The translations under genes were made by a program, and so were the position numbers. Shown piece after piece: positions 1 through 64,000 of a stretch of 64,000 nt of DNA (position 1 is its first letter; each line of letters opens with the position of its first letter). The DNA lies in the NCBI RefSeq assembly GCF_020085105.1, contig NC_058056.1:20225429-20289428 (forward strand), read 5' to 3'. This DNA comes from Siniperca chuatsi. Its lineage: Eukaryota > Chordata > Actinopteri > Centrarchiformes > Sinipercidae. Below the pieces are notes generated by a model. The model saw only the letters and a program-made list of their open reading frames with translations. It searched no databases and was not told where the DNA came from.

Positions 1-231
1 TACGCGACTATTTTGATAATCAGTAAATCAAAGCAAAATGTAAAAATGTACTGCTTGCGGCCTCTAAAATGTTTTTATTTTGCCATCTATGATAGTAAAC
101 TGAATATCTTTAAACAAAACAAACTATTTAAATATGTCACCTTGGGCTCTGGGAAATTGTGATGGACATTTTCCTATATTTTCTGACCTAATGATTTATC
201 AGTAATGGAAATTATCATTCGTTGCAGCCCT
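1..231. repeat. Family A palindromic MITE, copy 1 (cut by window edge)
   Basis: This is the right-hand part of a short transposon-like repeat. It contains the phrases 'caccttgggctctgggaaat' and 'tgtgatggacattttcc', and it ends in 'cattcgttgcagccct' at about 216-231. Related copies lie near 12.7, 22.9, 46.9, 49.6, 50.3, 51.7 and 61.9 kb. Family members begin with a GCTGCAACTAACGATTATT-like end and finish with its reverse complement, as a terminal-inverted-repeat element does. It lies in the last intron of the STAG-like gene. No coding capacity is visible. Confidence 0.7.
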
Positions 232-341
232 ATGCGTAAATTAATCATCTCAAATTACATACAGTACATCAGTGATTTGATTGTGATTGAAACTAGACTT
301 TTTCCACATCAGACTTTAAAGCCACTATGTGTAGAATTAAA

Positions 342-413
342 ACTTCGAGTTTGGTGACCCCTAGTGGTGATCAAAAAAAAGACACTGTGGCAGACAGTGA
401 TGCATACTGCTTA
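342..413. repeat. Short dispersed repeat G, copy 1
   Basis: About 72 bp here match 20834-20905 closely. Both contain a 'cccctagtggt'/'cccccagtggt' segment, an A-rich run, then 'agacactgtggcaga' and 'atgcat[a/g]ctgctt'. This copy ends about 70 bp before the acceptor of the STAG-like last exon. The other copy lies in a tnfsf10 intron. The transposon family is not recognised. Confidence 0.6.
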
Positions 414-484
414 CTGCAGGGTTGTAGCCGAGATATTTTCTCTTAAAGATTGTCTGACAGTCGCTCTCCTCTCCATTGTTCCAG

Positions 485-508
485 GGATTCAGCATGCCCA
501 TGTTCTGA
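485..508 (+). CDS. stag1: Probable last coding exon of a cohesin STAG subunit (stag1-like), partial
   Basis: STAG1/SA1 is the HEAT-repeat subunit that joins the SMC1-SMC3-RAD21 cohesin ring in the nucleus. Only the extreme C-terminus would lie here. A branch-point-like 'tctgac', a pyrimidine-rich tract and 'ttccag' (to 484) make a strong splice acceptor. The exon then reads G-F-S-M-P-M-F-stop (stop 506-508). From family knowledge, vertebrate STAG1/2 proteins end in a short '...LGVSMF' tail, which this resembles. The position also fits: in human, STAG1 converges on PCCB, and here a + strand gene end faces pccb. The evidence is only seven residues plus synteny, so another gene in this place is possible. 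A paralogue suffix cannot be assigned. Confidence 0.45.
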   Translation, partial: GFSMPMF

Positions 509-2100
509 TCTGGGAAGAGGCAAAGATCCTGAGATCAGGATCCATGTCAGGAGTAAACACAAGGGGGGGTTTGGGACGTCTAACCCACATAACCTGCCAA
601 TCAAACTCTTAAGAAGATGAAAAAAAACATTGTTGAAGTACTTTTCTCTTTCTATAAGACATGATGGAAGGATGTTTGTCAAGTGGGATCTATTGATGGA
701 TCCCACATCGGCTGGATCACACCTGGAAGTGTGAGGCCAGGGTCGGCTCTGTTCTTTCAGGCAGGCCGGAGGATCCAGATTATTCTCCAGAATATAGTCC
801 GGAATATTCAAGAGCTTCGTCTTGCTCCTAATCTTCCTCCTCCTCCTCTCCAGCTTGTTGGTTTAGCTCTTGCTAGCGGTAGCTCTGATGGCGCTCTGGC
901 TGCCAGCCGATAAGTACTCGCAGTTTTTATGGTTCCCTGTTACACAGATGTACAGTTGTTTGGTTCCGCTCCCGATCAGCAGCCGGAGCAACGTAACACT
1001 CTGTACAGACCCCCCTTCTTTTGGTGTCGCACTTTGATCCGTCTGGTTAAATCCAACATAGAGGGGATCTCAATACTAAATGTTCTATATCTTTGCTCTT
1101 ATTACCACCCACCGACCCCTCTCCTCTCTCTGTTCGCCATCTGAGTCCATGTATGTGGTGCTGGTGTGTGATGTGTGTGTAAAGTGTTGGTGGTGGTGAT
1201 GATGATGGTTGAGTAGTCACACATGCACACAGAGGTCAACAGCTGTACACCGACCTGGAGGAAGTGATGTGTAACTGTCTTGTGTGTGATGTCAAAGCAA
1301 AATGAGTGTTGTCATTTGACGGCGAAGCCTCCCCTACCCTCCCCCAAACTGACCCCCGGACAGAAGCCCCACCCTCTCAGATCTCGGACACCTTCTGCTC
1401 ACACACCCCCACCCAAATAACAGCTTTTTGAAGTTAAAAAGTTTTAAAAAAAGACAATAAACATATTTTGAATTCTGTAGCTTTAGTACTAAAGTTTTAA
1501 ATCGAGTGTGTTTTTGTTTTTGTCTGATGTTTGTACAGCTTTTTCTTGAATATGTATCTTGTTTGTTGCCAAATTGTGGCCTACATACTTAAAGTATATT
1601 CCAGCCCCTTCCCCTACACCTGTAACTCATATCTAAAGGTTACCAAGCTCAGATTGTTGCTGTGGGATACCAGCTTTTAAGCGCTGTATGGTCTGATTGT
1701 AATCGTTTCACAGTTCAGTATTACAGCAGATTATCTGTTAGATTTGTTCATTTTACAGGTCAAATCAAGTTACGTTTTTACACCTACCTACAGTGTTAAC
1801 TGATCCAAGAAGTTTTAAGATTTGTTGTTATCATTGTTCATATCCAGTGCAGTGATGGATCTCTATGTCTGACAGATTTGTTTGAATGTGTTTTGAATGT
1901 TTCCAGCCATATCGTCGTTCACACACTGTTTATCAATCATTTACCTTTCTCCTTGGCTGGTTTGGCAGTCCTCCTGTAAATATCAGAGACAATTGGATCT
2001 TTTCTGCAGTGCAGTTGACATCAGTTGCCCTAAAATGCTCTAAAAGCCTGTTTTTTTTTTTTTTTTCTGTGAACCTAAATTCTTTTTAATAAAATAAAAT
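509..2100 (+). other. 3' UTR of the STAG-like gene with two polyadenylation signals
   Basis: This is non-coding sequence after the stop at 506-508. AATAAA occurs at 1456-1461, inside a T/GT-rich context, and again at 2088-2093 and 2093-2098, just after a run of 16 T. That fits alternative polyadenylation with UTRs of about 0.95 and 1.6 kb. Open frames in this stretch have no recognisable protein features. Confidence 0.45.
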
Positions 2101-2767
2101 CTGTAATCGATTTATGGACCAGTGTTTCTGTGTGCCTTTGTTTCACAGCCCCAGTATAGTTCGAAACAGTTGCATTTTTGGTCAAAAACAGCTTTGCCAA
2201 AGTTTACATAGTGGACTATATCTGTGCATATCTGTGCTTCATATTTCGTTTTTGACATTGGAAACAGCAGTTGACAAAACAATCTCGACTCAAGGTTCAC
2301 TTTCAGGCTTGTTCTGGAACTTTTGACTGTTTCAGGTGATCCTCGTCTGCAGGTTGAGTTTGCTCAGTCGCCATGGAAACTTTCCATAATTCTGAACTCC
2401 TCTAATTCTTCTCATCCATGTTGACTTAAAAGTTGAGCTCCACAGTTGAAATGTTCAAAGGTTCCACGGCGCCTCAGCTAACTCAATCTGCTGATGAGGA
2501 CCATGTAATACAGTCAAAGGCTCCGGAACAAGCGAGTTAGTGAATCTTGAATGAAAAATATTTTCTCAACTGTAACAATGTACACTGTGGTTATAATCAT
2601 AAAAGACCCTGTAGTTTCAATTGATTTGAGATGGAGGAAATTAAGCAAATAACCAAATTTTATCACATTTATCCTCAATAGCACCTGATGTCAAACTTCT
2701 GTTTTCCCTTTAGTACCAAGGATTTTACAACTACATTCAAAGCATTAAAGTAATTGTTAAACTTATA
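2101..2767. other. Spacer between the convergent STAG-like gene and pccb
   Basis: AT-rich spacer between two converging gene ends. I see no exon-like pattern, RNA gene or repeat that I can name before the palindromic element that starts near 2768. Confidence 0.4.
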
Positions 2768-3150
2768 CGAAATACATTCGCTTTCTCATCGAGAGTTAGA
2801 TGAGAAAATTGATACCGCTCTCGTGTCTGTTCGGAAGACTAAAAACGATGAACTATTTCTTGGCCGGGTGCAGTCACTTCCAGGAGTTTCCAATGGATGC
2901 CTAGCGACCTCACGGTGACGGGCCTAAATCTAGAGCGCGGATTGTTTTTCACCAAGACACCTCCCGGGCTCCGTACTTCAGAGGTTCTGGTAGGTGTGTT
3001 ACCTTTGGACAGAGCCATGCTAGCTGTTTCCCCCGTTTCCGGTTTTTATGCTAAGCTAACCGGCCGCTAGCTGTAGCTTAGTTATCATACAGAAATGGGA
3101 GCTTGATATTAGCTTCTCATCTAGCGTTATCGCTCGGAAAGAAAGTGGTA
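2768..3150. repeat. Family C palindromic MITE, copy 1
   Basis: The ends are inverted copies of one another. The left end has 'gagagttagatgagaaaatt' followed by 'gataccgctct'. The right end, on the other strand, has 'cgctagatgagaagctaata' followed by 'tcaagctccc'. The interior carries 'gctagctgtttcccc' and 'tttttatgctaagctaac', which recur almost exactly in the copy at 38155-38657. Another end fragment lies near 27074. No open reading frame of transposase type is present, so it is non-autonomous. The superfamily is not determined. Confidence 0.75.
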
Positions 3151-3414
3151 CACTTTTCATTCAGTATAATTCTTTGAATATTTCAGGTCTGTGAATTTCT
3201 AACAGTTTCACTGAAATTTTGGTTGTACCTTCGAATCTCACACGCCGGACAAAGCAGCCACTTAGTTCAAACCACCTGTTTTTATCTTTAACACCAATAC
3301 TTATAGGAATATAGGGATTATAGCTACATCATATTTATCTGTATATTATTTACACACACTGCGAATTGACTAGAGATAGAAAATATTGCATTGGTAAAAA
3401 TAAATGAAACACAT

Positions 3415-4213
3415 GGCATTGGTTCAATGATTTATTTTACAAATGGCAGGGCAGAGCCTGCCAGCGGGAAAAGGCACAGTTCCAGGTTGTAAGGATGACT
3501 AAACGGAGGACATGAAACACACGAGTGAATCTGAAAACTCAAACTTCTGTACACACCAGAAACCTCAAGAACTAATACAGTACATTAACAACTTTGGAAA
3601 CACTACATGACAACAGACTACAGCATGTGTGCATTTTCCATTAAAACTATCAAGTTGACAGTTGCATTTTATCAGCAATACTTAAATCTGCCCATTCAGA
3701 TACAATCTTGTTCTCAAAATGTCAAATCTTACCAACAATAGTGACCAATATGGCCACTACTGACATGATGATTACCTTAAAATGTGTGTGACCAATGCAT
3801 TATTCCATTCAGGTACTGTAATATGTGTTAGAATTTTCCTATCTTGCATATTAGTGGTAAAGATGTAAAGATACACGTGATGATTTTGTTTACAGAGCAT
3901 CAATATTTCCCCCAAATCTTTTCACAGCTTGAGGTTGATGTTTTAACACAGTTTTTAGTTCAAAACATAAGCAGTGAGCTGGAAGGAAATTTAGGGCTGC
4001 TATTAAGCACTTACAAAATCAGGGTGTTTATCTTTTTGTGCTGCTTTCAGTGGAGTGGTAAATGACAGTTAAATATGACAACCAACATCTGCTTGGCAGC
4101 CAAGCAAGTCGTCATCATGTGGTACCACTGCAGTTTGAATGCAAAGTCAATATCAAGAAAATCCCAGAGCGAGTGCCTTTTGATAGTGTTAATGTGGAAA
4201 CAGTTTGGGTGTT
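3415..4213 (-). other. pccb: 3' UTR of pccb
   Basis: This stretch follows the pccb stop codon (4214-4216, read on the - strand). The - strand signal AATAAA is seen as TTTATT at 3431-3436, so the transcript probably ends near 3415. The sequence is AT-rich without coding signs. Confidence 0.65.
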
Positions 4214-9676
<5,463 letters not shown>

Positions 9677-9850
9677 TGCCCTGCGTGTTCTCGGGTGACA
9701 GCGGGCAGGAAATGAAAGACAGAGATTTGAGCCAATAGCGAATGGGGGGCGAGCTCTCACAACCAATAAGAAAGAAGGAATTCGTAGCAATGATGAATGG
9801 GCGGGACCTGGAGGGGATCAAGTTTTCTTGTAGTTCGTCGTAGTCTGTAT
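9677..9850 (-). promoter_or_regulatory. pccb: pccb promoter / 5' UTR with two CCAAT boxes
   Basis: CCAAT occurs at 9732-9736 and 9763-9767, about 60 and 90 bp upstream of the chosen pccb ATG, with GC-rich sequence between them. No TATA box is obvious. This is typical of a housekeeping mitochondrial-enzyme promoter. The transcription start itself cannot be placed from the sequence. Confidence 0.45.
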
Positions 9851-10525
9851 GGTCTTCGCCTGAAAGTCAAGTTAAAGGATTTGTTTGCCCTGAACTTGAC
9901 GTAAACAGACATGTCTGTATGTAGGTGAGGTTATACAAGCAGGACAGACATTGCAACCCATGAGAAAAGTTGTTCTAATACACTGTAATTAAAATAACTT
10001 GAAGCCAGTGAAATAATTTTATATAATAACTGCAATTAAATGTCTCTAGGATCACTGGGGTCCACAGGAACTATTGCCTCAACTGAATGTAACTGAATTA
10101 ACACTTATACACATTTAATACAACAAAATTCTCAATTGTGTCTGATATCATTCTGCACTGAAGAACATAGTGTCGTTTGTTTTTTGCAGTCTTTGAGACA
10201 TTTTAGAAAGTGTTTCCAGTCCTAAACAAGTCATAATATGAGCTTGAAGGTTCATTCTTGGCCTTGGAAATAGTAGTTTGAGAAAATAATATTTACTCAA
10301 AAGATGCGATTGGACATTCTGGAAAAATAGTAAGTGGGCCTTTCACCTCATATTACTAAAAGTAACACCGGAGTTATAGTTAGGCTGGTAGCCTATCAGG
10401 TTATCCTAAAACATGAATGCTGTACAAACTATTACTTTTCCAAACTTATTCTATGGTAATAAATTGATAGATGTGACAGAGACAATTCAGTATACAAAAG
10501 AAAACAAAAATGGATGTAAGCCTAT
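9851..10525. other. Intergenic stretch, nothing recognised
   Basis: AT-rich DNA between the pccb promoter and the small - strand gene candidate. I see no exon, RNA gene or named repeat. Confidence 0.3.
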
Positions 10526-10912
10526 TCACTTTTGATTTTCTCTATAGTAGCAACCGACACAGTCAATGGCACCATCATTTGCAACTTGATATTCAACGGT
10601 CCAATTTTTGTTCATTGGGATGTGTGGAAAGACACATCCTTTAAGGTTACACCCCTCAGCTGCGGTCTTCTGAAATGTATGATACAGTGCTGATTTATGC
10701 TTTAAAAGAGTTACGCTATATAACACAAATTGGAAATGGAACTGGTAAAAGTTGATGATATAGCTCCTTGGTTCGATCTTTATTCTTTTAATCAAGCCAG
10801 ACTTTAATCTCACACTCTTCTTGAAAGAATTGGCAAGTTGTTGTGTCGTTTCTGGCAGTAAGTGAAGAAAGTGATTGAGGGCACCAGGAAGGCGCTGTGC
10901 GGTGTGTACCAT
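10526..10912 (-). CDS. Unrecognised small two-exon gene candidate, about 80 aa
   Basis: A reading frame on the - strand is open from ATG 10910-10912 to a stop ending at 10526 (128 codons unspliced). A donor ('agt|gtgaga', GT at 10812-10813) and an acceptor ('catttcag', ending at 10670) suggest exons 10814-10912 and 10526-10669. Their spliced product would be 80 aa, phase 0 on both sides. The spliced protein starts MVHTAQRLPGALNHF and ends GAIDCVGCYYRENQK. It has four Cys in the second exon and no signal peptide or membrane segment. I do not recognise the family. A perfect RFX X-box lies about 50 bp upstream of the ATG, which would suit a ciliary gene. The 144-bp putative intron is itself open in frame, so retention or a chance ORF cannot be excluded. 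No polyadenylation signal is evident. Confidence 0.35.
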   Translation of the reverse strand: MVHTAQRLPGALNHFLHLLPETTQQLANSFKKSVRLKSGLIKRIKIEPRSYIINFYQFHFQFVLYSVTLLKHKSALYHTFQKTAAEGCNLKGCVFPHIPMNKNWTVEYQVANDGAIDCVGCYYRENQK

Positions 10913-10960
10913 GGATGGATGGTGTATACAGAACAGAATGCGATTCCTTCGAACACTACG

Positions 10961-10974
10961 GTAACCAGGGTAAC
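10961..10974. promoter_or_regulatory. RFX X-box
   Basis: GTAACCAGGGTAAC is a full match to the RFX X-box pattern GTNRCC-NN-RGYAAC, an imperfect palindrome bound by RFX factors in promoters of ciliary genes. It sits 49 bp upstream of the start codon of the small - strand frame and about 0.9 kb upstream of the msl2 ATG, so it could serve either direction. Confidence 0.5.
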
Positions 10975-11890
10975 TAGGCGAAGTCTCGCGTGAAGATCAT
11001 GCCTGTCGAGAGGGGTTGATGCGAGGAAAAGTGGAAAATCGAATGATTGATGATTTGTAAAACGGCTAGTTAGCTATGTTCCGGTCGCTGCTCGCCAAGT
11101 ATTATAGTAAAACGTACACAAATCGCAGGATTTCAATTTACAGCTTGCATTTCCCTCCTTCGCGTGAGGTATAAGGCGGCTCTAGGGGGTAGTGATACGG
11201 TTGAATTTTCGCTAGCTAATTTGGCTAGCCATGCTAACGCTAGCTGGTTAGCTTTGTTTACATCAAGTGCCCGCCTGGGATCTGGTAGCTAATTGCTAAC
11301 CAAACAAATTTGTGATCTTATGAGTAGTTCTTCGTTCAATTGGGCATCGATGAGGAGACAGTGTTGGATAGTAAATGGATTATATGGCTAACTTCGACCA
11401 TCTCTCGTGTAAAACGTTTGGTTGATGTCATAAGCTAACGCTAGCTCCATAATGCTAACCTTTTGATCATGGGTCGTTTGATAATTTTAGTCACTGTTAG
11501 CTGTTAGGCAGCGTTCGGGATAATGTGAGTAATTATAACCTAGGGTCTAATTGGTCCGAATTAACAGAAACTTTAATTCTGATCTGAAAGCTCTCGGTGA
11601 CTAGGAACCACTACGAATCAGTGATGCTACCTTTAGCTAGCCGCCTGCCGAGCTAACGTTGTGCGCGTTTAGTGATAACCGCTTCACCATGTTCGTTGTC
11701 TATTATTGTGTCTATTATTAATTCATATGTCTCCATTGACACACTGGGGTGGCTGATTGTTGTTCCGCCAGGCCAGTTTATATTTCCTCCATCCACACTG
11801 AGACTTGGCTATCTTTAGCTCCGTCGCAGAGTGGTTGGATATTTTTCCCGGGCCGTGTTTCCTTAAGGCTGCGGAGTAAGTTGCACCGCT
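10975..11890 (+). promoter_or_regulatory. msl2: msl2 promoter and 5' UTR region
   Basis: A region with more CpG than its surroundings, ahead of the msl2 start at 11891. It contains several copies of the core 'gctagc'/'gctaac' between about 11190 and 11460 and 11635-11660. Together with the - strand candidate ending at 10912 it may form a bidirectional promoter. The transcription start and any non-coding exon cannot be placed. Confidence 0.35.
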
Positions 11891-14800
11891 ATGAACCCCG
11901 TTAATGCAACCGCTCTGTACGTGTCCGCCAGCCGGGCAGTGCTGCAGTGTGACCCGCGGCAGCCTCGCACCTTCGCAGAGATGTACAAGCTACTGCCCCT
12001 CTTCCGACAGTCCCTCGCATGCCTCGTTTGTGGTAAGCATCCTTAAAGTATTAGGGTGTAATAGCAATACATATCATTCGCTCTAATGTTGTTTTGTGTT
12101 ACCCCATTGCAAGATGATCATTGGTTTCGTACCGTAAATTAGTTTCACTTTGCTAAAGTGAATGAGTCTTTCATAACCTTACTATTCATATTGACTGAAG
12201 TGTCCGTGGGCGTGCGTGTGCCCGCAGCAGTTGACACGATTTGTCGTGCTCACCACCGTGGTCTCCTTAGCAACCGAGGCTGAGCCCCAGTCATCTGTCC
12301 TCTTGTCAAGATAGATGACTCCTCTGTTGTTGTGTCTGCTGCAGAGCCATGTGTTTTCTATTCATGCTTTATTTGCTCACTCCGGTTAGCTAGTGGAATA
12401 TTAACACTGGCACAGCTTGCATTTAGAGATGGGCAATATTGGCAGAATGCTATATGACAGTATTTCTGACCTCTGTCAATTATGCATGGTGTTTTTGGCA
12501 GTAAAAATCAGTAATGTGAACATAATGATTACGCAGGTTGGAGCCTTTATTTTTGTTTATTTAATACTGGGACAGATAAGTTAAGAAAAAAGTCAAAGAA
12601 ACACCAGCATTTAAGGTATAGAAATGATTAAAATCTCGCATTGAATTTTGGACTTTTGTTCAGACAAAACAAGATCACCTTAGGCTCTGGGAAATTGTGA
12701 TAGACATTTTTCATTGTCTCCTAGTGTTTAGAGACCAAATGGTTAATTGGGAAAATAATTGGCAGATTAATCAATTCTAATGGTAATTAGAACTGTTTCT
12801 TTAGAGGCCTGACAGTGAATGGATATGACTTTAAATTATTCTAGTACAACTAGTTGATTGTGCCATAGTTGCTGTATATAAGTGCAAAGTGGATACACGT
12901 GGATGAACAGCTCGCTCTTGTTTTTGTCTCAGGTAAACTGCTCCAGGATCCCATTTCCCCAACACATCCAGAGTGTCAGCATTATGTCTGCTTGGGCTGT
13001 AAAGGCCAAAAGATGCAGATCAGGCCGTCGTGCAGCCGCTGTAAGGACAATTCCTGCTTCCAGGAGAACAAACAGCTCTCTTTGCTGGTGCAATGCTACA
13101 GAAAGCTCTGCCTCTATGTAACTCATTCGCCGTTGCTGCAGTCAATCAGCAGCCATGTAGGAGGGTCTCCAGAGGTTATGGCCTTGCTAGAGGAGGTGTT
13201 AATGTCACACGAAGAGGAGATAGAGACAGAGCACCCAAGCCTAGCACAGGAAGATGTGAATCCCTCTGCCCCTGAGTCCCTTACCCCCACAGAGGCACCA
13301 CCTGCTCCTGCAGAGCTCTCAGCTGTACCACAGAGCTCGTCCTCTGACCCTCCCTGTTCCAATGGACTACAGGAATGCAATGGAGAAGTGCTGGAGGACC
13401 TGGATCCCTCGTCTCCTGAGCTGGAAGTATGCGAGCTGGTAGAGGAGCAGCCACAGGCAGGCCTGTCTGTGTCCAATACTGGTTGTGGTGGTCTGGAACT
13501 CAGTCTGACCACTGGACCTTTAGCCCCAACTCCAGGCACTGTGTGCTCACTCAGGGATGGGGGATCTAGCAGCAGGGAACTGGAGGAGGGGGAGGTGTTG
13601 CTTCTCAGTGTGGAGGAGGTGTTACAAACTTTGGATCCCCTTCAGCCCGGTCGAGATTCTGCTCATACACAGGCAGAAAGAACTCACACACACATAACCA
13701 CGGACAGAGCACACACTCAAATGTACATACAGCTGGACGCAGCTCACAACTACACACAGATACGAACAGACAGGACTAACACAGTGGCAAGCCATGGTGC
13801 TTACATACACACATCCTCCTTTGATCCTCCTCCAACCTCCAAGCCCCCGCCAGTCCGCCTTAAACGTAAACGATCTCGTTCAGAGAGTGACAGGGAAAAG
13901 GTGAAACCCCTCCCTATTGCCTCTATCCTGCAGGGCTCTTCCTCACATTTACACACTCCAAATCCCTCTCAGACACTGCACACGCAACCACCCACACCCT
14001 CCTTAACTGTACCAGCACACACATACTCGTCCCTTCCTAATGGGGCTACTCCCAAGCCCAGTCGCCCTGCCCCGAACCACAATAAAGGTGCCAGGAAGCA
14101 TGTCGATCCTGGCCCTAAGAAGCCCCATGCGAAGGCCCGCAGTGGTGGAGGCTCCAAGACCAAGGATGGAAGCAAAGACCAACGGTTGATGTCAGGCTGC
14201 CTTGTGCCCCCAGCGCCTGTCAGGCCTCCATATAAGAAGCCAGTGGAGAAGAAAGGCTGTAAGTGTGGCAGGGCCACCCAGAATCCGTCTGTGCTGACCT
14301 GCAGGGGGCAACGCTGTCCCTGCTACTCAAACCGCAAGGTGAGATTATGACCATTGCATATATGGAGTGTTTGGGGGCAATTTTTCATTGATTTTTACAG
14401 ACCACAAGCTACATTTTTTTATTTAACTAGCAGTTCAGAAGTGTAATGGCATCATCGTGTGATTGGGTGTAGATTATTGTTTTAACAATTTTATGTATTG
14501 TAAATGTAACATTTGTTGATAAAACTATAATACTTTTTAAAAATTGTTATTATTATATGGACCCCTGGAAGAGTAGTTGTCGCCAATATTACAACAAATG
14601 GGAATTCAAATGAACAAACTATGAATTGTAAGACCATTAATTGGCCTGTCTCGAAGCTTTATTTTTAAGGTAAAGATGAAAGAATTTTTAAACCACATTT
14701 GTAAAGAGAAGAACATTTGTGTAGATTGCCTGTTCATAATTAAATTCATGCACTATCATGCTGTTCTTATTCACTAGATTCTCAAAGTTACTCAAGGTTG

Positions 14801-15192
14801 GTGCAGAAATAATTTTGCAGCTTTTATGTTACATTGGTGTGATGCAAATACACTAATGTTCCTTGTCTATTTTTTGTCATCTTTCTCAGGCATGCTTGGA
14901 TTGTATCTGTCGAGGTTGCCAGAACTCCTACATGGCCAACGGTGAGAAGAAGCTAGAGGCCTTTGCCGTGCCAGAGAAAGCCTTGGAGCAGACACGGCTC
15001 ACACTCGGCATCAACCTCACCAGCATCACGGCGGCCGCGGCACTCCGCAACCCAGCAACCACCAGCATCCGTGCAAACACCCTCCTCAATGTTGCCACAG
15101 CAACGGGGACCCCCGTGACCACGGCCTTCCTGTCCCCCAGCCCCCCACAAGAGCCCAACTATGAGGACAGCCTGGAGCTGCTGATTGGATGA
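11891..15192 (+). CDS. msl2: MSL2, RING E3 ubiquitin ligase of the MSL complex, 3 exons, 616 aa, complete
   Basis: MSL2 works in the nucleus with MSL1, MSL3 and MOF (KAT8). Its RING finger ubiquitinates histone H2B, and the complex acetylates H4K16. Exons: 11891-12032, 12933-14338, 14890-15192, joined in phase to 1851 nt. The start MNPVNATALY is identical to human MSL2. The RING is complete: C44, C47, C62, H64, C67, C70, C81, C84. The conserved LLLSVEEVL (about 270-278), the basic KRKRSRSESD segment (about 358-367) and the Cys-rich CXC domain (C490 to C526, KGCKCGRATQNPS...) are all present. The C-terminus after VTTAFL differs from human. The middle (residues about 80-350) is poorly conserved and Pro/Ser-rich, with a His/Thr-rich stretch at about 292-342 coded by ACAC-rich DNA. 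Human MSL2 is about 577 aa. Confidence 0.97.
12650..12795. repeat. Family A MITE fragment, copy 2, in msl2 intron 1
   Basis: Contains 'caccttaggctctgggaaat', 'tgtgatagacatttttcatt' and 'agaccaaatggttaattggg', matching the interior of the copy at 1-231. The terminal GTTGCAGCCC end is eroded. Confidence 0.6.
14339..14889 (+). other. msl2: msl2 intron 2
   Basis: AT-rich intron separating the two halves of the CXC domain. It opens with GTGAGA and ends in 'ctttctcag'. I see nothing else in it. Confidence 0.8.
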
Positions 15193-16815
15193 GAGGCTGG
15201 GACTCAAAAAACAGACAGCTCGGTGCTGATTGAATGTGATGGCTGATCATTGTGTCTGTCCAACCTGTACCCCCCACCCCCCAGAGGGGAGGAAAATCTA
15301 AGGCAGCTATGGGGTCTGTCCTGTCCTGTAACCTGCTCTTCTTCTGTGTTGGAAAATGCTGAGTAGTAAGACTAGCATGGGTGTGCCAAAGCCTCCTGTA
15401 TTGTGCCTGTGTGCCAGTGTGTATTGTTACCTGCCTGTAGTTAAACACTTATACTCGGTTCCAAGGCTGTACTTCAGAGGTGCTTTTTGTTCATAGACCA
15501 CAGACATACTGTAAGAGGCAATAGGAACCCATACCAGGTTTTGTGTTTGTTAGTGTGTGCACACAATTATAGATTTGAGTGTGTGTGTGTATGTGTGATT
15601 ATTGGTGCGTAACGATAACTGCATCATTATATCTCAGTCACTTGTCACAGCATTTTCCATGTTTGAGTATTACTCCATGTATGTTTAAGAAATGCATAAT
15701 TGGTATTAGGACGGCCCTTACTAATCTTTAACCCTGTATGTGTTCACACCTTAATTGTGAATTAATCTTATGACTAATCTATGGAGAAGTTCTGTCTCAC
15801 ACAAGACTGTATGCCTTTTCTATCTCGTTAACTCACTCAATCCAAGTACTGTCAGCTAATAATGAATTTGTCTTAATGAACTTGACTGATGCAGGCATTG
15901 TACAGGCAGCAAAATAATGTCAAAGCACTTGGCTGGCTCCACGGTTTCTCTGTGTGTAAGTGTGTGTGTGAGTGTGTATGCGCCTGCTGAGATTTACTGT
16001 AATGTGAGTTGGGAGGCGTATGGTGGGTTGTAAGCACTTAGTCTGATTGATTGGCCAAATTACAACTAAAACCATTCTTGGTTACCATAGCAATAGGATC
16101 ACCAACAAGAAGCCTCCCATCTCTCGTGCACACGCAGTTGTTTACAGTATTGCCATTTATATAGACTATAACTGACTGTCTTCTAAAATATTACACCATT
16201 ATGTTTTGATTATGGGATTGTACATGACTGTGTGTGTTTAGATAAACTGAAGCCATAGGTTGTCATTAACAAGACAAAATATCTTCTGCGTGTGCATTTT
16301 CCCCCCTGTTGTAGTGTCCTGACTGATTAGAGACCAACTCAGAGACTATTTTTGATACCAAATGTTTGAGATTTGGTACCGCTGTCTTTTTTTTGTCTTT
16401 TGGTTAAAGCACCTTGAAGCCCTCCTATAACTCAAGAGGCTGTGTATTGTCTGTGTTTGTGTTTACTGTCTCAGCTGTAACTACAACATGTTTGTCAGTC
16501 CAGTCATGGTGACCAAAAAGAGACTGAAGGAGAGAGAGGACTCAGGCCGACCAAACAAACACCTTGGTTCTCCACTCATAGACCAGGAAGTAGCAGGTGG
16601 ATTACAGTATGATCAGAAAATCTGGTCTATCTTCCTGCGTGTGTGTATGTTTCAAAATGTATTTCTTTTGGGCATTACTTGAACCCTGATTAGTTTTTGG
16701 TATTTTTTTTTTAATGTAAAAACTCTTGTTTGAGGAGTGACTCTTGTTATTGCTGAAACATTCACTGCCATAATATGGAAACATGTAATACAACATGAAT
16801 TAAATCATAGTTTTT
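15193..16815 (+). other. msl2: 3' UTR of msl2
   Basis: A long non-coding tail after the stop at 15190-15192. ATTAAA at 16799-16804 is followed within about 25-45 bp by T/GT-rich sequence ('cagttttgtgtctttttgtg'), so it is a good candidate end. It includes short GT runs near 15580 and 15960. Confidence 0.5.
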
Positions 16816-17204
16816 TACTTTTTCAGTTTTGTGTCTTTTTGTGTAGAGAGATATTTGACTCAAGTTTACTTTAAAACTTGGTCCCAGATGGGTGCAGACA
16901 GGGGAGAACTGTGAACACAGCAGTGGATGAAGATTTGTAGTTGAGGCTAATAAGCTTTTTTTCCTTTCTTGCACAAACTGGGAAGAATCTGGAAAATGGA
17001 CAATTATTGTTTACCCTGATAAATGTGACTGTTTTATACCGTATTTCCCATTCAATGATGGGAGAGTTAGGAAAACCTAAAAATAATGGACCAATCCAGG
17101 TTGGTCATTTTGCTACACCTCCATTACCACATATACTGCGCAACTAAAATCTTCAAATTAGTTAAAAATATTAAGACCTTTGGAAAGTAAGTAATCTGTA
17201 CAGG

Positions 17205-17795
17205 AACCTTGAGTATAACAAGACTAAGTCTACAGATATGCTAGCAGCTCTGTGAGGCTGCACATAGGCACATCGGTACATTGAGTTAAATGCTAACTTC
17301 AACAAGCTCACAATGAAAATGCTAACATGCTTAGCAGGAATAATATTTACCATGTTTACCATCTTATTTTAGTGTGTTAGCATGCTAACATTTGCTAATG
17401 AGCACTAAATACAAAATACAGGTAATGGGAATGTTATTTGTAGGTATTTGGTCATCAACCAAAGTATTGGACAAAGTAAAATTTTGACCTGATGATGGCA
17501 CTTAATTAAAAGGTAAGGCAACACCAAAATTATTACAATTACCCCTGAAGGGGACATGGATGTCTGAACCAAATTTAATATAAATTCATCCAATAGTTGT
17601 TGAGACATTTCACTCTAAGCCACAAATGTCAACCCCATGGTGGCCCTTGAGGAAATGTCAGGGAATCACCAAAGTCATTAGGATTCATCGTCTGTGGACC
17701 ATGAATGTCTTCAAATTTCCACTGCAATTCATTAAATAGTTGCTGAAATATTGCCACCCATAGAGCCATGCCGCTAGCCAGCATGGCTAAGTGAT
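17205..17795. repeat. Family D repeat, copy 1
   Basis: About 590 bp matching 30255-30815 in the same orientation and order. Shared landmarks are 'gctctgtgagg', 'aatgctaacatgct', 'tgctaacatttgc', 'gtttggtcat'/'atttggtcat', 'gagacatttcactc', 'ccacaaatgtcaacc' and 'agagccat...agcatggctaa'. A partial inverted copy is at 41140-41245. No transposase or reverse-transcriptase frame is seen. It fills the gap between the msl2 and tnfsf10 3' ends. Confidence 0.75.
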
Positions 17796-18009
17796 GCAAT
17801 ATGTGGATTGTTTTTTTCACTTTGCCTTATTATTATTAAGACCATTCATACTAGATCATTGATTCTCTTTAAGGCCGCAGGACATTGCGAACTGTGTCAC
17901 GCCACACATTCATTCAAGACATTGCACAAAGAGGAAATTGAACCATAAGTACTGTAAACAAAAAATACGCTGCATTCATAATATTGAGCTTTTGAGCATG
18001 TTTTGATAC

Positions 18010-18560
18010 TTATTTTTAATAAAAAAAGACCAGTTAAGTGTCATGTGTCCAACAGCACTGTCATTTCCTGGGCATAACAAGTCAACTGTTTGACCTGCAG
18101 GCAAAACAGCTCACTCTGTTCTCAATAGAAGTCATTCACACATGAGAGCACAACATTTAATCTGTATCTATTGTACTGCTCCAAATGCCCAGTACTCCGA
18201 ATGCACCACATAGTCCATGTTTGCTCTGTCATACAGTAAATTCTGTTTACCAGCCTTAAAAACAGAGTTAAAAACCTAGGTGAGGTTTAACTGTGACTGC
18301 TGGAGTAAATACACAGCAAATGGCTCTTCTTCCTCGCCATTTTGGGTCACTGAGTCTGCCAGCAGCTCAGTTCGATCATATCCCTACAGCTCCATGGTCC
18401 TGAAGAAGTCCTTTGCACTCCTCAGAGTGCATTCTTATTCACCAATCCTGTACCCTCAGACAGCTGCTCATATTATCAAGCAAACCCCTGACATTTGGGT
18501 TACGTTCTGTTGATGTCTATATCAATGTCCTGGACATTTCTAATCCAAGGTTCCCACTCT
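18010..18560 (-). other. tnfsf10: 3' UTR of tnfsf10
   Basis: Sequence after the tnfsf10 stop at 18561-18563. On the - strand ATTAAA (seen as TTTAAT at 18015-18020) is the nearest plausible polyadenylation signal. The exact end is uncertain. Confidence 0.4.
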
Positions 18561-21500
18561 TTAGCCCACAAGGAAGGCCCCAAAGTAGCTTGCCCTCCCG
18601 TCCATCTCCATGGTGCTGGCATTGCTAACAGTGATGAAGAGGCGGTCAGCAGGCTGTAGAAAGGCAGTTCCGGCCTGATGCAGGGAGAAGAGACCAGGCT
18701 CTGGACCCCGAGGCCAGCAGGCACTCCGGGACGATTTCATTAGCAGGATGGGCACAGTGTAGGAACTCATCTGTGGACCATATCACAAAAACAAGATCAA
18801 AACCTACATAAACAAAGCATTACATTATACATTATATTAGCATATAGCATTGATTTATAAGCATTATATCTTTCTGATACCGTCTTAAATGAATAGTTTC
18901 ATTTCTTACTTTTGGTGCATTCAAGGACACTCTGACATTTGAGGTTTGAGAGTTGGCTTGCATTCACGAGCTGTGTTATCAAATAATTATTACCCACAAT
19001 AAACTGACTGAATTTGCTTCACTTTGTGCAGCCTGACATTGTATTCTGTTGACAAGACACCTCGAACTGCAAACAAGGTCGGTTATTACTCTTTGTATTG
19101 TGCATTTTTAATCCATGGAGGTTTTATGTTTGTAAAACTTTCCCAGAGCCTAGCAAAGTGATTTTTATTTGTGTTACGTTATCCCAGTGTAAAGTCTATG
19201 GGCCGAGTGGGAAACCTGGAAGCTAGAAAACTTTTTTGGCTTATGCGCCAGGCAAGCAATTTTCATTCAAGTGAGTGATTGAAAAGGTTGCTGTTCGGCA
19301 GCCTACTCTCAACTCCAGATGCTGAAATGTCCTTGAACAGCTCGAAGATTTCAAACAGTCCTTGTTCACTATTGTATTACCACGCAATGATAACATGACG
19401 TTAACTGAATCAAATTATGGCTAAATGTTCATTGTAATGGATAATCTATCTCAAGCATGTTCCAATTCCAGGTATTATCCTTTAATAGGGTGCAGAATGC
19501 CTAACCTTCTTGTAGATATACTGGACAAGCTGTACTCCTTCCTCCTCTTTTGTTTCCCCTGTCTCCCCCTTTGCCTCCCCATCTGTCTCCCCCGTGGAGG
19601 GCAGTCTGAAATAGGTCTGTGCATAGATGTAGTAGAGGCCTGCTCTGGGCACCAGCAGCTCTCCTCCCCTCAGCTCCATGTTCTGCAGGAAGGACAAACC
19701 TCTCTGGCCCTCCCACGCTCTGATTCGCTCCCCCAGGTACCCCCTGCTGCTCCGCGAGCCTGCAACCGCACATAAAATCACACAAACAAGCAGAAACTCG
19801 CACATAAACACAACGACTAAGGCCATTCACTATGATGCAAGATCATTTGAGATTACAGGGTGGAGTGTTGACTGAGTATAAACAGTCACTGCTATTCAAA
19901 TAAGGAACAAATGTAAATAAGGTGTACAATTATACAATAATATTGACCAGCCACAGACCAGTGGCTGCCCAACAACGATTGCTTCTCTGATAGGCTAAAA
20001 TAATACTCAGCTATGTGTGCTAAAAAAACATTCATTGTTTTTCTTTCTGCAATGATACTTTGATCTGCAAAGTTCACTGACAACAACCACATGTTAGAGC
20101 ACCAGAAGGAACAGATGAGATCCAGCCACGCTGAGGGATGTGTATGTGTGTAAAGAAAGAAGGTTGACCAACCTTCTAGTTTTATGATATTCAGTAATAT
20201 ATTCCTTATGGACAACAAAATCCTTATATTTTTAACAAGTCCAATGAAAATACTCTCAATACTTTTCAACTTCTCCATTCTGTCTGTGGCTATCAGCCTC
20301 GAGCACATTTGTTCCCATTATAGACACAAATCTTTAAAAACGCGTCAAAAATATATACTTTCATTTTTTTAAAAGGGTAAATAATTTCCTAAAACAGCTG
20401 GGCACTGTAGTTTTCAGCAAACTTTGCTCAAACAGGTGTGGTGGTAAATAGTGCATCTGTTGGGGACTATTTTCCACCACGGATCAATACACATTTGGTG
20501 CTCTAGTAAGTGTTTAAGGCAGCAGGACGTGTATGTGGGATTGACTCAAAATAAACTACAGTGCCCAGGTTTATTATAATTAAGGAATATGTCACCCAAT
20601 GCAGCGGTGTGGCCCACTGATGTGTTTTTAATTGTTTTTGGACAATGATGGTGCTCTATGGCTCAGAATAATAAGATATATCAAGCTTTGGCTACATGGG
20701 CAATGCTTGTTAGTAGGATCAGTTCATTGCTGATTTTAGTCATTTCATGGAATTTATTCACAATAAATAAATAAATAATAAATAGGGAACATTACCAGAC
20801 TTATTCTTTAAAGGCAACAGTGTAGAATTACAAAAACTTTGACTTTGGCGTCCCCCAGTGGTAGTATCAAAAAAGACACTGTGGCAGATAGTAATGCATG
20901 CTGCTTCCCCACATCCCCCCTCCTTCCCACAGACCTCACTGAGGATACAGAGATGAATGGTCTGAGGGCAGCACATAGACTGCACTAATTTTCAAGATTC
21001 AAATAATTATTTGTCACTTACTCATATGAATAAGGATATTAATAACATATATTATTATCATATTACTCATTTTAATGGGGATTTTAACAAGTTTCTAGAA
21101 ACAAAAACTTAAAAACTCAGAACAATTTGAAAAATGCTATGGCTTTGAATGGAGTGAAACCAAATGTATTTGTAACTGGCTCAACTAAATGAAAATAAAA
21201 ACGAAATGAAATTAAAAAGTTTTTTTAATTGCTGAGTACCTTGCATCATTCAAAAACGAATTAAAATGGTTGAATGGTTGAACTTTAATTTAATGACTTG
21301 TGGTGGGATGCTTTTTCCTCCTTGTTAGAGATGTGTGTTTCCCAGAATTTGGTGATAAAATAAACATCTTCTGAGTAAAAGAGTTGAAAACTAGGGGTGT
21401 TTTCATGGTCAAGTGGTCTATCACACATATCGTAATCGTACAAGTTGCATGCTATCGCCTCTGTCTGCTAAATGAATGTGAAAATGCCATAAAACGAATC

Positions 21501-24477
21501 ATAAAAACATTAAAATTGTATCAGTTTAGGACTGCCACACACCTGGAATTTCTGAAGATACTGTATATGTTTGTTTAATATTGGGACACAGAGTAAGTGA
21601 GACATTGACTAGTCAAAAAGACAACTACAAGACACTTTGACAAGGATAAAGCAGCTGAACATCTGCAGGTCCTGACAAACATGCAGGTATGAAGATGTTA
21701 CTGAATCTGAGAGCAGCCTGGGAAGCCATGAAGCACATTCCTCACTCTGGAAAGGTATGGGTGAAGCAACATAGTACTCGCAGGTGTGTGAACATCGTGA
21801 TTATGTGTCAGGAAATCACGAGCCCTGTGTTCAAGAAGTCAGATATGCTTTCCAGGACTTCATTCCAAATGTAACTGACTCTACTTGGTGTTCATACTGG
21901 ATATTTTACTTCTGTACAACATTAAAGGATCCTCACCATCTGCTGTTGGAGGCTCTGTGGACGAGGTGACACCAGTCACATGGGCAGCAACTTTAGGAAG
22001 AGGGACCCCTCGGACCCCAGGGCTCAGGATAGGCATCACTCCTGTCAGCTTATCTGTGAAAACACAGGCAGATAAGAAAAACACGCAGGACATTTTTAGT
22101 GGATAAAGACATACTTACTTCAATTAGTAGTAATTGATAGTGAATGGAGGGATTGTTCTCACCTCTCATGGCAGTGGATATCTCCTTCTGGAATCTATCA
22201 GCCATCGTCTGGAAGAAAAACACCCAGAGAGACAGAAAGAAAAAGAGAGTGAATGGGTGGCAAGTTAAAGTATCTTGTCCTCTTCAGTTATTATGCCTTT
22301 TGGGTATCTTTAGATCGAAATTAACAACATTCAGTAATTCACCAGGGACCTTGTCACCCCCATGAATCAGTCCTGACTCTGGGTCATAGCAGTATTCCCC
22401 TGTGGGTGGTGTCTGAGTAACTGCATTTAATGTACAAACAAATTATAAGTCTAATTTCTGAAAATGCTGCAACATTGTGGACAGAACATGTACTGTGTGG
22501 ACAATCCTGTAAAAAATGGCCACTGGTGTCTTAAATATGATAAAAAGAAGAACCAAATTAACCCTGCACTCAAAAAACAACAGATAATGGAAGAATTTAA
22601 GTTTTATAAAAAAAAAAATCAAAAAAATCAAAAACCTTCTCTATGTGGTAGTGGAGCTGTTGCGTGACTTGCCAGCAGGGGTCGCTCTTCTTGTCCTCTG
22701 CTGAATCTTCAAAGTCAGAGCGCAGATTTGCATTAATCAGACAGGAAACGCTACTCTGGGAGAAACTCTCCTGCATCTGTCAACATAAAATTAGTAAAAC
22801 AAACAATGCAACCAACGATTATCTTCATTGTCGATTCATCTGTTAATTATTTTCTTGATTAACTGATAATACAGTGAGGAACAACAACAGCAAATATTTG
22901 GTATTTTTGCTGGAAAAATTACTGAAACAATTCATTGATTATCAAAATGGTTTAATAGATAGCAAAGCATAGTTTCATGTGGCTTTTGGCTTCGACAATA
23001 TGGTGGCAACACATCATTACAATGAAAATAATGATACTTCAATACATATTTTTAATCTTGATTAATTAAAAAACTCAAAATATTCTTTGTCAGAGTAATA
23101 GTCCCTTGGTTATTTAACAAAATATACAGAAGTTGTACAGGTGGATGCCAATTAGTGCATTAATATGCAATTAACTCTGACGTGGTCACAGGTGAGGTGG
23201 GCATTTTACTGGGACTCAGCCAATCAGAACTCAGCACCAGATCTATCAGCTTTTTCAAAAAGCTTTTTCTGCTTGTCATAATGTCTGCTCGAGCCTGAGA
23301 TGTGTTGCTTTAGGGTGTCACAACCCCTGAGTCCTGACTAGTCTCATTTCCTGCCATTGTTTTCTGTTATCTACTCTGCCAACTTTCTCCTCTCTCATTG
23401 TCCCACGTTAGAATGGTAGAAATTCTTGCATAACTGGGACTTTTAGCTCATATGACCTAATAAACTTCTCTAAAATATGAATCTTGCAGTATTTAATCCC
23501 TGAAGGAACAGAAAGTGTGTCTGCAGAAGATTATTCAAGTTGTTAACGACCACTTCATTGTTACGTATTAATGTCTGGGTCAGAGCTGGCCCTACCTTAA
23601 GCGATATAAGCAGTTGCTTAGGGGGCCCCCTAGAAAAGATTTTTTTTAATGAACATGAGATCATAACGAAACAAAAATTGACATTTCGTGCCATTTTTGC
23701 CAACAAATAGTGACAAAACAATAAGCTCAGAAACGAGCGAAATGGAAAATTTAGGTAGTAATAGTAATTTCTTTATACTTCCTCATCTGACTTCCTCCTT
23801 TGATCCCACCATAATTACTGAGGCCACTAGAGGTCGCCTCCTAATGATAAACTTAACTGTCTCTTGGCTCCCTATTACGTGGGTTATATACCAATTATAG
23901 TGCATTACATTTCATAGGTACAACTATGAAAAGTGAATGAGAACTGCCTCTGCTGCTAATAGGTCCTACTTTAGTCTTTTCATGCTTATTTGTACATTAT
24001 GTGTGCTTAAACTAATATTTACAGTATACAAGTTGGTTCAGCGCAAACACGTTACAATGAGGGGGGCCCCCAAACCAAATCCTGCCCCCAAAGGTCTATG
24101 GCCAGCCCTGTCTGGGGTACTAAATAGTGAGTTCAAGGTGGTATTTTTAATGTCCCATTCTTATAATCGTATGGAGACTCATAAAATTGTGTCCCTGTGG
24201 TACCCCTGCATAATGAATGGTACATAACTATGAAGCTCTGTGTTGTAGCTAAAGTTAATTTGTCATTGTTAAAATATGTGTCAAACCTCCCCTTTCCCCC
24301 AGTGAGACGGCAGTCACTTTGATGCTATCATTATCTGAAGGGGAAGACAAACGCATATCTTACCGTGCTCAGGACTTTGTTGAAGTACATAAAACTGACG
24401 GCAACCGCGATGGTCTGGAGGAGGATTGCTGCGAGTATGATGAGCCCCAGACACTGGAGAGAAACAGAAATGGCCAT
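18561..24477 (-). CDS. tnfsf10: TRAIL-type TNF ligand, 6 exons, 293 aa, complete
   Basis: Type II membrane cytokine; TRAIL trimers bind death receptors and trigger apoptosis. Exons in transcript order: 24364-24477, 22636-22776, 22163-22208, 21937-22053, 19506-19759, 18561-18770 (882 nt, consistent phases, GT-AG). Residues about 8-30 form the signal anchor. PCWQV in exon 2 (72-76), VAAHVTG (122-128), the core LYYIYAQTYFR (181-191), PILLMKSSRSACW (231-243) and the terminal SYFGAFLVG match mammalian TRAIL closely. Cys242 corresponds to the TRAIL-specific zinc-binding cysteine (human Cys230). An acidic GET/EAK-rich insert (about 195-213) lengthens a surface loop compared with human (281 aa). An in-frame ATG at 24546 would add 23 residues; I prefer 24477 because it places the membrane anchor as in mammals. 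Teleosts have more than one TRAIL-like gene, so the paralogue is not fixed. Confidence 0.93.
20834..20905. repeat. Short dispersed repeat G, copy 2
   Basis: Matches 342-413 in the same orientation, with 'agacactgtggcaga' followed by 'tagtaatgcatgctgcttcc'. It lies in the long tnfsf10 intron 4 (19760-21936). The rest of that intron shows no exon. Confidence 0.6.
22806..22965. repeat. Family A MITE, copy 3, in tnfsf10 intron 1
   Basis: Begins 'tgcaaccaacgattatcttc' and 'attgtcgattcatctgttaa', the left end of the family, and decays into 'aacaattcattgattatcaa'. Confidence 0.55.
23581..24110. mobile_element. Non-autonomous hAT-like DNA transposon, 530 bp
   Basis: The left end is CAGAGCTGGCCCTACCTTAA and the right end, read on the other strand, is CAGGGCTGGCCATAGACCTT. 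Both sides also carry a 'gggggcccc' block about 40-50 bp in. The flanks are 'gtctgggt' (23573-23580) and 'tctggggt' (24111-24118), compatible with a decayed 8-bp target duplication. The CAGxGCTGGCC terminus resembles hAT/Charlie-type ends of fish elements. The interior has no transposase frame. It lies in tnfsf10 intron 1. Confidence 0.7.
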
Positions 24478-24579
24478 ATCACAGCGCGAGTGTGGCACGC
24501 AAATAAGTTCCGAGAAGCAAGACAACACTTCCAGCAATGGGGACAAGTCAGATCAAGCTCTGCTGCATTTCTGCTCCGG

Positions 24580-24588
24580 AGGGAGAGA

Positions 24589-24627
<39 letters not shown>

Positions 24628-24697
24628 AGGGAGAGAGAGAGAGAGCGAGAGAGCGCGGCAGTTTGTAGTTAGGTGGAGCAGAGAGAGAGAGAGAGAG
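24580..24697. repeat. (GA)n microsatellite upstream of the tnfsf10 start
   Basis: Interrupted GA/GGGA repeat at 24580-24654 and again at 24679-24697, starting about 100 bp upstream of the chosen tnfsf10 ATG. It therefore lies in the 5' UTR or core promoter. The track is purine-rich on the + strand. Confidence 0.8.
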
Positions 24698-27073
24698 TAG
24701 GTATGGAAGATTACAACAGCCTCAAGATGTCACTGTTAATAGATAGAAATGAGCTGGGAGCTAGATGCTGCACATGCAACTTTATGACGCCTTCAAGTGC
24801 TGTCGGAAATATGGAAACTTTGAGTTGAGAGCACATGCACATGTACAACCCAAATAAGAGGCAAATACTATTAATGAAGACAACTTGGGCTGACTGTGTG
24901 AGACATCAGATGACAGCGTATTAAAAGGCTATGACAATAACATGCTGATGCACCTCACATGTGGCCTGATATATTTTGTGAAAGAAACAATGATAATTTG
25001 GATCTTTAAATTGTTCTTTAAATTGTTGAAATATTTTACTCAGATTCCACTTTTTGATACACATACCACTGACAAGATAGTGCAGCATGTCATTGCAGCT
25101 ACAGTATACAACAGATTATTTTCTTTACTTCAAGGTCCATTTAATAACTGTTCTGGAGCATTCAATCATATCACATTATTTTCATCAGCAGATGGAGTTT
25201 CCCAGTTGTCATGTAGTTACATATGTTCAAATTTCCATTTTTTGGAGCACTTTAAGGACATTTGGTCTATGCTTGCTTCAAAAGTTGAGCTTTAAAGTTA
25301 ATTCTATTATTATATTAATATTGCATATTATGTATATATAAAAATAACATTTAAAAGAAAACCAGACATGTTTTACTTTACAGGCTTATAAAAAAGCCCT
25401 ATATCTATCAAGTCATGGTAATAAAAAAAATGTAAGTCCAAAAGTTACTAAACAAACATTCAAACTAATTGTTTTTGAGTATGTGGAGCATAAAGGAACT
25501 TTATATAGATAGAAAAAGTAGATCAGGTTTCTGTGCTGTGTAAAATCCTGTAGTTATGTGAAGCAGATGTTTGTAGAAGGCAGCAGTCTTTCAGTATTTG
25601 ACATTGTTTGCTCCTCTGTGTAGTTCAAAGTAGCTTTGTTCCCATTAAATCCCATTGTCCCAACATCAGCCACAATTTGTAACTGGGTTAATTTACTTAT
25701 TACTTCCCGCAAGAAGCACTTCATTGCATTACAATGATGTATTTTATTAAGATATCTGGCCTTTTGTCTGTATTTTAATCACTCTTTGTTGTAACTTTTC
25801 ATTCTCACAATTTTGTCTGTATAATACTTGGAAGTTCTCTGGTGTTTAAAGGTTAAACAGCTGCAGACAAAGTTAATTAAAGTACAACAAATGCTGTGCA
25901 ATAAGTTACTGTAACTCAAACTTTATTCTCACTCCACTGTTTACTGCTCTTGACTCCTGCATTGCAGATCCAAGTACCTCTGACTGGCTGTTGCTTGATT
26001 AAAAAAGATAAAACAATGTTGTAATGTCATGTTGTCACCAAAATCACTTGATGCGATGAGTTGTATGTATGACAGTCAAAGTCAGAAGTCAAAGCTTGAG
26101 TGGAGCACATGAAGGCAGCATCACTGCATGAAATTTGCAAGTAGCAGATAATCAGCATCTGAAAGTAAGATTAAAAAAGACCTTTTTCTTCTCTTTCCTG
26201 CTATTGTGAAGTGATCTGAGAGAATGCTAGCCGATTAGTGCCAAATGACCCGCCATTGTTAACGCTTCAATGTAGCTCAAAGTAGTATTTGTCACAGGGG
26301 AGTCATTCAATCTGCAGAACTTAACCTTGAATGATTCCTGGTGGTTCCTTTACTTTCATTCCTTTACCTCTAACCCCTGCTCCATTGTCAGTGTGAGGAA
26401 GTGAGAGTGGAGCTGAGAGAGTTCACAGCTCCTGGATGTGGATGACCCTCCCAACAATCAAGACCTGTGTTAAAATGTGTAACACATTCACACTGGCACA
26501 CATGCTGCTATTATGTTCACACAGTCATGCACATGCACCATACATTTCACAGCAGGTTCACAGGTTCACAGAGGTAGGTACTGTACTAGATTAAACTGAA
26601 AATGTTGGAAGTGTAAGAGAGGACAACATCTGAGGAAAATAAGTATTTAGTTTATTAACTTTACTGATTAAAATCTCAAAATGCGGAAGTTAAAGTGATA
26701 AGAGATTCCTGTATTCCCTGAAGTGAGTCAATTCCCAGGCTTGTCAGAGAGAAGTAGAAGAGAAGGTGAGTGGTATTTGAAGACGACTGTCTGGCCTCAG
26801 GCAGGCAAGATGACACCCTGAGAGACATGCCTGTTTACAGTCCCATGGCAAACAGACACACAGAGAGAAGGTATGTGTATGGAATTATTGCAGAAATTAC
26901 AGCCATTTACAACTATGTTCAACTATGTTTTAACATTTTCATCAACGTCCTTTCCTATCATGTTGTATGTTATTTCTTCCTCTTAGGTCCAATCAGCCGG
27001 TGACCATTGACCTCTGTCAGACATGTCCACATGCAACAGGCCCTGACTGGCTTTAATCCCCTGGTGTTTTAAA

Positions 27074-27200
27074 GTTTAAAGGAATAGATTGACATTTTGG
27101 GAAATATGATTATTTGCCTTCTTGCCAAGAGTTAAATGAGAATGTTATGTCTCGTTTGTCTAATCCTTACAAAGTGTAAAAGTAACAAGTTGTGGTTTTA
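27074..27200. repeat. Family C MITE end fragment, copy 2
   Basis: Reads 'aaaggaatagattgacattt', 'tgggaaatatgattatttgc' and 'cttgccaagagttaaatgag'. This is the outer end of the palindromic family whose right end (other strand) at 38.6 kb reads 'aaaggaatagttagatattt' and 'tgggaaatacacttatttgc'. The opposite end is not clear. Confidence 0.6.
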
Positions 27201-28171
27201 TGTGGGGTTATGTGACTATTTCTGTTATATTTTTAATTTTCGGCTGTGGGGAGAGTGAACAGTAAACAATGAAGCTAATATCAATTAGTTAAAATTACAA
27301 ACAATATCGCTAGATTACACACATGCATAGTTTCCTTTGAATCCCTCCTGTGTGTGAAGGCAATTTGACTTCAGTGCTGGAATGGCGGTCTCCGCCACTA
27401 ACCATAAAAACTAATATATAGAAAAGTAAATACAAAATGTAAATACATTGAATTGTTATTGCTGAAAAATGCAGACCACAAATAGGATCAAAATTAGGGT
27501 TTCATTTCATGAAAATTTGAAATGTTTAAAACCCTGAAACTGGAACGTAACTTTGGTTAACACCAAAATCATCAAAAACTTCTGTCTCTCTGTGAGGAAC
27601 ACACAGTCCTGCTGTGAAACTGTTCGACTTAGTGACTCAGAAAAACTATTTTCCAAACCCTGAATCTGAAATCAGTTACAAGAACAATGGGAAACAGGAA
27701 AACAAAAGGAGAGCTGCTGCTTCTCTGGAAATGAAAGCAGTTTTCCCCTGAAGCGAAGAGCTTGAATAATACCCAGAAGACATATAATAGATTTAAAAGA
27801 CAGATCACGCTCCATCCACCCTGCTCTGTCCTCCACTCCCCTTTTCACTCCCCTGAGGCTTCTCCTCCCAATGCTTGTCTTGGTAAAGTCATGGAATCTC
27901 CCTAAATTCCCGTCTGAGCACTACAGCTGCTCATTGTCTCATTTATAAAAGAGAGAGTAATGCTGAAAAATGCTACAGCAGCACAATGCACGCAGCTGCC
28001 AATGAGTTAGTTACTGTGTCAGTGGAAGGGTGTTTCCCTGATAGGAAATTACTGTATATGTGAATGTGGGACCTTAGAAACAGAGCCAGGTCATTCATTT
28101 CTATCATCTATCATTTTTAATGTTAGTATGTTGTTGTTAAATTTAGGGTTAGACTAAGGATTATATTTACA

Positions 28172-28330
28172 CAGTGGTGCAGGTAGAGTTCAGACCCTTT
28201 ACTTAAGTAGAAATAGCAATGCAACAATGTATAAATGCTTCATTACAAGTAACAGTCCTGCATTCAAAAACTTTAATTTACAGAAGGGTTATCAGCTAAA
28301 TGTACCTAAAGTATCAAAGGTATTTAACAT
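28172..28330. repeat. Family B hAT-like element fragment
   Basis: Starts with CAGTGGTGCAGGTAGAGTTC and continues 'ctttacttaagtagaaatag' and 'acaagtaacagtcctgcatt', matching one end of the complete element at 41525-42305. The other end was not found. Confidence 0.65.
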
Positions 28331-30254
28331 GCAGTAAAATGGCCCCGGTGAGTGTTTTATTACTGTATGTTTTATTATTGGATTATTGTTTACAATGCAT
28401 TCATGTGTAATTACCAAATGTGTGTTAGATTAAGACCATAAAAGGTTCATGTTGTTCTCCCCCACTAGAGGGAGGTGTTGCATTGATTATTGGTGCTGCT
28501 GGATTTAATGACCCAGAAATACACTTTCTCTGTAAGTAAGAAACAGCCCATGGGGTCTTTGCAGTCTCTAATAATAGCAATGTAGAGTACATATGCAACA
28601 TTAATTATCTATTCAGCAGCCACACTGTTATTCATGTCTTTCTGGTATATTAAAACATCTATTTTAAGTGGTTCTGTTTAATTTAAGGAATTTTTCTTTC
28701 TCTGTGTTGGCTTCCTATTGGTTAATATATTTGTGACCAACTTACGACTTTTTCAAACTTTTAATTACTTTTTTTTAATAACTGGAAAGCATATCCACAG
28801 AATAGTTGAAAAACATTACACATATTTTTATGCATTTATACATAAGCATCCAAATTTGGAGGAGCTAAAGGTGACATATAATAACTATGTTGGTTGGATG
28901 ATACATTTAATGAATGCATGGAGACCCTAGAAACAATCAGTAGTAAAAAAAAAAGTGATGTGTTTAATTAATTAATTATTTTCAGTCTATTTAAAGTCTT
29001 TTAACTATTGCACTTAGTTAAAAGTGCAAAAGTTAAAATACAAGTTGTACTAAATAGATAGCAAATAAACAGATAGCAGCTGCAGATTAAGTAATGAACA
29101 ACAGGCATTGTCCAATGCATTAATTGAAGCATAATCTTTATGCATGACGAGCATTTTCTCCTGTTGACTCACTGCAGCTGAATGTTACTCAATGTTAATC
29201 AACACAAGAAATATGCAGTTTTTCTACTTTTACAAGGTGCATGTTGCCATCTTATATGACCAAAAGCACCTGAATATGCAACACGGCAACAACAAGTCAT
29301 GTACAACAGTCAAAGTGAACATTGCTTCAGTCACATACAGCCTCCAGGTACAGTGAAGCTGCAACATTCACACTTTTACTATCAGGGTTGTTAAAAGGCA
29401 TTCTGGGAAACGTGAATGTCACTAATGAGGGAGGTTGAGCAAAAAGCAGTTTTACTGAAAACTAAAACATAAAAAATCCACCTAGTTACAAAATAACATT
29501 TGACACATTGAACATCACAGGCTGATGATGCATAGCAGTGTCTCTGGAAGTGGATTTAGTTTTTTTAAGTAGCAAACAAACACAACAATTTGTGCTTCAT
29601 GAGCATGACTTCATGTTTTTTATTGACACCCTTTACCAGTTCCTTCATAAGTCACAACAGTGGACAGAGCAGAGGACATTTGTGTCCCATATGAAATGCT
29701 TCAAAGCTGTGAAAATTAAATTTAGAAATAAAATGACATTATTTGAAGCCCTTGCAGATTCTCAGTTTGAAAACTCTTTAGCCAGTGCTGACCCAGCAGA
29801 GCGGATATTGGGATGAATGATTTACTACTAATTTTGACAAGTGAATGCAACTTGCAACTTCAGTGATTCATTCATGTCCCATGTATCCCTATTCAGGCAT
29901 TTAAATCATTTAAATGTTCAGATACATAGAATGTCCTGTAAGTAGAACACAATGTGAATAATAAATGGAAGGAAACTTAAGGAAATAGTGCATTTTGTTA
30001 GTGATTTTCAAGTGTCAACATCATCTGTCAGGGTAGATGGGTGTTACTACAGCTAGATGAGTTGTCAAAAAGTTCAATACTGTCCACAAGAAAGGTAATG
30101 ATTAATGGATTCCCCAATTTAAAAAAAAGTACCTTAACAAAGCAGTGTGCCTTGATTTTTTTGTGAGGAGAGACACAATATGATTTACAAATGTTATCTG
30201 TCCCATGTGTGATGTGAACATTGTTCTTTCTTACTACAAGAAGAGTCAACAGCC

Positions 30255-30815
30255 ATGCAAGCAGCTCTGTGAGGTTGTTCTTAAGCACAGCTGTGTTTTG
30301 AGCTAAATGCTAATGTCAGCATGCTAACATGCTCTCAATGACAATGCTAACATGCTGATGTTAGCATAGTATAATGTTTACCATATTCACTTTCTTACAT
30401 GCTAACATTTGCCAATTAGCATTAAACAAAGTACAGATGAGGCAATGTCATTAGTTTTGCAGGTGTTTGGTCATGAAGCAAAGTTTTGCACAAATTAAAA
30501 CTTTCAACTGATTATGACACTGGATGGAAAGTTAAGGGATCACCAAAGTTATTACAAATTATTCTGAGGGGGACATGAATGTGTGTGACAAATTTCATGA
30601 CAATCCATCTGATAGTTGTAGAGACATTTCACTCAAAACCACAAATGTCAACCTCATTGTGGTCCTAGAGGAAAAGTGGATAACATGACAGTCTGTACAA
30701 AACTATGGCAATAAATCAAATAGTCGTTGAGATATTTCAGTCTGGACCAAAGTGGTGGACTGACAAACAGACTAACATTGCCATCCCTAGAGCCATCTGC
30801 TTTTAGCATGGCTAA
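30255..30815. repeat. Family D repeat, copy 2
   Basis: Same order of landmarks as 17205-17795. It is somewhat better preserved around 'gagacatttcactcaaaacc' and 'acaaatgtcaacctcattgt'. It ends in 'cttttagcatggctaa'. It lies downstream of the nceh1 stop, so it may fall in that gene's 3' flank or UTR. Confidence 0.75.
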
Positions 30816-31430
30816 AAACACTGAAATACTGAACACTGTTGAAATAGCCTGGATTGCATCAAACCTGGTTTCATATTATTTCAACACTGGTAACACAACA
30901 TTTGTGAGGCGTTATGACAAAACATAACTTGCTGGCTCAAAGTTTTTTTTTTAAACCACTGCCACTGCTAACATGAACTTTTGATCGGTGGCTTCCAACT
31001 TATAATACTTTTTCCAATTACAACCCTGGTGACATATACTGCTCGTGTGTTTGTGGTGTGGATAAGAATCAGTGTAGTGATGTGGTTCCTCCCAGTGGAA
31101 GCAGCTGATTAATTTATCCATTAGTGGAAAGCTTGTGGCTGTAGTATTTTTATGCATCTATTAAGTATTGTTGTTCGCTGGTCACTGTGTCAGCCATGTT
31201 AATGTTAACTATTTGCCTTTCTCCAATGCAGACCTTAAAGAATCTTCTAAATATCATATAAACTTTTTATGTACCAAGGTGATGCGTGTGTATCTGCAGG
31301 TACATAAAGGCCCTGAGCTTAGATCTTATATTCTTATGCAAAGAGCAGATGTACAAGCCCTTAGCAAGTCTGTGATTCATAAAGCAAGGATTAGTGCATT
31401 TTTATCAGTGAAACACAAACACACATGCTC

Positions 31431-34400
31431 TTACAAGTTGTTCTTGAGCCAGTTGAGGTAACCCCTGAGTGCTCTCTTCCCTACATCAAATTCCAATGGC
31501 CAGGTTATAAAGCTGAAACATCCGTGGAAGCCGTCCTCATAGTGGTCGTTGGTAACTGTGACACCTGCATCCTGTAAGCGCCGTGCGTACATCAGGCCAT
31601 CATCTCTCAACACGTCATGCTCGCATGTTAGGATGTACGCCCGAGGGCATTTAGCCAAAACCTCTGGTCCTGCTAACAGTGGTGCTGCCCTCACATCCAG
31701 CAGCCCCTGCAACTCCTTCACTGCCCCCTGTGTACCTTTTTCCACAATCAGAGGCTTGTAGTTCTTCTTGTATTTCGGGGGACAGGAGGACGGTCCAGTC
31801 TAGCCGTGCCCTCAGCTCTGGGGTGATGTTTGAGTGGTGTAAGGAGCTGTGGTTGTTTGCCATCAACTGGGACTGCAGGGAGAGGTCAGCACCGAGGTAC
31901 TGCAGCCAGAAGCGGACCATGAGGGGCCGGTAGAGGATGGGTATGTATTGGTTCTGCAAGTAGGAGGGCGTGTTGAAGTCCAGAGCCTGGAGCACTGGGT
32001 AGATCAACGTCTGGACGCTGAATTTCACACTCATAGTGTCATCTATGGAAATCTGGGGAAATATAAAAACATATAAGGCCTTAATCTCTTGATTTATTTC
32101 TACAGTGCATTGTTACACACAATGCTACAGGAGATGGCTTCTGTATGTACCTCCTGAGCGACCGCAGCAGCCAGGTTTCCTCCAGCACTGTCACCTGACA
32201 CAGCCACACGCTCTGGGTCGATTGCATACCTGGCCAAAACCTCTGGGGACAAGAAGTGCTTGGCAGCAGCGAGGCAGTCTAAATACGGCACCGGGAAGTG
32301 CACCTCTGGATACAGACGATACCTACACAGACATTGATTGACAAATGATAATTTACTGGAGGTTTAGAAAGCTTTGGAAAATGTGATTGTAAGCACTCAG
32401 TTCACTTGACGTGAGGAGTCAACCTGTAAAAACAGTTGTATAATATCATCTGTGGCTCTGAAGGGAGCTTTCCAAAGTCTGAGTTAACTTACAAATAAGC
32501 TTTTTATGTTTCTTAAAGTATAGATCTGTATCAGCAACAGTAGATTAATGCTGCAGGAGGAGACACACTTACTCAACAGAGACCACAACGGTGTTGAGCT
32601 CGTCAGACAACATCCGGTTGATAGCATCATATGACCCCTTCTCTGAGGATGGGCGAGAGAAATGGAGGAGTACTGAATTATCCATTTACTTGAAAGTTTA
32701 GTTACTACTCCTCTTGTGGAATCTGGACAAATCAATCTCCTTAAAGGCAGACAATGTAACATATCACATTCAATAAAACAACTGAAAATACTATCAATCT
32801 GCAGGTTTCTTAAGGCCAAATTTAAGATATTAATGTTGCGTTTATGGTTTGCATTTATTTTTAATAATATTTAAAATACAAAATAAAGAAACAAAGCTCA
32901 CAAAACAAGCCTTTTTCCAACTGAATACAGGGCTAAGAGCAAAAACTATAGAGAGAAATAATATGCACATTGTGCTACTAACACTGGGTGCACTATTTGC
33001 ACCTGTAAAGCAAAAACATTTCTGATTATGTGATATTAATATTACTAAGACAGAAAGAATGTCCGTACTCACTGGCACTGCCGAGGGCCCAGCCTCCTCC
33101 GTGGAAATACATCAACCCCCTCCTCAGGTGCCCCTCCCCTCCAGCCGGGGGCTCATAAACACGAACTGGGATGCCGACGAAAGTGATGTCGCTGACTTTC
33201 ACTCCAGGCATGACCCCCCCGCCGGACTCAGAATTGTGCAGCCCCTTCATCATGCCCTCGAAGCCCTCTGTGGACTGCCTGATTGACTTGATGTAATGGT
33301 CAAAACCCAGCCAAGCCTTCAAAGAGGCCTGAAGACAGCGAAGGGAGGGAAGAGTAAATAAAACTACACCTTGAGTGTAGCTTCATAGCAGACAAATGAA
33401 AGATTCAAGACATATTCAAGCAACTAGTGTAAACAGCAGGTGGGAGAAAGGAATTTGGGAAAAGACAATCTCTTGGCAGAGACTTGAGACACAAGTGTCT
33501 CACCCAGTCACCTCTGTCCTTCTGCACTGTATCTTACTGATGTTTCTCAGCATGTCTGCCCTCCTCCACACAAACATCTCATACTGTCTTAATAGTTGGG
33601 TTCAACCAAGGCCAGCAGACACAGCTGCTTGGCACAGTGGGGGCTCAGAACCAGCTAGCTACACCGAGACATGTTGGCCTTAATAAATATCGGTTTTATC
33701 AATTTATTAGACTTTTGAATGTCACTTGAAATGTCAGTTGGATGAAAAGAATTTGGGGGTGTTGAGTTAGTTCTACTGTATCAATTTTGCTCCCTTTCTT
33801 TTTAAACTGTCCATCGTGAGTCTGACAGTGTTAGTGCAATGCTAAATCAGTGGAGTACTCTTTTAATAAAATCAGTATCTTCCACGCATGAGATCAGTGC
33901 ATCCCTTCTTTGGATGTATTTTAATAAACTTCCTTAGCTAACTGCACCCGGAATAAAAGAAAAGAAATATTTCATTCTAAGTGCAATCAGCATTTTAAAC
34001 CCAAAAAACAAAGTCACAAATCTTGCCTCACAGTATTTCATTTGATGTTTTAATGCTTTTTAATGCTTTGTTTTATGTACTTTTTCTGAATTCTTTCAGT
34101 TATCACATTTATTCTGTGTGTTCTTGTGCTGCTTTTATGTTTTATGTGAGCTGCAATTTTCAACAACAATAAAGTTGTATTCTATTCCATTCTATTATCA
34201 AAAACCTATTTTTTCACTAGTGAGTTTTTAAAACAACTTTGTTATATTTATAATACGTGAACACACTCTTGCACATAATGTCAGCTGCAGAAAAGATAAA
34301 AAGAGCAATTTATCTCAGTGCAGTTTAAAGCCTTTTAAGCCTCTTCTTCTACAGTACATCATACTCAAACTAGATGCTGTGGACTGTTTTAAATGTTAAA

Positions 34401-35845
34401 AGAACACATTTAAACCAAAATGACAATGGCAGACCAGTCCACTAGTAGGACCTAACTTAATCTTATCTCAGTGGCTTCTTTCACACTTCATTATCTGGAA
34501 AAGAAAGATACAATAAAATGTAAAATGTTGTATAAAGAGTTTTATCTGCTTTGGAGCAAACAAGACCTCATAAGCAGCACATTAATCTGCAAACTCCCTC
34601 AGCCAGTGTGGCAATAACTGATAACATTACTCTTCACCTACCGTGTCGATGTAGAACAAAGGTGAGGGTAAAGACACAGGCCCAGAATAAACTCCCTGGT
34701 GACAGCTTTGCAATAGATTAGCATTATGACAGCCAGCGTGACAGTTTTAAATATCAACCTGTTAATCTACTGAAAAAGCTCGGTAACACTTTATTTGAAG
34801 ATGTGAAGACACCTGACATGAAAATGAAGTCTTTATTAAGGTTTATGACTTTGTCATTAAGTGTCATTCGGTCAATTATGTCACTTTTAATGCAAAGCTG
34901 ACATTGTTTGAGATGTCTTTGTTATGACAACTTGACATTAAACAAGAAAACATAACCATAAACATGCCATAGCAGGCTTAATTATCAAACGATTTAGCTT
35001 TATGTGTTAAAATTACATTATACTGTCATATGTGCTTGGTTTTGACAATGACTGTCATGAGACCATTATAATTGTGTCATGAATAATTCCCTTGACCTCA
35101 AGTGAAGTGAAACCATTTGGACTTGTCATAAAGATGTCAGTAATGTTATAATGCCAGTTTGCCAGATTTATGGAGTTTCCAGATGGACAGAAAGCTTTAC
35201 TTGTTGCTAAAGCAACGTTAGCTAACTTAACCACATTGGTGGTGGTTGAGGTGAGTTTCCCCCCTTCACTGTGAAGCACTTTGGGTATCAAGATAAAACG
35301 CTAACGTTATAGAAATGTAATCCATTATTATTATTAATATAACTGCTAACTGCTGCTAATTGTAACTTCAAATAAATACACATTGTAAGACAACGATTTT
35401 GCAACTATGCAGACGCTAAAGTTGGGCATTTCAGGGTTAATGTTATTGAACACATGGCATAAGTAGGGAGGGTCAAAGTCCTTGTCTGCACAGGTGTGTT
35501 ACTGTGTTGGAGGTTAAGAGGTGGGTCTTTTATTTATAACAACTGCTATATTTGATCTTATTTAGCTGAAACAGTGCGCAGATAAGGGTGAAGATTTTGT
35601 GCAGATTAGATCACAGATGAAGTTGCTGCACCTGCTGTATCCAGCTGTCCACTTACAGCACATATACCAGAATTTATTCCCAGTGAATACATCTCCTCTC
35701 TTACCAGGTGCATCGTTGTCCGGAATCCAGCATCCAGCATCATCAACTTCCACGGCTCCTGGATGGCATCAGGCAGCGGGATGTAAACGTAATAAGCCAC
35801 CGCCACCGTTAATAACACTGTAACAACACCTGGCAGCAGCCTCAT
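31431..35845 (-). CDS. nceh1: Neutral cholesterol ester hydrolase 1, 5 exons, with a 1-bp frameshift in the last exon
   Basis: NCEH1 (AADACL1/KIAA1363) is an ER-anchored serine hydrolase of the AADAC/hormone-sensitive-lipase type that cleaves cholesteryl esters and acetylated ether lipids. Exons: 35705-35845, 33073-33328, 32573-32642, 32151-32322, 31431-32052. The N-terminal anchor (about 5-20) and YYVYIPLPDAIQEPWKLM (18-35) match NCEH1 rather than AADAC. The oxyanion motif HGGG is at 123-126 and the nucleophile motif GDSAGG at 199-204 (Ser201). The last exon starts ISIDDTMSVKF and contains LIYPVLQALDFNTPSY. At 31777-31781 a run of five G (+ strand) puts the rest out of frame: the upstream frame stops within about 43 codons. 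The downstream frame carries CEHDVLRDDG and DGFHGC, which hold the catalytic Asp and His. Removing one base leaves 1260 nt (419 aa) against 408 aa in human. It is either a sequencing error or a recent null allele. Confidence 0.9.
34030..34200. repeat. Possible LINE 3' tail in nceh1 intron 1
   Basis: 'caacaataaagttgtattct' runs into a degenerate ATTCT/ATTCC repeat at about 34176-34198, as is common at the 3' ends of some fish non-LTR retrotransposons. No coding part remains. Confidence 0.35.
34786..35180. repeat. Possible DNA-transposon relic with GTCAT-rich interior, nceh1 intron 1
   Basis: Begins 'cggtaacactttatttgaag', a terminus of a type common to fish non-autonomous elements. It is followed by many 'tgtcat'/'atgacaa' words and a near-inverted pair 'gacatgaaaatgaag' and 'acttgtcataaagatg'. 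A matching right end 'aagtgttacc' was not found, so it is probably truncated. Confidence 0.4.
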
Positions 35846-38154
35846 CTTGTATCTGACAGCTTCAGTGGCCTATCTTCAGTGACTCCTGGGCGAGCTGACA
35901 GATGACAGGATCCAGGCTGACTCTGCTGGCTGCAGCTGATACTCTCTGATTTGTCACTGGAGGGACTGGGAGGGCCAACCGGGCTCCACAGTCCGCACTA
36001 GAAATGACTCTGAGGGACCGATAAGCACGGAATTAAACACTTCCGTTCAAAGAATCTTCAAAATAAAACCTTTATTGACGTCCCTTTTACTCTGTCTTCT
36101 GGAAACTAAATTGATTAAATTAATTGATTGAAAGGCAACACTTGGACTAAATCTATTAAGATTTGATCTGTTTAAAGATAATGTATCGTTATGAATGAAG
36201 CCAGTAATATAACTTTGCAGTCACTGCATATGGTTGCTATTCTTAATTTTAAAAAATAGTAATGAAATACGAAATATCTATGGTTACAGTTACACGTTTG
36301 TAAAGTACTCTTTCATAAATATTACGAATGCCACGTAATATTTATAAGCCTACAAATTTGTTTTTGTTGTAGTATTTTTTATTGCTAGATTTTAATCTAA
36401 TAAAAAAATCCATAGTATTTTGGTATGGTTGCATGGTAAACTTAAGACGTTTCTTCTTTAGAAACTTGGCAAGGCTCACGCTTTTATTCTGAAGGCAGAG
36501 GGACAACAACGAATGGACATCTAGGAAATGAAGTTTCTTGTGACAGCTGTTGGTGGGTACCACATTGTGTTACATACATGTGACCGCGGAGAGGCACAAT
36601 AGAGCTGCAGACTGCAGCCAGGACAGTGAAAATGTAGTTACTGCAATAACAAAGTTGGCTAGGAGAACTGGGCTACTTTAACAATTGAAAATCTTTTGTT
36701 ACCTGTTTTGAAAATGCAGATGGAATCAATGTTCAGTTTTCTGTTAATGCAAAACATCATTAAGACCATAACAATATGCTCCTACCAATAATAATGTAAT
36801 AATCCTACCAACATGTATCTCCCATTAATGTGAGAAAAGAAAAAACTGTTAATAAAGTTTAAACACAGCATATTGGTTAATAAAATAAATCAGAATGTGA
36901 TATATGTGTATTAACTTTTGACTATTAGTTAATTATCAATTCAGCTGTTACATTTTATAATAGTAAAAATGCATAATCCCTGTTAATGCTGTAAAGGTCA
37001 ATTACAACAATTATTACAGGGATGCAGAAAAAAACATTGTATTAAACACTATTAGTTGTGATTTATTTGAATGTTTTAAACAAGAAGGGGAATGATCTGG
37101 TGTGAAGTAATGGCCCTGTACATCTGGTAAAGTCTCAGTGACTATTTAGGCCTTTTTATGTGGAAACATCAATACTGGACTGAAGTCTTACTGGAATTTA
37201 TTAGTGATGCAAGTTGTTGGAAAGAGCGCAGACTCATCATGATGTTCACAGGCTATTGATCCCTCTACCTCTACCTCCTTACTTTTCTGTCTTTCCATCT
37301 GTTTTTAGATAAAAGATCACACCAATCAGACCTAATTTGAAGTGAAAAATCCTGGAAAACCCTGGAAATTGGCTGTTTACATGACTTTTAAATTGATTAC
37401 AGTGATGATTTGGCATGACATCGGCCGATTTTCTTGTTTTCATGATTTGTTTTGGGCATTTTTGCTTTTTTTTAACAGAGTACAGAAGATAATCAGACAG
37501 GAAACATGAGAGAGAAAGGAAGTCATGCAACAAAGGTCCCCAGCCAAATTCAAACAGAGGACGATATAATTACGTGGTATGCTTCTTAGACCACTAAGGC
37601 CACAGTGACGTCCCACGTGATTTTCAAGATTGGTCTGAATCCAGGTCACAGTCACAGAAAGTAGTGCTGTAGCTGACAGTGTAGCTGGGGACAAAGAGTC
37701 TCAGTGTCACTCTCTCTCTGTGCTATTTATCGCTATGTTTCTTCCCACGGTTTAAATTTTAAATGGACACTGTCTGTCTCTGGTGGCCCTGTGTGAGAAT
37801 GTAAATAAACATCAGCTGATGAGGATCTGACCCCTCCACTGGGCTGGTTTTCCAAAACACAGCAGCCGGACCACCAGACCATGTCAGATTAGCCTCTTGG
37901 AAGACATGGAAAGGTGGCAGCAGAAGATCATAGTGATGTCTTTACTCAAAAATCCTGGTTAGTAATATTTGATGTCAAAAATTGACAAGAATTGCAAATG
38001 TAAATGTGTGTTCGTATTGGAAATGGACAAAGTGTTAAAACATTTAACTCTGTGTTGTTTGTGCAGTTGAGGTGCCCTGCAAAATGTATGAAAAATTATG
38101 GATGATGACCATGTACAGTAATGTCATATACAAACTCCAAATGGATGTCAATAA
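35846..38154. other. Upstream flank of nceh1; no gene recognised
   Basis: Contains the nceh1 5' flank (moderate GC around 35880-36000, consistent with its promoter) and then AT-rich DNA. Around 37480-37640 the words 'acaggaaacatgagagagaa', 'catgcaacaaaggtccccag' and 'ttagaccactaaggccac' look like an old SINE or LINE-tail repeat. No exon is seen. Confidence 0.35.
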
Positions 38155-38657
38155 ATATTTACTTATTCACTTTATTCCCAAGAGTTAGATGAGAAGATCA
38201 ATACCACTCTCATTTCTGTCCTTGCAAAATAAGGCTACAGCCACAGCTGGTTAGCTTAGCTTAGCATTAAGCCTGGAAACAGGGGGAAACAACTAGTCTG
38301 GCTCTGTCCCAAAGGAAAGAAAATCTGCCTACCAGCACTTCTAAAGCTCTCTAATTAACACACTGTATCTTGTTTGTTTAATCAGTCCCAACCCCTTCCT
38401 GAAGTGAAGGACTATTTCATGGCTTGGACCAGTTGCCAAGTAACCTGCGGAGACTCCAGAGAGTTTTTATAGGGATTGAGCAGAGCTAGGCTAGCTGTTT
38501 CCCCTTGCTTCCAGTCTTTATGCTAAGCTAAACTTATCTTCTCCTGAGTCCAGCTTCATATTAACCATACAGACATGAGTGTTATTGATCTTTTCATCTA
38601 ACTCTCTGCAAGAAAGCAAATAAGTGTATTTCCCAAAATATCTAACTATTCCTTTAA
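38155..38657. repeat. Family C palindromic MITE, copy 3
   Basis: Left end 'aagagttagatgagaagatc' plus 'aataccactctcat'. Right end, on the other strand, 'agagttagatgaaaagatca' plus 'ataacactcatgtctgt'. Inverted identity extends over at least 45 bp. The interior repeats 'gctggttagcttagcttagc' and 'gctagctgtttccccttgct' and 'atgctaagctaa', as in copy 1 (2768-3150). Confidence 0.8.
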
Positions 38658-39998
38658 TGCACTCTCATTTGTCTACTAAGTGTGACCTCTTTCTGCCGTT
38701 TTCCTTTTACATGTTAGGTGCATTATGGTATTATTCCATTATTCCCTAATACAAATGATTTCATCTGTGCCTCATGTGACTTTAGGTATGCACACCTTAG
38801 TGTAACCTGGTATAGATAGAAGAAGAAATGGTATGTAGGTTTTTTATGCATATTTTGGTGAAACAAGGACTATTTGCACCACACTGAGCATAGGAATGAA
38901 GAGCAGAAGTGGTTTGAAAAGTTTCTATGGATGTTTTAATACTATTTTTTTTTTTGCCATTCAAACTCACCATAGCAACCAATACACCTAAAGCTGACCA
39001 CAACTGCTGTTCCTCATGACGCATGAAAGAAACCTTTTGCAGTCATCTTGAAATCCTGAATCCTACAGGGGGTTAGTGTTTCACACTCAAAAGATCACTT
39101 TAAGTCAGACACAGATGCCATACTTGCTCTCTTTCCAAAAAGTCTGTCTGAATGAGAGCGTCAGCAGAAAGCTTAAATTGTAAATGTTAATGTGATATAT
39201 GTGCTTTCGTGTGTGTGTGTGTGGTGTAAAGACTGTGCATTAAAATTCCCTTTTCCTGCTCCCCCTCCCTCCTGTTTGTTGGTCTGGCGTCTCTCTCCAG
39301 TCTGTGGTATGGAGGGCAGAGAGGGGGCCTCTCTTGTGTCGCTGACTGGAATTACACTTATGGTCATTTAACATGAGGCAGAAATGTAGGTTTTCCATTT
39401 CACGCAGTCCTGTCTCCTGGTCCAGCCTCTTTCTTGACACTGCATATGCATGTGTTTGAGCATGAATTATTGGGCATAGTAAGATATTTTACCAATAAAC
39501 AGCACCTTAAACTAACTGCTCTGAGAGAATACAAACTAAAAAGAAAATGTTCAAGCGGCATTTTTGTCACCACTCCTTTTTAATCTTTTAAATCTGTTGC
39601 AACTAAAGCCCAAGCCCAAAGCCAAGACTAAAACCCTTTTGCATAGATATGTTAAAATTATCTTGATGTGGCTGATGTGCATGTAAAATCACGAACATTC
39701 TCCCTGAATATGTCTGAGAGGGAGAGACAATTCAACTGGGATGCTGACTATGACTGCTGAAGGAGGAGTGCCTGTGTCTCTCTTTGTGTGCAACACCATA
39801 TAGTATACCACAGAGACACAGAGCAAAGATAGGATTTCACTTGAGTGCACTTCTACCATACATATCCCAGCTGGGTCCAGGTAAAATGTTATAAACAAAC
39901 ATTTGCATTCTAAAAGATTTCACTTATTCTATCTGATTAAACCTCTTTTCACATTGAATTTGGGGGTGAATTTTCTTTGGTAATCTGAATGTTTCACA

Positions 39999-40257
39999 GA
40001 TTCTCCAAAGAGGCCTTTTTCACAGCAGACATTTTGACATGTCACAGTAGGAAAAGCACAGGTGTAAATAATAAAATTAATGATAGCTGAATTTAATTTA
40101 GCTTCTTCGGGTCCTGCTGGCTCACTGTCGCACTGTCTTGGCTTACTGGGACACTTGAATGTAACAAAGTCATTGTTAATGTTATTAGTAACACCTGTGC
40201 TTTTCCTACTGTGACAACTCAAAATGTCTGCAGTGAAAAAGGCCTCTTTGGAGAATC
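39999..40257. repeat. Family E short palindromic MITE with near-perfect 68-bp inverted ends
   Basis: The left arm 'gattctccaaagaggccttt', 'ttcacagcagacattttgac' and 'gtcacagtaggaaaagcaca' is mirrored by the right arm, with only a few differences over about 68 bp. The whole 259-bp unit could fold into one long hairpin. The centre is AT-rich with 'ttcttcgggtcctgctggct'. No coding capacity. Only this copy was seen in the window. Confidence 0.8.
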
Positions 40258-40540
40258 ATTAGGAACAGACGATTTGCTAACAGGATCCCTTGCATTTTAA
40301 TGATTCTACAGGTGAAGCTCTGAATATAGGTAACCTGCCACCAGTGTTAGATGTGTAGTCACTTTGCCAGTTGAGCCAAAAGGAAGATAAAGTGATATTT
40401 CACCTAAAATCTAACATTACATGAATTCAAGTTGACCACAGCCACTGTGTAAGGAAGAACAGCCACCTTTGAAGCCGAGGAGGCTGCAGTTTGGTAGGTT
40501 TCCTATTCTCCATTCTCATGAAGCAGCACTAGTAGAATCT

Positions 40541-40720
40541 GTGGTGGAAAGTAATTAAGTACATTTACTCAAGTACTGTACTTAATTACAATTTTGAGGT
40601 ACTTTTACTTTACTTGTGTATTAAAATTTTCTGCTACTTTATACTTCTACTCCACTACATGTCAGAGGGAAAATATTGTAGTTTTACTACTTTTTGACAA
40701 CTTTAGTTATTAGTTACTTA
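40541..40720. repeat. Family B hAT-like element fragment
   Basis: 'gtggtggaaagtaattaagt', 'acatttactcaagtactgta' and 'ttttgaggtacttttacttt' match the right end, on the opposite strand, of the complete element at 41525-42305. Confidence 0.7.
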
Positions 40721-40769
40721 GAGAGAGATTAATATTCTACCTCTAAAACATGACATTGACTGACATTTA

Positions 40770-40793
40770 AAATACACACACACACACACACAC
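40770..40793. repeat. (CA)n microsatellite
   Basis: Short pure CA run directly beside the family B fragment. Confidence 0.8.
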
Positions 40794-41139
40794 ATGCATA
40801 CACACAGTGATGATAATGTATTGTGGAATTCAGGAATGTCATGGACAGCGGGCCAGTTGATATGCTTCAGATGCAACACAGACTCTATTTCTGAAATGAC
40901 AAACAACAACCTGTTGTTATTCTTCCCTCTGCAAAGCAAGGTGTCACGTCTGAAAGATCGGGAACAGAAGCAGGATCAGTTTTGCAATGGGTGGCATGCT
41001 GTCGTTGGTGCGAGGCGTTCAAGTAAACACTGTTTCTTAAGTGGTTGAAGTCTATTTTCTCTCCTAAAGAAATACAGTCATCATCTTAGTGGGTGGAATC
41101 ATTTATTTTTAAATTTTTCTATTGCAGTTTTGGCATTGG

Positions 41140-41245
41140 CATTGTTATTATGAGCATGTTAACAAGCTTGCATTAGCATTAGCATTCAGCTCATAGCACT
41201 ACTGTGACTAAGTACAGCCTCACAGAAATGCTAGCATGGCTGTAG
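41140..41245. repeat. Family D partial copy, inverted
   Basis: 'gcatgttaacaagcttgcat', 'cattagcattcagctcatag' and 'cctcacagaaatgctagcat' are the reverse complement of the left part of family D (compare 17225-17330 and 30265-30360). Confidence 0.55.
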
Positions 41246-41524
41246 ACTGTCTTGTTTGACATTTTACTTCTGTTTTCACTTATTTTGTCACATTGTTTGC
41301 ACATCATCTACTGAAAATGAATAAAGAAATAAAGATGTTAGAGTCTATTCAGCCCAGTCTTTTCTGAGTCATAATGCACAGACCAGCTAACAACAATATG
41401 TTAAAGAGATTTTCTGAATCTCACTTACTGTATTACATGCCCACACAAAATAGCCAGAAGCAAAGACAGGCTCTGACTAACAGCATCTTCAGGAATTAAT
41501 TAAAATATTTGCTTTACTGTCAGT

Positions 41525-42305
41525 CAGTGGTGGAGGAAGTATTCAGATACTTTACTTAAGTAAAAGTACTAATACCACAGTGTAAAAATACTCTGTTTCA
41601 AGTAAAAGTCCTGCATTGAAAATGTTACTTAAGTAAAAGTATGTAAGTATAATCAAGAAAATTTACTTTAACTTTTAATACTTTAAAGTACTCAATGCAG
41701 AAAAATGAAAAGCAACAAATCTTCACATTTGTAAAGCTGGAACCATGAAATATTTTTGCGTGAAAAATTAATTAAACAATTTTACAAATAGTTGCCAACA
41801 AATTTTCTGTCAATCGGCTAATTAATTAATCGACTTATCATTTCAGATGTTCAAGGTACAAGATAATATATTTATCAGTAAATGCTTTGCATGCTAACAT
41901 TTTATGCTTCTGGGGAAATGCAAGAAAGCAGCAACACAATAGTTAAGAAAATAATATGGTTATTATCTTCACATAAAATGTTCGACATCTTTAAACAGTG
42001 CCCATCCACACTTTTCAAGATTATTATTATTATCTTTTCAGCTGTACTTTTTTAACTGTTAGGTAGTTTATGTATAACAAAACATATTTTATAAGCTCTT
42101 CATGTGTTTTGTATGGAAAAGGCAGAATTTGTAAAATAACTAGTAACAAAATCTGTTGAATGTATTGAAGTAAAAAGTACAATATTTCCTTCTGAATTGT
42201 AGTGGAGTAGAAGTGGCATAAAAATAAATGACTCAAGTAAAGTACCTCAAATTTGTACTTAAGTACAGCACTTGAGTAAATGTACTTAGTTACATTCCAC
42301 CACTG
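41525..42305. mobile_element. Complete non-autonomous hAT-like transposon (family B), 781 bp, 8-bp target duplication
   Basis: The left end is CAGTGGTGGAGGAAGTATTC and the right end, on the other strand, is CAGTGGTGGAATGTAACTAA. The subterminal regions are rich in 'acttaagta' and 'aagtaaaagta'. It is flanked on both sides by the identical 8-mer CTGTCAGT (41517-41524 and 42306-42313). An 8-bp duplication with CAG...CTG ends is the hallmark of hAT transposons. No transposase frame is present. A segment at about 41740-41860 with TTAATTAATCGAC words looks like family A sequence nested inside it. Confidence 0.85.
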
Positions 42306-42313
42306 CTGTCAGT

Positions 42314-42766
42314 GAGAGAAGATTGATTCAGTTGTAGAGGTGGGAAAAGGATTCACATGTTCTTCATCACCAGTTTCTCAATTTCTCTCCCCAATTTTCG
42401 TCAAACTCCTCCCCCCCGTTCCCAACTAAGGCTTTCCACCACCAACTCCAGCTCTAGATCTAGTTACTGTCAGACTCAAGTTTTCCAATGGTCTCCCGGG
42501 GATCCTGGACTTCAGAAGATGGATGGTATAGTCCATTCACTGTAGCCAACAGCAGATAACGCAGCAGTTTCCTTAGTTTGTGCATCCCACAGTTTGGAAA
42601 AAGCATCAGGCTGGCAGCCGGCCTGGGCAGAGCAAGGTCAAAGGTCAAGTGTCGTATAGAGACTGATGTGGTCAGCCACATGCCTCAGCCCTGACCTTTA
42701 ACCTGGAGGTCTATGAGGACAGTGCTGTACTGTTCTGCCGAGGAGAGATGCGGCATTTTCACCACA

Positions 42767-42837
<71 letters not shown>

Positions 42838-45305
42838 TCATTATGATGCTTCAGTGGAAACAGTGGCAAATGCGAACAACCACATTAAAGACAATACAGC
42901 AGAGCTCATAAGGCTGCAGGGATTAACATGGCAGCTATGATTAAACATGCGTTAAAAAAACATGCAGATGAACATGCACACAAGCAACCTCCCACTTCCT
43001 CCTTGGCGTACTCAGCCGGCGCCCCTTCTCACTCCCATGAGCCTCCCTCTGGTCTAAATGGGATCCTGATGTTCTCCTAACCAAACCCCCACCCCCTCTC
43101 CCCACGTTTTCTTCAGCCAGAACCGAGGCTGTTAAACGCGGTTTCGCACTCCTCCCTTCGTGCTCAGCTGCTGCAGAGCAACGTTGACAAGAAGCAGCTG
43201 TTGCAGTGGTGAGAGGGTGTGATTGATGCAGAAGGCAGCAACCAGAGAAGATACATAGATGAATAGGCAGATACTCAGACATATGGTGGGGGTCACTTTC
43301 AGAATGCACATCCACATAATGAATATGTAAGCGATTGCCATTTTATCAGCACATAAGTCTGTGGTTGTGGCTTTTGGGGTTTCTTCAAGCAAATTTGTAG
43401 CCTGAGTTCCTCAAACATGCAAGGATGAGAACATTTGGACACAGGAGCTGCAGTGGAGGACCTTGAGATGTTGAGAGGCTTCAGCACATCTGCACACTAG
43501 CTGAAGAGTCTGGCTTGAAGACAGAGCTTCTTGGTCTGGAGAAGGCAGCCAGTTTAGACAGCTGGCATCATGCAACGCTCTAATGAAAGTCTTCCCCTTT
43601 TACAAACATTTCCCTGTGGAGACAAAACCCAAACTCACACAAAGATACAAATGCACTGTTCGACAAGCCTGCTGATAATAAGCGCACACAAATATCCAGG
43701 GAAGTGGGCTCACCTTGTAAAAGTGCATGTGCAGTCAAGGGTTTTATTAACTGTGGCTTTGCAATAAGCTCACCTCTGCCTGCCAGATTCAGGCCTGGAT
43801 AGTTGAACTGTGGTGTGTGTGTGTGTGTGTGTGTGATTGTGTTACCTCTTTGTCCTTGGCTCTATAGGTGATGCTGTATTTCTGGCATATGTTGCTTTCA
43901 GCAGAAGCTCAGATCCAGGTGCCTAGTCCTTAAGGCAAGCTCTCATGTACAGCATGCATGTTGGTGTGTGAGGTGCTGAGTGACACTCCCTGTTCCATTT
44001 TGTCAGGATGTGTCAGCACCCTCATTGCCTTTTCTTTTTATCCCTTCAGCCCTCTCTCCTCCGTCTCTTTTTCAGCTCTGTGTTGCAGCTCTCATGAGTT
44101 CAGGATGGCCTGGTCTTTTTTGAATTTTAGTCAAGGTTTTTCTTTTCTCTGGGATAATGCCGCTGCTCTGTTCCTCAGATTTCTCTCACAAAAGGCTTGT
44201 TAACAGGGCTAGCTGCACTCATTATGAAACAAAGCTAGCCTCCAGATGCTTATTTGTTTCAATTAGCAGTGCTGGAAATTAATTTTATGGAAAACAACAG
44301 ACTTAAAGGTGCATTTTCTCTCTTAATGTGACATGTGTCACAAAAAAGTCAAATTATGAAAAACAGCTTTTCTCACTTAGCCCTATGCACATAGACAGTT
44401 TTAGTTTTAGTTGCCCAAAGTTTTGAGATATTTGTCTCAAAGATTTCTGCTGTTAAATCAGTACAGTGGAGGTGAATGGAGTTGAGTTTCAACTGTGGTG
44501 CCAACAGAATTAAAAACAATTTAACAGCAACATGTCTTTCCAGAAACAGCCTAATACTGTCACTCTGGGTTATCCACAGACCTCACTGTCACTGTCAGGA
44601 ACTCGGTAGAAAGTAGTTCCAGTGAAAAGTGTTCACAGCAAGGTTTGTGGATAATCCAGAGCAGTAGGGACATTATTTCTGAACAAATATGTCGGCGTTG
44701 AATTTTTTAAATTTCTTTTTTCAATGCTGTGAACAACACAAACAATATTCAATTGCATTAGGGTAGAGGCATACATCTCAAAGGCTATACATCTAAAAGT
44801 TGTGCAATTCAAACCAAATCTTTCTCTGTGGATAAATACCACCAGTGGTAAATGAGGAAATATGTTTTTTGTTTGGTAATTTGGGTAAACTGAAGTTTTA
44901 AGGTTTACCTTTATTGCTGTTCTTCACTGAATGCAGTACATGTGGTATTGTATCTGGGAAGTGTTCATGGGCATGGCAAACAAAATTAGATGCAGGGTAA
45001 AATTGCATTCTGCTCTCTGCTGCCATCAGGGACTCGTTATGTAAGTGGTTTAAAATGTTTAGACAATTTCTTGTTGTCCCGGTATCTAGTCCTCTTCCTG
45101 TAACACGGTGTTAGTGTTTATTTTTACCCTGTGGGCAGAACAAGGTACTGTCCAGCATGCACATGCATGCACATGCACATGAACACACACACACATACAC
45201 ACACACACACACAAACAGGCCCTTCTTGTCATGTGATGCAGGCCTTGTGATAGTTGATGTTGTTATAGGAGACACATTCCAGCAGCATTTGGATGGGGAT
45301 CTTAG

Positions 45306-45342
<37 letters not shown>

Positions 45343-46745
45343 AGCTGGGGTGCTTTAAATCAAATCCACTGCACATCGTCCATCAGCAGGTCTTACTCTC
45401 ACTCATCGGCATGGTAACTTCACACCGCCAACGACGCAACCACAGACCATATCCCATTTTAGCTGTTTTTTCCCCCCCTCTTGGGTCATCTGCTGAAAAT
45501 GCGGTTCACGATGAAGCGGCGCCGGCGTCCTCAACGCCTCTCATAACATTGATGGAGGACACAGGAGTCCCATCAACCCCTTTTGACCATGTGGATCTAA
45601 TAGTAGAAGTCATGCATGTGTAACAGGGGAGGGGTTAAAGTCTCCACAGAGCAGATTTCCATTAATTTTTGTATTAACACAACATAGAGGAATAATAAAA
45701 AAACAGAGGTATAAGCAGCGTTCTCCACCTGAAGTCATTGTGTGGGTGCTGCTGTCAGCCACCTGTCCAACTCAATTTTTTTTTCTTGTCTACATTTATA
45801 AACTCAATATCATGATCTGCAGTCCGTGCTGTAGTTGACTACCTGGTCTCCATAGAAACACAGATTTTGAGCACAGAAGTCTTGCACTTCAGCAAATAAG
45901 AAGTGTGGTTAAACTATATCTGCTAAACTATTCCTGCTGCCTGATGTGAATACTGTATTTCAGATTTATAATTCATAATTCATTGATTATTGAAAGAGGA
46001 CCAAGGCATAAATCCTAATAAGAAGATTAATAATTAAAAATAATAAAGCGATGACTACTTGCACTGTAGGCTAAACTACGGTTTCCCCAAATGATTCATG
46101 CCATGGACCACTAAAAGCTACACATTAGAGCTCAGGCCCCAAAATGAGAAGATGTTTTGTTGTTGATTTAGTGTAAAACTGAATAACTGTATGCTGTACA
46201 TGAAGAAACAACAATGATATAGTGACCGTGATATTGAAACCTGTGATTAAAGTAGATTAATTTCTAGTGATAGGGAAATTAAAAGACTTCTTATTTTATA
46301 GAGGCCACAGTAACATCCTAAAAGACCCCTTAAAGGTCCCTGGACCAGTTGAACTGTATGTCCTATACAGCTCTCATTATATTATTGGTACATTGTCACA
46401 GTCTGGGGAAGTCCAATGGGCATGATTTAAAAATGAGTTCAAATAAACCGAAGCCACACTCAAGAGGAGCACATAAAATCAACATACACTATTTAGTTGC
46501 AGTTGAGTCAATTTGCTTTCTGATATAATCAATAAAGGGACCCCAAATCTTAACAACAGTACATACAGTATGAGTAAGATGAAGAGTAGCCAACTGTTCT
46601 CCTCAAAATAAAGACAGGGAACAACTTCTTAAAACAAGGAGGGTAGGTAGATTTCTATTCTCTCAACATAACCCTTATAGCTATAACTATACAAAACAGC
46701 TGGTAATGAAACTACCCAGCCCTCCTATTGTGTAGTTTCATTTAT
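42314..46745. other. Gene-free stretch with microsatellites
   Basis: No exon recognised. It holds (GT)n near 43814-43834, (AC)n near 45183-45213 and (GT)n at 45312-45340. A patch of higher GC at about 42980-43160 shows no frame of interest. Confidence 0.35.
42771..42834. repeat. (CA)32 microsatellite
   Basis: Uninterrupted CA dinucleotide repeat of 64 bp, the longest pure CA tract seen in the window. It is likely to be polymorphic. Confidence 0.95.
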
Positions 46746-47075
46746 TGTGGAGCTGAAACGATTAGTTGATTAATAGATGAGTCAATTAGCTTACAGAAAA
46801 TTAATCTGCAACAATTTTGATAAGTTTAAGTAAGTTTTTTAAGCAAAATGCCAAACATTCACTGGTTCCAGCATCTCAAATGTGAATATATGCTGGTTTC
46901 CTTAGTTTTCTGTTATAGTAAATTAAATATATTTGGGTTTTTGGACAGTTAACAAAACAAGCAATTTGAAGATTGCATTTGTCACCATTTTATAGACAAA
47001 AATGATCAGTTGATTGAGAAAATCATCAGCAGATTGATCAATAATGAAAATAATCGTTAGTTGCAACTTTAATTT
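46746..47075. repeat. Family A palindromic MITE, copy with both ends
   Basis: Left end 'gagctgaaacgattagttga' and 'ttaatagatgagtcaattag'. Right end 'agattgatcaataatgaaaa' and 'taatcgttagttgcaacttt'. The interior has 'tatttgggtttttggac' and 'caccattttatagacaa', as in other copies. About 330 bp, no coding frame. Confidence 0.7.
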
Positions 47076-47439
47076 ATAGCAATATCATATTTCATGAGCT
47101 TATATGTTTTGTACATAGGCTAAAATATTTTGTGACTTTAGGCTACCTATCAGATTAATTTGGTAGAAAAAAGTACATTTACCCTATACAAGTATAAAGT
47201 TGGAAATACTATTATATTACTACAGTACAAATACAATAATTGGGTAAATGTATTTTTCACATCTGTTACTGCCTACATATGTACTAGAGAAATGAGCTGT
47301 GAACCTAAAAACTGGCCAGCCTGTCACTCTCCTCGAGCCCCCGCCCCGCATGTCTGTTAACGGGAACTCCCCCTAAGTTCCCCGGTTCTCCTCTCTCTGC
47401 TCATTCTCTCCATGAGCTGTCACATACACATATTCCCCC

Positions 47440-47442
<3 letters not shown>

Positions 47443-47474
<32 letters not shown>
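47443..47474. repeat. (AC)n microsatellite
   Basis: 32-bp AC run immediately upstream of the candidate first exon. Confidence 0.9.
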
Positions 47475-47477
<3 letters not shown>

Positions 47478-47479
47478 GT

Positions 47480-47629
47480 CGCTGCATGTTGGAGCAAACG
47501 TTTGTACTCTCTCTGCTCTTCCCCGGTTACCGAAAAGCGGGTGTTTGGTTTCGCAGTCTGCGGCGAGCCTCGTCGTGACAGAGTTTGGAAACGGCTGAAG
47601 GAGGAGCGCAGGGGAGGGGGGAGAAAGAG
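47480..47629 (+). promoter_or_regulatory. Candidate orphan promoter with first exon ending in a strong donor
   Basis: From about 47310 to 47880 the GC and CpG content rises sharply above the AT-rich surroundings. A purine-rich end 'gagaaagag' is followed by GTAAGAG (GT at 47630-47631), a near-consensus splice donor. No ATG-led family-like frame precedes it, so it would be a 5' UTR exon of a + strand gene whose coding exons lie beyond 64 kb or were missed. CG-rich words continue to about 47880 ('gttcgcgcgcgtatgtgcgc'). Human synteny beyond NCEH1 (ECT2, NLGN1, or FNDC3B on the other side) does not decide the gene. Confidence 0.35.
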
Positions 47630-48326
47630 GTAAGAGATGGTGTCAAAATGAGTGTTTTCTCTTCTCTCTGTTTGGAAACTTTACCGTGTGTTCACCGTCT
47701 TCTCTGCTGTCTCGTGCGTTGCAGGGATATCGCCTGTATCGTCAGCTGCAGGGTTTTTGATAACTAGGGCGTATTTATTAGTGTTTCTGTTCGCGCGCGT
47801 ATGTGCGCGCGCGTGCTCTTTCACATTATTAGAGGGGGATCCTCCTGTTGTGTCACAGGAAGTTTGGAGATTGGACGCGCAGATTGTAGCGGATCAGTGA
47901 AGGGGGCAACCTGCCTACTGCAAAAACTAGCCTGATCTCATGTGAGTGAAGTCTTATTTTTCCTTAGAAAAAAAGGCTGGTCTTGAAGTATGTTCAGGTA
48001 ACTTAATTCTGTTAGCGCAAGTCAACTTATCTCCTTGATTTAAGTGCAATAAAAAAAAAAATTTGTTATGTTTTTTTTTGTCTAGATTCAGTTATTGCAG
48101 AAATCCAATAACTGAATTGTGTTTGGATACAAAGCTCAGAAAGCAGAATTTTCTTACCAAAAACTGTTTCCCCCCCCACTCTTTTCAAATGGAGAGTATG
48201 AGACTATTATCATTTTTACTTAAGATGTAATTTTTTTTGTAGTGCACTTTTGTGTCCTATTAATCTGCCTGATAATTGACTTTAAAGCACTGTTTAAGTT
48301 AATCACTGTAGCAGATGTAGCCTACT

Positions 48327-48425
48327 GGGCAAGGCAAGTTTATTTCTATAGCATCTTTTTAAACAGAGGCAATTCAAAGTGCTTTACACAAGGCAAAGAA
48401 ATCAATTTAATGGCATTTAAAAACA
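48327..48425. repeat. Common fish dispersed repeat fragment
   Basis: 'ggcaaggcaagtttatttct' and 'attcaaagtgctttacacaa' form a phrase found widely in teleost genomes, probably a LINE or SINE tail. A family name cannot be given from sequence alone. Confidence 0.55.
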
Positions 48426-48697
48426 CAATAAATTGTGAGAAAATGAAAAAAAAAATCAACTAAGGTGTGTCTAACCTACATACACACATGTGGTGCTCGC
48501 AGTTTATCACTGCTGTGTGTCTCTTGTGCATGCAAGTGTGTGTATGTCCTACCACACTCCCATCATTTGTTTATTTCTGTGTGTATGTGCATAAGTAAGT
48601 GTGTGTGAGTGTGCCCGGGTGGTGATATCCTGTCAGATCCTGTGAGGTGGGGGTCAGTCACAGGGTCTCCCCTCTGGAATTCTCCTAGAATAGATGT

Positions 48698-48698
<1 letters not shown>

Positions 48699-48746
<48 letters not shown>
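48699..48746. repeat. (AC)n microsatellite
   Basis: 48-bp uninterrupted AC run. Confidence 0.95.
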
Positions 48747-48750
<4 letters not shown>

Positions 48751-49249
48751 AGCAACATCTTCGTTCAGTCAGCTTAACGTCTTTTCTTTTAATAATGACC
48801 CATAATGACCTCAGTGCTTTGATTTCATACTGTGCAAGGCTGCTGTAGCTTATTACCCTGAAGTCCACTTTATTTCAAGCTCCATAAATAGACAGACTAT
48901 AACAACTGTGACGTGCGTCTAAGTTAGGCCGCGTTCTTCTCCTTGATGCTGACACCAATATAAGTCTCCTTTACATCTTATCTGTTTCATGATTAGATTT
49001 CAGTGCCCTCCAGTCCAGTTAAGTCAGTGTGCGTGAATATGTGTTTGCCTTTGGTCCTCTTCTTTGTATTATCTGGTTTTGGAGCTGGGTTTAGACGGCT
49101 CTACAGGTGTTTGATTCAACCTATTGTTGAAATTGAACAGCTTAGATGTTAGAGTCCATTAGTCACTTCAGCTCATCTTTTATTGTTATATTTTTCATTT
49201 ATGTTTTTTTTTATACCTAGAAATAAGAATTCCTCTTTTCTTCTTCTTC

Positions 49250-49330
49250 ATAGCATCACCACAGATGCTGGTCAGGATGTCTTGCTCAAGGACACTTTGG
49301 CAGTACAGACAAACCTGCGACTTGCCAGAT
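49250..49330. repeat. Old retrotransposon-tail fragment
   Basis: 'gtcttgctcaaggacacttt' followed by 'ggcagtacagacaaacctgc' is similar in wording to the relic in pccb intron 1 ('ccttgctcaagggcact'). Confidence 0.35.
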
Positions 49331-49369
49331 AGCCTTTCTGTTGTATGGCTATTATTTTGCTACTCTTAT

Positions 49370-49800
49370 AGACAGTGGAGAATGACAGGAAACAGAAACT
49401 AAGTTGATTAACAGATTAGTTGATTGACAGAAACGTAATCGACAACAATTATGATAATAAGTCATTTTAAGGCAATAATTGCTGCTTTGTTTGTAAGGAT
49501 GCACCAATCGGCCCTTTTCTCTCCCAACACCAGTTCTGATACCTAAACTCAGGGTAGGACTGCAACTAACGATTATTTCCATTACTGATGAATCTGCTGT
49601 TTTTTTTTCTTGATTAATTGTTTGGCTTATAAAATGTCTGAAAACCGTTTTTCAAATAGCTTTTTTGTTGAACAAACAGTCTAAAAGTTTATTATCAAAT
49701 AAGACAAAGAAAAGCAGCTAATTCTCACAAATGTGATGCTGGCATAAAGGAAAGTAAAAAAAAAAAACAACTTAATTAATCAAATAGTTGTTCCAGTTTT
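49370..49800. repeat. Two abutting family A MITE relics
   Basis: A right-oriented piece ('agttgattaacagattagtt', 'gaaacgtaatcgacaacaat') runs into a second start 'ggactgcaactaacgattat' plus 'ttccattactgatgaatctg' at 49556, followed by 'tgattaattgtttggcttat'. This suggests one copy inserted beside or into another. Confidence 0.6.
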
Positions 49801-50157
49801 AACTCAGGGTATCTGCAGATACTGAGTGCCAATCCAAAACCTGTGCTAATTTTTTTCACTGCATGGAACTGATTGGTTGAAGCTATGAGTCTCTCTTGTA
49901 GTGACATTAGCTCTCCACAACAAATGAGCAAAACAGAACAGGAAACAATGTGAGAATGCAGTTTGAATGACAGAATAATAACTAATGGCAAAAATGGATA
50001 AATATGACAATATTATGTACAAGGGATTGCCTTGATGCTCAAAATTCAGTCTGTCACCCTGTACAACTAAATAAAGGGGGAATCACTGAATCAAGTTTTT
50101 ATAATGTGAATCAATCATGTCTGGCCAATACCCGATCTGCTTAATAAGGATTATAAG

Positions 50158-50405
50158 TAAAGCTGCAACAATCAATTGATTCATAAATTAGTTGATCAAA
50201 AAATATGCAACTATTTTGATAATTGATTAATCATTTAAACCATTTTTCAAGCTAAACATTTAATGATTTACTGTGGATCAGACAAAACAAGACATTTGAA
50301 GATGTTACTTATTGTGATCCACATATTTTATTGTTTTATGATTTTTTTCTAGACCAAACCATGAATGGGTTAATAGAGAAAATAATCCATTAGTCACAGC
50401 CCTAA
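50158..50405. repeat. Family A palindromic MITE, copy with both ends
   Basis: Starts 'aagctgcaacaatcaattga' and ends 'ataatccattagtcacagcc'. The interior has 'ggatcagacaaaacaagaca' and 'agaccaaaccatgaatgggt'. It is very similar to 51586-51880, with which it shares private changes ('gaccaaac.atgaatgggttaata'). Confidence 0.7.
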
Positions 50406-51299
50406 ATAGAATATCTTATCTTAATTAATTCGAGAGATTACTTGTTATTGAAATGAATCATTAGCTATGGTCAGATAGAAGAAGGCTGAGCAGATCATGC
50501 AGTTGCATTTTTGTGTGTGTTTTGCACCTTCTTCTCAATCTGCACTGGTATGTGTTGTTAAGAGAAAATATCCTTTGGAAGTTTCTGGAAGTTATTTATG
50601 CATGAGAGAAACAAACGTGTGTTTTTCACCTTTACTGGTGAGTGAAACATGATGTTCAACTAGCTTGGGGACAAACATCAACTCCGTGTGTAAATTTATC
50701 CTAGAGTCTCAATCCACCGGGGGAAAATTAGTAAATTCACACTTTAGGAGAGAGAGAGAAGTCACGCAGTTTGCATCCCCCTTCCTCCATTAATAAGTGG
50801 TAGTTGTGGTTTTCCTCTTTTATCAAAGGATTTCAGTGCTTGTCATCTTACTTGAGCCAGAGTTATCATTCTTGATACCAAAATTATGACAGCATATCAA
50901 ATGATGCTGCCTATTCCTATCATTATCCATTTTTAAAGGGCCACTGATATCAATTTAATCCAGTTAAATGACAGAACATTTTAATAACTGCAGTCCTTGC
51001 CTTCCTCTTTTTACACCATTACTCAATTTCTCCCCTTCCGTCTCCTCTCATCTACACATTGTGGAGGAGGTTGTTTTTATGTGTTTTAACTTCCAGATAA
51101 GTTGCCTGATCAGCTACTTGGTCTGTTGCTTCCCAGCTCGAATGGATGGTTTGTGGGTGGATTGGTGGGCGGATGGGCGACAGAGTCTGTGTCTGTTTTG
51201 GAACTGTATTTATATGAACCATGGTTTCTCTCAGTCCCTCACAGATGTGCGTCTTTTCACAGGTGCTTGTTGTTCCCAAGCTTTGTGTGTGCAACTTTG

Positions 51300-51302
<3 letters not shown>

Positions 51303-51337
<35 letters not shown>
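51303..51337. repeat. (GT)n microsatellite
   Basis: 35-bp GT run. Confidence 0.95.
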
Positions 51338-51338
<1 letters not shown>

Positions 51339-51585
51339 TATTAATCTGGGTTATATCCATTTCTCACATAGGTGTAGAAGGACAGTAAGTGCCTAGCAAC
51401 AATATCCCATAGGACTACATTGGGAGTGTCCTGATGTAATGACTGTAGTTGTGGTGGTTTAGGGCAGACGTATGTTGGATCAGTGGGCTGAGTCACAAAA
51501 CGTAGACTCACAACACCCTGTTTCATTCCAGTGATGTTTTTTTTTTTTAATGTGGATCAGTCATGTCTGGTGGGCACCTGATCTG

Positions 51586-51880
51586 CTCCTCTGCAACTAT
51601 TTTGATAAGTGAGTAATAATTTAAGCCCTTTTTCAAGCAAAAAATTACATTCAAGTTCTCAAATGGGAGGTTTTGCTGCCTTTCTTGGTCTTGCATTATA
51701 GTAAATTGAATATCTTTGGGTTTTGGACTGTGGGTCGGACAAAAGAAGACATTTGACACTTCGAAGATGTCACCTTGTGCTCTAGGATATCGTGTTCCAC
51801 ATCGTGTTTATTGTTTTATGATGTTTTCTAGACCAAACAATGAATGGGTTAATAGAGACAATAATTGTCAGTAATCTTCC
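51586..51880. repeat. Family A MITE, close relative of the 50158 copy
   Basis: 'tgcaactattttgataagtg', 'ggatatcgtgttccacatcg' and 'agaccaaacaatgaatgggt' repeat the 50.2-kb copy. The outermost right end is lost. Confidence 0.65.
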
Positions 51881-52459
51881 TGAGGTTTCATCACTTAAAA
51901 AAAATAATTAAATAAAGGTTTTTGGCTTGACTTGACTTAACTAGTCTCCTGGAGTACATTGGAGCAGGTTGGAGCAGGTTTTTAATTCAAGAAAAGGTTG
52001 TTATTGAATATATTAAAGGACACTGCATTTTTGTTGTTCTGTAGTATTGAGGTGCAGACCAGTGTGACCTAAATTAGTCCATCAAAATAAAAAAGGCACA
52101 CTCCACAGATTTTACACACGAAGTTCAGTTTACTCGCCATGAGGATTACTTCTCCTACTTGTCTGGGACTACTACTGTCTTCTGTAGCACTGGATGGAGC
52201 CTTTTAAAGTCTGAGAAAATAACCTTGAAGATGTCATCAGGAGTTAACTGAATTTAGGCTTGGAGACTACAAAATTGTAACAGAAAGCCTCTTTCAAATT
52301 GAGAGTGTGGAGTTTAAAAGAGCTGGGCGTTTACCAGGTGAGAAGGGTGTAACGATGCTATTGAGTTGCATTATGGGAAATGCAACTCAATTTTCATTTT
52401 CACTAAAAAAACTATTAAAATCATGATGATTTGTTGGGGTCTGTACCAAACAAACTGGG

Positions 52460-52629
52460 GAACAAGATTTGTAGGCCAGGGCATCACTGCAGCACTGCAG
52501 TACTTCATTCTAATGCTGTTTTGTTACACATTTTACCTTTATCAAAAAATTGCAGCTGCTGTGGTTTGGATAATGCACTTGGCCATATTGCGATTTTGAT
52601 AATATTTTGATTAATTGTGCAGCCCTAGT
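52460..52629. repeat. Relic of another GCAGCCC-ended MITE
   Basis: 'gcactgcagtacttcattct', 'cttggccatattgcgatttt' and 'gattaattgtgcagccctag' resemble a fish element with an ATTAATTGTGCAGCCC end. Its interior differs from family A. Confidence 0.45.
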
Positions 52630-57069
<4,440 letters not shown>

Positions 57070-57326
57070 ATACGCAGGCCTGCGGTGCACACACAAAAAC
57101 AAGGTCAAACTCACATGGATACTCTTGTGCGCACACATGTATGGATGTATGCAAAGGCACGCATAGACATGCATGTATTCACACACTCAGGAGTTGTGGA
57201 TGGACAAAGCAGTGGTGTGTTTTTGTGTGTGTGTGCGGTGGATTGTTGGCAGCCAGTATACGGTGAACTGGTCAGATCTCAGCACACTCAAGCTTCCCTC
57301 CTGCCTGCCAGTCTGACCACTAGTGG

Positions 57327-57329
<3 letters not shown>

Positions 57330-57368
<39 letters not shown>
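57330..57368. repeat. (TG)n microsatellite
   Basis: About 39 bp of TG repeat. Confidence 0.95.
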
Positions 57369-57370
<2 letters not shown>

Positions 57371-60300
57371 CTGCTCTACAGCACAGCGGAGTTCAGTGCA
57401 ACTGAATTTGCCATAAACCAGAGATAATTCCATGCAAAACCTTGTTTGGATCTACTCTGTATTTTTCTCTCATAGTTGCTCATTTGGTTAATTTTATGAT
57501 GACATGCATGCTTTTCTGTGTTTGCATAATTGTGCATTTGCAGCTCATTCAAAGGAGAGCAATGCTAAAGATTGTCTGTTATACAGTATATGACCTTTGT
57601 CTTTTCACCCCACTTTCACAGCAATTCTGCTTTAAGAGGTAGTCTACAGTGGCATAACAGGAGGGAAAGATGAGGGCTAGAACAGATTCAACCTTACATA
57701 ACATACGTACATGGTATGATTGCTAATTCACAAAGGATATTTCAGGGGTTTCGTTTTTGTGGCCTGGAATTCCAGGGAAGAGGTTTTGTATAGTATGGCT
57801 GTAGCTGATATAGCGGGCTCATAATCAGAGGGCTGCTGGATTGAGAAAGTCTGGGCGAGGAAAGTAAACAGGCATAAAGTAAACAGGTCAAGTTGCCCTT
57901 GAGCAACATGTTGAACTTGAACAACTCTAGTGGAGTTGCTCCTTAGCTGACAGCAGAGGACTCAGTAGCTGTGTGAATGTGAAGCAGGACTCCACCAGAA
58001 GTAAGTGTGCTCAGCTCACCTATCAAAACATTTTCTTTTTACTTCAGCAAAACACAGTGGCGAAGTCCCAGCGGACTCTTGAGGATGCCAATTGTGTGAC
58101 TTTTTCCTTACTTTGATCATGGGAAGATGGTTTTCCGTGTATGTGTGTGGCATCTGTATAATATGCCATCGCTTCCTATGATTGTCAGCGCTACATCCTT
58201 GTGGTTTCCATGGTTACAGACAGTGTTGGATCCCTGCTGTGAGACAGACATGCACAGACACCAGAGAGATGAGAGTAACTTCCACCGGTTGTTAGAGCCG
58301 AGTCATGCTGAGAGCTGAGACCCAAGAAATCCTCAAACAGGGGTCATTTTTCTCTTTTTCTCTTCATCTGATGTCTTGGAGAGACATCAGAGACATTTCC
58401 CTGTCTCTACTGAGTCAAAGCAAGACTACAATTTTTAGATAAAATCTTACCAATCATGCAAAACATTTTTCCGACTTTAAGTAGATTCAATTTAAAAATT
58501 ATATGAGTTTGGCATGATCAGTCACGTGGTTCAGTTCTATTGTACAAGACTCCAGAAATGTCTTGAAATGTTGTCTGTCAGATTCTTTAAAAACCTCCCA
58601 GAAATGTCACACACCTGTTGCTGTTTGCATGTGTAAGTTTTCTGTTCTGGTTGAATGGATATTAATGTGTGCATTAGCATTTGAATAGAACTGCATATCT
58701 TTTATTTTCTATCCTTTTTGGATGAAAGGATGAAATATGAGCAAAATTTGCTGACGGTAAAAGACAATAACAGCTTGTCTCTTCATTGTCCTTGTGGATG
58801 TTATTTTTTTTTAATTTTACATTCAGGAAGCCTGTTTATTCACTTAAACCCAGCTGTTGGGAATGAAGCATTTTAGCTTGTATTTTTTTTTAGGGGTTTT
58901 TTGTGACATTTTGGGAGTTTACTCAAAATTCCCTCGGCAGATGAATGGAAACATAGCTTTTCCCTCCCTCCCATCTATTTTGCTTTTCTGGAAGCAGCCT
59001 TAAACACGTATAAGGACTGATTTTGACGTGTTTTACTGGAGCAACAATTTCTGCCATGCCTTTTACTGTCTCTCTTTTGCTTTCTTTCTTTCTTTCTGCC
59101 CTCCCTCCCCTCTCCTTCTCTTTCTCTGTCTTCTTTATCTCGTTCATCTGTCTTCTGATCTGTTCAGACAACCCTGACGGCACTTTCTTCTTCACTTTCC
59201 ATCACATCTGTCCAGGTACAGGCCCCTCAGGGGGCCTATACTGTCCTACAGTATAGGGGATGAACTGCTGCACATACCTGTATTATGGCCTTTATAATGC
59301 TGGTATAAATATCTTCATGCTTTCACAGTTACTTTGGAAATTCTTCTCCTGTGACAGCCCTTAGTATAATATTGTGTGATATTGTGTGTGTGAGTATGTA
59401 TGCGTGTGTGTATGTGTCAGTGCCCCATGCCTGGGAGAGCTGAGATGTGGTAGTTTGATATCATTGGCTTTCTTTCATCAGTGAGGTGATTTTCCTGCTA
59501 TGTGTTTGAACTGCAGTGAATCAAAGACAGCTTGTTGTACCGCTGCAGCTGTGGCCACATCACCTGTACACTGAATCTACCGGGTCTTTCTCTCTCTCTC
59601 TTTCCCTTCTTTCCCATTTTCTTTTATTTTTTGCTATCTTTGTAGCTTTATTCATTTTTTTTCCCAAGGGTGCATGATGTGGGCTTCAGTAGCTGAATTC
59701 AGGCCCGATTCCTCTTTCATCTGTTATTAGGCAGTGCCATACTCTTTACAGTTAACAGCTACTACAGCATGTAATGTGCCCAATATTATAGTTACAGCTT
59801 TATTGAGAGTTTTGCAAATTCCCTCTTTGTGCTTACAGATAGTGTTTGCTTGCTGAGTCACAGGAGAGGGATAGTAACACAAAGAGGGAATTTTGTACTA
59901 AAAAGACTGCAACTTTGGAAGATACCCACTTGATTTATCTAACTTAAAATTAGCTTCAGGTGAACTTTAGAATCAATTTTTACACAGAACGAGGCCTGCG
60001 GATGTTTTCCTCCATCACTTATGTTTAAATCGCTTTAGAAGAAACAATTCCAGAGAACAATAACTCCTTGATTGTACATATGGGCATGTGAGTATTACAG
60101 TAGCACTCCATGAAACATAAAGCTTGTTTTACATTTCGTAGAACTCATTGGAATCTTTGTAATGTATGTAAGGAAACATTAGGCCAAGGACAGCCTGCTG
60201 TGACTGAATGAATGTAAGTCATAGTGTAAACACTGAATTTTACATTGATATTGAGAAAGAAACTGTATGCAGCAGGAGAGTCAATCTGTTCTTTTTGATT

Positions 60301-63300
60301 ATACATTGATCCATATCTGGATTATCTTGATTAACCTTGGAATGCAGGGATTTTATCTTTTATTTGTAAATTTGCTCATGCATTGGCTCTATTCCCTATT
60401 TGGTTATTTCTAGTTTGTTTATTTTGTTGGTTTCTCTCTTCCTAACACTTTTCCCATGTCACAAACATTAAGTCATTAGTTTTTCTCTTTTTCTTTAGTA
60501 ATTTATATCTTAGATATTAGAAGGACATGCATCTTGATTTCTAGAGATGATTTATGTTTTTCTGTTATTCCTCCCTATTATCTACATATCTCCTGCCACA
60601 CTCACAGTGTCAACTCAGTATATTTTATTTAGACATTAAGAATGTAAAAGATCTCTCTGTTGGGGTTTTATACTTTATACCCATAACTGTCTATGAGAAT
60701 TGAATAGAGTAAAAATAGACTGTAAAGTTATGTTACAATGACTGTGAATGTACAATGACAACATACTACAAGGTAAAATTAGCTACAATTAGAATAATAA
60801 TACAATCCCATGCTCTGGCTTTCCCAGTCTGTACTTTCTGATTGCATTCTGATTAAAGACTGAGTTTTAAAGCATTCATCTCAGAAACATGGAGACAGGA
60901 CCAGCTACATGTTGACTACATTGATGTGGCCTGTGTGTGTAATTACACTGCAATTTCATCATAGTAACGTTGTGATTAAGCAGTGATTTACTGGTTTATT
61001 TGGAGCAACACTGTATAGCGTTTTACAATAAAACCAACACAATCCAGTGACAGGCTGCGTGGGCCGTTCGCTCATGGGAACCAGAAGGGCTTTTAGTGTT
61101 CATGGTCCCAAGGGATGGCTGGGACTATGTTGTTGTTGTTGATAAACGCAATCCCACAGTTCTAGGGCCAAAACATACAGCACACACAAACACACACACA
61201 TACACAGAAAAAAAGTTTCTGCGTGTGCTCAAAAATAGAAACACACACGTATGAAAATCACATACCATTATATATGGGTGAAAACTTGGAATCATTATAA
61301 TGTCAACTTTCAGGAAAGAAAAAAATAGCTTTGTGTTTTTCATACTGGTTCACTCAGGCACACGCTGCACATGCTTTGACTTATGCTTATGTTCACATGC
61401 CCTGAGGATCAGATACAGTATGTATGAATACACACATACACATGAAAGCTGAAGTTCAGAGACGTGGATCAGAGCCAAAAAACACACAACAAATAGAGTG
61501 GAGCCTCTTCCTCCTCCTTCATCCCTCCGTCATCTGCCCTTTTACTCGCACAGGGAATATTTTGGTACTTTGTTGTTTATTCAATCCCTTATTTCCTTGA
61601 TTCCTCTTCTTGCCACCTTCTTATTTCTTTGACAGTATGTTTACAATCAGTGTACAATATGTCATAAAAACATAACTCATAAACATAACTTTTTGCTGAG
61701 GAACTGATTAAATACTCCAACTTTTCCCAACTTTTTTGGCTTGTGACATCTTGTCTACCAGTGATGACCAATTTAACCAAAAACATTTCTTGAATACGAT
61801 TTTTGGAGGTAAAATTATACAGGTATTCACAAGGAAAAATAATATGTTTGGGTTTTGGACTCTTTGGGTGCTTTTGGACAAAATACGACATTTGAATATG
61901 TTGCCTTGGCATTTTTTTGCTATTTTCTTCCATTTCATAGACAAAGTGATTAATCAATGATGAAAATAGTTACAGCCCTACTTTTTTATATTCAGGAATG
62001 TGTAAGACTATTTTACAATCAAATGATGAAAATAGTTCTCGATCCACATGATGCCATGATGCAAATCAAATTCAAATCCTGTTTCCATTTGTTGCTGTTG
62101 CATCCTGAAGAAATATGGGGATCAAGTGGCACATTTTCTGGCATGCATGAGTATAAAGGGGCAAAGGAGGTGACGATAGGAGTTCAGTGTTAAGATTCAC
62201 CCTTGGGCAAGGTAGGCTGTTAAGAGAGAGACTGTGACAGTGAGGGAAGGCATCTAAGATATCCATCGTTTAGGCTGAATCAGAGGAATGCAGGCTACTC
62301 TACCCCTAGGCGTCAGGACTTATGTATAGGTCGTACACACTGTACTCCCTCCTCCTATGCATGCAACATACACCTACAACATATTAATCACACACTAAAG
62401 CACTGTCAGACTGTTTTCTCATAAGTCACATTGTAATGGAATGCCCTTAAAGTCCAGGAATCTAAAATCTGTCTTTTTGTCCTGATGAAAGGGGATGATG
62501 ATGGATTGCAAATTAGAAGGGGTAAAAAGAGAAGCCATTCTCTAAACAGAGACAACCATCTGAGGTGAAGAGATGGCATATGTTTACTCTTTTCTGCCTT
62601 TATTCTTTCTCTTTCTCTCTCTCTAGCTTGGTCTTTCGTCCACGTGGATGTGTTGCTGGCAATGTTGCCTGAGCATTTCTGTGTTTCTGAGTGAGCATGT
62701 GAACATATGTGGATGTGAGGGTTTTTTTCCACCTCAATATGTCAAAGTCTCTCTCCCTTCCTTTCTGTCTTTGTAAGCATGATGGACTTTCTCAATTCCA
62801 CTCTTTTAAGTCAGAATATCTCCTCTGCTAAAGCCCGGAGTCTTAATCCCAAACAGTGCAGCGTGTCACTGGGAAAAAGAGTTGAGGAGATGGGAAGCTT
62901 TTAAAGACGAATGACTGATGCTTTTGAAATGAGCGAGTATTTCCCAAAATGAAGATACAATCTCTGGACTTAACTTGACACAAAGGCCCAGGGCTTTTTG
63001 AATAGATCATTATAACAAGAAGCTCCTCTCTTGACTTTATAATGAGGCTTTTCGGGAAGCTGCTCTTTGGTTGCAGACTGAGGGGTGGAGACGGGGCAAG
63101 GATCGAAGCCAGTTTCCCAGAGGTTTACTGACTCCTGACTTCAAAGGCCAAAACAGTCATACTGTCACTGCTGCTGGAGGAGCCAAAACCTGAGGGATCA
63201 GAAGTGTGTGTTTTTGTGTGTGTATTTCTGGTAGTGGGAAATAACACCTCAAGACTGTTGATGTGAAAGGGCCACTTAAGGCAAAATGGCAAGTATACAA

Positions 63301-64000
63301 TTGAATTATGGCTTGTTGCTCTTTGTTTTTTCGAGAACTTAAATTGTAGAGATACGTATACAGAATGATAACTTTCCATGTTCAGGTATTAATATTTTTT
63401 ATGTGCTACCAGTTTCGTCTGTTGCAAGCAGGTACTGATTGGCTGGTTAGATGGAAATAAGACAATAGCAACTTAATGCAATATAAAGGGGCTGAAAACA
63501 TTCTTATTCAGTCTGACTGACAGTCTATTATTATTATATTTCTTCAGAAAGTAAGAATTCATATCCTTGACTGTGAAGTTGACGCCTCTTTTCAAGCATT
63601 CAAATGTGATTTAAACTTAATTTATCAATGAATAGTTTGCAAAGTATGCACACTCTTTTCAGCCAATACTGGCAGTTTGATCCATAAACTTGTGTGGGTG
63701 GTTTGTGTGGGAGTTATAGACCTCTCGCACCAAACTGTGCAAGTCTAGGTGTGAGTTTGCGTCTGTGTTTGTGACCGAATGCGTCTTACAGTGCTTACTG
63801 TGTGTGTGTGTGTGTGAGTGTTTGCATACATGTGTGTAACGGCAAACAGATGTGAGACACAGACATGGAAGACTTGGCAGTATACCCACAGGATGACTGT
63901 GTGTCTGCCTTCCCTGTCTACCAGGAGCTCAGTAACGCTGACTGGAAAATTTTGAATCATGGCACTCACTACCTGCTCATGTTATCTGGAAACACACACA
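57369..64000. other. Gene-free stretch to the window end
   Basis: AT-rich DNA with pyrimidine tracts (59080-59150, 59590-59640), a weak exon-like segment at 59168-59215 (see findings), a family A relic near 61.9 kb and short GT runs near 59385 and 63801-63818. It would fit a large intron or intergenic DNA. No coding exon is supported. Confidence 0.35.
61690..61982. repeat. Family A MITE, copy 9
   Basis: 'tatgtttgggttttggactc', 'aatatgttgccttggcattt', 'catagacaaagtgattaatc' and 'gatgaaaatagttacagccc' are family A interior and right end, about 290 bp. Confidence 0.6.

Follow-up and report, generated by a model that had tools for sequence, protein, structure and literature searches.

The 64,000-nucleotide stretch of Siniperca chuatsi DNA analysed here (the window) carries an nceh1 gene whose last exon changes reading frame at a run of five C residues on the coding strand, and the net disruption is exactly one base. 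The surplus C would be an error of the consensus (assembly) sequence, the animal's own gene being intact, a reading to which we give a probability of roughly 0.55 and which is slightly favoured over a young null allele; the weights given to these two readings are estimates, not computed values. Under the favoured reading an ordinary nceh1 would have gained one surplus C in the last-exon C5 run during consensus building, and we infer that the base is absent from the animal's DNA.

Gene content of the window

The gene model on the window gives nceh1 five exons on the minus strand (35845-31431), and three further genes were recognised:

4214-9676, minus strand: PCCB (propionyl-CoA carboxylase beta), 15 exons, 1683 nt, automatic model, open throughout
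11891-15192, plus strand: MSL2, three exons, 616 codons and stop, intact
18561-19754, minus strand: gene with a TNF domain, interpreted as TNFSF10; both modelled TNF exons in frame
31431..31776, minus strand: nceh1 exon 5 after the switch, +1 frame; Asp (CEHDVLRDD), His (DGFHGC)
31777..31781: frame-switch site, G5 run (C5 on the coding strand), one surplus base
31782..32052, minus strand: nceh1 exon 5 before the switch, zero frame
32151..32322, minus strand: nceh1 exon 4, 172 nt; nucleophile motif GDSAGG (Ser201)
32573..32642, minus strand: nceh1 exon 3, 70 nt, GT-AG
33073..33328, minus strand: nceh1 exon 2, 256 nt, GT-AG; oxyanion-hole motif HGGG (His123)
35705..35845, minus strand: nceh1 exon 1, ATG, 141 nt, donor GTAAGAGA; presumably the signal-anchor region

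The nceh1 exons sum to a CDS of 1261 nt (141+256+70+172+622), leaving a remainder of 1 on division by 3, and the last of them (31431-32052, minus strand, 622 nt) has the acceptor TTCCCCAG and the stop TAA. The first-pass annotation had given the same coordinates for this exon, had named the gene nceh1 and had described the other splice sites as intact; the gene model bears out the coordinates, the name probably holds, and all four introns are GT-AG. The automatic splice model of PCCB may err by one or two codons at its junctions, one of which seems short of two residues when compared with a bacterial homologue, and the TNF gene model consists of two TNF-domain exons only, the first beginning at an arbitrary in-frame point. 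Between 36000 and 64000 no coding gene was recognised, eight tested ORFs giving no Pfam match at E 0.001, and dinucleotide repeats are many. A search of the window against Rfam at the gathering threshold gave 0 matches.

Identity of the nceh1 product

Judged by its sequence the gene is predicted to encode an ordinary teleost neutral cholesterol ester hydrolase 1 (NCEH1), a serine hydrolase of the GDXG/HSL type. The ORF containing the exon 4 nucleophile matches PF07859 (Abhydrolase_3) with E 2.1e-16 and the +1-frame piece with the Asp and His matches Pfam Abhydrolase_3 with E 2.3e-13; at E 0.001 no Pfam match was obtained for the ORFs that cover exon 2 and the last exon in the zero frame. The second part of the last exon also aligns to solved HSL-family esterases across the Asp and His motifs. 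When the gene is read across the C5 run its catalytic residues are His123, Ser201, Asp359 and His389, those of mouse NCEH1 being listed as 113, 191, 348 and 378 (PMC9229287). The offset between fish and mouse is 10 to 11 residues throughout and the spacing of the triad agrees within one residue. The name NCEH1 is predicted because of this mouse-like spacing, because of sequence motifs of the NCEH1 kind, and because of the adjoining TNF-domain gene, which bears on the choice between NCEH1 and another AADAC member. In mammals TNFSF10 and NCEH1 adjoin. TNFSF10 is described as the usual neighbour of GHS-Ra in tetrapods, with NCEH1 listed as the neighbour in one marsupial (PMC4797157).

Reading frames of the last exon

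The phase switches at the coding-strand C5 run 31781-31777, the letters of which are identical in assembly record L003. Up to LLSP the exon reads as NCEH1 in the zero frame, which then runs into about 41 foreign residues and a stop at codon 347, and after the run NCEH1 continues in the +1 frame to the terminal stop. Past the run there are five in-frame stops in the zero frame, nine in the third frame and only the terminal one in the +1 frame, which is open over 115 codons after the switch; an open frame of 114 codons was seen in 42 of 20,000 mononucleotide shuffles. As written, the catalytic Asp and His are found only in the +1 frame and not in that of the Ser, and the earlier claim that both are lost agrees with a translation that ends at codon 347. 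Among the papers listed on nceh1 in connection with fish and teleosts, frameshifts, pseudogenes, the catalytic triad and nceh1a, none was found to report this lesion.

Relatives of nceh1 and the age of the lesion

Relatives of the gene were sought in the 718.8-Mb assembly (65 contigs, the window included). The last exon occurs once at 100% and once, on contig C19, at 70%, and its second part matches four places, namely itself, C19 (60%), C7 (48%) and the more distant C2 (44%). C19 thus carries a second nceh1 paralogue, the existence of which the first-pass annotation had left to be checked, and C7 carries another; in both the last exon is open across the site in a single frame. The C19 locus, read as open pieces among which no first exon was recognised, includes further ones with HGGGW and GDSAGG, and this sister gene is apparently intact; the C7 paralogue was read from its last exon alone. 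In an alignment of the window copy, C19 and C7 no gap falls at the switch, a 4-residue gap in C7 lying some nine residues beyond, and because the paralogue exons align through the switch in this way the window copy has a net excess of one base, as had been claimed and as the length of the CDS also indicates. No second nceh1 was found within the window, the sole other match having E 0.17, and no relatives were found among the viral contigs; a search of the genome contigs collection gave one bacterial match, which was left unused. An 18-base pattern of the site had one match in a viral contig, which was taken as chance, 301 bases there being unlike nceh1.

Identity between the window copy and C19 is 58/91 (63.7%) before the switch and 67/115 (58.3%) after it, between the window copy and C7 40/87 and 52/115, and between C19 and C7 43/87 (49.4%) and 50/115 (43.5%). 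With C7 as outgroup, the window copy has 9 changes of its own before the switch and 6 past it; for C19 the corresponding figures are 6 and 8. There is no clear decay past the switch, which speaks against a long decay and not against a recent loss, since the counts are small and the paralogues old.

Base accuracy of the assembly

Elsewhere the assembly looks good, which tempers the reading of the surplus C as an error. MSL2 (1851 nt), PCCB (1683 nt) and the two TNF exons (459 nt) are in frame, so that there is one break in 5254 nt of window coding models, nceh1 included. These models contain 21 runs of at least five bases, of which 20 are in frame, three-base errors being invisible to this test, and the G7 run of nceh1 exon 2 and the C6 run of MSL2 are both in frame. 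Genome-wide, all nine full-length single-exon frizzled domains (39/39 candidates scored) are open and stop-free, a further 20 frizzled match rows being partial pieces that were taken for exons of multi-exon members.

The 7tm_1 calibration drew on a biased sample (147/1102 candidates scored) from which 11 loci were opened, all with the match cut short or split, and one of the 11 (L015) has an apparent frame switch. Readable GT-AG introns are found in L018, L019 and L021, L020 is open throughout, L012, L016 and L017 were judged from frame alone, and L013, L014 and L022 were assigned neither as open nor as broken, the frames listed for them leaving out open-ended ones. L015 (C16:27081300-27082500; match C16:27081339), which we take to be a TAAR-like receptor, switches frame near its end and is possibly another pseudogene or base error. 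Further odd 7tm_1 rows lie outside the opened loci, one of them (C17:7328748) with 22 stops.

Origin of the surplus base

In our judgement a lone surplus base, in a gene that is conserved and has no other lesion, is explained somewhat better by an error than by a rare young null. The CDS is wrong by exactly one base with the remainder of the model intact, the triad spacing across the run is like that of mouse, the last exons of C19 and C7 align with no gap at the site, and the window copy has no more unique changes after the switch than C19 (6 vs 8, with 9 vs 6 before it). Furthermore, short consensus indels that cause frameshifts are described by the Nature 2021 VGP paper as the commonest errors of its own CLR-based assemblies. 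Against an error stand the accuracy seen in the coding runs and frizzled domains, the single apparent switch among the opened 7tm_1 loci, the shortness of a C5 run as a place for sequencing error, and the somewhat lower window-C19 identity past the switch, although C19-C7 identity drops likewise. If the base is an error, automatic annotation would label the gene as truncated or of low quality, and one base of the record would have to be corrected.

That the surplus base is instead present in the animal, as a young null allele that arose by slippage in the C5 run and is either segregating or recently fixed, is a substantial possibility falling somewhat short of an even chance. Frame breaks are few elsewhere in the assembly, paralogues with open last exons (C19 and C7) could cover the loss, and two knockout mouse models are described as having no gross phenotype, although adrenal enlargement and higher sensitivity to organophosphates are mentioned as well (PMC9229287). 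Since nceh1 has no further disabling change and shows no clear relaxed evolution past the switch, the allele would however have to be very young, and for that reason it is a priori uncommon. A real allele would give a protein of 346 residues, the last 41 or so foreign, without the catalytic Asp or His. With the stop in the last exon its mRNA should escape nonsense-mediated decay. It is doubtful that this is a natural, recent and fixed loss of catalytic NCEH1 in which C19 carries the activity and a stable but dead 346-residue protein is made. A real null would be a natural nceh1 knockout with apparently intact duplicates, and could probe the role of the enzyme beyond the mild phenotype of the mouse.

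The remaining explanations are each very improbable. An old, fixed pseudogene would account for the frameshift itself and for nothing else, as the start and splice sites are intact, the +1 frame has stayed open, the catalytic motifs are kept, window-only changes are not in excess after the switch, and neither several disabling changes nor clear relaxed evolution was found; the earlier preference for an assembly error or a young null allele is supported here, there being no clear post-switch decay and the neighbouring genes being unbroken. Programmed +1 ribosomal frameshifting at UCC-CCC-GAA would make use of a C-rich slippery stretch that is indeed present, but both paralogue exons read in one frame, and in antizyme a stop codon sits at the shift site, which in nceh1 it does not. 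An RNA fold that might stimulate shifting was no better near the run than in shuffles (z -0.18 downstream, +0.53 across), and programmed frameshifting was rejected on account of the paralogues and the fold. Finally, a cryptic intron within the last exon could formally restore the frame through any of 195 GT/GC-AG pairs spaced 60 to 399 nt (introns of 60 nt or more were enumerated), yet every pair deletes 60 nt or more of the coding sequence, and the acceptors of the eight best-scoring pairs have 5-7 pyrimidines in 12 against 7-10 in the real acceptors of exons 2-5. Donor scores overlap, so the case against such introns, which were judged implausible, rests mainly on the residues that would be lost.

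Comparison with known systems

Loss-of-function alleles of duplicated teleost genes are a familiar kind, with which the lesion shares a one-base indel in a short run and the presence of paralogues. With the frameshift errors of vertebrate assemblies described in the VGP papers (PMC8081667, PMC9516821) it shares a single short coding indel in an otherwise intact gene, and differs in that for the fish nceh1 base we infer the error. The gene likewise has the HGGG, GDSAG, Asp and His motifs of NCEH1 (KIAA1363, AADACL1), a member of the AADAC family of GDXG serine hydrolases, but as written it ends before the Asp and His, through one surplus base.
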